Of a DNA stretch of 53,729 nucleotides, positions 1 to 53,729 are shown piece by piece. How positions within the stretch are numbered: position 1 is the first letter of the stretch; the number at the start of each line of letters is the position of its first letter. Source of the DNA: Clostridia bacterium (GTDB lineage Bacteria > Bacillota > Clostridia > Christensenellales > CAG-138); the NCBI GenBank assembly GCA_017614315.1, contig JAGACA010000015.1, positions 1-53,729 on the forward strand, in the 5' to 3' direction. The position numbers were made by a program, and so were the translations under genes. The notes under the pieces were generated by a model. It searched no databases. It had not been told where the DNA came from and saw only the letters and a program-made list of their open reading frames with translations.

Positions 1-1133
1 AGGAGCAGCCCTTCAAGGGTCTGCGCGTTTCTGTATGCGTGCATCTTGAGGCGAAGACCGCGTATCTCGCGCTCCTTCTGCGCGAGGGCGGAGCCGAAGT
101 CGCCGTGACCGGTTCGAATCCCCTTTCGACCAAGGACGACGTCTGCGCCGCGCTTGCCGCGGAGGGCATGAACGTGTACGCCTGGTTCAACGCCACGCCC
201 GAGGAGTTCCGCGAGCATATCAGAAAGACGCTTGAGTTCAAGCCGCATATCGTGATCGACGACGGCGGCGAATTCGTGACTATGCTCCACGACGAGCACC
301 CCGAATACGGCGAGTTCCTGATTGGCGGCTGTGAGGAGACGACCACCGGCATATTAAAGCTCCGCGCGAGGGTCAAGAACGGCACGCTCGGCTTCCCCAT
401 GATGGCGGTCAACGACGCGAACTGCAAGCACCTGTTCGACAACCGTCACGGAACGGGTCAGAGCTCATGGGACGCGATCATGTACACCACCAACAACATG
501 ATCACCGGCAAGACCGTCGTCGTAGCCGGCTACGGCTTCTGCTCCAGCGGGATAGCCATGCGCGCCAAGGGCTTGGGCGCGAACGTTATCGTGACCGAGG
601 TCAACCCCTTCCGCGCACTCGAAGCGGCGATGGACGGCTTCCGCGTGATGAAGATGGACGACGCGGCGCCTCTCGGCGATATCTTCGTTTCGGCGACAGG
701 CTGTAAGGACGTCATCACCGCCCGTCATTTCGAAAAGATGAAGGACGGCGTCATTATGGCGAATTCCGGCCACTTCGACGTCGAGATATCCAAGACCGAT
801 CTTGAAAACATGGCCGTGGATAAGATCGAGAGAAAACCCTTCATTGACGGATACGTTATGCCAGACGGGCGCATACTTAACCTTATGGCGGAGGGCAGGC
901 TGGTCAATATCACCGCGGGCAACGGACATCCCGCGGAGATAATGGATCTTTCCTTCGCGATACAGGCGCTTTCCGCCGAGTACCTTGCGAAGCACGGCCG
1001 CGAGCTCGCTCCCGGGCTTTACAACGTGCCCGAGAGCATAGACCGCGAGGTCGCAATGATAAAGCTCGAGGCGATGGGGCTCGGGCTCGACAGGCTTACT
1101 CCCGAACAGGAAGCCTATCTTAACGCCGAATGA
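1..1133 (+). CDS. ahcY: S-adenosylhomocysteine hydrolase (5' end cut by the window edge)
   Basis: Cytoplasmic NAD-dependent enzyme that splits S-adenosylhomocysteine into adenosine and homocysteine, relieving product inhibition of methyltransferases. The reading frame is open from base 3, where it reads EQPFKGLRVSVCVHLEAKTAYL, so the GTG at 39 is internal and the true start lies left of the window. Family marks are NDANCKHLFDNRHGTGQSSWD (about 411-472), the Rossmann stretch GKTVVVAGYGFCSSG (about 508-552) followed by TEVNP, and the C-terminal AGNGHPAEIMD. The GYGFCSSGIAMRAKGLGA form resembles the Thermotoga/archaeal subtype rather than the proteobacterial GYGDVGKG form (from memory). The stop overlaps the next start by 4 bases (ATGA), so it heads the S-adenosylmethionine by-product operon. 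Confidence 0.95.
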   Translation, partial: EQPFKGLRVSVCVHLEAKTAYLALLLREGGAEVAVTGSNPLSTKDDVCAALAAEGMNVYAWFNATPEEFREHIRKTLEFKPHIVIDDGGEFVTMLHDEHPEYGEFLIGGCEETTTGILKLRARVKNGTLGFPMMAVNDANCKHLFDNRHGTGQSSWDAIMYTTNNMITGKTVVVAGYGFCSSGIAMRAKGLGANVIVTEVNPFRALEAAMDGFRVMKMDDAAPLGDIFVSATGCKDVITARHFEKMKDGVIMANSGHFDVEISKTDLENMAVDKIERKPFIDGYVMPDGRILNLMAEGRLVNITAGNGHPAEIMDLSFAIQALSAEYLAKHGRELAPGLYNVPESIDREVAMIKLEAMGLGLDRLTPEQEAYLNAE

Positions 1134-1861
1134 CCGTAAGGCGGACAATCGCATTGCTTTTGCTGTCCGCGCTTTTGCTCGCGTCCGCGGGCTGTAAGCG
1201 CTCGGGCGGCGATCCCGTCGACGTGATACCGAGCGACGCGTTCCTGCCCACCTCCGTGCCGACGGACGCGCCGACGCCGGAGCCCGCTTACACCTCGGGC
1301 AACGACGTTTTCGATATGCTGACGAAGTTCTTCCGCGAATACACTCCGGCGGCTTCGGGCATCATCGAGGCGGTATACGCCTCGGGTGACCGCGCGATAA
1401 TATCGGAATGCTTCATGCTGCTCCGCGACGAAACGTACGTCGCGCGCTTATACGCGAGCGTCGGCATGCTCGCCTATAACGAGGAGTCCTTCCGCTGTTC
1501 CGGCTCCGTGAGCGGAGCGTACGGCGGGAGCGGATCCGTGCTTCCCGACGGCGAATTCGAGTACGAATTCGAGTCGGGCGGCTCCGTTTCGGGCAGTATA
1601 ACCGATAAAAGCCGCATCGAGGCAGTATTCTCGATCGGCGGCGGGAGCGTTACGGTAACGGTGAACATGCTGGACGAGGGGTTCGTTTTCTTCGTGAGAT
1701 CCGGTTCGTTCACCGGTATCTGCGAGGTGCGGGACGGATACATCCGCTACGGGCGTTTTCCGTCCGCTCAGGTGTTCGATCTGGGCGACGGCGGGTTCCC
1801 CGATATCGCGGATGCGGAGATCTTTATATACTCGGACGGCTCGGTGAGTTTTTCGGAATAA
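1130..1861 (+). CDS. Hypothetical lipoprotein
   Basis: 243-residue secreted protein of unknown function. The N-terminus has basic residues, a hydrophobic stretch and a lipobox (ASAGC, Cys22), so it should be lipid-anchored on the outer face of the membrane. A Pro/Thr-rich linker (TSVPTDAPTPEP, about residues 40-52) follows, then a Gly/Ser-rich region that looks beta-rich (repeats of GGSVSGS type around residues 125-165). No catalytic motif is recognised. It overlaps the ahcY stop by 4 bases and is probably translationally coupled, which is odd for a surface protein inside a metabolic operon. Confidence 0.8.
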   Translation: MTVRRTIALLLLSALLLASAGCKRSGGDPVDVIPSDAFLPTSVPTDAPTPEPAYTSGNDVFDMLTKFFREYTPAASGIIEAVYASGDRAIISECFMLLRDETYVARLYASVGMLAYNEESFRCSGSVSGAYGGSGSVLPDGEFEYEFESGGSVSGSITDKSRIEAVFSIGGGSVTVTVNMLDEGFVFFVRSGSFTGICEVRDGYIRYGRFPSAQVFDLGDGGFPDIADAEIFIYSDGSVSFSE

Positions 1862-1916
1862 CCCTTCCCCGTCCCGAAATACAATTATAAGGGACGGATC
1901 GAAAAGGAGGCTCGAT

Positions 1917-2234
1917 ATGAACGGCACGGCGCTATTTTCAGGCGGAAAGCTTTTATCGTTTTCCGGTTTCATACCGCTGATCGTGCTCTGCGCCGCCGTG
2001 ATTATCATATTCCTGGTATTCAAGCTTATCGGGAAGGCGGGCAAGCTCCTTTGGAAGCTGCTTCTGAACAGCCTTGCGGGAGCGGTACTCCTCCTTATAT
2101 TCGACGTCGTATTTTACAACATACTTCACATCGACTTTTTCTACATCCCGATCACGTGGCTGAACTCCCTGATAACGGGCGTTCTGGGCGTGCCCGGAGT
2201 CATACTTCTTTTGATAATAAAGGCGGTGCTATAA
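1917..2234 (+). CDS. BofA family membrane protein (pro-sigma-K processing inhibitor family)
   Basis: 105 residues with three hydrophobic segments (about 18-37, 50-66 and 80-103). The second half (LLNSLAGAVLLLIFDV, then IPITWLNSLITGVLGVPGVILLLI) matches the BofA family signature N-S-L-x-G and I-x-N-x-x-T/I-x-G-x-L-G-V-P-G. In Bacillus, BofA sits in the outer forespore membrane and holds the SpoIVFB protease inactive; in many Clostridia the family is present without a proven role. Start ATG is preceded by a strong AAAAGGAGG. It is placed between the lipoprotein and mtnA. The family call is firm; the sigma-K function is inference. Confidence 0.85.
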   Translation: MNGTALFSGGKLLSFSGFIPLIVLCAAVIIIFLVFKLIGKAGKLLWKLLLNSLAGAVLLLIFDVVFYNILHIDFFYIPITWLNSLITGVLGVPGVILLLIIKAVL

Positions 2235-2237
2235 GCC

Positions 2238-3305
2238 ATGGAAGAACTTGAAAACATCAAACTCGGCGAGGACGGCTGCTCGCTGGTCATTATCGACCAG
2301 ACGAAGCTGCCGGGAAAGCTCGATTACATCGAGATAAAGGATCGCGAGACTCTGTTCGAGGCGATAAGGAAGCTCCGCGTGCGCGGGGCGCCCGCCATCG
2401 GCATAGCCGCGGCGTACGGATATTACCTCTGCGCCCGCGAGGACATGAACGAGGAGGACTTCTACCGCCGCATGGACGACGCGGAGAGGTATCTTGCCTC
2501 GTCGCGTCCCACCGCGGTGAACCTCTTCTGGGCGCTCGCGAGGATGCGGCAGGCTTTGAAGCAGAACGCGCTGAAGCCCCGTGAGGAGATCGTCGAATGC
2601 TTAAGACGCGAGGCGATCGCCATCCACGAGGAGGATATCGCCGCGAACAGGAGCATAAGCGAGTTCGGGCTCTCGCTCCTAAAGGACGGGGATACCGTGC
2701 TCACGCACTGCAACGCCGGCCCTCTCGCCACGAGCAGGTACGGCACGGCGCTCGGACCTGTCCTGCTTGCGAAGGAAAAGGGCATGAACATAAGCGTTTT
2801 CGCCGACGAGACGAGGCCGCTCATGCAGGGCGCGAGGCTTACGGCGTTCGAGCTTATGAACGCGGGCGTCGATACGACGCTGATCTGTGACAACATGGCC
2901 GGCGAGGTCATGAAGGAAGGCCGCGTGAACGCCGTCATGATAGGCTGCGACCGCGCAGCGAGGAACGGCGACGCCGCTAACAAGATCGGCTCGTCGAGCC
3001 TTGCGGTGCTCGCGAAACATTACGGCGTGCCGTTCTATATGCTTATGCCGCTTTCGACCGTCGATATGGACACGCCGAACGGTAAGAGCATAAGGATCGA
3101 GGAGCGCGATCCCGACGAGGTGACGGAGCTTTGGTTCAGCGAGCGCATCGCCCCCGAGGGCGTAAAGGTCTATAACCCCGCGTTCGACGTGGTGGACAAC
3201 GAGCTCATAACCGCGATAATAACCGAGGTCGGCGTTCTGAGGCCGCCTTTTGAGGAGAGCTTTACAAAAGCGTTTGAAATAAAAAAGAATCTTGGGGGAC
3301 GTTGA
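2238..3305 (+). CDS. mtnA: S-methyl-5-thioribose-1-phosphate isomerase
   Basis: Converts 5-methylthioribose 1-phosphate to 5-methylthioribulose 1-phosphate in the salvage of methylthioadenosine. Full length (355 aa) and member of the eIF2B-like fold. Visible marks: RVRGAPAIGIAAAYG near residue 50, the catalytic cysteine in LTHCNAGPLAT (Cys158), and the catalytic aspartate in IGCDRAARNGDAANKIG (Asp238); these correspond in position to the Cys/Asp pair known from Bacillus MtnA. It starts 3 bases after the BofA-like stop and ends 1 base before the next start. No mtnB, mtnC or mtnD follows, so the later fate of the product is not shown here. Confidence 0.95.
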   Translation: MEELENIKLGEDGCSLVIIDQTKLPGKLDYIEIKDRETLFEAIRKLRVRGAPAIGIAAAYGYYLCAREDMNEEDFYRRMDDAERYLASSRPTAVNLFWALARMRQALKQNALKPREEIVECLRREAIAIHEEDIAANRSISEFGLSLLKDGDTVLTHCNAGPLATSRYGTALGPVLLAKEKGMNISVFADETRPLMQGARLTAFELMNAGVDTTLICDNMAGEVMKEGRVNAVMIGCDRAARNGDAANKIGSSSLAVLAKHYGVPFYMLMPLSTVDMDTPNGKSIRIEERDPDEVTELWFSERIAPEGVKVYNPAFDVVDNELITAIITEVGVLRPPFEESFTKAFEIKKNLGGR

Positions 3306-3306
3306 T

Positions 3307-4128
3307 ATGCTTTCGTTCGACGATTACCGCGAGGGCGCCGAGGCGCTTTCGAAGAAGCTTTCGGGATTTAAGCCCGAAGTTCTCATCATACTCGGATCGG
3401 GGCTCGGCAGGCTGGGAGAGAAGCTCGCCTCCCCCATCGTCATTCCGTACGGCGAGATCCCGCACATGAAGTTCTCGACCGCGCCTGGTCATGCGGGAAG
3501 ATTCCTCGCGGGCGAGCTCGGAGGAAAAAAAGTGCTGCTTATGCAGGGCAGACTGCATTTTTATGAGGGTTGGGCGGCCGAGGACGCCGCTTTCCCCATC
3601 CGCGTCGCGAAGCTTTTGGGCATAGACAAGCTTATCGTCACCAACGCGGCGGGCGGCATAAACACCGGGTACAAGCCCGGCGAGCTCATGCTGATCTCCG
3701 ATTTCATCAAGCTTAATTCCGTAAATCCCCTGATCGGCCCCAATATGGACGAATTCGGGCCGAGATTCCCCGACATGAGCCGCGTTTTCGACCGCGAATA
3801 CATGGCGGCCTTCCGCTTGGTCGCGGAGAGCCACGGTGAGAACATACACGAGGGCGTATACTTCTACTGCACCGGCCCGCAGTACGAGACCCCCGCGGAG
3901 ATACGCGCCATGCGGATACTCGGCGCAGACGCCGTCGGCATGAGCACGGTGCCCGAGTGCATCGCCGCGAGGCACTGCGGCATGCGCATACTCGGCGTGA
4001 CGCTCGTCACGAACATGGCTGCGGGCATACTGGACAAGCCCCTTTCCGGCGAGGAGGTCATCGAAGCCGGCAACGCCGCGTCCGAGAGGCTTTCGGGCTA
4101 CGTCCGCGAATTCCTCGAGAGGATCTGA
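3307..4128 (+). CDS. punA: Purine nucleoside phosphorylase, trimeric (class I) type
   Basis: Splits purine nucleosides with phosphate to a free base and a ribose 1-phosphate. Marks: GSGLGRLGE (phosphate loop), TAPGHAGRF, QGRLHFYEG, TNAAGGINTGYKPGE, GPQYETPAEIR, STVPE and LVTNMAAG. The Asn in TNMAAG is the residue that selects 6-oxopurines in this family; methylthioadenosine phosphorylases usually carry Asp there. The ATG at 3307 is favoured over the TTG at 3292 because GGGGG lies about 8 bases upstream. Its place between mtnA and the MTA deaminase suggests it acts on methylthioinosine as well as inosine and guanosine; that is inference. Confidence 0.92.
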   Translation: MLSFDDYREGAEALSKKLSGFKPEVLIILGSGLGRLGEKLASPIVIPYGEIPHMKFSTAPGHAGRFLAGELGGKKVLLMQGRLHFYEGWAAEDAAFPIRVAKLLGIDKLIVTNAAGGINTGYKPGELMLISDFIKLNSVNPLIGPNMDEFGPRFPDMSRVFDREYMAAFRLVAESHGENIHEGVYFYCTGPQYETPAEIRAMRILGADAVGMSTVPECIAARHCGMRILGVTLVTNMAAGILDKPLSGEEVIEAGNAASERLSGYVREFLERI

Positions 4129-4130
4129 AC

Positions 4131-5423
4131 ATGCTCGATACGCTCATAAAAAACGCGCTCGTACTGCCCATGACGGGGGCGGGCGCAGAACCCGACTGCT
4201 CGATCGGGATCAGGGACGGCAGGATCGCATATTTGGGTAAGGACAAGCCCGAGGCGCGCGAAGTGATCGACGCGGGGGGGCATATCGTAATGCCCGGCCT
4301 CGTCAACGCGCACGCGCACACGGCAATGTGTCTGATGCGCGGTTACGCCGACGATTATACGCTCGAGAGCTGGCTTTTCGATAAAATATTCCCCGTCGAG
4401 GCGAGGCTCGACGAGCGCGCGATAGTCGCGGGGACGGTGCTCGGCATGGCGGAGATGATACGCACGGGCACTACGTCGTTCTCGGACATGTATTTCTGCG
4501 AGCCGGCGGTCGCCGAGGCCGTTCTTAAGGCCGGCATGAAGGCGAACCTGTCGAACGCGATAATCGCGATAGGCGACGGTTACGATCCCGAAAAGGACCG
4601 CGCCGTGATCGAGACGCGCACGCTTCTAAAAGATTACGGCGTTTCCGGCGACGTCCGCGGCGACATTTCGATACATGCAGAGTACACCTCCCCCGTTCAC
4701 ATCTGGCATATGGCTCACGAATGGGCGGCAGAGTACGGCGCGATAACGCATATCCACCTTTCCGAAACGAAGAAGGAGCACGAGGAAGCGAAGGCGCGGC
4801 ACGGCATGACCGCGGCGGCTGCATTCGCGAAAAACGGTGTGCTGGACACCAAGGTGCTCTTCGCGCACGGCGTTTGGCTTGAGAAGGAAGATCTTGAGCT
4901 GCTCGCTGAACACGGCGCGTCCGTCGCGCACTGCCCGGTCTCGAACCTGAAGCTCGGGAGCGGCATCGCGAACGTCCGCGCTATGCTCGACGCCGGAATT
5001 AACGTTTGCCTCGGCACCGACGGCGCGTGCTCGAACAACTCGCTCGATCTTTTCGAGGAGATCAAGCTTGCGGCGCTGCTCGCGAAGGGCTCGTCCTTCG
5101 ACCCGACCGCCCTTCCCGCATATGAGGCGCTCAAACTCGCCACGGTAAACGGCGCGAAAGCGCAGGGGCGCGGAGACGAGACGGGTACGGTCGAGCCCGG
5201 CAAGGCCGCCGACCTAATCATGATAGACACGTCGAAGCCGAACCTCCGCCCTATCTACGATCCTGCCGGAGCGGTCGCGTATTCCGCGCGAGGCTCCGAC
5301 GTCGAGATGACCATGGTGAACGGCAAAGTCCTTTACAGAAACGGCGAATGGCTGACGATCGACGTCGAAAGGGCTGTCCGCGAGGTCGAGGAATACGCCG
5401 TGCCGATAGTACTGAATAAATGA
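4131..5423 (+). CDS. mtaD: 5-methylthioadenosine/S-adenosylhomocysteine deaminase
   Basis: Amidohydrolase of the TRZ/ATZ group that deaminates methylthioadenosine and S-adenosylhomocysteine to the inosine forms. 430 aa from the ATG at 4131, two bases after the phosphorylase stop. Marks: metal motif HAHTAMCLMRGYADD near residue 63, LESWLFDKIFPVEA (typical of MtaD), the third metal His in HIHLSET, HGVWLEKEDLELLAEH, and the final metal Asp in LGTDGACSNNSLDL. Last gene of the operon, followed by a hairpin terminator. Having both this enzyme and S-adenosylhomocysteine hydrolase gives the cell two routes for the same substrate. Confidence 0.93.
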   Translation: MLDTLIKNALVLPMTGAGAEPDCSIGIRDGRIAYLGKDKPEAREVIDAGGHIVMPGLVNAHAHTAMCLMRGYADDYTLESWLFDKIFPVEARLDERAIVAGTVLGMAEMIRTGTTSFSDMYFCEPAVAEAVLKAGMKANLSNAIIAIGDGYDPEKDRAVIETRTLLKDYGVSGDVRGDISIHAEYTSPVHIWHMAHEWAAEYGAITHIHLSETKKEHEEAKARHGMTAAAAFAKNGVLDTKVLFAHGVWLEKEDLELLAEHGASVAHCPVSNLKLGSGIANVRAMLDAGINVCLGTDGACSNNSLDLFEEIKLAALLAKGSSFDPTALPAYEALKLATVNGAKAQGRGDETGTVEPGKAADLIMIDTSKPNLRPIYDPAGAVAYSARGSDVEMTMVNGKVLYRNGEWLTIDVERAVREVEEYAVPIVLNK

Positions 5424-5430
5424 CGCAAAA

Positions 5431-5458
5431 AAGGGCGCTTCGAAATCGAAGCGCCCTT
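5431..5458. terminator. Bidirectional terminator between mtaD and the anti-sigma gene
   Basis: Perfect 12-bp stem AAGGGCGCTTCG / CGAAGCGCCCTT with an AAAT loop. On the minus strand it is followed by a run of T (AAAAAA on plus at 5427-5432); on the plus strand by TTTG. It lies between two convergent genes and can serve both. Confidence 0.85.
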
Positions 5459-5472
5459 TGTATCGCCGATCA

Positions 5473-6105
5473 TCAAAACCCCTTTTCGCGAACGATCCAT
5501 TGACCGTCTTGGGTTTTTACGACGATCCAGCTCCAATAGTAGATATGTGGATCCCACGCGCCGCCGAGCCCAAGAGGCGGAATGAACACGGAATCGAAAG
5601 CTATGCAGTCGATATAGGGTTCTTTCCCGTTATTGAGATACTTGTTTATGTAGTCAAGCTCGATCCTGCTTTTTTCGTCCCCTGCGTAGTTCAAAGAAAT
5701 AAGCTTATATAACCTCATGCTCTCCGCGTCGGCTTTCACCGCCGCGGCCGCCAGCTCCATATCCTCTTGGGTATGGACGTCGGAAGAGCCTAAGTCTATC
5801 GAAGTCGGCCAGAGGATGAACGCAGCCGCCAGAAGAACGAGGGTGCCAGCGATGGAGCCTGCGATGATGAGCGCGGTCCTCTTCCCGATCTTTTTCTTTA
5901 CTCTTTTCAAAGGCGCGGCATCGTTAACGTATTTCGTTTCTTTTGTGTTTATCCTTTCTTTCGCATCCTTCTGCTCTTTCAGCTCCTCTGCGCAGGAGGG
6001 ACACTCCTTCATGTGTTCATCTATCAAGGCCACGCTTTCCGGGCTGAGCATCCCCTCCGTATAAAGAGGCATCAGATCCTTTATAACATTACAATTAGTT
6101 TTCAT
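5473..6105 (-). CDS. Zinc-finger anti-sigma factor, membrane-anchored
   Basis: 210 aa. N-terminal anti-sigma zinc-finger motif HMKECPSC (His31, Cys35, Cys38), a lysine-rich linker, one transmembrane helix (about 77-99, ending in FILWP) and an extracytoplasmic domain of about 110 residues. Such proteins hold an ECF sigma factor inactive until an outside signal arrives. The ATG at 6105 has AAAGGAGGAA upstream and overlaps the sigma stop by 4 bases; the longer frame from 6228 is rejected because it would lie inside the sigma gene. The outer domain is not recognised, so the signal is unknown. Confidence 0.88.
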   Translation of the reverse strand: MKTNCNVIKDLMPLYTEGMLSPESVALIDEHMKECPSCAEELKEQKDAKERINTKETKYVNDAAPLKRVKKKIGKRTALIIAGSIAGTLVLLAAAFILWPTSIDLGSSDVHTQEDMELAAAAVKADAESMRLYKLISLNYAGDEKSRIELDYINKYLNNGKEPYIDCIAFDSVFIPPLGLGGAWDPHIYYWSWIVVKTQDGQWIVREKGF

Positions 6106-6584
6106 TTCAGTTCCTCCTTTTCGGCTATCATCTTCCTTGCGCGGTGATATGTGACGCACGCCCAATTCGCGCTTTTTCCAAACAGCGCTCCGATCCTTTC
6201 GAAGCTCATTTCGGCAAACACCCTCCACATGAACACCTCCTTATACGTTTCGGGAAGCTCATGCAGGATGCGCCTTATCCTTGCGGCGTCGTCACGATCC
6301 GATGCGACGTCCTCCGGGTTTTTACCGATATACGCGAGCTCGTCGATATCGTCAATGCTTACCGTGCAGCGGTTCTTTTTGAGATAGGTCTTATAGCAAT
6401 TGCCGGCGATCTTGCAAAGCCATGTGAACATACTGCACTCGCCGCGAAAAGAGTTGATGTGGGAAAGCGCCTTGAAAAACGTCTCAGCCGTCACTTCTTC
6501 GGCGGCGTCCTGATCTCCCGAAAGCTTGAGCACGTATCGGTATATGTCCTTGAAACATGTGTCGTATATTTCCTCAAACCGCAA
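6102..6584 (-). CDS. ECF-type RNA polymerase sigma factor
   Basis: About 160 aa with region 2 (FEEIYDTCFKDIYRYVLKLSGDQDAAEEVTAETF) and region 4 (LHELPETYKEVFMWRVFAEMSFERIGALFGKSANWACVTYHRARKMI, a helix-turn-helix for the -35 element). The frame opens with TTG codons. The TTG at 6593 lies only 1 base from AGGAGG (6595-6600), too close for initiation; the TTG at 6584 is 10 bases away and is the better start. Coupled to the downstream anti-sigma gene. It probably controls its own operon, but no ECF-type promoter could be fixed by eye. Confidence 0.9.
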   Translation of the reverse strand: MRFEEIYDTCFKDIYRYVLKLSGDQDAAEEVTAETFFKALSHINSFRGECSMFTWLCKIAGNCYKTYLKKNRCTVSIDDIDELAYIGKNPEDVASDRDDAARIRRILHELPETYKEVFMWRVFAEMSFERIGALFGKSANWACVTYHRARKMIAEKEELK

Positions 6585-6670
6585 ACCCGTCAAACCTCCT
6601 TTCGTTTTATTAGACGCGCTTTATGCCGAAATCTTACAGGCAAAATAAAAAAAGAGCTTTATCCGCTCTT

Positions 6671-7177
6671 TCAAACGACATCGAGCTGGTATGCGAGGCG
6701 TTCCGAGCCGTCCGAAACGTTTATGCGTCCGCAGTAATAAAAGCCGTATTTTTCGAGGATATGCCTGACGGGCAGGTTCTTCTCATGGGTGTCCGCGCGA
6801 AGCTCGAGCCCCTTTTTTCTGCATATCGAAGCGGCGTAGTCGAGACATTCGCGCGCCGTCCCGCGCTCGTTTTTCAAGGAGCCGAGCCTGTGCACGGTGA
6901 GATACGGCTTGTCGTTCGGCCACGCGCCCCCGCGTATCACGCGGTAAGTCGGCTCGTCGCCCTCGAAGAGCACGAAAGCCGCGGCGATCCTTCCGTCCCT
7001 GACGATGACGTAAAGCCTTTTAAGGGTGATATCCCGTCTTAAAAGCTCCTCGTCCGGATAGCCGCTCTTCCCCCACTGATCGGGATTGCCGTTTTCGGCC
7101 ATGAACCCGCGCGCCTCGTCATAGACCGCGAGTATTTGAGAAAGCTCGCCCATGCGGGCGAGCCTGATCTCACTCAT
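6671..7177 (-). CDS. GNAT family N-acetyltransferase
   Basis: 168 aa, probably acetyl-CoA dependent. The N-terminus IRLARMGELSQILAVYDEARGFMAENGNPDQW and the C-terminal RADTHEKNLPVRHILEKYGFYYCGRI (Asn-x-Pro-x-x-x-x-x-x-x-x-GF pattern) are typical of GNATs seen in many gut Firmicutes. The acetyl-CoA loop is not the classical QxxGxG/A, so the call rests on overall pattern. The start overlaps the stop of the upstream small gene by 8 bases, so the two are probably co-translated. Substrate unknown. Confidence 0.82.
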   Translation of the reverse strand: MSEIRLARMGELSQILAVYDEARGFMAENGNPDQWGKSGYPDEELLRRDITLKRLYVIVRDGRIAAAFVLFEGDEPTYRVIRGGAWPNDKPYLTVHRLGSLKNERGTARECLDYAASICRKKGLELRADTHEKNLPVRHILEKYGFYYCGRINVSDGSERLAYQLDVV

Positions 7178-7409
7178 CGATGACTTCTCCCTCTTCGGCG
7201 GGAGCTTCTTCTTTTTCTTCCTCCGGATCGTCCTTGTCCGCCCAGTCCGATACGGCCTTTACGCCGTGTTTGACGCTCTTGACGATGGATTTGCCGAAGT
7301 CCTTGCCGAGCTTGCCGAGATCCTTTCCGAGCTCGGACTTGCCGATATCCCTGCCGACGTCGCCGAAGTCGCTGCCGACCTTTTTCCATGATTCTTTGAC
7401 CGATGTCAT
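7170..7409 (-). CDS. Small amphipathic, acidic-tailed protein of unknown function
   Basis: 79 aa. ATG at 7409 with AAGGAGGTGC upstream at good spacing. Residues 5-55 are a run of Lys/Gly/Asp/Phe/Val repeats (SDFGDVGRDIGK, ELGKDLGKLGKDFGK) with about 11-residue spacing, as in amphipathic helices that lie on membranes; the end (residues 58-79) is strongly acidic. No transmembrane helix or signal peptide. It precedes and overlaps the GNAT gene. The coding call is supported by the ribosome site and coupling; a role at the membrane surface is only a guess. Confidence 0.75.
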   Translation of the reverse strand: MTSVKESWKKVGSDFGDVGRDIGKSELGKDLGKLGKDFGKSIVKSVKHGVKAVSDWADKDDPEEEKEEAPAEEGEVIDE

Positions 7410-7560
7410 AATAAGCACCTCCTTATCTCCGATTATCAATACTATTATACAATATTCACTTCGCATTCGTCAATCAAAAACCTTTTTTTCACGTCCCCGG
7501 CCGCATACGGAAAGTAAAACGCGGGCAAAATCTCATTAGACTTTTCTTTTGAGGTGGGCT

Positions 7561-8334
7561 ATGGCAAAGGGTACCGTTGAGATCTGCGGCATCAATACCG
7601 GACGGCTTCCGAGGATGGATGCGAAAAGGAGCGATGAGCTGCTTAAGAGGATAAAGGGCGGCGACGAAGCCGCCCGCGAGGAGTTCATAAACGGGAACCT
7701 CCGGCTGGTGTTGTCCGTGATACAGCGGTTCTCCATGCGCGGCGAGCCGCCCGACGACCTTTTCCAGATAGGCTGCATAGGGCTGATAAAGGCGATAGAC
7801 AATTTCGACGTGTCGCACGGAGTTAGGTTCTCGACATACGCCGTCCCCATGATAATCGGCGAGGTCAGAAGATACCTTCGCGACAACAGCCCCATGCGCG
7901 TTTCGCGCTCCATACGGGACACGGCGTATCACGCGCTGCGCGAGAGGACGAAGCTCGAATACGAGCTCGGCCGCGAGCCGACGCTCGGTGAGATCGCCCA
8001 GAAGCTCGGGATCGGCGAGGACGAGGTCGTTTTTGCGCTGGACGCTATCGCGGATCCGGTATCCCTGAACGAGCCCGTGTTCCGCGACGACGGCGACGCG
8101 GTGTTCGTCGTCGATCAGGTGAGGGACGAAAAGGCCTCGGAGGAAAGGTGGCTGAATTCAGTCGCGCTGAAGACAGGCCTCGGGCATCTTCCCGAGCGGG
8201 AACGAAACATAATCGAGATGCGGTTTTTCCTCGGCAGGACGCAGACCGAGGTCGCTGAAGAGATCGGCATAAGTCAGGCGCAGGTATCGCGCCTTGAAAA
8301 GCACGCGCTGATGCAGATGAAGAAATACGTTTGA
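7561..8334 (+). CDS. sigG: Sporulation sigma factor SigG (late forespore)
   Basis: 257 aa. The N-terminal VEICGINTGRLPRM is a hallmark of SigG, followed by region 2 (NGNLRLVLSVIQRFSMRGEPPDDLFQIGCIGLIKAIDNFD, then FSTYAVPMIIGEVRRYLRDN), region 3 and region 4 (LGHLPERERNIIEMRFFLGRTQTEVAEEIGISQAQVSRLEKHAL). It directs late forespore transcription, for example of spoVA genes. The ATG at 7561 follows GAGGTGGG; the TTG at 7549 is rejected. It stands alone here rather than in the spoIIGA-sigE-sigG cluster of Bacillus. Confidence 0.95.
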   Translation: MAKGTVEICGINTGRLPRMDAKRSDELLKRIKGGDEAAREEFINGNLRLVLSVIQRFSMRGEPPDDLFQIGCIGLIKAIDNFDVSHGVRFSTYAVPMIIGEVRRYLRDNSPMRVSRSIRDTAYHALRERTKLEYELGREPTLGEIAQKLGIGEDEVVFALDAIADPVSLNEPVFRDDGDAVFVVDQVRDEKASEERWLNSVALKTGLGHLPERERNIIEMRFFLGRTQTEVAEEIGISQAQVSRLEKHALMQMKKYV

Positions 8335-8350
8335 CGGCAAAAGAAAAATT

Positions 8351-8386
8351 CAAACCCCGGCACGGTTGAATCCGTACCGGGGTTTG
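8351..8386 (+). terminator. Hairpin after sigG
   Basis: 15-base arms (CAAACCCCGGCACGG / CCGTACCGGGGTTTG) with one C-A mismatch and a 6-base loop TTGAAT. The T-run is weak (GTTTGTG), so it may be leaky. The loop is also the -35 box of the next promoter. Confidence 0.6.
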
Positions 8387-8395
8387 TGATATAAT
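8366..8395 (+). promoter_or_regulatory. Sigma-A promoter for the flavoprotein gene
   Basis: -35 TTGAAT (8366-8371), 18-base spacer, -10 TATAAT (8390-8395), about 45 bases before the start codon at 8440. The -35 sits in the loop of the preceding hairpin. Confidence 0.7.
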
Positions 8396-8439
8396 GAATC
8401 GTTACAGGACAAAAAGTTCTGCCCGAGGAGGGTCTTACA

Positions 8440-9813
8440 ATGAGGAAATTCGACGTCATAATCGTCGGCGCGGGTCCCGGAGGCATATTCACAGCTTACG
8501 AGTTAGCAAAGCTCGCGCCGGAGCTCAACGTCGCCGTTTTCGAGGCGGGCAATCCCCTTGAAAAGCGCAAATGCCCCATCGACGGGGTCAAGGTGCGTTC
8601 ATGCATACACTGCCCCACCTGCGCCGTTATGAACGGCTTTGGCGGAGCGGGCGCTTTCAGCGACGGCAAATACAACATCACGAACGAGTTCGGCGGGAAC
8701 CTGCACGAGTTCATCGGCAGGGAGCACGCGACTGAGCTCATGTACTACGTCGATTCGATCAATATGTCCCTGGGCGGCGAGGGCACGAAGCTTTATTCGA
8801 CCGCGAACACCGACATAAAGAAGCTCTGCATGCAGAACAAGCTGCACCTTCTCGAAGCTTCGGTCAGGCACCTCGGCACGGACAAAAACTACGTCGTGCT
8901 CGAAAACCTTTTCGAGATACTGAAGGACAAAGTCGAGTTCTTCTTCAAGACGCCCGTCCGGAATGTGGAAACGGCCGATGGCGGGTTTGTCGTGAACACC
9001 GAAAACGAAAGCTTTTTCTGCAAAAAATGCGTCATCTCCGTCGGCCGCAGCGGTTCCAAGTGGATGGAATCCATTTGCCGCGAGCTGGACATAAAGACCA
9101 ATTCCAACCGCGTCGACCTCGGCGTGAGGCTCGAGATGCCCGCGGAGATATTCTCACACCTGACCGACGAATTATACGAATCGAAGATCGTCTACCGTAC
9201 GGAAAAATACGGCGATCTCGTCCGCACCTTCTGCATGAACCCGCACGGCGTGGTGGTAAACGAGAATACCAACGGCATAATCACGGTCAACGGGCACAGC
9301 TATGAGGATCCCGCGCTCCACACTGCGAACACCAATTTCGCGCTGCTCGTTTCGAAGCATTTCACCGAGCCGTTCAACGACTCGACGGCGTACGCGGAAA
9401 ACATCGCGAAGCTTTCAAACATGCTTGGCGGCGGGGTCATGCTGCAGAAGTTCGGCGATCTCATATCGGGACGCCGCTCAACCGCGAAGCGCATAAACGA
9501 ATGCTTCACCGTCCCGACGCTTTCGGCGACGCCCGGCGATCTTTCGCTGGTGATACCGAAGCGCATACTCGACGGCATAATCGAGATGATCTACGCCCTT
9601 GACAAGATCGCTCCGGGCACCGCGAGCGACGATACGCTGCTTTACGGCGTCGAGGTCAAGTTCTATAACATGCAGGTCGACATCGACGGCAACCTCGAGA
9701 CGAAGCACAAAGGTCTGTACGTGATCGGCGACGGCTCTGGCGTCACCCACTCCCTCTCTCATGCCTCCGCGAGCGGCGTTTTTGTCGCGAGGAGGATCGC
9801 GGAAGCGGAATAG
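8440..9813 (+). CDS. FAD-dependent dehydrogenase-like protein (COG2509 family)
   Basis: 457 aa cytoplasmic flavoprotein. The N-terminal FDVIIVGAGPGGIFTAYELAK is a GxGxxG FAD-binding motif, with the acidic end of the second strand at VAVFEAG. A cysteine motif (CIHCPTCAVMNGFGGAGAFSDGKYN) follows at about residues 52-77, typical of the COG2509 uncharacterised dehydrogenases. The C-terminal LYVIGDGSGVTHSLSHASASGVFVARRI is the last FAD-binding motif. Has its own promoter and a GAGGAGGG ribosome site. Substrate unknown. Confidence 0.88.
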   Translation: MRKFDVIIVGAGPGGIFTAYELAKLAPELNVAVFEAGNPLEKRKCPIDGVKVRSCIHCPTCAVMNGFGGAGAFSDGKYNITNEFGGNLHEFIGREHATELMYYVDSINMSLGGEGTKLYSTANTDIKKLCMQNKLHLLEASVRHLGTDKNYVVLENLFEILKDKVEFFFKTPVRNVETADGGFVVNTENESFFCKKCVISVGRSGSKWMESICRELDIKTNSNRVDLGVRLEMPAEIFSHLTDELYESKIVYRTEKYGDLVRTFCMNPHGVVVNENTNGIITVNGHSYEDPALHTANTNFALLVSKHFTEPFNDSTAYAENIAKLSNMLGGGVMLQKFGDLISGRRSTAKRINECFTVPTLSATPGDLSLVIPKRILDGIIEMIYALDKIAPGTASDDTLLYGVEVKFYNMQVDIDGNLETKHKGLYVIGDGSGVTHSLSHASASGVFVARRIAEAE

Positions 9814-9880
9814 GATCAATACGAAAAAGCTCCGATCACACCGGGATACGCTGAAGGAAACAACCGAGTATTCTTCTTCA

Positions 9881-9930
9881 AGAGAACAACGTTAAAACAG
9901 CAAAAAGAGAACAACGTTAAAACAGCAAAA
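9881..9930. repeat. Exact tandem duplication of a 25-bp unit
   Basis: Two head-to-tail copies (9881-9905 and 9906-9930) that begin AGAGAACAACGTTAAAACAG and end CAAAA. No third copy follows; the sequence then enters the hairpin at 9929. Confidence 0.95.
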
Positions 9931-9968
9931 CACGGAGCAACGGCGCTGAGCCGCTGTTCCGTGTTTGT
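9929..9968 (+). terminator. Terminator for the flavoprotein gene
   Basis: Outer stem AACACGGA / TCCGTGTT (9929-9936 and 9958-9965) and inner stem CGGC / GCCG (9941-9944 and 9950-9953), followed by TGTTT. Its outer arms end in A-rich/T-rich sequence, so it may also act in the other direction. Confidence 0.65.
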
Positions 9969-10058
9969 TTATACACTTGCCGCGGAAATGTCTCGCAGGA
10001 GCAGCCTTACCCTCTCGGCTTACGCGTTGCGCATGACCCGCTGCGGTTCGCTAAGCTC

Positions 10059-10102
10059 GCAGGGGACTTCCTGATCAGGAAGTCCCCTGCCGGAGCTTTT
10101 TT
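10059..10102 (+). terminator. Perfect 32-base palindrome with downstream T-run
   Basis: 16-bp arms GCAGGGGACTTCCTGA / TCAGGAAGTCCCCTGC (10059-10090), then CGGAGC and TTTTTT at 10097-10102. The T-run is on the plus strand, although the adjacent DUF1846 gene ends toward it on the minus strand. It could end an unrecognised plus-strand RNA or be a fold near the mRNA end. Confidence 0.6.
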
Positions 10103-10112
10103 ATGCTTTTTA

Positions 10113-11594
10113 TCACATATACATCCTGTTGCCGCTTCTTATGGGCTCCATGGTGAGGTTGATCCCGAGCCTGCGGTAGACGGAGATGTCCGCGCGGGTG
10201 AGCATCACGGAGGAATGCGCCTCGCAGCCCTTGAGCTTCGGAAGCTGCTTTACCGCGAGATCCGCCGTGGGGTTTGTCGCCGCGCAGATCGACAGCGCGT
10301 AGAGGAGCTCGTCCGAATGGAGGAGCGGGTTTTCGCTGCCGAAATGCTCGGTCTTGAGCTTTCTGATCGGCTCGAGGATAATGGGCGCGATAAGGTCGAT
10401 CTCGGGATTGATGCCTGCGAGCGCCTTCAATGCGTTTATGAGAGCGCCTGCGGACGGGCCGACGAGCGAGCCTGTCTTGCCGGTGATGAGCCTGCCGTCC
10501 GGAAGCTCTATCGCCATGGCGGCCTTGCCGGTCTCCTCCGCCTTGCCTACCGCGGCGGCGACCACGGGTCTGTCGCTCTGGGTGAGCCCGGCGCGGGACA
10601 TTATGAACTCGGCCTTATAGACCTGTTCCTTGTCGATCCTGCCGCGCTTAGCCTCGCAGGCGGCCTGATAATAGCGCCTTATTATCTCCTGCTCCGCGGC
10701 GTGCTTGACCGCATCCTCGTCGGTGATGCAGTAGCCGATCATGTTTACGCCCATGTCCGTCGGGGATTTATAGGGCGACTGACCGTAGATGTGGGTGAAT
10801 ATAGTGTTGAGTACGGGAAAGGATTCGACGTCGCGGTTGTAGTTGACCGTGGAAACGCCGTAAGCCTCGAGATGGAACGGATCGATCATGTTCATGTCGT
10901 CGAGATCGATCGTCGCCGCCTCGTAAGCGAGATTGACGGGATGATTGAGCGGAAGGTTCCACACCGGGAAGGTCTCGAACTTGGCGTAGCCCGCGCGGAC
11001 GCCGCGGCGGAATTCCTGATATATCTGGGAGAGGCAGACCGCGAGCTTTCCGGAGCCGGGACCCGGAGCGGTCACGACTACGAGGGGATGCGTGGTCTCG
11101 ATAAAGTCGTTCTTGCCGAAGCCTTCGTCCGAAACGATGAATTTGGGATTCTTGGGGTAGCCCTCGATGGGATAATGGCGGTAGACGCGCATGCCGAGAC
11201 GCTCGAGATTTTCGGCGAATTTGTCGACCGCCGGCTGGTTTTCGCGGTATCTCGTGATCACGACGCCCGATACATAAAAGCCGCGCGACGTGAACGCGTC
11301 GATCAGCCTGAGCACTTCGCGGTCGTAGGCGATGTCGATATCGTTCCTGATCTTGTTCCTTTCGATATCGCCGGCGTGGATGGCGAGGATTATCTCCGCG
11401 CTGTCCTTGAGCTCTCGAAGCATGTTTATCTTCGTGTCTGGAAGGAACCCGGGCACTACCCTCGACGCATGGTAGTCGTCGAACAGCTTGCCGCCGAATT
11501 CCAGATAGAGCTTGTCGCCGAATTTTTCGATCCTCTGGAGGATCTTTTGAGACTGCATCTGTATGTATTTATCGTTGTCAAAGCCGATCCTCAT
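10113..11594 (-). CDS. DUF1846 family protein (COG4868)
   Basis: 493 aa, the usual length of this Firmicutes family of unknown biochemical role. The N-terminus IGFDNDKYIQMQSQKILQRI and LYLEFGGKLFDDYHASRVVPGF are strongly conserved family signatures, followed by VVVTAPGPGSGKLAVCLSQIYQEF, a P-loop-like GPGSGK around residues 178-183. It is likely a soluble cytoplasmic protein. Monocistronic, with a consensus promoter at 11651-11679. Confidence 0.9.
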   Translation of the reverse strand: MRIGFDNDKYIQMQSQKILQRIEKFGDKLYLEFGGKLFDDYHASRVVPGFLPDTKINMLRELKDSAEIILAIHAGDIERNKIRNDIDIAYDREVLRLIDAFTSRGFYVSGVVITRYRENQPAVDKFAENLERLGMRVYRHYPIEGYPKNPKFIVSDEGFGKNDFIETTHPLVVVTAPGPGSGKLAVCLSQIYQEFRRGVRAGYAKFETFPVWNLPLNHPVNLAYEAATIDLDDMNMIDPFHLEAYGVSTVNYNRDVESFPVLNTIFTHIYGQSPYKSPTDMGVNMIGYCITDEDAVKHAAEQEIIRRYYQAACEAKRGRIDKEQVYKAEFIMSRAGLTQSDRPVVAAAVGKAEETGKAAMAIELPDGRLITGKTGSLVGPSAGALINALKALAGINPEIDLIAPIILEPIRKLKTEHFGSENPLLHSDELLYALSICAATNPTADLAVKQLPKLKGCEAHSSVMLTRADISVYRRLGINLTMEPIRSGNRMYM

Positions 11595-11650
11595 AATATG
11601 CGGTACCCCTTTTTCGAATCGTCAAAATAGCTCATAACACAACATATTGT

Positions 11651-11679
11651 ATTATACCCCCATCGTGATACCCCGTCAA
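11651..11679 (-). promoter_or_regulatory. Sigma-A promoter for the DUF1846 gene
   Basis: On the minus strand: -35 TTGACG (11679-11674), 17-base spacer, -10 TATAAT (11656-11651). It is separated by about 70 bases from the divergent promoter of the signalling operon. Confidence 0.85.
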
Positions 11680-11729
11680 GAGTATTTTTGCACTATCCGG
11701 CAGTTCTCCCCCGTTATCGCATAACCTGT

Positions 11730-11760
11730 GTTTCCTGTCCGTTTCCTATTGACAGGAAAC
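11730..11760. promoter_or_regulatory. Candidate operator: 10-bp inverted repeat with tandem half-sites
   Basis: GTTTCCTGTC (11730-11739) and GACAGGAAAC (11751-11760) are exact inverted repeats with an 11-base centre. GTTTCCT occurs again at 11741-11747, one helical turn (11 bp) after the first. The right arm covers the last four bases of the -35 box. The shape fits a regulator-binding site; which protein binds is unknown. Confidence 0.6.
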
Positions 11761-11777
11761 CGCAAAAGTTGTATATT
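11749..11777 (+). promoter_or_regulatory. Sigma-A promoter of the phosphorelay operon
   Basis: -35 TTGACA (11749-11754), 17-base spacer, -10 TATATT (11772-11777). It drives the four genes from 11825 to 18754. The -35 overlaps a perfect inverted repeat. Confidence 0.85.
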
Positions 11778-11824
11778 ATAATTTGTATGATCGCAGATCG
11801 ACAGCTCATCCGGAGGACATAAAA

Positions 11825-13294
11825 ATGCCTTTCGTCATCTATTCACTGGTCTATCTAGGAAGCCTTCTGATGGTCTTCAATATCATCGGCTTCATCAGGT
11901 TCGCCCGATACGTTTCGAGGCTCAACACCGCGTTCGGGAACAAGGCCATACTCCGTATCCCAATAGTGCTTCTCGTTTTGTTCCTTCTGGGATATCTCGC
12001 TGTAGGCATATTCGGCAAGCCCGACATAATCATGTCCGGGATACTCTTCGGCGGAAGCGTATTCGTTTTCGTCATGTATCTTCTGCTTTTCAGGATCACC
12101 CGCCGTATCGTCGAGAGCGAGAAGATCGAGTCGCAGCTCAAAGCCGCGGAGGAATCGAATCGCGTTAAGACGAGCTTCCTTTCCAGCGTCAGCCATGAGA
12201 TGCGCACCCCGATGAACATAATAATCGGGCTCGATACCGTCGCGCTCGGCGATCCCGACGTTCCCCCGAAAACGCGGGAGAAGCTTGAAAAGATCGGCCT
12301 CAGCGCGAAGCATTTGATGGGGCTGATAAACAACATACTCGATATCAACAGGATAGAATCCGGCGAGCTCGAGCCAAAGCGCGAGGTCTTCCCGATGAAG
12401 TCCGCCATCGACCAGGTGAGCGCGATATTCGGCACACTTTGCGAAGAAAAGGGGCTCGGGTTCCGCGTCGTGGGCGCGGAGAACGTCGACAGGGCATTTA
12501 CGGGCGACGAGATGCTGATCAAGCAGGTGCTGATCTCCATGCTGGACAATGCCGTGAAGTACACAGACGCTCCCGGCTCGGTCAAGCTGGTCATCGGCGC
12601 AGATCCGACCGATGACGGCAAGACCGCGGTCACGTTCCGCGTGATGGATACCGGCGTCGGCATAGACAAGAGCTTCCTCCCCCATGTGTTCGAAGTGTTC
12701 ACGCAGGAGAATCAGAGCTCCACTACCCGCCACGGCGGAAGCGGCCTCGGCATGGCGATGGCGAAGAGGATCGTCGGGCTGATGGGCGGCGAGGTCTCGG
12801 TCGAGAGCGAAAAGAACGTCGGCACGACCTTCTCGTTCACGGTGCCGCTTGAGGAAGCGTCCGAGGACGCCGCGCCGTCGGCTACCGATGGCGGCGTCGA
12901 TTCGCTCGCCGGCCGCAGGATACTGATCGTCGAGGATATCCCCGACAACGCGGAGATCGTAGCCGATCTTTTAGAGCTCGAGGATGCGCTGTCCGAGCAC
13001 GCCGAAAACGGCCGCGTTGCGGTCGACATGTTCTCGGCTTCCGAGCCCGGATATTACGACGCGATACTGATGGATCTCAGAATGCCGGTCATGGACGGGC
13101 TTACGGCGACCCGCGCTATAAGGGAGCTCGACCGCGAGGACGCAAAGAAAATACCCATAATCGCCCTCACCGCCAACGCCTTTGCGAGCGACATCGGACA
13201 GGCGCTCACGGCGGGAATGAACGCGCATCTTTCGAAGCCCGCAGACTCGGAGCTCCTGTATTCCACTTTGAAGACATATATCGGCAGAGCGTGA
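11825..13294 (+). CDS. Membrane hybrid histidine kinase (HisKA-HATPase-REC)
   Basis: 489 aa. Three transmembrane helices (about 3-25, 44-62, 70-92) with only short loops outside, so no large sensory domain; then HisKA with SVSHEMRTPMN (phospho-accepting His124), HATPase (N box around LDNAVKYTD, G boxes VMDTGVGID and HGGSGLGMAMAKRIVG) and a C-terminal receiver with acceptor Asp417 in DAILMDLRMPVMDG and the conserved Lys in LSKPAD. Start ATG at 11825 has GGAGGAC upstream. Its kinase core is a close relative of that in the permease fusion at 15422 (shared ..RTPMNxIIGLD..LEKIGxSAKHLxGLINxILD). It opens the operon; a phosphate from its receiver would pass to the HPt protein. Confidence 0.92.
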   Translation: MPFVIYSLVYLGSLLMVFNIIGFIRFARYVSRLNTAFGNKAILRIPIVLLVLFLLGYLAVGIFGKPDIIMSGILFGGSVFVFVMYLLLFRITRRIVESEKIESQLKAAEESNRVKTSFLSSVSHEMRTPMNIIIGLDTVALGDPDVPPKTREKLEKIGLSAKHLMGLINNILDINRIESGELEPKREVFPMKSAIDQVSAIFGTLCEEKGLGFRVVGAENVDRAFTGDEMLIKQVLISMLDNAVKYTDAPGSVKLVIGADPTDDGKTAVTFRVMDTGVGIDKSFLPHVFEVFTQENQSSTTRHGGSGLGMAMAKRIVGLMGGEVSVESEKNVGTTFSFTVPLEEASEDAAPSATDGGVDSLAGRRILIVEDIPDNAEIVADLLELEDALSEHAENGRVAVDMFSASEPGYYDAILMDLRMPVMDGLTATRAIRELDREDAKKIPIIALTANAFASDIGQALTAGMNAHLSKPADSELLYSTLKTYIGRA

Positions 13295-13316
13295 CCGTTA
13301 AGGAGAATATCGGAAT

Positions 13317-15014
13317 ATGATACAGTCCAAACAGATACAGAGAGTCCACCGAATACTCGTCGTCGACGATCAGGAGATCAACCGCGACGCGCTGGGCGTC
13401 ATACTGGAGGATCAGTATGAGGTCGAGTACACGGAGAACGGCAAAGAGGCGCTCGAAATGATCCGCAACAGCGGATACGATTTCTCGCTCGTGATGCTCG
13501 ATCTCATTATGCCGGTAATGAACGGGTTCGAGGTGCTCGAAGCCATGCGCGGGGACGAGCGCATGAAGAACATACCCGTCATCGTCCTGACCGCCGAAAA
13601 GAGCGCGGAGCTCGAGGCCTTGAAGCTCGGCGCCGCAGACTTTATTACGAAGCCGTTCGACATGCACGAGGTCATACTCGCCCGCGTCGGACGCATGATA
13701 GAGCTGAGCGAGGGCAAGAACCTCATCTCCGCCGCCGAGCACGACAGGATCTCGCTCCTTTACAGCCGTAACTTCTTCTTTGAGTACGCGAACCGTCTGT
13801 TCACCTATCACCCCGATCTTCATCTCGACGCCGCCGTGCTGAACATCGAGCATTTCCATTCGATAAACGACCTTAACGGCAGGGAGTTCGGAAATAAGGT
13901 GCTGCGCGCTCTCGGCGACGCCATACGCGCGTTCCTTTCCGAGACCGACGGCATCGCCTGCCGCTATGAGGCGGATAATTTCAATATCTACTTCACGCAC
14001 CGCGCCGATTATTCGGAGCTTCTGGATCGTTTCCAGACGAAGATGAACGGCTTCTCGAAAAACGTGGATATACACCTTCGCATGGGCGTCATGCCTTGGC
14101 AGAAGGACATGGATCCTCTGACCATGTTCGACCGCGCGCGCACCGCATGCAACATGGTCCGCGGCGATTTCAAAAGGCCGCTCATGATCTATGACGACGA
14201 GATGCACAAGCGCGACCTGTTCAATCAAAGGCTGATAAACGACCTGCGTGCGGCGGTCGACGACAGGCAGCTGACGGTCTATTTCCAGCCGAAATACAAC
14301 ATACAGTGCGACCCGCCCGTGCTTTCGAGCGCAGAGGCTCTTATCAGGTGGAAGCATCCCGATCTCGGCATGATCTCCCCCGGCAGCTTCATTCCGCTTT
14401 TCGAGGAGAAGGGGCTTATAAGCATAGTCGACGAGTTCGTATGGCACGAGGCCGCCGGCAAGATCGCCGAGTGGCGCGGCAAGTACGGGGTAACGGTGCC
14501 CGTTTCCGTCAACCTTTCCCGCGCGGACGTGTTCGACGTATCGCTGGTCGACACCATGAAAAAGCTGACCGAGGAGAACGGCTTGGGCTCCAAGGATCTG
14601 AAGCTCGAGGTGACGGAATCCGCCTATTCCGACAACGCGAAACAGCAGCTCGAGGTCATCGCGAGCCTGCGCGAAAACGGCTTCGAGATCGAGATGGACG
14701 ACTTCGGCTCGGGATATTCGTCCCTGAACACGCTTTCCGCTATGCCCGTCGACGTATTGAAGATCGACATGAAGTTCATCCGCAATATCGAAACGAGCGA
14801 AACGGATCTCCAGTTAGTGAGACTGGTGCTCGACCTGTCCCGATACCTGAAGGTCAAGGTCGTGGCCGAGGGCGTCGAGACGGAAGGCCAGCTCAAGCTC
14901 TTGAAGGACGCCGGCTGCGACATAGTGCAGGGCTACTATTTCTCGCGGCCTCTCCCCGCGGACGAGTTCGAGAAACTGATCGAACGCGAAAAAAACGACG
15001 AAAGGATCCAATGA
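13317..15014 (+). CDS. Response regulator with receiver, degenerate GGDEF and EAL domains
   Basis: 565 aa, probable output of the phosphorelay. Receiver about residues 11-130 (acceptor Asp62 in VMLDLIMPVMNG, Lys in ITKPFD). Residues about 150-300 are GGDEF-like, but the signature is replaced by YEADNF near 216-221, so no cyclase activity is expected. The EAL domain (about 310-560) keeps SAEALIRW (Glu340), [36 protein letters not shown] and QGYYFSRP, as active phosphodiesterases do. It should hydrolyse cyclic-di-GMP under receiver control. Start ATG 22 bases after the kinase. The GGDEF-EAL part is a paralogue of the protein at 20968. Confidence 0.92.
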   Translation: MIQSKQIQRVHRILVVDDQEINRDALGVILEDQYEVEYTENGKEALEMIRNSGYDFSLVMLDLIMPVMNGFEVLEAMRGDERMKNIPVIVLTAEKSAELEALKLGAADFITKPFDMHEVILARVGRMIELSEGKNLISAAEHDRISLLYSRNFFFEYANRLFTYHPDLHLDAAVLNIEHFHSINDLNGREFGNKVLRALGDAIRAFLSETDGIACRYEADNFNIYFTHRADYSELLDRFQTKMNGFSKNVDIHLRMGVMPWQKDMDPLTMFDRARTACNMVRGDFKRPLMIYDDEMHKRDLFNQRLINDLRAAVDDRQLTVYFQPKYNIQCDPPVLSSAEALIRWKHPDLGMISPGSFIPLFEEKGLISIVDEFVWHEAAGKIAEWRGKYGVTVPVSVNLSRADVFDVSLVDTMKKLTEENGLGSKDLKLEVTESAYSDNAKQQLEVIASLRENGFEIEMDDFGSGYSSLNTLSAMPVDVLKIDMKFIRNIETSETDLQLVRLVLDLSRYLKVKVVAEGVETEGQLKLLKDAGCDIVQGYYFSRPLPADEFEKLIEREKNDERIQ

Positions 15015-15015
15015 A

Positions 15016-15387
15016 ATGACGCTTACCGAACTGTATGAAAAGATCGGCGGGAGCTATGACCGCGCGATAAGCGTGCTCCGCATCGAAAAGCTGATCGACA
15101 AGCATATCAGAAAGTTCCCGAAGGGCGGCGTGGTCGACGCGCTCATCGCCGCCGGCGATGACATGGACCCGACTGCGCTTTTCGAGAGCGCGCACGCCAT
15201 GAAGGGCGTATGCGCCAATCTCGGGCTCATCGGCCTTGCCGAGGCCGCTTCGGAGCTTGCCGAGGAATACCGTCCCGGCAACGAAAGAAGGCTTACGGAC
15301 GGCGAAGTTAAGGAAAGGCTCGAAAGGATACGCGGGCTTTACCGCATCGCCTGCGAAGGCATCGGAGAATACGAAAACTCGCTTTAA
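15016..15387 (+). CDS. Stand-alone histidine phosphotransfer (HPt) protein
   Basis: 123 aa. The motif FESAHAMKGVCANLGL places the phospho-accepting His at residue 60 (H-x-x-K-G pattern), within a helical bundle of HPt size. It starts one base after the stop of the REC-EAL gene, so coupled translation is likely. It is the relay piece that can accept phosphate from the receivers of the two hybrid kinases and pass it to Asp62 of the REC-EAL protein. No DNA-binding or catalytic domain. Confidence 0.88.
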   Translation: MTLTELYEKIGGSYDRAISVLRIEKLIDKHIRKFPKGGVVDALIAAGDDMDPTALFESAHAMKGVCANLGLIGLAEAASELAEEYRPGNERRLTDGEVKERLERIRGLYRIACEGIGEYENSL

Positions 15388-15421
15388 TGACGTTTAAGAT
15401 CCGGAGGAAGGATATTCTGTC

Positions 15422-18400
15422 ATGAAAAAGAGCTCTCTGATCGGCGAAAGGCGGCTGACGCCCTATCTCACCGCGCTTGGTATGTGGGCGCTTGCGTTCG
15501 GATGCAGCGTGGGACAGGGCGCTTTCGTTATGCCGGGAACGACGTTCCTGCCGATCGCCGGCCCCATAGGCACTGCGATAGGCATCGCTCTCGGCGCGGC
15601 AGTCATGCTTGTACTCGCCAAAAACTATCATCTTCTGATGAACAGGTACCCCGACAGCGGCGGTACTTACACCTATACAAAGAAATGCTTCGGTTTCGAT
15701 CACGGCTTTTTGAGCGCGTGGTTCCTGATCCTGACGTATATCGCCATACTCTGGGCAAACGCCACGGCTCTGCCAATAGTCGCGAGAACGCTCTTCGGGA
15801 GCGCGTTCCAGTTCGGCTTCCATTATGAGATAGCCGGATTCCATATATATCTGGGCGAGATCCTTCTCGCGGTGCTCGCGCTCGCGCTCGCGGCGTTCCT
15901 GTGCCTGAGGCGTTCACTCGCCGCGGGCGTGCAGATACTGATGGGCGTGTTCCTCGCGGCTGCGGCCGTATTCGTTCTCGTCGTCGCGATAATAAAGCGC
16001 GATCCCTCAGTGCCGCTCTTCGAACCGGCTTTCGGCGGATCGGGCGTCGCCGCTAACGGGACGCTGACTATACTTGCCCTCGCGCCGTGGGCTTATGCCG
16101 GATTCGAGTCGGTATCCCATTCCGCGGCGGAGGCGAGGTTCCCGCTTAAGAAGACGTTCCGCGTGCTCGCGCTTTCGATACTCGTTTCGGCGATCGCCTA
16201 TATCGCGCTCGCGCTCCTCGCGTCGGTATCCGTCCCCGCAGGGCTCAAGAACTGGACCGAATACGTCGCGAATCTCGGCAATTATTCCGGCGTCGAAGGT
16301 CAGCCCACGTTCTTCGCAGCGAGAGCCGCTCTCGGCGGTACGGGCTCCGCGATAATCGGCGTCGCGGCGCTGTTCGGGATATTTACCGGGCTCATAGGCA
16401 ATTACATCGCTCTCAGCCGCCTGATCCGCTCCCTTTCGGAGGACAGGATGCTGCCCATGTGGATCGGCAGGCTCGACAGGAACAACGTCCCCCGGCGCGC
16501 GATACTGATCGTGCTCGCGATATCGGTGATACTGCCCTTCTTCGGGCGCACCGCAATAAGCTGGATCGTCGACGTGACGACCGTCGGCGCGACGATCGCC
16601 TACGCGTTCTGCTCAGCGGCCGCCTTGAAGACCGCAAGGCAGGAGAAATCGAAGTCCGGCGTCGTGTTCGGCGCGGTAGGGCTTGCTGTTTCGGTGTTCT
16701 TCGCGCTGGCGTTCCTTATCCCGAACCTCATTTCGGTAAAGACGCTCGCGACGGAATCCTATCTGATACTCGCCGCGTGGGGTCTCCTGGGCTTCATCGT
16801 GTTCCTCTGCCTTTTGAAAAACGACAAGCAGCGCAGGATCGGGCGTTCGAACGTCGCGCTTATCGTACTTCTCGGCGTCATTATATTCACGTCCACCGTC
16901 TGGATGCGACAGGCTTCCGATCTTGCGATCGAAAGATCCGTGACGCCTATCGAGACCTATTATACCGAAAAGCTGCAGGAGGCGGGCGTCGACACGGTAT
17001 CCGGCGCAACGAAGTCCGCGGACACTTATCTCCGCGGGGTATTGAGCGAGACCAACCTCTCGCTCGTCGCAGCGACCGGCATACAGGTCTCCCTCATCTG
17101 TCTTACGCTTATCGTGCTGTTTGTGATCTACTCCACGATACAGAAGCGCGAAAAGCAGATCGAGGTCGAGAAGGCTCTCGCGGAGGAGTCGAGCAAAGCC
17201 AAGACCAGCTTCCTTTCCAATATGAGCCATGAGATCAGGACGCCGATGAACGCTATTATCGGCCTTGACAGCATCGCTCTGCGCGATCCCGATATCTCGC
17301 CCAAAACGCGCGATCACCTTGAAAAGATCGGCGCGAGCGCGAAGCACCTTCTTGGCCTCATAAACGACATACTCGACATGAGCCGCATCGAGTCCGGACG
17401 CATGGCGCTCAAAGACGAGGAGTTCTCGTTCCGCGAGATAATCGACCAGGTCAACATAATAATCGGCGGTCAGTGCGCCGATAAGGGTCTGAATTACGAA
17501 TGCAACCTGTTCGGCGGAGTAAAGGATTACTACGTCGGCGATGGCATGAAGCTGAAGCAGGTGCTTATCAATATCCTCGGCAACTCGGTGAAGTTCACAG
17601 AGGCTCCCGGCTCCGTCATTCTGAACGCGGAGCAGCTTGAAGAGGAAGACGGGGTATGCCGCATGCGCTTCACGATGAAGGACACCGGCATAGGCATGGA
17701 CGAGGCGTTCATTCCCAAACTTTTCGAGGCGTTCTCGCAGGAGGACGCGACGTCGACCAACCGCTACGGCGGAAGCGGTCTCGGCATGGCGATAACCAAG
17801 AGCTTCGTCGAGATGATGCACGGCGATATCGCGGTCGAAAGCCGCAAGGGCGTCGGCTCGATTTTCCGCGTGACCGTCGAGCTCAAGGCCTCCGACCGCA
17901 GCGTAAGCGATGAGCACGGCATAAAGCTTCCCGATGGGCTCCGCGTGATCGTCGTCGACGACGACAGGATCGCGTGCGAGCACGCCGAGCTGGTGCTCAG
18001 ATCGCTCGGCGCGGAGGTGAAATCGTTCGTATCGCCGACGGAAGCGCTGAAGGCCGTTAAGGCCGCGTACGATCGGGGCGAGCCTTACAGGATCCTCCTC
18101 ACCGACTATAAGATGCCGGAGCTGAGCGGACGCGAGCTTTCGCGCGAGGTACGCCGGTTCGACGGCGGCTCCACTGCGATAATAATGCTGACCGGCTATA
18201 ACTGGGACATCATCGACGAGGAGACCCGGAAGGACGGCGTCGACTTCATACTGGCGAAGCCGCTCTTTACCGACAGTCTGCTCCGTGCGATATGCTCCGT
18301 GCTCGACAACAAGGGCGGCGCGGAAGAAGCTCCCGAAGTCGAAGAGCCCGCCGAAAACCCGCTTGCGGGGCACAGGATACTCATGGCGGAGGACGTCGAC

Positions 18401-18754
18401 GCCAACGCCGAGATCTTGGGCGATCTGCTTGACCTTGAGGGGATCGAGTCGGAGCGCGCTGAGAACGGCAGGATCGCCGTCGATATGTTCGCATCCAATC
18501 CCCCAGGGCATTACGACGCTATACTGATGGACGTCAGGATGCCCGTTATGGACGGCCTTTCCGCCACGCGCGAGATAAGGGCGCTGGATCGCGGGGACGC
18601 GAAGACGATTCCCATTATCGCCATGACCGCCAACGTATTCGACGAAGACGTCGAGCGCTCGCTCGAGGCGGGCATGAACGAACACCTGTCGAAGCCCATC
18701 GAGCCCGACATACTGTTCGCGAAGCTCGCGGAGCTCATCACGAAGCGGAGCTGA
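15422..18754 (+). CDS. APC-superfamily permease fused to a hybrid histidine kinase with two receivers
   Basis: 1110 aa. Residues about 1-470 form an amino-acid-permease-like unit of about 12 membrane helices: GMWALAFGCSVGQGAFVMPG (the unwound first helix motif of APC carriers), YPDSGGTYTYTKKCFG, and APWAYAGFESVSHSAAE. Two more helices (about 480-496 and 551-573) enclose an outside loop of about 55 residues that contains DTVSGATKSA (524-533). HisKA follows (MSHEIRTPMN, His603), HATPase (DTGIGMD, YGGSGLGMAITKSF), receiver 1 (DDD 846-848, acceptor Asp895) and receiver 2 (acceptor Asp1037, LSKPIE). The carrier part probably acts as the sensor for an amino acid or amine. The arrangement recalls CbrA, where a sodium/solute-symporter-like domain is fused to a kinase, but with a different transporter family. 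Last gene of the operon. Confidence 0.93.
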   Translation: MKKSSLIGERRLTPYLTALGMWALAFGCSVGQGAFVMPGTTFLPIAGPIGTAIGIALGAAVMLVLAKNYHLLMNRYPDSGGTYTYTKKCFGFDHGFLSAWFLILTYIAILWANATALPIVARTLFGSAFQFGFHYEIAGFHIYLGEILLAVLALALAAFLCLRRSLAAGVQILMGVFLAAAAVFVLVVAIIKRDPSVPLFEPAFGGSGVAANGTLTILALAPWAYAGFESVSHSAAEARFPLKKTFRVLALSILVSAIAYIALALLASVSVPAGLKNWTEYVANLGNYSGVEGQPTFFAARAALGGTGSAIIGVAALFGIFTGLIGNYIALSRLIRSLSEDRMLPMWIGRLDRNNVPRRAILIVLAISVILPFFGRTAISWIVDVTTVGATIAYAFCSAAALKTARQEKSKSGVVFGAVGLAVSVFFALAFLIPNLISVKTLATESYLILAAWGLLGFIVFLCLLKNDKQRRIGRSNVALIVLLGVIIFTSTVWMRQASDLAIERSVTPIETYYTEKLQEAGVDTVSGATKSADTYLRGVLSETNLSLVAATGIQVSLICLTLIVLFVIYSTIQKREKQIEVEKALAEESSKAKTSFLSNMSHEIRTPMNAIIGLDSIALRDPDISPKTRDHLEKIGASAKHLLGLINDILDMSRIESGRMALKDEEFSFREIIDQVNIIIGGQCADKGLNYECNLFGGVKDYYVGDGMKLKQVLINILGNSVKFTEAPGSVILNAEQLEEEDGVCRMRFTMKDTGIGMDEAFIPKLFEAFSQEDATSTNRYGGSGLGMAITKSFVEMMHGDIAVESRKGVGSIFRVTVELKASDRSVSDEHGIKLPDGLRVIVVDDDRIACEHAELVLRSLGAEVKSFVSPTEALKAVKAAYDRGEPYRILLTDYKMPELSGRELSREVRRFDGGSTAIIMLTGYNWDIIDEETRKDGVDFILAKPLFTDSLLRAICSVLDNKGGAEEAPEVEEPAENPLAGHRILMAEDVDANAEILGDLLDLEGIESERAENGRIAVDMFASNPPGHYDAILMDVRMPVMDGLSATREIRALDRGDAKTIPIIAMTANVFDEDVERSLEAGMNEHLSKPIEPDILFAKLAELITKRS

Positions 18755-18767
18755 AAAGGCGACGATC

Positions 18768-18800
18768 AAAATACGGTCGTATTATACGACCGTATTTTTT
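18768..18800. terminator. Terminator of the phosphorelay operon (bidirectional)
   Basis: 14-bp stem AAAATACGGTCGTA / TACGACCGTATTTT with a 3-base loop, followed by TT. It lies between convergent genes and the A-rich left arm gives a T-run on the minus strand too. Confidence 0.9.
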
Positions 18801-18823
18801 GTTTCTGTTTATTGGGTTTTTCG

Positions 18824-19837
18824 TTACTTGGAGAAATTGGCGGAATAGATCTTTTCCGCCATCGCGGAAGACGCGAAGTCGACTATTATCCATCCGGAAA
18901 GCGCCGTATCCGATCCGAGGAAGCGTGCGTTCAGCGTCCTTGCGTGCTGATAGGGATGGCCGAATTTCGCCGTGCCGTTCGTGGAAAGGAAGTTCAGGAA
19001 CACGTTTTCGCCGTCCGCCCTGCCCTCGGAAAAGGCTCGGGTAAACGCCGTCCACTTGTCCTCCGTGCCGTATTTGAAGCGATCCTGCACCCAGAGGGTA
19101 TAGCTTCCGTTATTCGTCTCAACGGTATTGACCGCAGTCATTTCGCGGTTGCTCTGATCGACCCAGCTGAACTGTATCCCGCTGTAATCGGCGCCCGCTT
19201 CGTTGTCCCAGCGGCGCATGAGCACGAGCCTGCCCCTTGCCTCGCCGACGGTCGGTATGCTGTCTGTCAAAAGCCAGCGCTCGGGTGCCTTTTCGATGAG
19301 CGCGTCGAGGAGACCGCTTATGATCTTGATCGATTCGTCGCCGTGATCCTTCTTTACCGCGAACACCACGAACTCGGACGGATGCGCCTCGAGGAAAGCA
19401 TAACAGTCCTCGAGAACCGCGTCGAGGTACAGAGGCTTCGACCACGGAGCGGCAGTCTCTTTGCAGTCGACGAAGCCGTGTACGAGCTTGAGCCTTTCGC
19501 CGTCGGCCGCGATGCGGACGTCGAGATAGCGAAAGCCGGCGTTCAGCTGATCGCCTATGGAGAGCGCCTGACATTTCGAGAAGAAGGCGAGGCGCACCTC
19601 CGACGCGGCGCTGTCATGGGTGCCGGGGAGTATCGCTTCGCTTATCGGCAGGCTGTCGTCGAGCCCGCGCATCCAGTCCGCGGAGCCCTCCTTAAGCGTC
19701 TTGTCGACGGTCTCGAACGCGGGTATCGCGATCATGAGCACCGCGTAAGCGACGGCGAGCGCGGCGATCAATACCGCTATCACGCGGAGCGCCGATCCGA
19801 GCGGCGAGCGTCTTCTTCTTTTTATGTTCATTGCCAT
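18824..19837 (-). CDS. Membrane-anchored PI-PLC-like phosphodiesterase (PLC X-domain)
   Basis: 337 aa. Basic N-terminus, one transmembrane helix or uncleaved signal (about 15-38), then an outside catalytic domain. LPGTHDSA (His74, Asp75) and YLDVRIAADG (Asp106, Arg108) with LVHGFVD (His120) match the two-histidine active site of bacterial phosphatidylinositol-specific phospholipase C. Later motifs (FVVFAVKKDHGDES, RGRLVLMRRWD) also fit the family. It probably acts on a phosphoinositide or related glycerophosphodiester outside the cell. Start ATG 19837 has GGAGGACGGAG upstream. Not in an obvious operon. Confidence 0.85.
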   Translation of the reverse strand: MAMNIKRRRRSPLGSALRVIAVLIAALAVAYAVLMIAIPAFETVDKTLKEGSADWMRGLDDSLPISEAILPGTHDSAASEVRLAFFSKCQALSIGDQLNAGFRYLDVRIAADGERLKLVHGFVDCKETAAPWSKPLYLDAVLEDCYAFLEAHPSEFVVFAVKKDHGDESIKIISGLLDALIEKAPERWLLTDSIPTVGEARGRLVLMRRWDNEAGADYSGIQFSWVDQSNREMTAVNTVETNNGSYTLWVQDRFKYGTEDKWTAFTRAFSEGRADGENVFLNFLSTNGTAKFGHPYQHARTLNARFLGSDTALSGWIIVDFASSAMAEKIYSANFSK

Positions 19838-19921
19838 CTCCGTCCTCCGTTCATGGGGATTTTTGTCACAAATATGTTATACCATCCCGCGCGTTTTTTC
19901 AAGAGCAAAAGACGGGCGATC

Positions 19922-20440
19922 TCATCCGCCCGTCCAGTATTTCATACCCCAGTTTTCAAGATCCCACTCCTCTGAATAGGCGTTGCATTCGTAATCGATG
20001 TAATATAGCTTTCCGTCCCGCGGGACGAAGTTTGTGGGATAATAGTCGATATTGAGCCCCGCCGCCTTCGCCTTTTCGGCCATAAGCCTGAGCTCTGCGA
20101 TCAGACCTTCGGCGGAAGCGCCCTTTTTGATGAGCTCAGCGGCGGTATCGCCTTTTATGTATTCCTTAAGTATGCGCTCGTTTCCCGTGTCCGCGTCGAT
20201 GAGTTTGGGGATCAGTATCCCGGCCGCGAGGAGCCTCGTCCGGTCACAGAGCTCCGTCTCGAGCTTGTTGCCGAAGCTGTAATAATCGCAGGGCTCGTGG
20301 TGGATCTGCTTGATGACATACTCCGTTTCCCCATCCGTTACGAGATACGAATATCCGCCCTTTCCCTTGCCGAGAAGGCGGATAACGCGGTATTCGATCC
20401 CGTTCACGGTCATGGTATCCGGCATGCTCTCCCCCGTCAT
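19922..20440 (-). CDS. Small protein-kinase-like protein
   Basis: 172 aa from the ATG at 20440. It carries a reduced kinase fold: glycine loop LLGKGKGGYSYLV (residues 23-34), a lysine in YVIKQ (Lys44), a catalytic-loop-like NIDYYPTNF (Asp132, Asn137) and a metal-binding IDYE (Asp149) in place of DFG. It resembles short YrzF/RIO-like kinases rather than full Hanks-type kinases. The start overlaps the GNAT stop by 4 bases (ATGA); the ATG at 20425 with GGGGGAG upstream is an alternative. Could phosphorylate a protein or a small molecule; the sequence does not decide. Confidence 0.75.
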   Translation of the reverse strand: MTGESMPDTMTVNGIEYRVIRLLGKGKGGYSYLVTDGETEYVIKQIHHEPCDYYSFGNKLETELCDRTRLLAAGILIPKLIDADTGNERILKEYIKGDTAAELIKKGASAEGLIAELRLMAEKAKAAGLNIDYYPTNFVPRDGKLYYIDYECNAYSEEWDLENWGMKYWTGG

Positions 20441-20874
20441 ACGGTGAAATCCGTCCATTCGACGTGATCGAACTTCATTACCTCGTTCGTCCTGACCATG
20501 CCTATGCTTTCATAGAACGGCACGGCCTTGTCGTTCGCAATGAGATATACGGCGATATCCTTTTCGCCGCCCGCGAGAGAAAGGGCTTCGGCCATAAGCC
20601 GTCTGCCTATCCCCCGCCTCGTGTAAGCCCTGTCGACGCCGAGGTCGGTCACGTAGAGCCAGTAGGCAAAGTCGGTGAGCCCCAGGAGCGCGCCGACGAG
20701 GAGGCCGTCTTCGTTCCTTGCGGCAAGGCTTATCGACGCATTCTCGAGAAGCCTTTCGATCCTTTCATGGAATCGCTCCTTCGGATACTGCGAACCGAGG
20801 TCGGTACGCTTGAGAAAGCCGACGTATTCCTCGGAGAAAAGCCGCTCGCTTTTTATCGTGATCCCGTTTTCCAT
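20437..20874 (-). CDS. GNAT family N-acetyltransferase
   Basis: 145 aa. The acetyl-CoA-binding pattern is clear: LYVTDLGVDRAYTRRGIGRRLMAEAL (R-R-G-I-G-R) followed by ANDKAVPFYESIGM (N-x-x-A-x-x-F-Y). The ATG at 20874 has AAGGA at 8 bases; the TTG at 20907 is rejected. Translationally coupled to the kinase-like gene, so the two may modify the same target. Substrate unknown. Confidence 0.88.
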   Translation of the reverse strand: MENGITIKSERLFSEEYVGFLKRTDLGSQYPKERFHERIERLLENASISLAARNEDGLLVGALLGLTDFAYWLYVTDLGVDRAYTRRGIGRRLMAEALSLAGGEKDIAVYLIANDKAVPFYESIGMVRTNEVMKFDHVEWTDFTV

Positions 20875-20967
20875 AGCGCCGTCCTTTCCGATATGGCCTA
20901 TCGTCAAAGCATGGCGCGGAAGGGTCCCGCGTCATGCATTTTGTTTATTATTCGCACCCGACATGTC

Positions 20968-23874
20968 TCATCTGCCGGCCTTTTTGCCGAGTATGGTCTT
21001 TTCGAATTCCGCTGCAGGAAGCGGACGCGAGAAGTAATAGCCCTGCACGATATCGCAGCCTGCTTCCTTGAGGAGCTTGAGCTGTATCTCGGTCTCGACG
21101 CCCTCCGCGACGACGAGCACCTTAAGGTTCTTCGCGATGTCGAGTATCAGCTTGACGAGGCGGAGATCCTTCTCGTTCCGGTCGATGTTCCTTATGAATC
21201 CGATGTCCATCTTAAGAACGTCGATGGGCATGGACGAGAGCATGTTGAGGGAGGAATAACCCGTGCCGAAGTCGTCCATCTCGATCTCGTAGCCCTTCTC
21301 CCTCAGCTCGCCGATTATTCGGATGAGATGATCGGCGTTTTCGGTATAGGCGGACTCGGTGACCTCAAGCTTGATGTCGCGCCTTTCGAGACCGTATTTA
21401 TTAATGAGCGCGTCCATAGTCCTCAGGAGGTCGGGATCGAACACGTCCACCCTCGAAAGGTTGACGGACACGGGGAGCGTATACCCGAGCATATCGCGCC
21501 ACGCGGCGACCTGCTTAGCGGCCTCCTCGCGGACGTATTTATCGAGCGTGCTGATCTGTCCGCTGTCTTCGAGCAGTGAAATGAAGTCGGGAGGATTGAT
21601 CATGCCGAGCTCGGGATGGTTCCAGCGTATCAGCGCCTCGGCGCTCTCAAGCGTCGGATGTTCGGTCTTTATATTGTATTTGGGCTGATAATAGACCTCG
21701 AGCTCATGCTCGCCGAGGGCGCGCATGAGGTCGTTCCTCAGGCGGCTGTTGAGCTCCTCGCGGTTCTTCAGCTCCTCGTCGTAGACCATCAGGTGCTTTT
21801 TGAAATCACCTCGTACCAGATCGCACGCCATCCATGCGCGCTCGAACATCTGATCGGGCAGCATGCCCTTCTGCCACGGCATTACGCCCATGCGGAGTAT
21901 GATCTCGGAATTCTTCGAGACCTCGTTCATGCGATCCTGGAAGCGATCAAGGAGCTTATCGTAATCGTCGCGGTGAGCGCAGTAGATATCGAAGTGATCG
22001 CCCTCCATGCGTCCCGCGATGCCGTCCGCGTCCTTTAAGAAAACCCTTATCTCCTCGCCGAGCGCGCGTATCACGTCGTCGCCGAAGCTTCGTCCGTTAA
22101 GGGTATTCAGCATGTGCAGTTTTTCGACGTTCAGGACTATCGCGTCCATCTTTTTGGACGGATTCTCCTTAAACATCCTGTGCGCGTACAGTATGAAGAA
22201 CCCGCGGGTGTAAAGAGCGGTAAGGTTGTCGTGCTCCGTTTCGGAGATGATCTGCATGCCCTCGTTCGCCTTTATGATGGAGCGGAAGTTCAAAATTATG
22301 AGCAGGAGTATAAGTATGATTATCGCTGCGGCGACGCCTATGAACGCGGCAAGGTTGTCGTGCAGGAAATCGCCGAAGGTGACGCGGTCGTCGAGGAAGG
22401 TGCTGCCGGTAAGCGATGCGTTGACGAGCGCGCTGGGGATCTGGCGGTTGATCTTGTTGAGTATCGAATAGAGCTCGTCGTTCTCCCTGCTTACCGCGAA
22501 CGAAAGATCCATCGCGTGTCCCGTCGTGAGGTTCGAGAGCTTCAGTCTGTCGCAGATATCACTTATTCGGTTAAGGCGGTAATTGCTGGTCAGCGTGCAG
22601 TCCGCCTCTCCGTTCGCCACCGCCTTGAAGCAGGCGTCGGTATTCTTGAAATACCTGATCGACCAATCGGGGAAGAAATCCTTTACAAAGGTGGTGTGAT
22701 TGCGGTGCCCCTCCACGATGGCTACGGTCATAGGCTCGTCCGGTGAGATGCCGCGCTGATCCGAGCTCCTTACGGAGGCGTAGACCTCGGTGCTGATCAG
22801 GGTGTCGGTTATTATGACTCCGAGCTTTTCGCCGTCATACGACGCGATATTCACCGGGAAAAGGACGTCGATCTCGCCCGTACGCAGGGCGTTCAATGCG
22901 TTGTCCATCGTATCGAACCCCTGCGTTTCGAAGGTGAGCTTCGCGTTCTTCTCGCAGTTCTCCGCATATTTGAGATAATCGGTGAGCGCGCCGATAAGTT
23001 CGTTGGTGGACTCGTCCTCGGCGCAGAAGGGCAGGAAGTCGTTGCGGTAGCCGACGCGGATGGCGCCGTGGCCGTTCAGCCATTCTTTCTCGTCCGGAGT
23101 AAGAAAATTGCTGACGCCGCGCGTCTGCAGGTATTTTTCGGCGAGCTGTTCGTTGAAGTTGCGGTTGTTTTCGAATATGCGGTTCATGGCGCCGTCCAGA
23201 TCCCGCTTGAGATCCGGGCGGTTCTTGTTGATGCCGAAATAGGAATACGCGGAACCTATCTTGCAGACGGAAAGAACGTCCGCGGTCGCTCCGTATGCGT
23301 CGAGGGTGACAAGCACGTCGATCTCGCCGCGCGCAAGCATCTCGAGGAGCTCGGGGGACTTGCCGGAAAGCTCCACGATCTCGGGAGTTACGCTATGAGT
23401 CTTCGCCCACTCGATGAGGAGCTCTTCCTGTATGCTGTTCTTGTTGACGCCGACCTTTTTGCCGTTGAAGGTGGTGAAATCGTCGGGGCTTATCTCGCTG
23501 TTGGTGGGTGAAATGAAGGCGTGGTAGTCTTCCGAGCCCATCTCCTCGGCGGAGTAAAGTATGAGCTCGGCGCGCGCCTCGGTATAGGAAACGTCGCTCA
23601 GGATATCGATCTGGCCGGCAACGAGCATTTCGAAAAGCTCCGACCAGCTCCCCTCTACGTATTCGTAGATCCAGCCGGTGTACGTGGCTATGCGCTGCTG
23701 ATACTCATAGCCGTAGCCGGAGCGTCTGCCGTACTGATCCGTGCGGTGATACGCGGATTCGTACCAGCCGACGCGGACGACCTTCCTTTCCGCCGCCGAC
23801 GCCTTTTGGACAAGCGGCGCCGCAGCCGTCAGAAGAAGCAGCGTCAGAAGAAGGATCGAAATGAGCTTTTTCAT
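20968..23874 (-). CDS. Double solute-binding-domain / degenerate GGDEF / EAL sensor phosphodiesterase
   Basis: 968 aa. Signal peptide (about 1-27, cleaved near QKASAAE), two tandem family-3-like solute-binding domains outside (about 28-250 and 265-495; the first starts [10 protein letters not shown], the second [14 protein letters not shown]), one transmembrane helix (about 507-529), then a cytoplasmic GGDEF-like domain with the signature changed to RMEGDHF, and an intact EAL domain ([11 protein letters not shown] near 745, [44 protein letters not shown]). It should break down cyclic-di-GMP in response to an amino-acid-like ligand. ATG at 23874 has GAGGA upstream; the longer frame to 23940 is rejected. 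Paralogous to the output protein at 13317. Confidence 0.93.
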
Positions 23875-24195
23875 AATAACCGTCCTCTTTCCCGACAACA
23901 GATCATTGAAGAACCGTGCTTCGGGCATAGTTATACCCATACATAAAGATTATATCATATAATCTTCGTCAATTCCATAGTTTTACATAAATTTTTTATA
24001 TTGGTAATAGTTCCCCCCATTCCGCCTGCCGCGGAGAAAAAAAAGATTGGAAATTTCGGTCGAATTGTGATATTATATTTGGGTTAGAGCATACATGGCT
24101 CATGTCCCGGTCAAAACGCCGGTCGGCATATGTCTGTTCCATTATTATGAGCGTTTCCCGCACAAGGCGCTTCTGCCGCCGGGAAGAGGTCGAAA
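23875..24195. promoter_or_regulatory. Divergent control region between the EAL and GGDEF genes
   Basis: AT-rich region of about 320 bases. It holds a perfect palindrome at 23946-23966 and, for the plus-strand gene, a promoter with -35 TTGGAA (24047-24052), 18-base spacer and -10 TATTAT (24071-24076). The plus-strand leader of about 110 bases has GC-rich self-complementary stretches, but I do not recognise a cyclic-di-GMP riboswitch in it. Confidence 0.6.
23946..23966. repeat. Perfect 21-base palindrome, operator-like
   Basis: 10-bp arms AAGATTATAT and ATATAATCTT around a central C. It includes a TATAAT on the minus strand and lies about 75 bases before the EAL gene start, with TTGACG just upstream on that strand (but with only 12 bases to TATAAT). 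It looks like a binding site for a dimeric regulator over the promoter of the EAL gene. Confidence 0.6.
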
Positions 24196-25548
24196 ATGAA
24201 AAAACGGAAATTCGGTTTTGCAACACAATACACCGTTATAGTCTGCGCGCTGCTCGTGATCGTCAACGCTGTGCTCGGCATAGTGCTTATCCGCCAGTCG
24301 GGGAACGCCATGCGGACGCTGATCCGCTGGCACATGCTCTCCGTTTCGGATACCGCCGCCGCCGCCGTCGACGGCAATCTTCTTGAGTCGCTCACCGAGA
24401 ACGACGTCGGTACTGAGGACTTCGAGAGCATCGCGAAAACGCTGACGAAGGTCCTCGACGCGCAAAAGGACAACGACATCAAATACATCTACGCCGCCAA
24501 GAAGCAGGGCGATCATTTCGTGTTCACGGTCGATCCCGATCCGGTGAACCCCGGTGCGTTCGGCGAGGATGTCGTATACACCCCCGCGCAGGAGATAGCA
24601 TGGTCGGGCACGTCCGCTATCGACAACGATACCTACAGCGATAAATGGGGAAGCTTTTACACCGCTTGGAGCCCCGTAAGGAACTCCTCCGGCAAGGTCA
24701 TCGGCCTTATAGGCGTCGATTTCGTTGCAGATTGGTACGACGCGCAGGTCAAGGAACATTCCATGTTCGTCGTCATATTCAGCACCCTTTCGATCGTCGT
24801 CGGAGCTCTCATAATGGTGCTCACCACAGCTCAGCTCAGAAGGCGCATACGCACGCTCAATTCGGAGCTCTCCGTGCTTTCGGAGGATGTCGAGAAGCTT
24901 TCCGACGAAATCAGGGCCGGCTCCGCCGAGGAAGGCAAGCCCGTCGAGGATATCGTTCCGGATCGCTCCGCCGACGCCATCGGTCAGCTGTCCGGGCAGA
25001 TCCGTATAATGCAGCAGAAGCTTAAGGATTACATGGACTATGCGCACGAGCAGGCCTATACCGATTCGATGACGGGCATGGGCAACAAGGCCGCATACCT
25101 TGATCACATCAAGGTGCTGAACGACGAGATCAACGCGGGTACCGCCGCGTTCGCCATCGCGGTATTCGATGTGAACGGACTTAAGAAGACGAACGACAGC
25201 TTCGGTCACGAATGCGGCGACAGGATCATTATAGACGCCGCCGCGATACTCCGCAGGGTGTTCGGCTCCGGGCGCATATACCGCATCGGCGGCGACGAGT
25301 TCATAGTCGTGCTCGGCCCCACTACCGAGGAGGAGCTCGACGCCCTGATAAAGAGGCTCGACGACGAGATCGAGAACTTCAACAAAAACGAGAAGCGCTA
25401 CGTTATGACGCTTTCGTTCTCAGGCGGCGGCGCAGTCTACCATCCCGGCGACGACGCCGATTTCAAGGAGGTCTTCCGCCGCGCGGACGAAGCCATGTAT
25501 AACAGAAAGAACAGCTATTATCTTGAAAAGGGCGAGGCCCGCCGCTGA
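24196..25548 (+). CDS. Membrane diguanylate cyclase with Cache-like sensor
   Basis: 450 aa. Two membrane helices (about 12-34 and 190-212) enclose an outside Cache-like domain (KYIYAAKKQGDHFVFTVDPDPVNPGAFGED, SFYTAWSPVRNSSGKVIGLIGVDF), followed by a HAMP-like/coiled linker and a GGDEF domain (TDSMTGMGNKAAY, FDVNGLKKTNDSFGHECGDR, IGGDEF with GGDEF at 365-369). It should make cyclic-di-GMP. The five-residue-upstream RxxD inhibitory site is absent. Divergent from the EAL sensor, so the pair may set opposing activities. Confidence 0.93.
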   Translation: MKKRKFGFATQYTVIVCALLVIVNAVLGIVLIRQSGNAMRTLIRWHMLSVSDTAAAAVDGNLLESLTENDVGTEDFESIAKTLTKVLDAQKDNDIKYIYAAKKQGDHFVFTVDPDPVNPGAFGEDVVYTPAQEIAWSGTSAIDNDTYSDKWGSFYTAWSPVRNSSGKVIGLIGVDFVADWYDAQVKEHSMFVVIFSTLSIVVGALIMVLTTAQLRRRIRTLNSELSVLSEDVEKLSDEIRAGSAEEGKPVEDIVPDRSADAIGQLSGQIRIMQQKLKDYMDYAHEQAYTDSMTGMGNKAAYLDHIKVLNDEINAGTAAFAIAVFDVNGLKKTNDSFGHECGDRIIIDAAAILRRVFGSGRIYRIGGDEFIVVLGPTTEEELDALIKRLDDEIENFNKNEKRYVMTLSFSGGGAVYHPGDDADFKEVFRRADEAMYNRKNSYYLEKGEARR

Positions 25549-25586
25549 GTAAGGCCGTTCGGAGAAACGAAAATGCAATACGAAAG

Positions 25587-25613
25587 CGACGCCGTCAGGC
25601 GTCGTTTTCTTTT
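25587..25613 (+). terminator. Terminator of the Cache-GGDEF gene
   Basis: Stem CGACGCC / GGCGTCG with a GTCA loop, followed by TTTTCTTTT. Confidence 0.85.
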
Positions 25614-25640
25614 CGGAGTATTAAGGATGTCTCGTTTTTA

Positions 25641-26171
25641 TCAGCCTGCGACCGTGAGCATTTCCTCGATCGCGGCGGTGAGGGCTTCCTTCGTAATGCC
25701 CTTGTCGGCGTTGATGGCAAAGGAATAGCCTTCCCATGTCCAGACTGCGTTAAAGATCAGACCGTCTTTGCCCTTGATACTGACGTCGACGCCATTCACG
25801 TTTACGGAACCCTTTTCGGGATAATCGTTGTAGTCGCCGGAGATATCATCGCTGCCCGTCCCTTTGCGCACCATTATCATGCTGCTGGTCTCCGCGGCAG
25901 GATCGCCGTCGAAATAAAGTACCTGGATCATGGACTTTTCGACGGCCTGGTACACCTTGTTGGGATAGCCCTCGAATTTGCCGGGCACGGTCACGTCAAA
26001 GCCCGCCAGCTTGGCGGCGTCGACCAGCGTATCGCAGTCGATCCACGGATTTGCGATGCCGACGTTACCGGAATCGTTGGGCTTTTTCTCGCCTTCGGGC
26101 GCTTTTTTAGCGCATGCTGCAAGCGATACCGCGGTCAGTACGGCGAGCAGGATGGTTATGAATCGTTTCAT
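25641..26171 (-). CDS. Hypothetical lipoprotein
   Basis: 176 aa with a signal peptide and lipobox SLAAC (Cys20), then a short charged linker and a domain of about 130 residues (NPWIDCDTLVDAAKLAGFDVTVP, MIMVRKGTGSDDISGDYNDY, VSIKGKDGLIFNAVWTWEGYSFAINADKGI) of a kind often seen as a surface lipoprotein in gut Clostridia. No catalytic motif. Ribosome site AAGAGG. A hairpin (GCGGG..GCGA / TCGC..CCCGC) lies in its leader near 26200-26225. Between two GGDEF genes but on the minus strand with the downstream one. Confidence 0.8.
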   Translation of the reverse strand: MKRFITILLAVLTAVSLAACAKKAPEGEKKPNDSGNVGIANPWIDCDTLVDAAKLAGFDVTVPGKFEGYPNKVYQAVEKSMIQVLYFDGDPAAETSSMIMVRKGTGSDDISGDYNDYPEKGSVNVNGVDVSIKGKDGLIFNAVWTWEGYSFAINADKGITKEALTAAIEEMLTVAG

Positions 26172-26273
26172 TTGAGTTTACCTCTTTTCAAATTTACGAG
26201 CGGGCAGCGATTGTCGCTTCCCGCCTTTCTGCATATATAACGTTCGATACCGTATTTCGGTTGCATGAAAAAT

Positions 26274-26294
26274 AAAAAAATCGGCAACAGCCGA
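26274..26294 (-). terminator. Terminator of the membrane GGDEF gene
   Basis: On the minus strand: stem TCGGC / GCCGA with a 4-base loop (26294-26281), followed by TTTTTTT (26280-26274). Confidence 0.75.
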
Positions 26295-26314
26295 AAAAAC
26301 CGCGGGATGCGGAA

Positions 26315-27412
26315 TTAGCCCTCCGCTTTCGGCTCGCGGCTTTTTCTGCGGTCGATACCGTTCGTCTGATAATACCTTGCCTTGTCCTCGTACATCATGC
26401 GGTCGGATTCTCCGATCGTCTCTTCAAGATCGCGATCCTTGCGGCAGACCGCATATCCGGCGGAGATGCTGTAGCCGTCTGCGGTCACCTTCTCCTTGAT
26501 CTTCTTTTCGATCCCGGCTATCTCCTCCTCGTCGTCATGGAAGAACAGTATCGCAAACTCGTCCCCGCCGATCCTGTAAGCCGACGTCCTGCGATCAGTG
26601 AATGAAAGCAGGCATTGGCCGATCTTTTTCAAAGCTTCGTCGCCGGACTGATGCCCGCGGGAGTCGTTCAGCTTTTTTAAGCCGTTCATATCGAGCGACG
26701 CGACTGCCTTGATGCTTTTGCTCAGCGCGGCGCAGTCGTCATAATACGCATTGCGGTTGCTCAATCCGGTCAGCGGATCCAGACGGTTGTCGTGCGAGTA
26801 CAGCACTATATAGAAAAATATGCTGCTGATCATTATCGCGGCGGTAAGTTCGTTTCCGCCTATGAACACGCCTTTAGCGGTCGCGGCGATGCAGCAAAGT
26901 ATGCAGGCGGGAACGATAAATCTTTCCGACCCGCTTTTCTCCGTGATGCGGCGCAGGGAATAAATAAGTATCACAAGGATATAAAAGAGCGGTACAATGA
27001 ACGAGACGACGCCGAGAGGTCCGCGGTAAAAGCCGTAATCCTCGCCGTATCCGAACGCCACGTCGCTGAAAAACGCCGTGCAGTTGATGAGGAACGTGAC
27101 CGCGCAGGGGATCCACCAAAGGAAGGATCTTTTGTTTCGCGGAATAATGACGAGCAGGAGCCCGAGAGCCGCCGTGGAGCGAAGCGTATAGCCGAGGATC
27201 GAGAGGAGTATCCGCCAGAACCGCAAAGCAGGGTCTTTTGCCGCCGCCACTTCAAGAGCATCCTCGAACACGAGAAGCAAACAACTTATGAGAGTAAGCC
27301 AGAAATACTTTGTTTCGGCGTTTTGAAAGGATTTTTTATTCAGCAGTCTGATCCCGAAAAGCACGATCAGAAAAAGCGAGACCATGTTTTGTATGATCAT
27401 GTCCCATATCAT
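26315..27412 (-). CDS. Membrane diguanylate cyclase (integral membrane sensor-GGDEF)
   Basis: 365 aa. Six or seven hydrophobic helices in the first 200 residues without an outer domain, then a GGDEF domain: DPLTGLSNRNAYYDDC, LDMNGLKKLNDSRGHQSGDEALKKI, YRIGGDEFAILF and ISAGYAVC. All catalytic marks are kept, so activity is likely; no RxxD inhibitory site at the usual place. The ATG at 27412 is 7 bases from AAAGGGGGG; the ATG at 27418 is too close, and the long frame to 27613 is rejected. Confidence 0.9.
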   Translation of the reverse strand: MIWDMIIQNMVSLFLIVLFGIRLLNKKSFQNAETKYFWLTLISCLLLVFEDALEVAAAKDPALRFWRILLSILGYTLRSTAALGLLLVIIPRNKRSFLWWIPCAVTFLINCTAFFSDVAFGYGEDYGFYRGPLGVVSFIVPLFYILVILIYSLRRITEKSGSERFIVPACILCCIAATAKGVFIGGNELTAAIMISSIFFYIVLYSHDNRLDPLTGLSNRNAYYDDCAALSKSIKAVASLDMNGLKKLNDSRGHQSGDEALKKIGQCLLSFTDRRTSAYRIGGDEFAILFFHDDEEEIAGIEKKIKEKVTADGYSISAGYAVCRKDRDLEETIGESDRMMYEDKARYYQTNGIDRRKSREPKAEG

Positions 27413-28071
27413 GGTCATTCCCCCCTTTACCGCTGTTTTATCGATTATACATGAAAAAGAACGGCGCGTCAATCTCGGAAAAAAGATCGGCTGCGGCGGT
27501 GGGACTCGTTGTGCAAAAGATGCGTCTCGAACTTGCGCTTCGCGCCGCGTTCTCGCGCCTTTTGTCATGACCCGGCCTTTTGCCGTCTGTTCCGTCCACA
27601 GGACGGACCGCAAAAGGCTTCGAGTCCCATAACGACAAATACCACACAGAAGGCGTCACGGAAATCCTCAAAGCCTGCGATCAACTCGAATGGATCCGGC
27701 AAATTAACTCCTGCCGGGCAAGAGCAGAGGAGCAGGTCATACGCGAAAAAGTATTGGCATAAAAGAAAGAGCATGAGCTCTCCGTTGATGTAGTTGCCGA
27801 AGGGATCCAGACTGCCGGCGCAACGGATGAAGCCGACGTTCCGACCGTGACCGCCGAATGGGGCTGCACCGTAGCAGAGGACGCTTCGATCGCAAAATAA
27901 AACGTATAAAACTAAAGCAGCGGCATGTAATACGCACGCTGCTTTCGCCGGCATTGCCTGACCTGTATAGACTTTTGAGACAACACAAAAGGGTATCCGG
28001 CACGATCTGCGCGTTGCTTGCGAAAGCACCCGCGTTGAGCGGGCGCTTTCGATAAGGGAATACGGGAAGGA
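27413..28071. other. Non-coding region with a possible decayed EAL fragment
   Basis: About 660 bases without a convincing gene. In the plus frame running through 27721, codons read RAEEQVIREKVLA, stop (27760-27762), then KKEHELSVDVVAEGIQT and later AEWGCTVAEDASIAK, stop (27898-27900). VVAEG..T resembles the VVAEGVET motif of EAL domains, but upstream residues do not match. Hairpins AAGCAGCG / CGCTGCTT (about 27914-27944) and CGAAAGC / GCTTTCG (about 28020-28050) lie at the right side. Confidence 0.5.
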
Positions 28072-29175
28072 TCAAACGTTTTTCTTCCTTCTGTTGTTCA
28101 GCACCAAGCCGATTATGCAGAGCACAAGTGCGGCGGCAGCAGCGCCTGAGATCCACAAAACAGCGCTGCGGTGCGCCTGCTGCCGGGCTTCGGCAAAGGC
28201 GTTCACGCGAAGCGATACGTTCTCTTTGAGGTTCGTATAGAAGAACATATTGTCGTAGATATGGAAGCAGCCGTCCGGAAACACGTCCAGCACCTTGGGA
28301 TAATCCTCCGCGCTGACGCCGGGCACGATAAGCGAGCCGCGGGCCTCGTCGATATAGGCCCCGCAGAAGCCGGGGATAGGCCCATCCTCCTCGGAGAAGA
28401 CGGCGCCCTTATTGAGCGAGCTGTCGGCGGCGGCGCCGTCGGTCCTCCAGTTCAGGGGATTGATGGAATACGTCCTGACTCCCTCGGGGATGATGATCGA
28501 GCCCTTCACGGTGCCGTCCTCGCATTCATAGCAGATGACGGAGCCGATATCGCTCTCGCCTTTTGCGGGGACTATCTGCGGGTAATCCTTTATATCGTCG
28601 TCCGTGATCCTCCAGCCGATCGCGTAAACGGCGACGAGCTGCCCCATAAGCTTTTTTCCCTCGGCGGTCGAGCCGAAGTATTCCTTCAGAAGCTCTATGC
28701 ACATCTCGGCGCCCTGCGAAAAGCCGGCGAGCACGATCGGGCGGCCGTCGTTCTCGTTATCGAGATAATACCTGAATGCGGCGGAAACATCGAGATAAGC
28801 GTTCTTCATCGCCTTATCGAAATCATCAGCGGAGAGCGTATACGCGCCGATGGACATCTGGCGGTAGTAGGGCGAATACAGGCGGCAGGCATCCGCATAG
28901 ATGCCCTTCTCGGCGTCGAGAGCGCTGACGAAACGGCTCTTGAGCTTTTCGTTGAGATCCTCGGAGTTTGCATAGCTTCTTGTATCCACCGTCGGGCAGA
29001 CGATGAAGAGATCCGCGGGCTTATCCTCGCCCTCACTGAAATACGCCCAGTTGGCCGCGTCGGAATAGTCGAGAGGTTCGGTAAAGTCGGGCACGCTCTC
29101 GGCAGATTCGGCAGCTGCGGGCAGGGTGAATGCGAGCAGCATTATAACGGCGATAAGCAAGACGGCTTTTTTCAT
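28072..29175 (-). CDS. Surface-anchored DUF3089 alpha/beta-hydrolase-like protein
   Basis: 367 aa. Signal peptide (about 1-22, ending PAAAES), a hydrolase-like domain of the DUF3089 family and a C-terminal membrane helix (about 338-358) followed by NNRRKKNV, so it is fixed to the outside of the membrane. The nucleophile elbow is GRPIVLAGFSQGAE (Ser153), preceded by DVSAAFRYYLDNE; the family marker SINPLNWRTD is also present, as is FHIYDNMFFY near the end, which may supply the His. Probably an esterase or lipase-like enzyme; substrate unknown. Confidence 0.85.
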   Translation of the reverse strand: MKKAVLLIAVIMLLAFTLPAAAESAESVPDFTEPLDYSDAANWAYFSEGEDKPADLFIVCPTVDTRSYANSEDLNEKLKSRFVSALDAEKGIYADACRLYSPYYRQMSIGAYTLSADDFDKAMKNAYLDVSAAFRYYLDNENDGRPIVLAGFSQGAEMCIELLKEYFGSTAEGKKLMGQLVAVYAIGWRITDDDIKDYPQIVPAKGESDIGSVICYECEDGTVKGSIIIPEGVRTYSINPLNWRTDGAAADSSLNKGAVFSEEDGPIPGFCGAYIDEARGSLIVPGVSAEDYPKVLDVFPDGCFHIYDNMFFYTNLKENVSLRVNAFAEARQQAHRSAVLWISGAAAAALVLCIIGLVLNNRRKKNV

Positions 29176-29217
29176 GTTCTGTCCCTCCGGTCGGATCGGT
29201 CTTTCAATAACGGCTAT

Positions 29218-29246
29218 ATTATAATATGACCGACTGCCGCTGTCAA
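29218..29246 (-). promoter_or_regulatory. Sigma-A promoter for the DUF3089 gene
   Basis: On the minus strand: -35 TTGACA (29246-29241), 17-base spacer, -10 TATAAT (29223-29218). Near-consensus. Confidence 0.9.
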
Positions 29247-29274
29247 CAAGAACGGAAAGCGTCTGCTGCGGCTG

Positions 29275-29586
29275 TTATTCCCCCGATCCTTTTTGAAAAA
29301 GAAGAACGGATATAGCGTAATTACCTCTTTCAGACCAATTTTGGTTAAGGTACTTGACCATATACCTGTATGCATCATCCCAAGAATCGAACAGCCCGTT
29401 TTCGTTCAGCTTTTCATAATCTTCCAGAAACAAGGTTCCCTCTTCATCACCGCCGTGCCATCTGCAGATGAACAGGCAGTCGCCGATAATTGAAAACCCG
29501 CCTTCGCAACGCGATTTCGGTGAGGGCCGAAAAACAGTTGTGCCGATTGGGAAAATCGGTGTGCAACCGGTGTGCAACGCAGGCAA
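29275..29586 (-). pseudogene. Possible remnant of a small hypothetical gene, 5' end lost
   Basis: The minus-strand frame ends in protein-like sequence (GDCLFICRWHGGDEEGTLFLEDYEKLNENGLFDSWDDAYRYMVKYLNQNW), but its first about 28 residues (MPALHTGCTPIFPIGTT..) look like translated non-coding DNA and no ribosome site is seen before any start. I do not recognise the family. A break near 29500, where the sequence changes character, would explain the loss of the start. Confidence 0.4.
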
Positions 29587-29678
29587 TTTTAAGCTGTTTC
29601 AAGCTTACTCAAGGCAATTCGCGAAGGCTCAAAAAAGCCTTATAAATACTGGATTTTCGGCATTTTGAGCAAAGAAAG

Positions 29679-29704
29679 AACCGGGTTGAAAAAACCCGGT
29701 TTTT
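29679..29704 (+). terminator. Hairpin terminator in the junction region
   Basis: Stem AACCGGGTT / AACCCGGTT with a GAAAA loop, followed by TTT. No recognisable gene ends into it, so it may be left from a lost gene. Confidence 0.7.
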
Positions 29705-29897
29705 GGTGCAAGTGTTGATAACGGACTTTGTCAAAATGGTGTAGGGCAGTCACATACACATTCCACTATATTGCTATTGGAGACTGAACAAGACTATTCT
29801 AATAATCAGTCGATATCGTCCTTCATCTCGGATGGAGTATCCATTGGTAGCAATTGCGAAATGATTTTTCTTCGCGAAGTACTTCTATGTTTAACAC

Positions 29898-29925
29898 TTG
29901 CAATATTCACAAAACATGATATAAT
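29898..29925 (+). promoter_or_regulatory. Promoter for the HNH gene
   Basis: -35 TTGCAA (29898-29903), 16-base spacer, -10 TATAAT (29920-29925), about 95 bases before the start codon. Confidence 0.65.
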
Positions 29926-30019
29926 ATGTGAAAAAGATTGAGCAATTTGCTTAATGTTATTGAGAATACCATCAATTATCTGGATCGGCGGATGTGGCTT
30001 TTTCAAAAGGAGGTCAATA

Positions 30020-31276
30020 ATGGCTGGAAGATTTTTTTCTGATGCAATACAGTTTGGCGTTGTCAAAGCAAACTTAGAAAAGAATAACGGAAAAATCCAA
30101 TGCGAATTATGCGGAAAACAGATTTTCACGATTGGGGAATGTCATTTTGATCATATTATTCCTTATGCAAAAGGCGGAGCGTCTTCATTAGAAAACTGTC
30201 AGATTCTTTGCGCTGCGTGCAATCTCAAGAAAAGTGATAAGGAATTGCAAGAGATCGTACTAGAAGAAAAAGCACGGAAGTTTTTAAGCGGGAAATCGTT
30301 GAAGCAAGATGCAGCAAAGCCAGTAGATTCTTCCTCCCATAACGCAGAAGGGAAAATGACAAAAGAAAAATTCGACCAAATTGTCGGCTCTTTTATTCAA
30401 GAAAAAGGTGATATCAAGCAAATCGATTTTAGTCGAGAATATAACCACTTACCAGGAATCAGTTACGTTATAAAATATTATGGGACACTTAATTCATTGA
30501 AAACAGCCTTTGGTATTACCGATATTTCTTTGAATTGGAACAGAGAAAACATTGCAGAGGCAATAAAAAGATTTGTTTCTAAAAATGGACACATTACACA
30601 GAAAGATATTAGAAAAGAAAATGGGTTACCGTCAATCAATTGCATCTTGAACTATTACCCCGAATATAAAAACTTTACTGATATCAAGCGAGGACTATGC
30701 GATATCGAAGCACATGGTATTTGGACAAAAGAAGAATCAATAGAAGCAGGAAAGCGATTTGTTCGTGAGCATAACGGAAAACTGACGCAAAGGGACTGTA
30801 ATAGCGCAAACGGATTACCTCCGATGGCGGCAATTTATCGCTTGTTTGGCGACATGCCAACATACCAAAGGTTGATAGGTTCTTCTGTATCAAAAAATGT
30901 TTTCGTTTCAGTTCAAGAGATTGAAAAAGCCGTAGAAACCTGTTTTGAGGGAAAAGAACGGATAGTGAAATCAAGAGATGCTTTCTTTCAGTTTTTTCCT
31001 TATGGTGCCGACGTCATCCACGGAAGATATGGTTCATTTGATGCTTTCGCAAATCAGTTTGGCATTACTGTTCAAAAAACAAAGAAAGGAAAATACACGA
31101 AACAAGAAGTTGATGATCTGATTTCTAATTATGTTAAGACCGGAAAGCCAATACCCCAACATCATGATTTATCAAAAGAGGGCTTGCCTACTGCAAACGT
31201 TATCATGCGCTATTATGATCATTGGCGTGAACCGTTTGAGATTTTTCAATCATTATATAAGAAAATGGGTGGATAA
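30020..31276 (+). CDS. HNH endonuclease with homing-endonuclease-associated repeats
   Basis: 418 aa. N-terminal HNH nuclease with two zinc-type pairs (Cys28/Cys31 and Cys64/Cys67) and the active-site marks FDHIIP (Asp44-His45), SLENC (Asn59) and CNLKK (Asn68). It is followed by five copies of a repeat of about 50 residues (about 114-165, 174-225, 237-287, 297-350, 360-412) with the pattern ..F(V/I)..G.(I)(T/K)Q.D...E(N)GLP....I...Y, as in the DNA-binding repeats linked to homing endonucleases. ATG at 30020 has AAAAGGAGG. Codon and base use differ strongly from the neighbours, so recent transfer is likely. No intron or intein is seen around it; target unknown. Confidence 0.9.
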   Translation: MAGRFFSDAIQFGVVKANLEKNNGKIQCELCGKQIFTIGECHFDHIIPYAKGGASSLENCQILCAACNLKKSDKELQEIVLEEKARKFLSGKSLKQDAAKPVDSSSHNAEGKMTKEKFDQIVGSFIQEKGDIKQIDFSREYNHLPGISYVIKYYGTLNSLKTAFGITDISLNWNRENIAEAIKRFVSKNGHITQKDIRKENGLPSINCILNYYPEYKNFTDIKRGLCDIEAHGIWTKEESIEAGKRFVREHNGKLTQRDCNSANGLPPMAAIYRLFGDMPTYQRLIGSSVSKNVFVSVQEIEKAVETCFEGKERIVKSRDAFFQFFPYGADVIHGRYGSFDAFANQFGITVQKTKKGKYTKQEVDDLISNYVKTGKPIPQHHDLSKEGLPTANVIMRYYDHWREPFEIFQSLYKKMGG

Positions 31277-31286
31277 AAACGCAATC

Positions 31287-31321
31287 ATCGGAGCATCTAT
31301 CACGATGCTCCGATATTTTAT
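31287..31321 (+). terminator. Terminator of the HNH gene
   Basis: 11-bp stem ATCGGAGCATC / GATGCTCCGAT with a 6-base loop, followed by ATTTTATT. Confidence 0.85.
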
Positions 31322-31433
31322 TGCATAACCTTGAAAAAGGTAGGTGCTGATCTGCGCCTTCTAAAAATCGGTGTAGTCAAGTGTCGTCAAAGCCACGAAA
31401 TGACAGTTCGCGAAAGAATCAAAAAGGAAAATT

Positions 31434-31465
31434 GTCGCCGCGAACGATTCGACGTTCGCGGCGAC
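31434..31465. repeat. Perfect 13-bp inverted repeat
   Basis: GTCGCCGCGAACG (31434-31446) and CGTTCGCGGCGAC (31453-31465) with loop ATTCGA. No T-run follows, so it is not a standard terminator; it could be a structured RNA or a genomic repeat. Confidence 0.75.
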
Positions 31466-31580
31466 GTGGCGCGCCTAGCAGGATACGGCATTTCTTTTAT
31501 CAGAAAACAAGGAAGAAATTCCGGGCACGCGGCTTGCGCCGCGTATGCGAACCTCGGTTCGAATCCTCCATAAAAATGCC

Positions 31581-31615
31581 AAAGAAAAACCCACCTCATG
31601 GGTGGGTTTTTCTTT
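31581..31615 (-). terminator. Terminator of tRNA-Leu
   Basis: 15-bp arms AAAGAAAAACCCACC / GGTGGGTTTTTCTTT with a 5-base loop. It starts directly at the tRNA CCA end on the minus strand and ends in a run of T broken by C. Confidence 0.8.
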
Positions 31616-31701
31616 GGTGCCGGTGGTGGGACTCGAACCCACACTCTGTTGCCAGAAACGGATTTTGAGTCCGTCACGTCTGCCAATTCCATCACGCCGG
31701 C
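31615..31701 (-). tRNA. tRNA-Leu (anticodon CAA)
   Basis: Reads GCCGGCGTGATGGAATTGGC.. on the minus strand, with anticodon stem-loop ACGGA CTCAAAA TCCGT (anticodon CAA), a long variable arm as in class II tRNAs, T-arm GTGGG TTCGAGT CCCAC, discriminator A and encoded CCA (31617-31615). The acceptor stem has one C6-A67 mismatch. Length 87 with CCA. Confidence 0.93.
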
Positions 31702-31757
31702 GTGCTTCGTATTATATCACATCGCGGGCAAAAATCAAGCTTCAAAATATCGCCCGC

Positions 31758-31786
31758 TTGTTCAGAAGAAAGAAAGGCTGTATAAT
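31758..31786 (+). promoter_or_regulatory. Promoter for the DNA glycosylase gene
   Basis: -35 TTGTTC (31758-31763), 17-base spacer, -10 TATAAT (31781-31786), 30 bases before the start at 31817. Confidence 0.7.
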
Positions 31787-31816
31787 ACTGTCAAATCAGC
31801 GAAAGGTCTGTTCGAT

Positions 31817-32302
31817 ATGCGCGAAGAAAGGCTCGTTCATCCGTTCCAGCCGGTTTACGACGGGAACTCGCGGATACTGATACTCGGCTCGTTTCCCTCC
31901 GCAGCATCGCGCGAGGCGATGTTTTATTACGGGCACAGGCGGAACCGTTTCTGGAAGGTGCTGTCCGCGCTTTACGGCGAGGAGATACCCGACTGCGTCG
32001 AGGGGAAAAAGGCGTTCCTCCTCGATCATGGGATCGCGCTTTGGGACTCGATCGGCGCGTGCGCGATAACGGGTTCGTCCGACGCGAGCATCAGAGACGC
32101 CGTGCCCAATAAAATATCGGAGCTTCTTAAAAAAGCTCCGATAGAGAGGATTTTCGCAAACGGCAAGGCGTCGTTCGCCTGTTATGAGAAATACGTATTC
32201 CCCGAGACGGGGATCCACGCCGTTCCCCTGCCCTCTACGAGCCCGGCGAACGCGGCGTGGGATCTTGAAAAGCTGAAAGAGGCTTGGCGCGTGATACTCT
32301 GA
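31817..32302 (+). CDS. DNA-deoxyinosine / mismatch-type glycosylase, uracil-DNA glycosylase superfamily
   Basis: 161 aa, the usual size of the hypoxanthine-DNA glycosylase family. Motifs: ILILGSFPSAASREAMFYYGHRRNRFW (active-site region), LLDHGIALWDSIGACAITGSSDASI, and LPSTSPAN near the C-terminus (equivalent to the intercalation loop). It removes damaged bases such as deaminated adenine during base-excision repair. ATG 31817 is chosen because longer frames run through tRNA-Leu. Stands alone. Confidence 0.88.
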   Translation: MREERLVHPFQPVYDGNSRILILGSFPSAASREAMFYYGHRRNRFWKVLSALYGEEIPDCVEGKKAFLLDHGIALWDSIGACAITGSSDASIRDAVPNKISELLKKAPIERIFANGKASFACYEKYVFPETGIHAVPLPSTSPANAAWDLEKLKEAWRVIL

Positions 32303-32304
32303 TA

Positions 32305-32931
32305 TCAGACCTGTTTGCCCGTGCCCCATTCCATGGTGGCGAAATCGCAGATGACCTCGATGCACTTTTTGATGGTGAGCTTATCGCTGTTGAGGCAGAG
32401 GTCGTAGTTGCGGCTGTCGCCCCATACGTTGCCGGTGAAATGCTTGTAGTTGACGCTCCTCTTGGAGTCCTTCTCCTTCAGGCGATCCTCCGGTTTTTTG
32501 TCGCTTTCGCCGTATCTTTTGACGATGCGCTCCGCCCTCGCCTCCATTGGCGCGTGGATATAAACGTGCAGCGCATTGGGATAATCCTTTAATATGTAAT
32601 CTGCGCACCTGCCGACGATGACGCAGTTGCCCTTGTCGGCGATCTCGATTATGGCGTTCCTCTGCACTACCCACAGGTAGTCGTACGCGCTCATGCCGCC
32701 CATCACCCTCGACGCGCTTATAAACGAGCTCGCGAGGCTGAATATGCTCTTGCCCGGGGCGTACTCGCCGTTTTCCTCGATATACTTGGGATCAAAGCCG
32801 GTCATTTCCGCGACCTTTTCGATGAGCTCCTTGTCATAATAATCATACCCAAGCTTTTCGGCGACGCCCTTGGCGATCGTCCTGCCGCCGCTTCCGAACT
32901 GACGGCTTATCGTGATTATGTTCTTTTCCAT
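32305..32931 (-). CDS. Cytidylate kinase-like family protein
   Basis: 208 aa. Starts ITISRQFGSGGRTIAKGVAEKLGYDYYDKELI, the P-loop form (SRQxGSGG) of the cytidylate-kinase-like group common in Firmicutes, with VIVGRCADYIL and a later RAERIVKRYG / KEKDSKRSVNYKHFTG region that fits the lid. It probably transfers phosphate to a nucleotide, but this group is distinct from the essential Cmk and its substrate is not certain. Ribosome site GAGGAGG. Convergent with the glycosylase gene, 2 bases apart. Confidence 0.87.
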   Translation of the reverse strand: MEKNIITISRQFGSGGRTIAKGVAEKLGYDYYDKELIEKVAEMTGFDPKYIEENGEYAPGKSIFSLASSFISASRVMGGMSAYDYLWVVQRNAIIEIADKGNCVIVGRCADYILKDYPNALHVYIHAPMEARAERIVKRYGESDKKPEDRLKEKDSKRSVNYKHFTGNVWGDSRNYDLCLNSDKLTIKKCIEVICDFATMEWGTGKQV

Positions 32932-32986
32932 AACAGGTCCTCCTCATCGATCGTTCGAATTATTATATACTTTTTTATCCCCTTTG

Positions 32987-33559
32987 TCAATTCCGAATAC
33001 CCACGCCGGAGTCCCGGATGATGAAGAGCACAGCGCTTGCCTCGGTGAAGTATTCGCCGGGTGCGATCTCGGAGAACGACAGTGCGGGAAGGAACGCGCC
33101 GGTTAAGGCCGAGTTTCCCTCGCCGCAGAACGAGACCGTCTGCGCGTCGTGCGCGAACACGAACGCCCTTTCGCAGGGCTCGACCGTGAAAGCGCCGGCC
33201 TCTGTGCGCATCTCGCCGTCGGCGCCCTTGAGCATTAGGTTGAGATCCCTGCCGGAGCCTACGCACTCCACCCTGTCGCCTCCCGAAAATTCGAGCACCT
33301 CGCCGTATCTCAGCTCGGTCTTGACGCCGTTCACGGTTATAAGGAAACCCGGGCAGAGCGGAGTCAGGAAACGCTTTACGCCCGGAAGATCCGTGAACAC
33401 GGAGCTTTCGAGTCTGACGAGAGCGGTGCTGATCCTGACCGTGAACCTTCTTTCCTTATACGAGCCGTCCTCGGGCATGATGAAAAGCTCGGTGGTCGTA
33501 CCTCCCGACCATTCCGAGGTCACAAAGCCCGTTTCGGGCAGAATGCGTATCGCGCCCAT
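32987..33559 (-). CDS. HutD/Ves family protein
   Basis: 190 aa, bicupin-like. The start IRILPETGFVTSEWSGGTTTELFIMPEDGSYKERRFTVRISTALV and the later FLTPLCPGFLITVNG and GRDLNLMLKGA are family features of HutD, often next to histidine-use genes. No hut genes are near here. Role unknown; some relatives affect growth in the cold. Ribosome site AAGGAGGTG. Confidence 0.85.
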   Translation of the reverse strand: MGAIRILPETGFVTSEWSGGTTTELFIMPEDGSYKERRFTVRISTALVRLESSVFTDLPGVKRFLTPLCPGFLITVNGVKTELRYGEVLEFSGGDRVECVGSGRDLNLMLKGADGEMRTEAGAFTVEPCERAFVFAHDAQTVSFCGEGNSALTGAFLPALSFSEIAPGEYFTEASAVLFIIRDSGVGIRN

Positions 33560-33671
33560 GCCGCACCTCCTTTTTTATCATTATAAGTCCGCGGAGCCGA
33601 AAAGTACAGATAAAGCGCTCTTATGCCCGCAAAAAAGCAAAAATATACTGTAATAAATCCGGGTCCGGCTA

Positions 33672-33700
33672 TTGTTATGCGTATTTCGCTGTGCTATAAT
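33672..33700 (+). promoter_or_regulatory. Promoter of the rpsF-ssb-rpsR operon
   Basis: -35 TTGTTA (33672-33677), 17-base spacer, -10 TATAAT (33695-33700), about 66 bases before the rpsF start. Confidence 0.8.
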
Positions 33701-33720
33701 ATAGCGTCAACACCATACTT

Positions 33721-33740
33721 ACCCCTTTTGACGAAGGGGT
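33721..33740 (+). promoter_or_regulatory. Leader hairpin before rpsF
   Basis: ACCCCTT / AAGGGGT with loop TTGACG in the rpsF leader. Known rpsF leaders bind the S6:S18 pair for feedback; I can see the hairpin but cannot confirm that motif. Confidence 0.4.
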
Positions 33741-33766
33741 CAACAGACCACAAGGAGGTGAAATGA

Positions 33767-34054
33767 ATGAACAAGTACGAAAGTCTGTACGTCATCAACG
33801 CCGAGCTGACCGAGGAGGAGACCAAATCCGTAGTCGAGAAGTTCGCGAAGGTCATCACCGATAACGGCGGTGAGATCGAGAAGATCGACGAGTGGGGCAA
33901 GCGCCGTCTTGCGTACCCCATCAATTATCAGACCGAGGGTTACTATGTTCTGGTGCTCTTCAACGCCGAGGGTGCAGTCCCCGCCGAGCTCCAGCGTAAC
34001 CTGAAGAATGATGAACGCATCATGCGCTACGTCGTTGAGCGCAGGGAGGCGTGA
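33767..34054 (+). CDS. rpsF: 30S ribosomal protein bS6
   Basis: 95 aa. MNKYESLYVINAELTEEE, then EKIDEWGKRRLAYPINYQTEGYYVLVLF and a C-terminal RNLKNDERIMRYVVER are typical of bS6, which binds 16S rRNA with bS18 in the platform of the small subunit. Ribosome site AAGGAGGTG. First gene of the usual rpsF-ssb-rpsR operon. Confidence 0.97.
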   Translation: MNKYESLYVINAELTEEETKSVVEKFAKVITDNGGEIEKIDEWGKRRLAYPINYQTEGYYVLVLFNAEGAVPAELQRNLKNDERIMRYVVERREA

Positions 34055-34081
34055 TCCATCCTCTGTTAGAAAGGATCCCCA

Positions 34082-34579
34082 ATGAATAAACTTATTATCA
34101 TCGGTAATCTCACCGCAGATCCGGAGCTTCGCACGATCCCTTCCGGCATCAATGTCTGCACGTTCACCGTCGCGGTAAACCGCCGCTTCACGTCCAATAA
34201 GGATGACCGCCAGACCGATTTCTTCCGCGTTGCCGCTTGGAGGCAGCTCGGCGAGAACTGCAGCCGTTTCCTTACGAAGGGCAAAAAGGTCTGCGTTATT
34301 GGCGAGGTTTCCGCCAGGGCCTTCGAGGGCAAGGACGGCGCTCTGCGCGCTTCTCTCGAAGTGACCGCCGACGAGGTCGAGTTCCTGAGCCCCCGCGAGC
34401 CGCAGGACGCTCCCGCCCGTCCCTCCGGTTATCAGCCGCAGCCCGCTCCGTCGGGTGAAAGGCGTCCGCAGCAGGGTCAGGGCTGGAACAGCTCCCAGTC
34501 CGACGGCATGGGCGGCACCGCTTTCGGCGATATCGCAGGCGGTTTTTCCGAGATAACCGATTCCGATCTGCCATTCTGA
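34082..34579 (+). CDS. ssb: Single-stranded DNA-binding protein
   Basis: 165 aa. OB-fold core ([64 protein letters not shown]), a Pro/Gln/Gly-rich disordered tail and the acidic partner-binding tip DSDLPF. It protects single-stranded DNA and recruits repair and replication proteins. It lies between the two ribosomal protein genes as in most Firmicutes. Confidence 0.97.
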
Positions 34580-34601
34580 TTTATTGAAAGGAGTAACTGT
34601 C

Positions 34602-34844
34602 ATGGAAGACCGTAAGATGAAGCCCCGTCCCAAAAAGTCCAGGCGCAAGGTCTGTCAGTTCTGCGTTGACAAAGTCGAGCATATCGATTATAAAGATACC
34701 GCACGTTTGAGGAAGTTCATCACCGAGCGCGGTAAGATAATGCCCCGCCGCATGAGCGGCGTCTGCGCCGAGCACCAGAGGACCCTGGCCAAGGCCATCA
34801 AGACAGCGCGTCAGGTAGCTCTTCTGCCCTACGTCGCCGAGTAA
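34602..34844 (+). CDS. rpsR: 30S ribosomal protein bS18
   Basis: 80 aa from the ATG at 34602 (AAGGAG 7-12 bases upstream). Core [63 protein letters not shown] is nearly the bS18 consensus. It keeps three cysteines (CxxC and a later C), as in zinc-binding C+ forms. Confidence 0.97.
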
Positions 34845-34870
34845 AACAACCACCCTTTATGATGTTGACA

Positions 34871-34894
34871 AGCCCGAGAGATCGGGCTTTTTTT
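34871..34894 (+). terminator. Terminator of rpsF-ssb-rpsR
   Basis: Stem AGCCCGA / TCGGGCT with a 4-base loop and a T-run at 34889-34894. Confidence 0.9.
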
Positions 34895-34904
34895 GTCGCC
34901 GTAC

Positions 34905-34933
34905 TTGACCGTGATCGGGCTTGCATTTATAAT
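34905..34933 (+). promoter_or_regulatory. Sigma-A promoter for the rRNA methyltransferase genes
   Basis: -35 TTGACC (34905-34910), 17-base spacer, -10 TATAAT (34928-34933). It overlaps the ATG at 34932, so translation must begin further on. Confidence 0.85.
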
Positions 34934-34997
34934 GGATGCGAAAGAAAACGAAGGAGTCATCCGGCGGCCGAAACGACGGCGCGCCACGTCCGTTCAT

Positions 34998-36320
34998 ATG
35001 AAAGAGCTTCCCGCGGCATTTATCGAAAGGATGAAAAACGAGCTCGGCCCCGATTATCCTGTCTTCGAGGCGTGTTACGATTTGCCGCCCGTAAGGGGGC
35101 TACGCGTCAACACGCTGAAGATAAGCGTCGGGGATTTTCGCGCCGTCTCGCCGTGGGAGCTTGCCGAAACGGGCGTGATCCCCGAGGGCTTTGTCGTTCC
35201 GGACGCGGAGAACGTCGGCAGACATCCCTTTCACTCCGCCGGGCTCTTCTATATGCAGGAGCCGTCGGCGATGAGCGTTATCGCGGCGTCGGAAGCTGAT
35301 GATCCGGGGCTCAGGGTGCTCGACCTCTGCGCCGCGCCGGGCGGCAAATCGGGCGGCGTCGCCGCGAGGATGAAAGGCCGCGGGATACTCGTTTCGAACG
35401 AGATCGTTCCGAAAAGGGCGACGCTTTTGTCGAGGAATCTCGAACGGCTGGGCGTTGCTAACGCCGCCGTCATATCCAAAAAGCCCGACGTCGTCGCGAG
35501 GGAGCTTGCCGGCCTGTTCGACATCGTGCTCGTCGACGCTCCGTGCTCCGGCGAGGGCATGTTCCGCAAGGACGATACCGCGATCGCGGAATGGTCGCCC
35601 GAGGCGGTCGCCGCCTGTGCCGCGCGCCAGAGCCTGATACTCGAAAGCGCAAGGGAATGCGTCGCTCCGGGCGGCACGCTCGTCTATTCGACCTGCACCT
35701 TCTCACGTGAGGAGAACGAGGAGGTTATAGAAAGATTTCTTGTATCCAACGGCGATTTTTCGCTTGAGCACATGGAGCGGCTTTACCCGCACGCCTACCG
35801 CGGCGAGGGGCATTTCGTATGCCGCATGCGCCGCGAGAACGGCGGCTCTGGCAGGATAAAGCCCGCTTTTGTCAAACCCGCGTGCGACAAAAAGAGCCTT
35901 GGGCTCCTTTCGGCCTTCGTTTCCGACACGCTTGAAGATCCGCTTCCTGACGGCGTCGTCGTGAACGCGAACGGAGTGCTGAAGCTCGTTCCCGCAGACA
36001 TGCCGGAGGCGGTGATGAGACTCGATCCGATATCGTCGGGCGTCACGCTCGGCGAGATCAGAAAGGATCGCTTCGAGCCGTCTCACACGTTCTTTATGGC
36101 GGCGCTCGGGCAGAGGTTCCGCCGTGAGATCCGGCTCGATCCCGACAGCCCGGAGCTGAAAGCGTTCATGTCCGGCAACACTCTCCCCTGCCCCGATGGT
36201 TTACGCGGATACTCCGCGGTATCCGTGCTCGCTGGAGATAAGTCCTTCCCCGTCGGCTTCGGCAAGGCCGTCGGCGGGATAATGAAGAATCATTTGCCCA
36301 AGGGGTTATACTTAAGCTGA
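34998..36320 (+). CDS. rsmF: 16S rRNA (cytosine-C5) methyltransferase, RsmF/NOL1-NOP2-Sun family
   Basis: 440 aa from the ATG at 34998. Start ELPAAFIERMKNELGPDYPVFEACYD is the usual N-terminus of the family. S-adenosylmethionine site LDLCAAPGGKSGGVAA, catalytic motifs DAPCSGEGMFRKD and STCTFSREENEEV (two cysteines), then a C-terminal domain with DRFEPSHTFFMAAL and LPKGLYLS typical of Firmicutes RsmF. The ATG at 34932 is inside the promoter -10 box and is rejected. No good ribosome site precedes 34998; AAGGAG at 34951-34956 has no normal start codon at the right distance, so the start stays uncertain. Confidence 0.85.
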   Translation: MKELPAAFIERMKNELGPDYPVFEACYDLPPVRGLRVNTLKISVGDFRAVSPWELAETGVIPEGFVVPDAENVGRHPFHSAGLFYMQEPSAMSVIAASEADDPGLRVLDLCAAPGGKSGGVAARMKGRGILVSNEIVPKRATLLSRNLERLGVANAAVISKKPDVVARELAGLFDIVLVDAPCSGEGMFRKDDTAIAEWSPEAVAACAARQSLILESARECVAPGGTLVYSTCTFSREENEEVIERFLVSNGDFSLEHMERLYPHAYRGEGHFVCRMRRENGGSGRIKPAFVKPACDKKSLGLLSAFVSDTLEDPLPDGVVVNANGVLKLVPADMPEAVMRLDPISSGVTLGEIRKDRFEPSHTFFMAALGQRFRREIRLDPDSPELKAFMSGNTLPCPDGLRGYSAVSVLAGDKSFPVGFGKAVGGIMKNHLPKGLYLS

Positions 36321-36323
36321 TCT

Positions 36324-37133
36324 ATGGCAGGCTCGAAGGAAACAATCAAGGAATACGGATTCAAGCCCAACAAGGCGCTCGGGCAGAATTTCCTTGTCGA
36401 CGCAGATGCGATAAAGGCCATCGTTTCCGCGGCGGCGGAGCCGGGGCTGCCCGTGCTTGAGATCGGCCCCGGGCTAGGCGCGCTGACGGAGCCTTTGACC
36501 GAAACGGGGCTCCGCGTGACCGCTGTCGAGCTCGACGGCGCGCTTGCGGACTATTTGAAGGAGCGCCTCGGCGATAAGGCCGAGGTGATACACGCTGATT
36601 TTCTGAAAACCGATCTTATGAGCGTTTCCGAAGCCTTCGGAGGCGGGTTCGTCTGCGCCGGGAATCTTCCGTACTATATCACGAGCCCGATCTTGCTGAA
36701 GCTCGTGACCTCCCCCGCGCCCATAAAGCGCATGGTCATGATGATGCAGTCCGAGGCGGCGGACAGGTTTTTCGCACGCCCCGGCGATAAGAACTACGGC
36801 CCTCTGACGGTGATGAGCGGGTATCTTTTCGATATTTCGAGGCTCCTGACGCTCTCGCCCTCCTCATATTACCCCGCGCCGGACGTGGGCTCGACCGTGC
36901 TCGTATTCGATCAAAAGGGGCTCTCGCTTCCCAAGGGCTTTGAAAAACTGCTCCGCGCGTCGTTCGCTATGCGGAGAAAAACGCTTGCGAACAATCTCCT
37001 TTCGCTCGGCCTGACGCGGCCCGAAGCCGAGGCCGCTCTCCGCGAATCCGGGCTCGATCCGTCCGTCCGGGCGGAGGCTCTCGGTGCGGACGCGTTCCTG
37101 AGACTCAGTGGGATCCTCGAAGGCCGTTTATAA
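36324..37133 (+). CDS. rsmA: 16S rRNA dimethyladenosine transferase
   Basis: 269 aa. Makes the two dimethyladenosines near the 3' end of 16S rRNA during small-subunit assembly. Marks: FKPNKALGQNFLVD, EIGPGLGALTEPL (S-adenosylmethionine loop), AVELDGALADYL, HADFLKTD, GNLPYYITSPI and SYYPAPDVGSTVL, and RASFAMRRKTLANNL. Starts 3 bases after the rsmF stop, so both are one transcript. Confidence 0.95.
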   Translation: MAGSKETIKEYGFKPNKALGQNFLVDADAIKAIVSAAAEPGLPVLEIGPGLGALTEPLTETGLRVTAVELDGALADYLKERLGDKAEVIHADFLKTDLMSVSEAFGGGFVCAGNLPYYITSPILLKLVTSPAPIKRMVMMMQSEAADRFFARPGDKNYGPLTVMSGYLFDISRLLTLSPSSYYPAPDVGSTVLVFDQKGLSLPKGFEKLLRASFAMRRKTLANNLLSLGLTRPEAEAALRESGLDPSVRAEALGADAFLRLSGILEGRL

Positions 37134-37177
37134 GCCGAAACACCCATGAAATAAAAAAATATATGGCTCCGACCCCC

Positions 37178-37206
37178 TTTACACGGTCGGCTCTTCGTGG
37201 TATCAT
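37178..37206 (+). promoter_or_regulatory. Promoter for the GntR gene and guaB
   Basis: -35 TTTACA (37178-37183), 17-base spacer, -10 TATCAT (37201-37206), about 54 bases before the GTG start at 37260. Confidence 0.6.
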
Positions 37207-37259
37207 TCTGTGAAAAGGTATTACCTATTTTTCGGGATATCCCGACAAGGAGGATCAAG

Positions 37260-38006
37260 GTGGAAAAGCCGCAGGGCGAAGCCGTGAACGAGGTTCCGCT
37301 TCAGGAACAGAGCGTGCAGAAGCAGCTCCTTTACGAGATGCGCTACGGCCGTTTCAAGGACGACGACAGGCTCCCGAGGGAGTCGCTGCTTGCCGACATA
37401 CTGAACATCAGCCGCACCCAGCTTCGCGATTCGCTCGCGGAGCTTGAGCGCGAGGGCTTTATCAGCCGCAAGCAGGGTCTCGGCACCATAATAAACCGCC
37501 ACGTTCTCGACGTTCCCGTCCGCATGGATCTCGAGATCGAGTTCATGGACATGATCCGACGCTCGGGCAAAAAGCCTGCCGAGAAGCTCGAGAGCGTCGG
37601 CACCGTGCTCTCCTCCTCCGCCGCAGCGAAGCTTTCGATCGGCAGGACGGACGAGATGCTCCTCGTTTCGCGCATAGTCACCGCCGACGGCGTTCCCGTG
37701 ATCTACTGCGAGGACTATATCCCCAAGCACTTCATCCGCAGGGAATACGACTCCTCGGAGCTGTCGAAGCCCATTTTCTCGTTCCTCAAGGACTGCTGCG
37801 GCAAGGAGGCTTACCTTGACGTTACCGAGATAAAGCCCTGCGCCGCCGTTCCTTCCGTCGCCCAGCGTCTTCGCGTCACAGTCGGCACTCCGCTCCTTTA
37901 TATGGACGAGGTCGATTACGATTTCGAGGGCGTCCCCGTCATGTACTCCAGGCAGTACTTCGTCGATGGGATAATCGCGCACACAGTTGTAAGAAGAAAA
38001 ATATAA
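37260..38006 (+). CDS. GntR-family regulator with UTRA ligand-binding domain
   Basis: 248 aa from a GTG start preceded by AAGGAGGATCAAG. N-terminal winged helix-turn-helix ([54 protein letters not shown]) and C-terminal UTRA domain ([57 protein letters not shown]), as in the HutC/YvoA group that binds small effectors. Only 35 bases precede guaB on the same strand, so it may control guanine nucleotide synthesis; that link is inference. Confidence 0.88.
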
Positions 38007-38041
38007 ACCACCGCAAGATACAAGAAAGGAGCTTTTCTCCC

Positions 38042-39553
38042 ATGCCGTTCATCTATGACGAGCCGTCCCATACTTTCGGCGAATATCTGCTCATCCCCAA
38101 TTATACCTCGGAGGTCTGCACCCCGCAGAATACGAGCCTCGTCACGCCCCTCGTCAAGTTCAGGAAGGGCGAACAGGCGCCGATTTCGCTGAACATACCC
38201 CTCGTTTCGGCTATAATGCAGTCGGTGTCGAACGACACCCTTGCGGTCGCGCTCGCCCGCGAAGGCGGCGTTTCGTTCATATTCGGCTCGCAGTCCATCG
38301 AGAGCCAGGCGAACATGGTACGCAAGGTCAAGGCATACAAGGCCGGCTTCTCCGTGTCCGATTCCTGCGTCACTCCCGAGCAGACCGTCGCCGACCTCGT
38401 CGCTCTTAAGGAGAAGACCGGTCATTCGACCGTTGCCGTCACTCACGACGGAAGCTCTACCGGCAAGCTCCTCGGCGTCATCACCAGCCGCGATTACCGC
38501 ATAAGCCGCATCTCCCCCGATGAAAAGGTCAAGAATTTCATGACGCCGATCGAGCGTCTCGTCACCGCTCCCGAGGGAGTGACCCTTAAGGAAGCGAACG
38601 ACATCATTTGGGATCACAAGCTCAATTCCCTTCCCATCGTCGACAGGAACGGCAATATGGTCGCTTTCGTGTTCCGAAAGGACTACGACGTGCATAAGGA
38701 AAACCCCATGGAGCTGCTTGACGGGAACAAGCGCTATGTCGTCGGCGCGGGCATCAATTCCCGCGATTACGAGACCCGCGTTCCCGCCCTCATCGACGCC
38801 GGCGCGGACGTGCTCTGCATCGACTCCTCCGAGGGTTACACCGCATGGCAGAAAAACACGCTCGCCTTCATCCGCGAGAAGTACGGCGACACCGTCAAGT
38901 GCGGCGCCGGAAACGTGGTCGACCGCGAAGGCTTCCTGTTCCTCGCCGAGGCGGGAGCGGACTTCGTCAAGGTCGGCATCGGCGGAGGCTCCATCTGCAT
39001 CACCCGCGAAACGAAGGGCATAGGCCGCGGTCAGGCCACCGCAGTAATGGAGGTGGCGAAGGCCCGCGACGAGTATTTCGAGAAGACCGGCATATACGTT
39101 CCCATCTGCGCGGACGGCGGCATAGTGATGGATTATCACATCACTCTCGCCCTCGCCATGGGCGCGGATTTCTGCATGCTGGGCAGGTATTTCGCAAGGT
39201 TCGACGAGAGCCCGACCAACAAGGTCATGGTCAACGGTTCCTATATGAAGGAGTACTGGGGCGAGGGTTCCGCCCGCGCCCGCAACTGGCAGCGCTATGA
39301 CATGGGCGGCGGCTCGAAGCTTTCTTTCGAGGAGGGCGTCGACTCCTACGTGCCCTACGCCGGCTCCCTGCACGACAACGTCATGGTGACGCTCGCGAAG
39401 GTGCGCTCCACGATGTGCAACTGCGGCGCGCTGACGATAGAGCAGCTGAGGAGCTCCGCAAGGCTCACTCTCGTATCTCCGACCAGCATAGTCGAGGGCG
39501 GCGCTCACGACGTTATCCTCAAGGAGCAGAAGGCCTTCGGCATCAAGAAATAA
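38042..39553 (+). CDS. guaB: Inosine-5'-monophosphate dehydrogenase
   Basis: 503 aa. Oxidises IMP to XMP with NAD, the first committed step to guanine nucleotides. The barrel is interrupted by a CBS pair (about residues 115-235: [64 protein letters not shown]). Catalytic loop [20 protein letters not shown] with Cys319, and [29 protein letters not shown] for IMP. The N-terminus ([21 protein letters not shown]) marks the somewhat divergent form found in some anaerobes. AAGGAG precedes the ATG. Confidence 0.95.
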
Positions 39554-39574
39554 CAGCTTTATACCGCTTTTCAG

Positions 39575-39608
39575 AAAAGGCCGGGGATCGTTCGATCCCC
39601 GGCCTTTT
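39575..39608 (+). terminator. Terminator of guaB
   Basis: 14-bp stem AAAAGGCCGGGGAT / ATCCCCGGCCTTTT with a 6-base loop; the right arm ends in TTTT. Confidence 0.9.
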
Positions 39609-39619
39609 AAGTTATGTCC

Positions 39620-39648
39620 TTGACCTTTTGCGTTATAGTTGTTATAAT
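39620..39648 (+). promoter_or_regulatory. Sigma-A promoter for the PBP gene
   Basis: -35 TTGACC (39620-39625), 17-base spacer, -10 TATAAT (39643-39648), 35 bases before the start codon. Confidence 0.9.
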
Positions 39649-39683
39649 ATAATTGGTATAAAGTGCCGATAAGGAGTTTTATG

Positions 39684-41897
39684 ATGCGAAGCTCATATAA
39701 ACCTTTGATATCCATAATACTGATCGCGGCGGTGCTCGTCCAGCTTTTGGGATGCGCCTCCGGATCTATCATATTGGAAGACGCCGACTGCTTCACCAAG
39801 TTCATGGACGCCGTCTGCGCCTTTGATTTCAGCACGGCATTCGGATACCTTTCCCAGAACGCGACGACCATGCCCACGGAAAGGCCGACCCCGACGGAGG
39901 ACGTTCAGGGCGGCGTCACCGTTTCCGAGACCTCCATTCCCGAGCCCACTCCCCTGCCCACCGACTATATCGGCCGCGACGATTTCATCGCCAAGTATAC
40001 GGCTATCTTCGAGGGGCTGGGCGTTACGAGCGTGAGCTATGAGAAGCTTTCCGAGGAGACGAACGGCGACGTTGTGACGGTCGCCTTCCGCATGACGTAC
40101 GAGACCGAGGTCGCGGGCACGCTTACGAACGAATACGAGATGCGGCTTGTGACCGACGGCATAAAGAGGCGCGTCGACTGGACGCCGGCGCTGATATTTC
40201 CCGAGATGAGATGGGGCTACACCGTTAAGATCACCGCCGTCCCCGCGCGGCGCGGAGATATCCTGGCGGATGGCAAGCTCCTTGCAGAGACAGTCATGAT
40301 GCACGCCGTCGTTGCCGATATCCCGAAGATACCCGACCGCAACAGCTTCGTGAGGTCGCTGTCCGAGATACTCGGCGTACCCTCCGATACGGTCGTGACG
40401 GCGATCAACAAGGCGAAGGGCGACGTCGCGCTTATTATTCAGATAAACGACCACGATCTGACTGCGGATATGCACGAGGCGATCGACAGGCTCGAGGGCG
40501 CAAGGCTGATCGAGAACTACGGTATAGACCGCGTTTATCCCATGGGCTCGCTTCTCGCGCACACCATAGGCTATGTCGGATACGTCGAGAAAGCCGATAT
40601 CGACAAGCTGAACGAGGGCAGGCTCCCGACGGACGGCCTATACGACACGCACTCCATAGTCGGGCGTTCCGGCCTTGAAAAATCGTATGAATCGGTGCTG
40701 CGCGGCAAGGACGGCCTGAACGTCACGATCAGAAACGCCAACGACGAATACGTTTCGACCGTTTACAGAAAGCCCGTCGAGCATGGCTCCGACGTACATC
40801 TTACCATCGATCTCGAGCTTCAGGAGCGCACCGAGGAGGTGCTGGATCTGGTTCTCTGGGGCGACAATACCGCCGGCGCGGTGATCGTGATGGATCCCAA
40901 GACCGGCTCCGTCAAGGCGATGGCGTCGTACCCGACGTACGACCTTAACAAGCTCGCGATCAGCGCGGACGTGGATTATTACAACACCCTTGCTGCGAAT
41001 CCCGCGAAGCCCCTGCACAACCGCATGACGCTCGGCCTCTATCCCCCGGGATCTTCGATAAAGTCCTTCACCGCGGCGGCGGCGCTGGAGCTTAACAAGG
41101 TCACTCCCGATTACGTATTCGACGGCGAGATCGAGGACGATTACTGGACGCCCTCGACTTTCGGGCGCTGGATGTGGCCGCCCATCAAAAGGACGCACGT
41201 CAACAAGCGTACCGAGCCGCTTAATATGGAGAATGCGATGCTCCATTCGGACAACATCTATTTCGCCTATCTCGCGCTCCTCATGGGAGAGAACAACTTC
41301 CTGTCGTATCTGCGCAGGATAGGCTTCGAGCAGGACATGCCCTTTGAGCTGAGCGTCGCAAAATCCACGCTGAAGGTCAAATTCGACACCGAGGAAAACT
41401 GGAACACCCGTTCGATAGCCGAGACCGGTTACGGTCAGGGTCAGGTCACGATATCGCCTTTGCAGCTCGCGACCATGTACTGCGCGTTCAGAAACGGCGG
41501 GAACATTCCCCTTCCCCACGTCACCGAGGCGCTTTACAGGACGGAGGGCGTGAATTACGTTCCCTATCAGGTATTCGAAAACGGCACGTGGATACAGAAC
41601 GCCATAAGGACAAGCACTATCAGCACGCTCCTGCCCATGATGGAAAAGATAATGAGCAAAGACTATAACGGTACCGGCCGTATGCTTCGCGCGCGCGGCT
41701 GTACCGTAGCGGGCAAGACCGGCACCGCCGAGATAGGCTCGGACAAGAGCCGCGAGATTTCGTGGTTCGTCGGGTTCCGCGTCAACGTTTCCGCGGACGA
41801 CGAGCTTCTGGTGCTCGTCGTCCTCGAGCTGCCCACTCAGGACATATATTCGTCCCTTAAGTTCGACATAGCGCGCGAGCTCATAAGCATGAATTGA
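39684..41897 (+). CDS. Class B penicillin-binding protein with MecA-like N-terminal domain
   Basis: 737 aa transpeptidase that cross-links peptidoglycan outside the membrane. N-terminal hydrophobic segment with a possible lipobox (LLGC, Cys24), an NTF2-like domain (about 28-175, with GRDDFIAKYTAIFEGLGV), a dimerisation domain (RRGDILADGKLLAE) and the catalytic domain with the serine in PGSSIKSFTA (Ser457-x-x-Lys), Ser522-Asp-Asn and KTGTAE (Lys678). The order matches the MecA/PBP3-type. The ATG at 39684 is 7 bases from AAGGAG; the ATG at 39681 is the alternative. Low-affinity PBPs share this layout, but resistance cannot be read from sequence. Confidence 0.92.
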   Translation: MRSSYKPLISIILIAAVLVQLLGCASGSIILEDADCFTKFMDAVCAFDFSTAFGYLSQNATTMPTERPTPTEDVQGGVTVSETSIPEPTPLPTDYIGRDDFIAKYTAIFEGLGVTSVSYEKLSEETNGDVVTVAFRMTYETEVAGTLTNEYEMRLVTDGIKRRVDWTPALIFPEMRWGYTVKITAVPARRGDILADGKLLAETVMMHAVVADIPKIPDRNSFVRSLSEILGVPSDTVVTAINKAKGDVALIIQINDHDLTADMHEAIDRLEGARLIENYGIDRVYPMGSLLAHTIGYVGYVEKADIDKLNEGRLPTDGLYDTHSIVGRSGLEKSYESVLRGKDGLNVTIRNANDEYVSTVYRKPVEHGSDVHLTIDLELQERTEEVLDLVLWGDNTAGAVIVMDPKTGSVKAMASYPTYDLNKLAISADVDYYNTLAANPAKPLHNRMTLGLYPPGSSIKSFTAAAALELNKVTPDYVFDGEIEDDYWTPSTFGRWMWPPIKRTHVNKRTEPLNMENAMLHSDNIYFAYLALLMGENNFLSYLRRIGFEQDMPFELSVAKSTLKVKFDTEENWNTRSIAETGYGQGQVTISPLQLATMYCAFRNGGNIPLPHVTEALYRTEGVNYVPYQVFENGTWIQNAIRTSTISTLLPMMEKIMSKDYNGTGRMLRARGCTVAGKTGTAEIGSDKSREISWFVGFRVNVSADDELLVLVVLELPTQDIYSSLKFDIARELISMN

Positions 41898-41912
41898 CGG
41901 AGGAAGAAACTG

Positions 41913-44567
41913 ATGCCAAGCAAGAAAAAGGGGAAGACGGGAAAGCCGAAGGAGCTTACCGCTTCCGTCAGAAGGCCGGTCGAGAATACGGAAAACCGAC
42001 CCTCCGGCTCGAAGAAAGCCCCCTCCCGCGGGAAGCAGCCGGAGAGGAGAAAGGAGCCGCGTTATGAGCACGTCGACGAGATCGCGGGCGTTGTTTTTAT
42101 CGCCCTCGGCATCGTGTCCGGGATTCTGACGTACGTCAATACGGCGGCGCTTTTGAAGCCGGTCGTGACCTTCCTGTTCGGGCTGATAGGCGTCGTGCAG
42201 TACGCTATGCCCGTCGTTCTCGCGGCGATCGGCGTAGTGCTCATCGCCATACCCAAAAAGCAGTTCGGCACCGGCGCGGTCATTATGATACTGTTAGCCG
42301 TCTGGTGCGTGAGCTCGATCATACATATCCTTTCGTTCAATATAGGCAATTCGACATTTAAGGAATACATCGTCTCCGCGTACGATCTCGGCAAGGCCGG
42401 CAGGGGCGGAGGCTTCATCTCATCGATACCCGCGTTCGGCCTGGCGAAGCTCGTCTCCACCGCCGGCGCGGTGGTCATCTTCGCCGCTCTGGCGATAATA
42501 CTCCTGCTCCTCATTACGAGGGTATCCATTAGGAGCGCGGGCAAGAAGGTCATCGCCACGGTCGACGCGCTTGAGGATCGCCGCAAGGCGCGCCTTATCG
42601 ACGAAAAGGTCGGCGACGACGAGATCGAGTCCGCCATAAAGAGGAGCCGCAGGGAGCGCGAGGAGGAAGCGCGCAGGCTCGAGAAGGAAAGGCGCAAGGC
42701 CGAGGACGAGGACGACGGGTTGAAGCTGAGCCCCGTAAAGGAAAAGAAGGGTCTGCTCGGAAGGCATAAAAAGCCCGAGGGACTTAAGCCCGAGAGATCC
42801 GACATCGGCGCCGTTATCGACGGAGTCGAGGGCAATCCCGTCGTAGCGGGTCAGCTTAACGTGATGCCCAAGTCGGGCACCATTCCGAACGAAGTCCCGT
42901 CGCCCGCCGCAAACGGGCCGGAGGTCTCCTCCGTCATCGACGTTCCCCCCGTTATGGACAACGCTCCCGGGGATTTCGATCCGTTCGACACAATCGAGAT
43001 CGTTCCCGAGGATAATATTACCGGCGATTCGGTCGTAAAGGACGCCGCTCCCGCGAAGAAGACCGCGGCGGAAGGCGGCGAGACCGCTGCCGACGAGATC
43101 GCGGATCCCGTTCCCGTGCGCGAATATCAGCGTCCGCCGATATCGCTGCTTTCGAAGCCCGACCGCGCCGATTCGATAGCGAACGATTCGCCGTCCGAGA
43201 AGGCGAAGCTCCTGATCGAGACGCTCGCGAGCTTCAACATCAACGCAAAGGTCATCAATATTAGCGTCGGCCCCGTCATCACGAGGTTCGAGGTGCAGCC
43301 CGCGCAGGGCGTAAGGGTCAACAGGATCACCGCGCTGTCGAACGATATCGCGCTCGCGCTTGCCGCTCCACGTGTGAGGATCGAGGCGCCGATCCCCGGC
43401 AAGGCCGCGATCGGCATCGAGATACCGAACAAGGCGACGGCGATGGTTCGCCTGCGCGAGGTGCTGGACACCGGCGATTTCTATTCCTCGTCCTCGCCTC
43501 TCACGTTCGCGCTCGGCAAGGATATCGCCGGCAAGCCCGTGTACGCCGACCTTGAGAAAATGCCGCATATGCTGATCGCCGGCTCGACCGGCTCCGGTAA
43601 ATCCGTGTGCATCAACGGCATCATTTTAAGCACCATCTACAAGTCCTCGCCCGACGAGGTGCGTATGATCCTGATCGACCCGAAGGTGGTCGAGCTTTCG
43701 ATATTCGCTCCCGTCCCGCACCTATACTGCCCCGTCGTTACCGATCCCAAAAAGGCAGCCGGCGTGCTCAAGTGGGCGTGCAACGAGATGGATCAGCGCT
43801 ATATCAAGATGAGCAAGATCAATGCGCGCGATCTTAAACGCTATAATGTGCTCCAGGAGGATCCCGCGGACAGGATGCCGCGCCTGGTGATAATCATAGA
43901 CGAGCTCGCAGACCTCATGATCGTGTCCGCGAAGGACGTCGAGGAATCCATCGCGAGGCTCGCCCAGCTCGGCCGCGCCTGCGGCATACACCTGATCGTC
44001 GCCACGCAGAGGCCTTCGGTCGACGTCATAACCGGCCTTATCAAGACGAACATTCCGTCGAGGATCGCTTTCGCGGTCTCCAGCGCAACGGACTCCCGCG
44101 TAATACTCGATATGGGCGGCGCGGAGAAGCTGCTCGGCCACGGCGATATGCTGTTCCATCCGAACGGCGCAGCGAAGCCCATCAGGGCGCAGGGCGCTTA
44201 TGTAAGCGACGAGGAGGTCGAGAACATAATGCAGTTCTTCGTCGACAACCAGATCGAGGTGCCGCATGACGACCGCGTGCTGAGCTCCATACCCGAGCTG
44301 ACCGCTCCGACAGGCCAGGGCAACGGCAAGCAGGAGGACGAGCTCCTTCCCGACGCCGTGCGGATCGTCATGGAATCGGGCTCCGCGTCCATTTCGATGA
44401 TCCAGAGGCGCCTCCGCGTCGGTTACGCGAGGGCTGCGCGCCTTGTGGACATTATGGAGCAGCACAAGTTCGTTTCCGGCTTCGACGGCTCGAAGCCGAG
44501 GAAGGTCTTGATCGACGAAGCGGGCTACGCGGAATTCTTCGGCTCCGGTTCCGAAAGCGATGAATGA
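41913..44567 (+). CDS. ftsK: DNA translocase of the FtsK/SpoIIIE family
   Basis: 884 aa. A basic N-terminus, four membrane helices (about 50-205), a charged linker (about 220-415), then the motor: GPVITRFEVQPAQGVRVNRI, Walker A GSTGSGKS (557-564), IDPKVVELSIF, Walker B LVIIIDELADLM, and the C-terminal gamma winged helix that reads KOPS/SRS sites (DAVRIVMESGSASISMIQRRLRVGYARAARLVDIMEQHKFVS). It pumps chromosomes through division or sporulation septa. Ribosome site GGAGG, 15 bases after the PBP stop. Confidence 0.95.
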   Translation: MPSKKKGKTGKPKELTASVRRPVENTENRPSGSKKAPSRGKQPERRKEPRYEHVDEIAGVVFIALGIVSGILTYVNTAALLKPVVTFLFGLIGVVQYAMPVVLAAIGVVLIAIPKKQFGTGAVIMILLAVWCVSSIIHILSFNIGNSTFKEYIVSAYDLGKAGRGGGFISSIPAFGLAKLVSTAGAVVIFAALAIILLLLITRVSIRSAGKKVIATVDALEDRRKARLIDEKVGDDEIESAIKRSRREREEEARRLEKERRKAEDEDDGLKLSPVKEKKGLLGRHKKPEGLKPERSDIGAVIDGVEGNPVVAGQLNVMPKSGTIPNEVPSPAANGPEVSSVIDVPPVMDNAPGDFDPFDTIEIVPEDNITGDSVVKDAAPAKKTAAEGGETAADEIADPVPVREYQRPPISLLSKPDRADSIANDSPSEKAKLLIETLASFNINAKVINISVGPVITRFEVQPAQGVRVNRITALSNDIALALAAPRVRIEAPIPGKAAIGIEIPNKATAMVRLREVLDTGDFYSSSSPLTFALGKDIAGKPVYADLEKMPHMLIAGSTGSGKSVCINGIILSTIYKSSPDEVRMILIDPKVVELSIFAPVPHLYCPVVTDPKKAAGVLKWACNEMDQRYIKMSKINARDLKRYNVLQEDPADRMPRLVIIIDELADLMIVSAKDVEESIARLAQLGRACGIHLIVATQRPSVDVITGLIKTNIPSRIAFAVSSATDSRVILDMGGAEKLLGHGDMLFHPNGAAKPIRAQGAYVSDEEVENIMQFFVDNQIEVPHDDRVLSSIPELTAPTGQGNGKQEDELLPDAVRIVMESGSASISMIQRRLRVGYARAARLVDIMEQHKFVSGFDGSKPRKVLIDEAGYAEFFGSGSESDE

Positions 44568-44580
44568 AGGGCTTTTCGGC

Positions 44581-45894
44581 ATGAATAAGGTATTCGTCGT
44601 CTCCCTCGGCTGCTCCAAGAATCAGGTCGATTCGGAGGAGATCCTGGGCGAGCTCGTTTCGCGCGGGTTCGCGAAAGCGGAAGATCCCGAGGACGCGGAC
44701 GTTATCATAGTGAACACCTGCGGCTTTATAGAGAGCGCGAAGACCGAATCGCTCGATACGGTCTTCGAGTACGCGGCGTATAAGGACGAGTACAGCTGCC
44801 GCCTGCTGGTCGTGTGCGGCTGCCTGACCGAGCGCTATTACGACGAGCTGACCGCCGAGCTTCCCGAGGCGGATCTCATATGGGGCGTAAAGGATCATTC
44901 CGGGCTTGCAGACGCGATCGAGCAGAGGCTTTTCGGCGGGTTCTCTCCCGCGAAGCAAGCGCCGGAGCGCGTGCTGATCACGCCAAAGTACAGGGCGTAT
45001 CTTCGCATCGCCGACGGTTGTGACAACAGGTGCACGTACTGCGCCATACCGCTCATACGCGGCGGCAGGGTCAGCTATCCCATGGATAAGCTGATCGAAG
45101 AGGCGAAGGGGCTTGCCGACCGCGGCGTTAAGGAGCTTACCGTCATCGCGCAGGATACCTCCGCTTACGGCGTCGACTTATACGGAGAACCGAAGCTTTC
45201 CGAGCTTCTTTCGGAGCTTGCGAAGATAGAAAAGCTTCATTGGATAAGGCTTCTTTACACTTATCCCAACACGGTGGACGAGAAGCTGATCGGCGTGATA
45301 AGCCGCGAAAAGAAGCTTCTGAACTATATCGATATGCCCATACAGCATATCAACGCGGAGCTTTTGAAGCGCATGAACCGTCACGGCACGGCGGAGCACA
45401 TTAAGTTCATCACGGACTACATAAGGACGGTCTCGCCCGATTTCATACTGAGGACGACTGCGATGGTCGGCTTCCCCGGCGAGACGGACGAGCAGTTCGA
45501 GGAGCTCCTTGACTTCATCACCGAGCATCACTTCGACAGGATCGGCGCGTTCACGTTCTCTCCCGAGGACGGAACTCCCGCCGCCGAGATGGACGGCCAG
45601 ATACCCGAGAGCGTCAAGAAGCGCCGCTTCGACAGGCTGATGCGCCGCCAGATGAAGATATCGCTCGCGCTGAACAGGAAAAGGATCGGCACGACCGTCG
45701 AGGCGCTCGTCGACGGCATCGAAAACGGATACGCTCTCTGCCGCTCATACGCGGAGGCGGCGGACGTGGACGGTTTTATCAAGATCAAGCTCCCCGAGGA
45801 CAGGAGCATCGTACCCGGCGATTTCATTTTCGTAAATATCACCGACGCGGGCGTGTACGACCTGACCGCGGAGATCGAAAAAGGAGGGGCTTAA
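44581..45894 (+). CDS. rimO: Ribosomal protein uS12 methylthiotransferase
   Basis: 437 aa radical-SAM enzyme that methylthiolates an aspartate of uS12. N-terminal UPF0004 domain (VSLGCSKNQVDSEEILG, NTCGFIESAKTES, VCGCLTERY give three cluster-binding cysteines), radical-SAM motif DGCDNRCTYCAIPLIRG (CxxxCxxC) and a C-terminal TRAM domain (RIGTTVEALVDGIENG). The ATG at 44581 has AAGGG 8 bases upstream and is preferred to 44560, which is inside ftsK. Confidence 0.96.
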   Translation: MNKVFVVSLGCSKNQVDSEEILGELVSRGFAKAEDPEDADVIIVNTCGFIESAKTESLDTVFEYAAYKDEYSCRLLVVCGCLTERYYDELTAELPEADLIWGVKDHSGLADAIEQRLFGGFSPAKQAPERVLITPKYRAYLRIADGCDNRCTYCAIPLIRGGRVSYPMDKLIEEAKGLADRGVKELTVIAQDTSAYGVDLYGEPKLSELLSELAKIEKLHWIRLLYTYPNTVDEKLIGVISREKKLLNYIDMPIQHINAELLKRMNRHGTAEHIKFITDYIRTVSPDFILRTTAMVGFPGETDEQFEELLDFITEHHFDRIGAFTFSPEDGTPAAEMDGQIPESVKKRRFDRLMRRQMKISLALNRKRIGTTVEALVDGIENGYALCRSYAEAADVDGFIKIKLPEDRSIVPGDFIFVNITDAGVYDLTAEIEKGGA

Positions 45895-46487
45895 TGAATC
45901 TTCCCAACAAGCTTACTATGGCGAGGATATGCGCGATCCCCGTATTCATAGCGTGCTTTTATCTGCCCGACCGGTCGTTTGAGATCCTCGGCGCGGAGAT
46001 ATCCATAAAGTACCTCATCGCCGCCGCGATATTCATACTGGCATACATCACCGATACCCTCGACGGGCGTATCGCGAGGAAATACGGCCTCGTGACCGAT
46101 TTCGGAAAGCTGATGGACCCGATCGCGGATAAGCTTTTGACCGCCGCCGGCATGATAATGATCACAGGCCGCGACCTTATGAGCATATGCAATTTCCTGC
46201 TCCCCGTGTTCACCGTGATAGTGATCGCGCGCGAGTTTCTGATAAGCGGCATACGCCTCGTCGCCGCGAGCCGCGGAAAGGTTATCGCTGCGGGTGTTCT
46301 CGGCAAGATAAAGACCACCGTGCAGGCGATCGCCCTGCCGCTCGTCTTGATCGCGGGACCGGTGTTCCGCGCAATGCGTTTCCCGCTCGATTTCATATCG
46401 ATGGCCGCGGCCGTCGTCTTCACCATCTGGTCGGGCGTGGATTATGTGATAAAGAACCGCGGGCTGTTTGATCAAAATGAGAGCTGA
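45894..46487 (+). CDS. pgsA: CDP-diacylglycerol-glycerol-3-phosphate 3-phosphatidyltransferase
   Basis: 197 aa integral membrane enzyme of phosphatidylglycerol synthesis. The CDP-alcohol phosphotransferase motif is complete: DTLDGRIARKYGLVTDFGKLMDPIADK (D-x2-D-G-x2-A-R-x8-G-x3-D-x3-D). About five or six membrane helices. The ATG shares one base with the rimO stop; AAAGGAGG precedes it. Confidence 0.95.
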   Translation: MNLPNKLTMARICAIPVFIACFYLPDRSFEILGAEISIKYLIAAAIFILAYITDTLDGRIARKYGLVTDFGKLMDPIADKLLTAAGMIMITGRDLMSICNFLLPVFTVIVIAREFLISGIRLVAASRGKVIAAGVLGKIKTTVQAIALPLVLIAGPVFRAMRFPLDFISMAAAVVFTIWSGVDYVIKNRGLFDQNES

Positions 46488-46977
46488 TTTCGATGAAAAA
46501 TGCGCCGCGCTCGTCCGCGCGGCAGCTTCGGAGCTGACGGCAAAGCGCGCGCACGCCGCCGTTGCGGAGAGCCTAACGGGAGGGATGCTGTCGTCCATGA
46601 TAGTGAACGTCCCCGGGAGCTCCGGCTGGTTCGCCGAGGGCTGCGTGACGTATTCGAACGAAGCGAAGATCCGTACGCTCGGCGTATCCCCCGCCATGAT
46701 CTCGGAGCATACCGCCGTTTCACGTCCCGTCGCGAAGGCCATGGCGGAGGGACTTCTTATGAAGACCGGCGCGGACGTCGCCGTGTCGACCACCGGGCTC
46801 GCGGGGCCGGGAGCCGACGAGCTCGGCCGCGAAGCGGGGCTCGTGTTCATAGGCGGCGCGGCGAAGTTCGGCTCCGTGACGCGCGAGCTTATGCTTTCCG
46901 GCGACAGGAACGAGATAAGAAGGGATACCGTTTTGGCAGCGCTTTCGCTTCTTGCCGAGCTTGCAAAGCTCGTATAA
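46477..46977 (+). CDS. CinA C-terminal domain protein (nicotinamide-nucleotide amidase type)
   Basis: 166 aa, only the PncC/CinA-C domain (HAAVAESLTGGMLSSMIVNVPGSSGWFAEGCVTYSNEAKIRTLGV, STTGLAGPGADELGREAGLVFIG) without the N-terminal molybdopterin-binding-like part. Such short forms deamidate NMN for pyridine nucleotide recycling. It overlaps pgsA by 11 bases and precedes recA, the common cinA-recA order. Confidence 0.92.
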   Translation: MRADFDEKCAALVRAAASELTAKRAHAAVAESLTGGMLSSMIVNVPGSSGWFAEGCVTYSNEAKIRTLGVSPAMISEHTAVSRPVAKAMAEGLLMKTGADVAVSTTGLAGPGADELGREAGLVFIGGAAKFGSVTRELMLSGDRNEIRRDTVLAALSLLAELAKLV

Positions 46978-46990
46978 GATATGATAAAAT
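46961..46990 (+). promoter_or_regulatory. Possible recA promoter
   Basis: -35 TTGCAA (46961-46966), 18-base spacer, -10 TAAAAT (46985-46990). No LexA-type box (GAAC..GTTC) is visible between it and recA. Confidence 0.4.
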
Positions 46991-47018
46991 AATAAAAACC
47001 GATTTGGAGGACGTATAA

Positions 47019-48053
47019 ATGGATAAGGAAAAAGCTTTGGATCTTGCTCTTACTCAGATCGAAAAGGAGTTCGGCAAGGGCGCGATAATGCTCATGGGCG
47101 ACGCCGCGCAGAAGATACAGGTGTCCGTTATCCCCACGGGCTGTATTGCCCTCGATAACGCGCTCGGCGTGGGCGGGATCCCGCGCGGCAGGATAATCGA
47201 GGTCTACGGCCCCGAATCCTCCGGTAAGACCACCCTCGCTCTTCATATGATCGCGGAGGCGCAGAAGCTCGGCGGCATGGCCGTGTTCATCGACGCGGAA
47301 CACGCGCTCGATCCCGTTTACGCCGGAAAGCTCGGCGTGGATATGAACTCGCTTTACGTTTCCCAGCCCGACAACGGCGAGCAGGCGCTCGACATCGCCG
47401 ATATGCTCGTCAGGAGCGGCGCGGTCGACATAATCGTCATCGACTCCGTCGCGGCGCTCGTGCCGAAGGCCGAGCTCGAGGGCGATATGGGTGATTCGCA
47501 CGTCGGCCTCCAGGCAAGGCTCATGAGCCAGGCTCTGAGGAAGCTTGCAGGCATCGTCGGCAAATCCAACTGCTGCGTGATATTCATCAATCAGCTTCGT
47601 GAGAAGGTCGGCGTCATGTTCGGCAATCCCGAAACGACTACCGGCGGCCGTGCGCTCAAGTTCTTTGCCACCATCCGCATCGACGTGCGCAAGGTGGACG
47701 TCCTGAAGCAGGGCGGCGAAGCCGTCGGCAACCGCGTCCGCATGAAGGTCGTAAAGAACAAGGTCGCGCCGCCATTCCGTATCGCGGAGGCCGATCTCAT
47801 GTACGGTCAGGGCTTCTCCCGCGAGGGCTCGATCCTCGATATGGGCATCAGCAACAGGCTGATCTCCAAGACCGGCGCGTGGTTCTCCTACGGCGACATG
47901 CGCATCGGCCAAGGCCGCGAAAACGCGAAGGCGTTCCTGAAGGACAATCCCGAGGTCGCGGCAGAGCTCGAGACGAAGCTCCGCTCCATTATGGGCACCT
48001 CGGACTGCGTCGTCGAGGTGTCGGAGGATAAGTCCGAGAGCGTTGACGACTGA
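47019..48053 (+). CDS. recA: Recombinase RecA
   Basis: 344 aa. Forms filaments on single-stranded DNA, pairs homologous DNA and triggers [23 protein letters not shown], Walker A GPESSGKT (64-71), [37 protein letters not shown], loop 2 [28 protein letters not shown]. The acidic tail ends [10 protein letters not shown]. Ribosome site TTGGAGG; separate promoter possible, otherwise read through from cinA. Confidence 0.98.
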
Positions 48054-48067
48054 CATACCTTAAAACG

Positions 48068-48104
48068 AAAACGGCCGTGATCAAATGGTCACGGCCGTTT
48101 TATT
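48068..48104. terminator. Bidirectional terminator between recA and the DUF4956 gene
   Basis: 13-bp stem AAAACGGCCGTGA / TCACGGCCGTTTT with an 8-base loop. A-rich and T-rich flanks on both sides suit two convergent genes. Confidence 0.9.
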
Positions 48105-48114
48105 ATCGTATCGA

Positions 48115-48807
48115 TCATAATTCGGGCTTCGAGGTGTCGACTATGCCGCACACGATCTCGAGGTTGCCGTTCCTTACGCGGATGGCGTCGATCATTTCCT
48201 TTTCCTTCTTGGGATCCTTGAGGTCAATCTTATAGAACAGCTTGTAAAGACTGCCCATGTTGGTGGTCTTTACCTTTTCGAGCTCGCAGGAGGTGGTGTA
48301 CTTCCTGAAGATATCGTCGAAGGCGCCGGTGTAATCGAGGCTTTCGGGGACGGTGATGCGAAGCATACGGCTCCTGAAGCCCTTGCCGCCGAAGCCGACG
48401 GAGAGGAGTATGAAGCCGATGATGCAAACCAGCAGTACGACCATTGCAGCAAGCGCGACGTAGCCGGAGCCGCAGATGAGGCCTGCAGCCATGGCAAGGA
48501 AGATCGCGAGTATGTCGCGAGCCGTGCCGGGAGCCGAACGGAACCTTACGAGGCCGAAAGCTCCGCCGACGGCGATACCTATGCCGATATTGCCGTTGAC
48601 GACCGCGACGACCGCCGCGACGACCATCGGGAGCAGTACGAGAGCCGCGGCGAAGCCCTTGTTGTAGCTGTTCTTATACATATAGAGCAGCGATATGACG
48701 AGCCCCAGTACGAGCGCCGCGCCGATGCAGATGAGTATCATGCCGACGCGCGGCACGATGTAGCCCTCGCTTAACAAAAGGCTGGTGAACAATCCGTCAG
48801 AAATCAT
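48115..48807 (-). CDS. DUF4956 membrane protein, partner of the VTC-type polymerase
   Basis: 230 aa. Three to four membrane helices in the first 140 residues (LICIGAALVLGLVISLLY, AAALVLLPMVVAAVVAVV, IAIFLAMAAGLICGSGYVAL, LVCIIGFILLSVGF), with the family-typical GIGIAVGGAFGLVRFRSAPGTARDI, and a cytoplasmic tail of about 80 residues. The start overlaps the VTC stop by 4 bases. In yeast the VTC polymerase feeds polyphosphate through a membrane channel; the same division of labour is suggested here but is inference. Confidence 0.88.
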   Translation of the reverse strand: MISDGLFTSLLLSEGYIVPRVGMILICIGAALVLGLVISLLYMYKNSYNKGFAAALVLLPMVVAAVVAVVNGNIGIGIAVGGAFGLVRFRSAPGTARDILAIFLAMAAGLICGSGYVALAAMVVLLVCIIGFILLSVGFGGKGFRSRMLRITVPESLDYTGAFDDIFRKYTTSCELEKVKTTNMGSLYKLFYKIDLKDPKKEKEMIDAIRVRNGNLEIVCGIVDTSKPEL

Positions 48808-49505
48808 AATAAACCTCCCGATGAAAGTAGTTTTTTATATGCGTTGCCATATTTGGTGTAGGATCCGGGGTAGATCTTAAGCCTGTCCATTATTGCGGAC
48901 AGCCAGAGCGGCATAGCGTAGTTGAGCTTGAGCTCGAGTATGTACGTGCTGTCGTCCATCAGCGTTTCGCCGTACGAGCCGCACATCAGATTGAAATCCT
49001 TGATGCGGTAGGAGATATTCGTGTCGAAGGTCATCCTGATCGACGCGTCCTCCGTTCCGAAGAACGCCTGCCTGTCGTAGCAGAGCACCATAGCCGGCGC
49101 GAGACCCTTGTAGAAGTTCAGCATCCACTCGATCTCCTTTTCGATCTGCGTCGGGTTGACGATCTTCTCGCGGTTCACGAGGAAGCGCATCGCATCGATA
49201 TAGCGCATCGTCTCGCGGCGCTTATAGACGACCTTGTCGAACTTCTTCTTTACCTCTATGAACGCCCTGCTGTTCTCGTCGGGCACGCCGTAGGTGCGGA
49301 GCCTGAGCTTTTCCTTATACATGGGCTTTTCGATGGATTCCCTTATCAGCCTGAAATCCGGGGTGTCGAAATAGATATTGCAGATCCTCGTCACTCCGAA
49401 CTCATCGGGCTGCATCCTGCCCCCCAGCGCGCGAAGAAGGTCGCGATACTGCTGTGCGGTGATTATGTATTTGATCTCTTTGCGTTCAAACGTGTACGCA
49501 GCCAT
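48804..49505 (-). CDS. VTC-domain polyphosphate polymerase-like protein
   Basis: 233 aa, a single tunnel-fold VTC domain. Marks: FERKEIKYIITAQQYRDLL, ICNIYFDTPDFRLIRESIEKPMYKEKLRLRTYG (basic residues of the nucleotide site), FIEVKKKFDKVVYKRRE, and YILELKLNYAMPLWLS with the Glu/Lys pair. In VTC proteins this domain makes polyphosphate from ATP. Ribosome site AAGGAG. Coupled to the DUF4956 gene. Confidence 0.9.
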   Translation of the reverse strand: MAAYTFERKEIKYIITAQQYRDLLRALGGRMQPDEFGVTRICNIYFDTPDFRLIRESIEKPMYKEKLRLRTYGVPDENSRAFIEVKKKFDKVVYKRRETMRYIDAMRFLVNREKIVNPTQIEKEIEWMLNFYKGLAPAMVLCYDRQAFFGTEDASIRMTFDTNISYRIKDFNLMCGSYGETLMDDSTYILELKLNYAMPLWLSAIMDRLKIYPGSYTKYGNAYKKLLSSGGLL

Positions 49506-49593
49506 GATTGCTCTCCTTCCCCTTTGCTGTTTATATTATAACACCTTTTTGTGTATTACGAAACTCAAATCTGTGACAAAAAAACGGCAAATT

Positions 49594-50511
49594 CTATACA
49601 AGCGATCTCGCGAACCGCATGAGGTTCTTCCAGCACGCCTTCTCAAGCGCCTCTCCCGTGATCCCGAAGCTCTCGAAAGCGGGGATCAGGTTCGGCAGCC
49701 CCGACGGATCGGAAAGCCCCTTGGGGTAATCGCCCATGCCATCGAAGTCGGAGCCGATCGCAAGGCAGTCCTCGCCGCCGACGTTCAGGATATGCTCCGC
49801 GTGACGCGCGACGTCGTCGATCACCGCGAAGCTTTTGGGCGAAAGCTGCTTGAAATAGAAATTCACGCCGACGGTGCCGCCCCTTCGGGCGATCTCCTTT
49901 ATCAGCTCGTCGGGCAGGGATCTTTCGGAATAGAACGCGCCGCGCGCGTTGGAGTGCGAAGCGAAGACCTTTACGTCCTCGTTGAGCACGTCCTCTATGC
50001 CCGCGTCGTTAAGATGCGAAACATCGACCGCCATGCCGATCCTGCCCATTTCGCGGACAATCTCGCGGCCGAGGATAGTAAGCCCCCTCCTGCTCTTTTT
50101 GACCGCGGGATCGGCAAGCTCGTTTCTCGTGTTCCACGTGAGCGTCATCGCCTTCGCGCCCATCCTATGAACACACCTTAACACGTCCTCCTCGCCCTCG
50201 ATCGCCTCGCCGCCCTCGATGGTCAGCATCGCCGCGATCTTATCGCCGGTCTCGTCGAAGTCGGGGGTGAGCCTAACGAGCTCGGGGTTATCCCGAAGCA
50301 TGCGCTCAAAGGCGTCCGCCATGCTCATGAACTGCGAAAGGTAAGGGCGCTTTTTCCTTACGTCGATCCACGCCGCGAAGAGCTGAAGCTTGACGTTTCC
50401 CGCCTTAAGGCGGGCAAGGGTAACGGACTGGCGGGGCTTGGGATCGGTAAGATCGTATCCCTCGTTCGCCATTCCGTAAAGGAAATCGCAATGTCCGTCG
50501 GCAAAGATCAT
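49594..50511 (-). CDS. Membrane dipeptidase family (peptidase M19)
   Basis: 305 aa zinc dipeptidase-like amidohydrolase. ADGHCDFLYGM (metal HxD), MLTIEGGEAIEG (Glu ligand), VDVSHLNDAG and FASHSNARG (metal His residues) and SDFDGMGDYPKGL are all family marks. No signal peptide, so it probably works in the cytoplasm on dipeptides, D-amino-acid dipeptides included. The ATG at 50511 has AAAGG at 9 bases; the frame from 50544 would begin inside the rny terminator. Confidence 0.9.
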   Translation of the reverse strand: MIFADGHCDFLYGMANEGYDLTDPKPRQSVTLARLKAGNVKLQLFAAWIDVRKKRPYLSQFMSMADAFERMLRDNPELVRLTPDFDETGDKIAAMLTIEGGEAIEGEEDVLRCVHRMGAKAMTLTWNTRNELADPAVKKSRRGLTILGREIVREMGRIGMAVDVSHLNDAGIEDVLNEDVKVFASHSNARGAFYSERSLPDELIKEIARRGGTVGVNFYFKQLSPKSFAVIDDVARHAEHILNVGGEDCLAIGSDFDGMGDYPKGLSDPSGLPNLIPAFESFGITGEALEKACWKNLMRFARSLV

Positions 50512-50534
50512 GTGAGTCGGCCTTTCAAAAGATG

Positions 50535-50566
50535 CGGCTCCCATGCAGGTTTCGGCACGGGAGCCG
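50535..50566 (-). terminator. Terminator of rny
   Basis: Stem CGGCTCCC / GGGAGCCG (50566-50559 and 50542-50535 on the minus strand) with a 16-base loop, followed by CATCTTTT. The T-run is imperfect, so some read-through into the dipeptidase gene is possible. Confidence 0.6.
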
Positions 50567-50593
50567 TACGTTTTCTTTGATAGATACTATGCG

Positions 50594-52144
50594 TTATTTC
50601 GCGAATTCGACAGCCCTTGTTTCCCTGATCACGTTGACCTTGATCTGGCCGGGATACTCGAGCTCGGACTCGATGCGCTTAACGATATCCTTCGCAAGGA
50701 TTATCGTGTCCGCGTCGTTGACGTTTTCGGGCTTGACCATTATGCGGACCTCGCGGCCTGCCTGGATGGCAAACACCTTGTCGACGCCGTCGAAGGAGTT
50801 CGCGATCTCCTCGAGCTTCTCAAGACGCTTGATGTAGTTTTCGAGCGTCTCCCTGCGTGCTCCGGGACGCGCCGCGCTGATCGCGTCGGCCGCCTGTACG
50901 AGCACCGCCTCGACGGTGTTGGGCTCAACGTCGCCGTGATGGGCGAGTATCGCGTGAACGATCTGGTTGTTCTCGCGGTACTTCTTTGCAAGATCGCCGC
51001 CGATCTGGGCGTGGCTGCCCTCGATCTCGTGATCGACCGCCTTGCCGATATCGTGCAGGAGACCCGCGCGCTTCGCAAGCTGTACATTGACGCCCAGCTC
51101 CACAGCCATGAGCCCCGCGAGATGCGCGACCTCAATGCTGTGCTTCAATACGTTCTGGCCGTAGCTCGTGCGGTACTTAAGTCTGCCGAGGAGCCTTACG
51201 AGCTCATGATGCAGGCCGTGCACGCCGACCTCGAATATCGCGTTTTCGCCGGCCTCGCGGATCTGGTTGTCGACCTCTTTGCGGGCCTTCTCGACCATTT
51301 CTTCGATCCTGGCGGGATGGATGCGTCCGTCGAGTATGAGCTTCTCGAGAGCGATCCTCGCCACTTCGCGGCGGACGGGATCGAAGCCCGAGAGTATGAC
51401 CGCTTCGGGGGTGTCGTCGATTATGAGGTCGACGCCCGTCGCGGTTTCGAGGGTCCTTATGTTGCGTCCCTCGCGGCCGATTATACGGCCCTTCATTTCG
51501 TCGTTGGGAAGGGGTACTACGGAGATCGTGGTCTCCGCCACGTGATCCGCAGCGCAGCGCTGGATCGCGGAGGCGATTATGTTGACCGCTCGCCTGTCCG
51601 CTTCGGCCTTGGCCTTGGACTCGATATCCCTTATCATGAGCGTCGCGTCGTGGCGGGCTTCCTTCTCTGCGTTGTTGAGGATTATCGCCTTCGCCTCTTC
51701 GCTCGTCATCGAGGCGATACGCTCAAGCTCGCCCCTCTGCTGTTCGAAAAGCTCCTTCGCTTCGGTTTCGAGTTTCTCGATCTCCTTCGTGCGGGAATTG
51801 AGCAGCTCCTCGCGTTTTTCGATACCCTCCAGCTTCTTATCGAAGCTCTCTTCGCGCTGCTGGAGACGTCTTTCGGCCCTTTGGACCTCGTTCCTTCGTT
51901 CTTTGTTTTCTCTTTCCTGCTCAGTCTTTATGCGGTAGACCTCTTCTTTTGCTTCAAGCAGTGTCTCTTTTTTCAGTGTTTCCGCACGCTTCTGAGCGTC
52001 TTCGATCATTTTCTTAACCGCTTCTTCTGCCCTGGCTGTTTTAGCCTCGGCAATGTTGCGTCTGTAATAATAGCCAACCGCCAAACCTATTCCCAGGCAC
52101 GCGACGGCGCCAACTATTATAAGCAGAACATGCCACCATTGCAT
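50594..52144 (-). CDS. rny: Ribonuclease Y
   Basis: 516 aa endonuclease that starts mRNA decay in Firmicutes. One N-terminal membrane helix ([25 protein letters not shown]), a long charged coiled coil (about 30-195), KH domain ([34 protein letters not shown]) and HD domain ([44 protein letters not shown]). The ATG at 52144 has GGAGG and gives the standard RNase Y start; the frame to 52276 is rejected. Confidence 0.97.
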
Positions 52145-52216
52145 GAAATTTTCCTCCAATCTATGTAATATGCCATTACGAGAACGGAAACTCCCATAAT
52201 ATAGGCATTCTAACAG

Positions 52217-52245
52217 ATTATAAAAGAATAAAACGCGCAAGTCAA
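52217..52245 (-). promoter_or_regulatory. Sigma-A promoter for rny
   Basis: On the minus strand: -35 TTGACT (52245-52240), 17-base spacer, -10 TATAAT (52222-52217), about 75 bases before the start at 52144. Confidence 0.85.
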
Positions 52246-52343
52246 GTACGCGCGGGGCGTTTTGAGGCTTATTCACAAAATATATATGTTGGATTAAAAA
52301 AGGCGAATTGAGGAATACTTATAAAAACGAACGGAGGGCAAAT

Positions 52344-52826
52344 ATGTCAAAGCCGAAGAGAAAACTGACCGAAGACGAAAAAAGGGAGCATGCCGAATAC
52401 CGCGAGCTCGTCAAAAAGCGCATGCCGAAGAGCAGAACGCTTTTAAGGTGCGTGCTCGCATTTCTTTTCGGAGGAGCGATATGCTGTCTTGGACAGCTTA
52501 TAGGCGACGTCGGCACGCGCCTCTTCTCCCTCGACGAGGCGGCGCGCGGAGGCTTCGTGTCCGTCACGCTGATATTCATCGCGGCAGTGCTTACCGGGAT
52601 AGGCGTGTATGACAAGATCGGAAAGATTGCCGGCGCGGGTTCGGTCGTGCCTATAACGGGCTTCTCCAACTCGATCGTCGCTCCGGCTATGGAGCATCGC
52701 TCGGAAGGGATCGTTATGGGCGTATGCGCGCAGCTTTTCTCGATCGCGGGGCCGGTGCTCGTCTACGGCATCACGAGCTCTGTGGTGATCGGACTGATCG
52801 CATGCATTGTCGATCTTTTCAGATAA
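52344..52826 (+). CDS. spoVAC: Stage V sporulation protein AC
   Basis: 160 aa, a membrane protein needed to load dipicolinic acid into spores. Charged N-terminus, then hydrophobic helices with LRCVLAFLFGGAICCLGQLIGD, and the family core AGAGSVVPITGFSNSIVAPAMEHRSEGIVMGVCAQLFSIAGPVLVYGI. The ATG at 52344 has GGAGGG. The usual spoVAD and spoVAE partners do not follow here, so the operon is split or the other genes are elsewhere. Expected to be read by SigG in the forespore. Confidence 0.95.
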   Translation: MSKPKRKLTEDEKREHAEYRELVKKRMPKSRTLLRCVLAFLFGGAICCLGQLIGDVGTRLFSLDEAARGGFVSVTLIFIAAVLTGIGVYDKIGKIAGAGSVVPITGFSNSIVAPAMEHRSEGIVMGVCAQLFSIAGPVLVYGITSSVVIGLIACIVDLFR

Positions 52827-52880
52827 TTTATCATAAACAGGCGGATACATACATATTTTATAACAATCTGGAGGAAAAAG

Positions 52881-53447
52881 ATGAAAAGGATCGGATGGAC
52901 GGATCGCGATGATCTGATTTTGAAAAGCTGTGTGGCGGACGCGGAACACGAGGGCAGATCGCTCTCGTCGGCGTTCAGGAGCGCGGCGAGACTGACCGGG
53001 CGTATGCCGGACAGCATACGGAACCATTACTACGCCGAGAAGAACGGCTCGAAGGGCAGGACGTATAAGCCCTTCACCGACGAGGAGACCGCAAGGCTCA
53101 TAAAGGAGATAACGGATATGCGCGCCAAAGGCTATTCCGTGCGCCGCGCTGCGCTGGAGCTTGCCGGAGGAGACGCCGCGCTGATGCTTCGTTATCAAAA
53201 CAAGTATCGGGCGGAATCGGGGAAGATACCGCCGAAGAAGCCCGTGAAGAAGGATGCGGATCCGTCAAGGCTGATAAGGGAAAAGAACCGTGAGCTTTCT
53301 CTTCAGCACAAGCGATTCATGATGCTGCACGCGATGTTCACGAAGCTTTGCGAGCTTAACAGCGAGCTCGCGAAGCAGCTTGCGGACGAAGACAAGATCG
53401 CATTGTTTGAAAAGAGGATCAAAGGGATACGGGAAGCGGAGGTATAA
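52881..53447 (+). CDS. RsfA-like SANT/Myb-domain DNA-binding protein
   Basis: 188 aa. Two Myb/SANT-type units: IGWTDRDDLILKSCVADAEHEGRSLSSAFRSAARLTGRMPDSIRNHYY and FTDEETARLIKEITDMRAKGYSVRRAALELAGGDAALMLRYQNKY, then a basic linker and a helical C-terminus (about 130-185). The arrangement resembles the prespore regulator RsfA of Bacillus. Ribosome site GGAGG; 54 bases after spoVAC, so the two are probably co-expressed in the forespore. Cognate sites unknown. Confidence 0.78.
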   Translation: MKRIGWTDRDDLILKSCVADAEHEGRSLSSAFRSAARLTGRMPDSIRNHYYAEKNGSKGRTYKPFTDEETARLIKEITDMRAKGYSVRRAALELAGGDAALMLRYQNKYRAESGKIPPKKPVKKDADPSRLIREKNRELSLQHKRFMMLHAMFTKLCELNSELAKQLADEDKIALFEKRIKGIREAEV

Positions 53448-53520
53448 ATCATCCGGCAGCTGCCTATCTGCCAGAGCGGACTTGCCTCACTGCGTTCGGA
53501 CTGCCGCCCGTTGATTTCCT

Positions 53521-53547
53521 TTTTGACCATCCGGTGGATGGTCAAAA
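53521..53547. repeat. Perfect 12-bp hairpin
   Basis: TTTTGACCATCC / GGATGGTCAAAA with loop GGT. Symmetric A/T ends allow it to act as a terminator in both directions, for the RsfA-like gene on the plus strand. Confidence 0.7.
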
Positions 53548-53656
53548 TTGCTTCGCGACCGGAAATCGACCCATGCCGTCTCTCATCGCCGCGCTGACGC
53601 GTAGAGATGATCGGTGCCGGCTCCGGATGGGAGTAAACAATTTCAAATGCTAAAAC

Positions 53657-53690
53657 AAAACAGTCACCCGTTGGATGACTGTTTTGCTTT
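53657..53690 (+). terminator. Terminator-like hairpin near the right edge
   Basis: 10-bp stem AAAACAGTCA / TGACTGTTTT with a 9-base loop, followed by GCTTT. No gene is seen to end into it within 200 bases. Confidence 0.6.
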
Positions 53691-53729
53691 GGGATCCGGC
53701 AGCTGCCTATCCTTCCATGCCGTCGCCAG

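Follow-up and report, generated by a model that had tools for sequence, protein, structure and literature searches.

A single protein encoded in the window, a 53,729-nucleotide contig of a gut-type Clostridia bacterium, joins an amino acid carrier of the APC type to a two-receiver hybrid histidine kinase. Its gene (15422-18754, + strand) is one ATG-start open reading frame of 1110 aa with no internal stop, in the order APC carrier-TM13-loop-TM14-HisKA-HATPase-REC-REC. It is the last gene of an operon that encodes, in order, a hybrid kinase, a REC-GGDEF-EAL protein, a histidine phosphotransfer (HPt) protein and the APC-kinase. We suggest that the CAT-like carrier and the TM13-loop-TM14 segment probably act together as a sensor, driving a phosphorelay to a c-di-GMP phosphodiesterase.

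All Pfam matches given for this protein scored above the curated cut-offs. The carrier domain (residues 21-445; 15482-16756, + strand) matches AA_permease_2 (PF13520) with 94.7 bits against a cut-off of 27, covering positions 6-414 of the 427 in the profile; this whole-domain match places it in the APC carrier family, and AA_permease matches as well (59.8 bits). On the same strand follow HisKA (residues 593-659; 17198-17398) with the phospho-acceptor H603, and HATPase_c (residues 706-822; 17537-17887) with intact N and G boxes. Response_reg matches two stretches, corresponding to REC1 (17945-18295, + strand, limits approximate; D895 and K946) and REC2 (18377-18727, + strand; D1037 and K1091), the better match being at residues 986-1102. 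The acceptor His, the ATPase boxes and the receiver Asp and Lys expected of a hybrid histidine kinase are thus all present. All 39 two-receiver APC kinases examined retain H603 and intact ATP-binding boxes, and the kinase His and the REC2 Asp are kept in these and in 29/29 one-receiver homologues; the same 39 and 29 proteins all retain both D1037 and K1091. The REC1 Asp is kept in 39/39 two-receiver homologues, while REC1 is missing from the one-receiver homologues. The original prediction, a complete carrier of the APC type joined in one protein to a hybrid kinase with two receivers, is therefore borne out.

The same prediction counted about 12 helices and flagged the joint at residues 480-600 as worthy of attention. 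The APC fold is upheld by Pfam, but the helix count is not: the family-mean hydrophobicity of 61 homologues (the window protein and 60 of 69 usable loci) is read as 14 segments, two of which lie before the kinase in addition to those that make up the APC fold. These two extra helices and the loop between them had been overlooked. TM13 (about residues 479-491), the loop and TM14 (about residues 552-567) occupy 16856-17122 (+ strand), with W494 invariant in 61/61 homologues and a loop length of 35-65 aa. The connector from TM14 to the kinase (17123-17197, + strand), in which R576, K584 and A587 are invariant (61/61), is presumably helical. The aligned GGDEF fusions also contain TM13-loop-TM14. 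No Pfam domain was found between residues 445 and 593, although Pfam may hold no STAC model.

The fusion, which had seemed an unusual case, turns out to belong to a large family, found mostly in genomes labelled Bacillota and in some labelled Actinomycetota. The ranking that gave the best 80 of at least 584 relatives on genome contigs used similarity to a query with the linker in it, so the share of fused proteins among them is biased upwards. In 76 of these 80 loci an output domain lies in the same frame as the carrier, including two that are isolates by title, Ruminococcus albus AR67 (L092) and Eubacterium ruminantium FB3002 (L094). Of the other four, three reach the contig edge within the carrier or shortly beyond it (L071, L093, L108) and one is split over two frames (L086). 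An assembly join or frameshift that brought a permease beside a kinase, named at the outset as a finding that would overturn the fusion, was looked for and none was seen. Broken or split relatives do exist (L086, L079, L034, L195), but the in-frame loci, two of them from isolates, are independent assemblies that in effect refute this explanation, which can practically be dismissed; the fusion in the window is not an assembly artefact. The companion proviso, that many described homologues might exist, held for the homologues but not for their description: literature searches found no published account of an APC carrier-kinase fusion family.

The carrier is variously joined to plain kinases and to hybrid kinases that have one receiver or two, as well as to GGDEF, to GGDEF-REC-GGDEF-EAL and, in two fusions, to HD-GYP. 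Counts of architecture, gene order, REC-GGDEF-EAL and HPt proteins, and kinase and receiver residues were made with profiles built from Pfam-located seeds rather than with Pfam itself. In a phylogenetic tree, 70 fused carrier domains and 19 stand-alone permeases are split by one branch (100/100), and output type changes inside the fused side. For speed, 28 of the 85 kinase rows were omitted from the tree; rows truncated at contig ends, the broken loci L034, L120 and L195, L086, and L117, which duplicates L194, were omitted too. Scanning viral contigs with the full protein yielded no relatives. A plasmid scan gave 12 records, the best with ~31% identity to the carrier part; the two inspected are both stand-alone permeases with neighbours that give no substrate hint. 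The carrier was not found in the 12 other genomes of the same genus that were searched, several of them incomplete, which may reflect transfer, loss or missing sequence.

Upstream of the APC-kinase, all on the + strand, lie genes for a 503-aa hybrid kinase (HisKA-HATPase-REC; 11783-13294), a 565-aa protein with a receiver, a degenerate GGDEF domain (EADNF) and an EAL domain (13317-15014), and a 123-aa stand-alone HPt protein (15016-15387; Pfam Hpt, 2.4e-8) whose HAxKG histidine is residue 60. The 503-aa kinase has N-terminal hydrophobic stretches, as read by eye, and no other Pfam domains. Among the best 80 of at least 584 relatives, an HPt gene adjoins upstream in 60 of the 76 loci that have over 500 bp of upstream sequence, and in 38/38 two-receiver loci with such room. 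Within the same best 80, REC-GGDEF-EAL comes next, further upstream, in 43/64 loci and the hybrid kinase in 35/53, and all three are present in 33/53. REC-GGDEF-EAL is not next in eight loci with HPt and room (e.g., L081, L082, L083, L094). One-receiver loci with room, again from the best 80 of at least 584, lack an adjacent HPt in 13 of 27 cases, namely 12 of 26 HisKA-HATPase-REC loci and L102; the other 14 of these 26 have one. Among those without, L107 does have HPt and REC-GGDEF-EAL, but oriented away from the APC-kinase. Since one-receiver homologues keep REC2 and 14/26 have an HPt, D1037 of REC2 is the likelier donor to HPt. The HPt His column is invariant in all 63 HPt ORFs, defined as those below 170 aa, and the operon HPt is the only one found in the genome (1.71 Mb, 90.7% complete). 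The parts of a His-Asp-His-Asp multistep phosphorelay are thus encoded together with their acceptor residues intact, and these residues and the gene order support a transfer of phosphate along the predicted chain.

Conservation of the output protein was surveyed in 46 REC-GGDEF-EAL proteins (+ strand ORFs below 650 aa with exactly that architecture). Outside this set are L107 (other strand), L027 and L195 (extra GGDEF match), and L177, L179 and L181. The receiver Asp and the EAL motif occur in 46/46, the GGDEF motif at the aligned place in 0/46, and two further EAL columns are kept in 45/46, one row being gapped. The conserved EAL columns are catalytic residues of a c-di-GMP phosphodiesterase, and the protein encoded in the window is predicted to be such an enzyme, controlled by phosphorylation. 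In the APC-GGDEF fusions, the GGDEF motif is kept in the first GGDEF domain (11/11). PilZ was not found in the genome of the window (1.71 Mb, 90.7% complete), a genome search for the riboswitch RF01051 gave no signal from any of its controls, and Rfam detected only a tRNA in the window.

By sequence, the nearest solved chains to the carrier are CAT4, CAT1 and GkApcT. Glycines of TM1 and TM6 (G31, G33, G227) are common to fused carriers and stand-alone permeases, and Trp is present at the TM6 gate position in 70/70 fused carriers. Several other pocket features are likewise common to stand-alone permeases, e.g., Trp at position 32, where the window protein itself has Gln; they provide no argument for use as a receptor because stand-alone permeases have them. 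Other positions differ. E229 is found in 70/70 fused carriers, with Asp there in 17/19 stand-alone permeases; N327 in 58/70, with Phe in 19/19; and position 29 is small (S/A) in 64/70, but I/V/M in 19/19. The idea that the carrier is a receptor, also proposed in the original prediction, fits these differing, conserved pocket positions and the single tree group formed by the fused carriers.

Charged residues important in GkApcT are kept only in part in the fused carriers. Lys191, Glu115 and Met321 of GkApcT align to L178, T105 and N327 of the window protein, in an alignment of low confidence in its TM5 part. Among the 70 fused carriers the Lys191 position is L in 57, F in 12 and M in 1, never basic, and the Glu115 position is never acidic. 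Loss of the TM5 lysine as a sign of lost transport was considered and rejected: stand-alone permeases are without it too (19/19). As regards substrate, a distant stand-alone relative (L189) lies near genes for sulfoacetaldehyde acetyltransferase and a class-III aminotransferase, a second (L191) near another class-III aminotransferase, and a third (L190) near a semialdehyde dehydrogenase scoring just below the cut-off. These neighbourhoods hint at taurine- or beta-alanine-like substrates for the three distant permeases, which are too distant for a ligand of the fused group to be derived from them, and that candidate was rejected. Neighbour genes of the nearer stand-alone group (L028, L030) give no substrate hint.

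In the mechanism that we propose, binding would take place in the pocket between TM1, TM3, TM6 and TM8 of the carrier, the ligand being a small solute that is probably an amino acid-like compound or an amino acid itself. The resulting carrier motion might shift TM13 and TM14 as a pair, and the helix that follows TM14 would relay this to the HisKA dimer. Phosphate would then pass from H603 to a receiver Asp (more probably D1037), to His60 of HPt and to the REC of the REC-GGDEF-EAL protein, where the phosphorylated receiver would set the c-di-GMP phosphodiesterase activity of EAL, the GGDEF half being without its motif. In relatives, the same type of sensor would feed straight into synthesis (GGDEF) or breakdown (HD-GYP, EAL) of c-di-GMP. 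A module with both relayed and direct c-di-GMP outputs would therefore couple a nutrient cue to c-di-GMP. An APC fold used as an amino acid receptor has a precedent in GerAB, as described in the available text of PMC8617281.

Other readings of the same parts have to be weighed. The protein might still transport and signal its own flux, with kinase output tracking turnover rather than binding, as has been argued for CbrA. The TM1 and TM6 glycines shared with stand-alone permeases and the invariant TM6 gate Trp would suit such a protein, and the carrier part of CbrA is reported in the accessible part of PMC13022988 to mediate histidine uptake. The lack of a basic residue at the Lys191 position and of an acidic one at the Glu115 position in the 70 fused carriers speaks against it, but fails to separate receptor from transporter, because stand-alone permeases lack both (19/19). 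We consider this reading rather unlikely. Sensing might instead reside in the TM13-loop-TM14 hairpin, the carrier being a mere membrane anchor or dimerisation device. Sensor loops are often extracytoplasmic and variable in length; by its topology this loop would be extracytoplasmic, its length varies (35-65 aa), and TM13 and TM14 adjoin the kinase. However, the loop is poorly conserved and the carrier pocket strongly so, and it would be costly to retain a 12-helix carrier across 70 diverse proteins just as an anchor; this seems distinctly improbable.

The route of the phosphate could also differ from that proposed. The neighbouring hybrid kinase (11783-13294) might be the donor to HPt, with the APC protein mainly its phosphatase or modulator. 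The two kinases co-occur in 35/53 loci with room (best 80 of at least 584 relatives), and each contains HisKA, HATPase and REC domains. Against this, every two-receiver APC kinase (39/39) keeps H603 and its ATP-binding boxes intact, and some loci (L081, L082, L083) have HPt and APC-kinase with the other hybrid kinase not in view, so that we hold a donor role for the neighbour to be doubtful.

Use of a solute carrier as a kinase sensor is known (CbrA, Amt5), and the family described here is the APC version of that idea. In the accessible part of a 2026 preprint CbrA is called a rare transceptor (PMC13022988), and the available text of a 2024 paper on S-components remarks that transceptors seem to be an oddity and then presents a class of its own (PMC11109136). 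A 2022 review on sensory domains in c-di-GMP signalling, in the portion available, uses the word transporter once and permease not at all. Against this described rarity stand 76 in-frame examples (best 80 of at least 584) with a shared joint and several outputs, in a family with a phosphorelay type and a type fused directly to c-di-GMP enzymes. There is perhaps an even chance that the APC carrier with TM13-loop-TM14 is a general prokaryotic input module, swapped among kinases and c-di-GMP enzymes and forming a large class of transporter-derived receptors with evident sequence kinship to carriers, which may be a main link from an amino acid-like cue to c-di-GMP in many gut and rumen Bacillota. 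If so, these organisms gain a nutrient input to c-di-GMP, and the carrier-kinase family may represent an unexplored form of bacterial nutrient sensing. Because the outputs (GGDEF, EAL, HD-GYP) are simply assayed, a single protein and a single ligand screen could be enough to test how carrier motion is converted into a signal.

CbrA and the other SLC5/STAC kinases (CrbS, RpuS) are likewise carrier-histidine kinase fusions, some of them hybrid, according to the accessible parts of PMC13022988 and PMC9100948. The likeness to CbrA drawn in the original prediction holds in this logic but not in the carrier, which is SLC5 in those kinases and AA_permease_2 here: at E 0.01 Pfam listed only AA_permease_2 and AA_permease for the window protein, and no SSF (SLC5). 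STAC lies between carrier and kinase in the SLC5 proteins; in the window protein, this stretch (residues 445-593) reads as TM13-loop-TM14. CrbS/R and RpuS/R act via LuxR-type regulators (PMC9100948, in the text available), and the output in the window operon is a REC-GGDEF-EAL protein. In Ks-Amt5 of Kuenenia stuttgartiensis, too, a transporter has taken on a sensor role and is linked to HisKA with no PAS, HAMP or STAC; as described in the available part of PMC5764959, the protein has lost transport, its Amt carrier is followed by DHp and CA only, and its response regulator is not identified. By contrast, the window protein has an APC carrier (Pfam listed no Amt/Rh match) and two receivers, with HPt and output within the operon. 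GerAB of Bacillus subtilis spore germination likewise uses an APC-superfamily fold as an amino acid receptor, but as a separate subunit that works with GerAA and GerAC and is not fused to a kinase (PMC8617281). GkApcT and the CAT (SLC7) transporters are the nearest solved carriers by sequence, but are stand-alone. The 5TMR/S-component sensor kinases also have a transporter-type fold and are modular with kinase, GGDEF and EAL outputs, as presented in the available part of PMC11109136; their fold, that of the ECF S-component, is another one, and they are kin to transporters by structure, whereas the window protein is related to carriers by plain sequence homology.

The APC-kinase is encoded by one uninterrupted frame (15422-18754) of 1110 residues. 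The original prediction, that this frame joins an APC carrier to HisKA, HATPase and two receivers, was confirmed by translation and by Pfam matches above the curated cut-offs: AA_permease_2 over almost the whole profile length (residues 21-445), HisKA (593-659), HATPase (706-822) and both receivers. Its estimate of about 12 helices holds for the carrier only, since family-mean hydrophobicity over 61 homologues reads as 14 segments, the carrier's twelve plus TM13 (residues ~479-491) and TM14 (~552-567). The loop between these two is 35-65 residues long in the 61 homologues, all of which have Trp494 at the end of TM13. R576, K584 and A587 are invariant within the same family in the stretch after TM14, and the kinase begins directly thereafter. 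On sequence evidence, the joint is predicted to comprise TM13, the loop, TM14 and a connector.

The source genome (1.71 Mb, 21 contigs, 90.7% complete) contains the window as its entire contig 11, and a frameshift or assembly join between the two halves had to be considered. A scan of genome_contigs, using an alignment of carrier and linker as query, returned at least 584 relatives. Among the best 80 of these, 76 have an output domain in the same frame, including two isolates by title (Ruminococcus albus AR67 and Eubacterium ruminantium FB3002); the contig runs out ahead of any output domain in 3, and the frame is split in two in 1. An artefact is not supported, and the fusion is genuine. Ruminants or the rumen are named in 26 of the 80 titles, and 32 further titles carry RUG numbers, which we take to denote rumen genomes; these counts are no measure of habitat, because genome_contigs is itself rich in rumen genomes. 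Taxon labels among the 80 include Lachnospiraceae, Oscillospiraceae, Erysipelotrichaceae, Selenomonadaceae, Coriobacteriaceae, Atopobiaceae and one Flexilinea, although individual labels may be wrong because the loci are mostly metagenome bins. Matches are rare in broader draws, with 16/391 genomes at class level and 21/398 at phylum level (E 1e-40; the totals take in stand-alone permeases and also the genome that the window comes from).

Three genes precede that of the APC-kinase on its strand. They encode a hybrid kinase whose N-terminal part contains hydrophobic stretches (11783-13294), a protein of REC-GGDEF-EAL architecture (13317-15014) and a stand-alone phosphotransfer protein, HPt (15016-15387), with intergenic gaps along the operon of 22, 1 and 34 bases by coordinates. 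This HPt is the only one found in the 90.7% complete genome. Among the best 80 of at least 584 relatives, HPt is adjacent in 60/76 loci where over 500 bases lie upstream, REC-GGDEF-EAL is the next gene in 43/64 with more than 2400 bases, and the hybrid kinase is present in 35/53 with more than 4000 bases; all three occur together in 33/53. Within the same 80, two-receiver kinases have HPt in 38/38 loci with room, the 16/76 loci without adjacent HPt are all at 46-48% identity and mostly encode one-receiver kinases, and REC-GGDEF-EAL is not next in 8 loci that have HPt and room.

Three more c-di-GMP genes are found nearby in the window (20968-23940, minus strand; 24196-25548, plus; 26318-27655, minus), encoding an SBP_bac_3 (two stretches)-GGDEF-EAL protein and two GGDEF proteins; the genome has 18 GGDEF matches. 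Directly downstream of the APC-kinase, on the opposite strand, is a PI-PLC-X-like protein under the Pfam cut-off (18824-19837). At two homologue loci, an ORF of ~1150 amino acids with a GGDEF match lies directly 3' of the APC-kinase (L083, 8831-12313; L092, 8858-12313), and similar ORFs are seen in L060, L065, L067, L082, L084 and L094. The two of these ~1150-residue ORFs that were examined by Pfam are SBP_bac_3 (two stretches)-PAS-GGDEF.

The genomic tie of the family to c-di-GMP is well supported. The acceptor His, N-box Asn and the Asp and Lys of both receivers are kept in 39/39 two-receiver kinases examined, as are, in 29/29 one-receiver kinases examined, the His plus Asp and Lys of the second receiver and, in 63/63 HPt ORFs, the HPt histidine. 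Of the REC-GGDEF-EAL proteins examined, 46/46 keep the Asp of the receiver together with the EAL, Asn, Glu, DDFG and Lys positions, and another two EAL columns are kept in 45/46, the remaining row having a gap there. GGDEF itself is found at the aligned place in 0/46, L070 alone having a similar string elsewhere. The first GGDEF domain of the APC-GGDEF fusions keeps GGDEF (11/11); the second reads GGDTF in L025 and GADTF in L054. From established enzyme knowledge, such kept and lost EAL and GGDEF motifs point to a relay that would lead to breakdown and direct GGDEF fusions that would lead to synthesis.

The carrier's partners are two- or one-receiver hybrid kinases, plain kinases (L186, L187; HisKA matches weak or missing), GGDEF, GGDEF-REC-GGDEF-EAL (L025, L054) and HD-GYP (L182, L183; Pfam HD_5). 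An APC-GGDEF fusion is also present on contig 1 of the window's own genome, and the TM13/TM14 pair occurs in the aligned kinase and GGDEF fusions alike. In a midpoint-rooted tree of 89 carrier domains, with L027 on a long branch, one 100/100 branch parts 19 stand-alone permeases from 70 fused carriers. Among the latter the label requires 4 changes for GGDEF and 2 for HD-GYP, of which well-supported branches force at least 3 and 2, respectively; outputs have therefore been exchanged. Tandem APC-kinases without receivers, all on the minus strand, are found in L186 (4507-6951, 6947-9418) and L187 (396-2939, 2923-5400). In one L186 partner HisKA goes unmatched and HATPase scores below cut-off, and the pair looks as if it might form a heterodimer. 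Broken APC frames occur in L034 and L195, relatives from the same family; those in L195 adjoin HPt and a REC-GGDEF-EAL-type protein. In L029 (9202-11550), universal-stress-protein (Usp) stretches are joined to an APC permease of a different kind.

The carrier pocket was mapped onto GkApcT, a solved stand-alone transporter, by pairwise alignment that is confident in TM6 and TM8 and weak in TM5, with residue roles from PMC5803215. F231 of GkApcT corresponds to W223 (W in 70/70 fused carriers), D237 to E229 (E in 70/70 fused, Asp in 17/19 stand-alone) and M321 to N327 (N in 58/70 fused, Phe in 19/19 stand-alone); the I40 position is S or A in 64/70 fused, in contrast to I, V or M in 19/19 stand-alone. 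The fused group has a common pocket, distinct from that of its stand-alone relatives, as would suit a receptor with its own ligand; the same pattern would also be expected of a transporter moving another substrate. The K191 position is non-basic and the E115 position uncharged in all 89 carriers, fused and stand-alone. These missing charges were ruled out as a sign of lost transport, since they are equally absent from the stand-alone relatives. Two stand-alone permeases of related type in L189 (750-7706) are flanked by sulfoacetaldehyde acetyltransferase on one side and a class-III aminotransferase on the other, a gene group resembling a taurine-use cluster.

The favoured reading is a receptor; its domains, operon and intact residues are observed, and its ligand, motion, direction and phosphotransfer are inferred. 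Binding of a ligand in the carrier would shift TM13, TM14 and the connecting helix, this shift would set kinase activity, and the kinase would act via HPt to control the EAL phosphodiesterase.

The family is real, widespread and coherent. Many described homologues with a known function would have counted against the original prediction; homologues are indeed many (at least 584 relatives), but no paper describing a fusion of APC with a kinase or GGDEF was found in the literature searched, which leaves out most subscription papers, and domain databases may list the architecture uncommented. As far as these searches go, the family is undescribed. The closest ideas are CbrA (PMC13022988) and other SLC5/STAC kinases (PMC9100948), Ks-Amt5 (PMC5764959), GerAB (PMC8617281) and the 5TMR kinases (PMC11109136), each of which, as described in the available portions of these papers, differs in being without the family's combination of carrier and outputs. 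The idea of a carrier turned receptor is already known, and this version of it is new.
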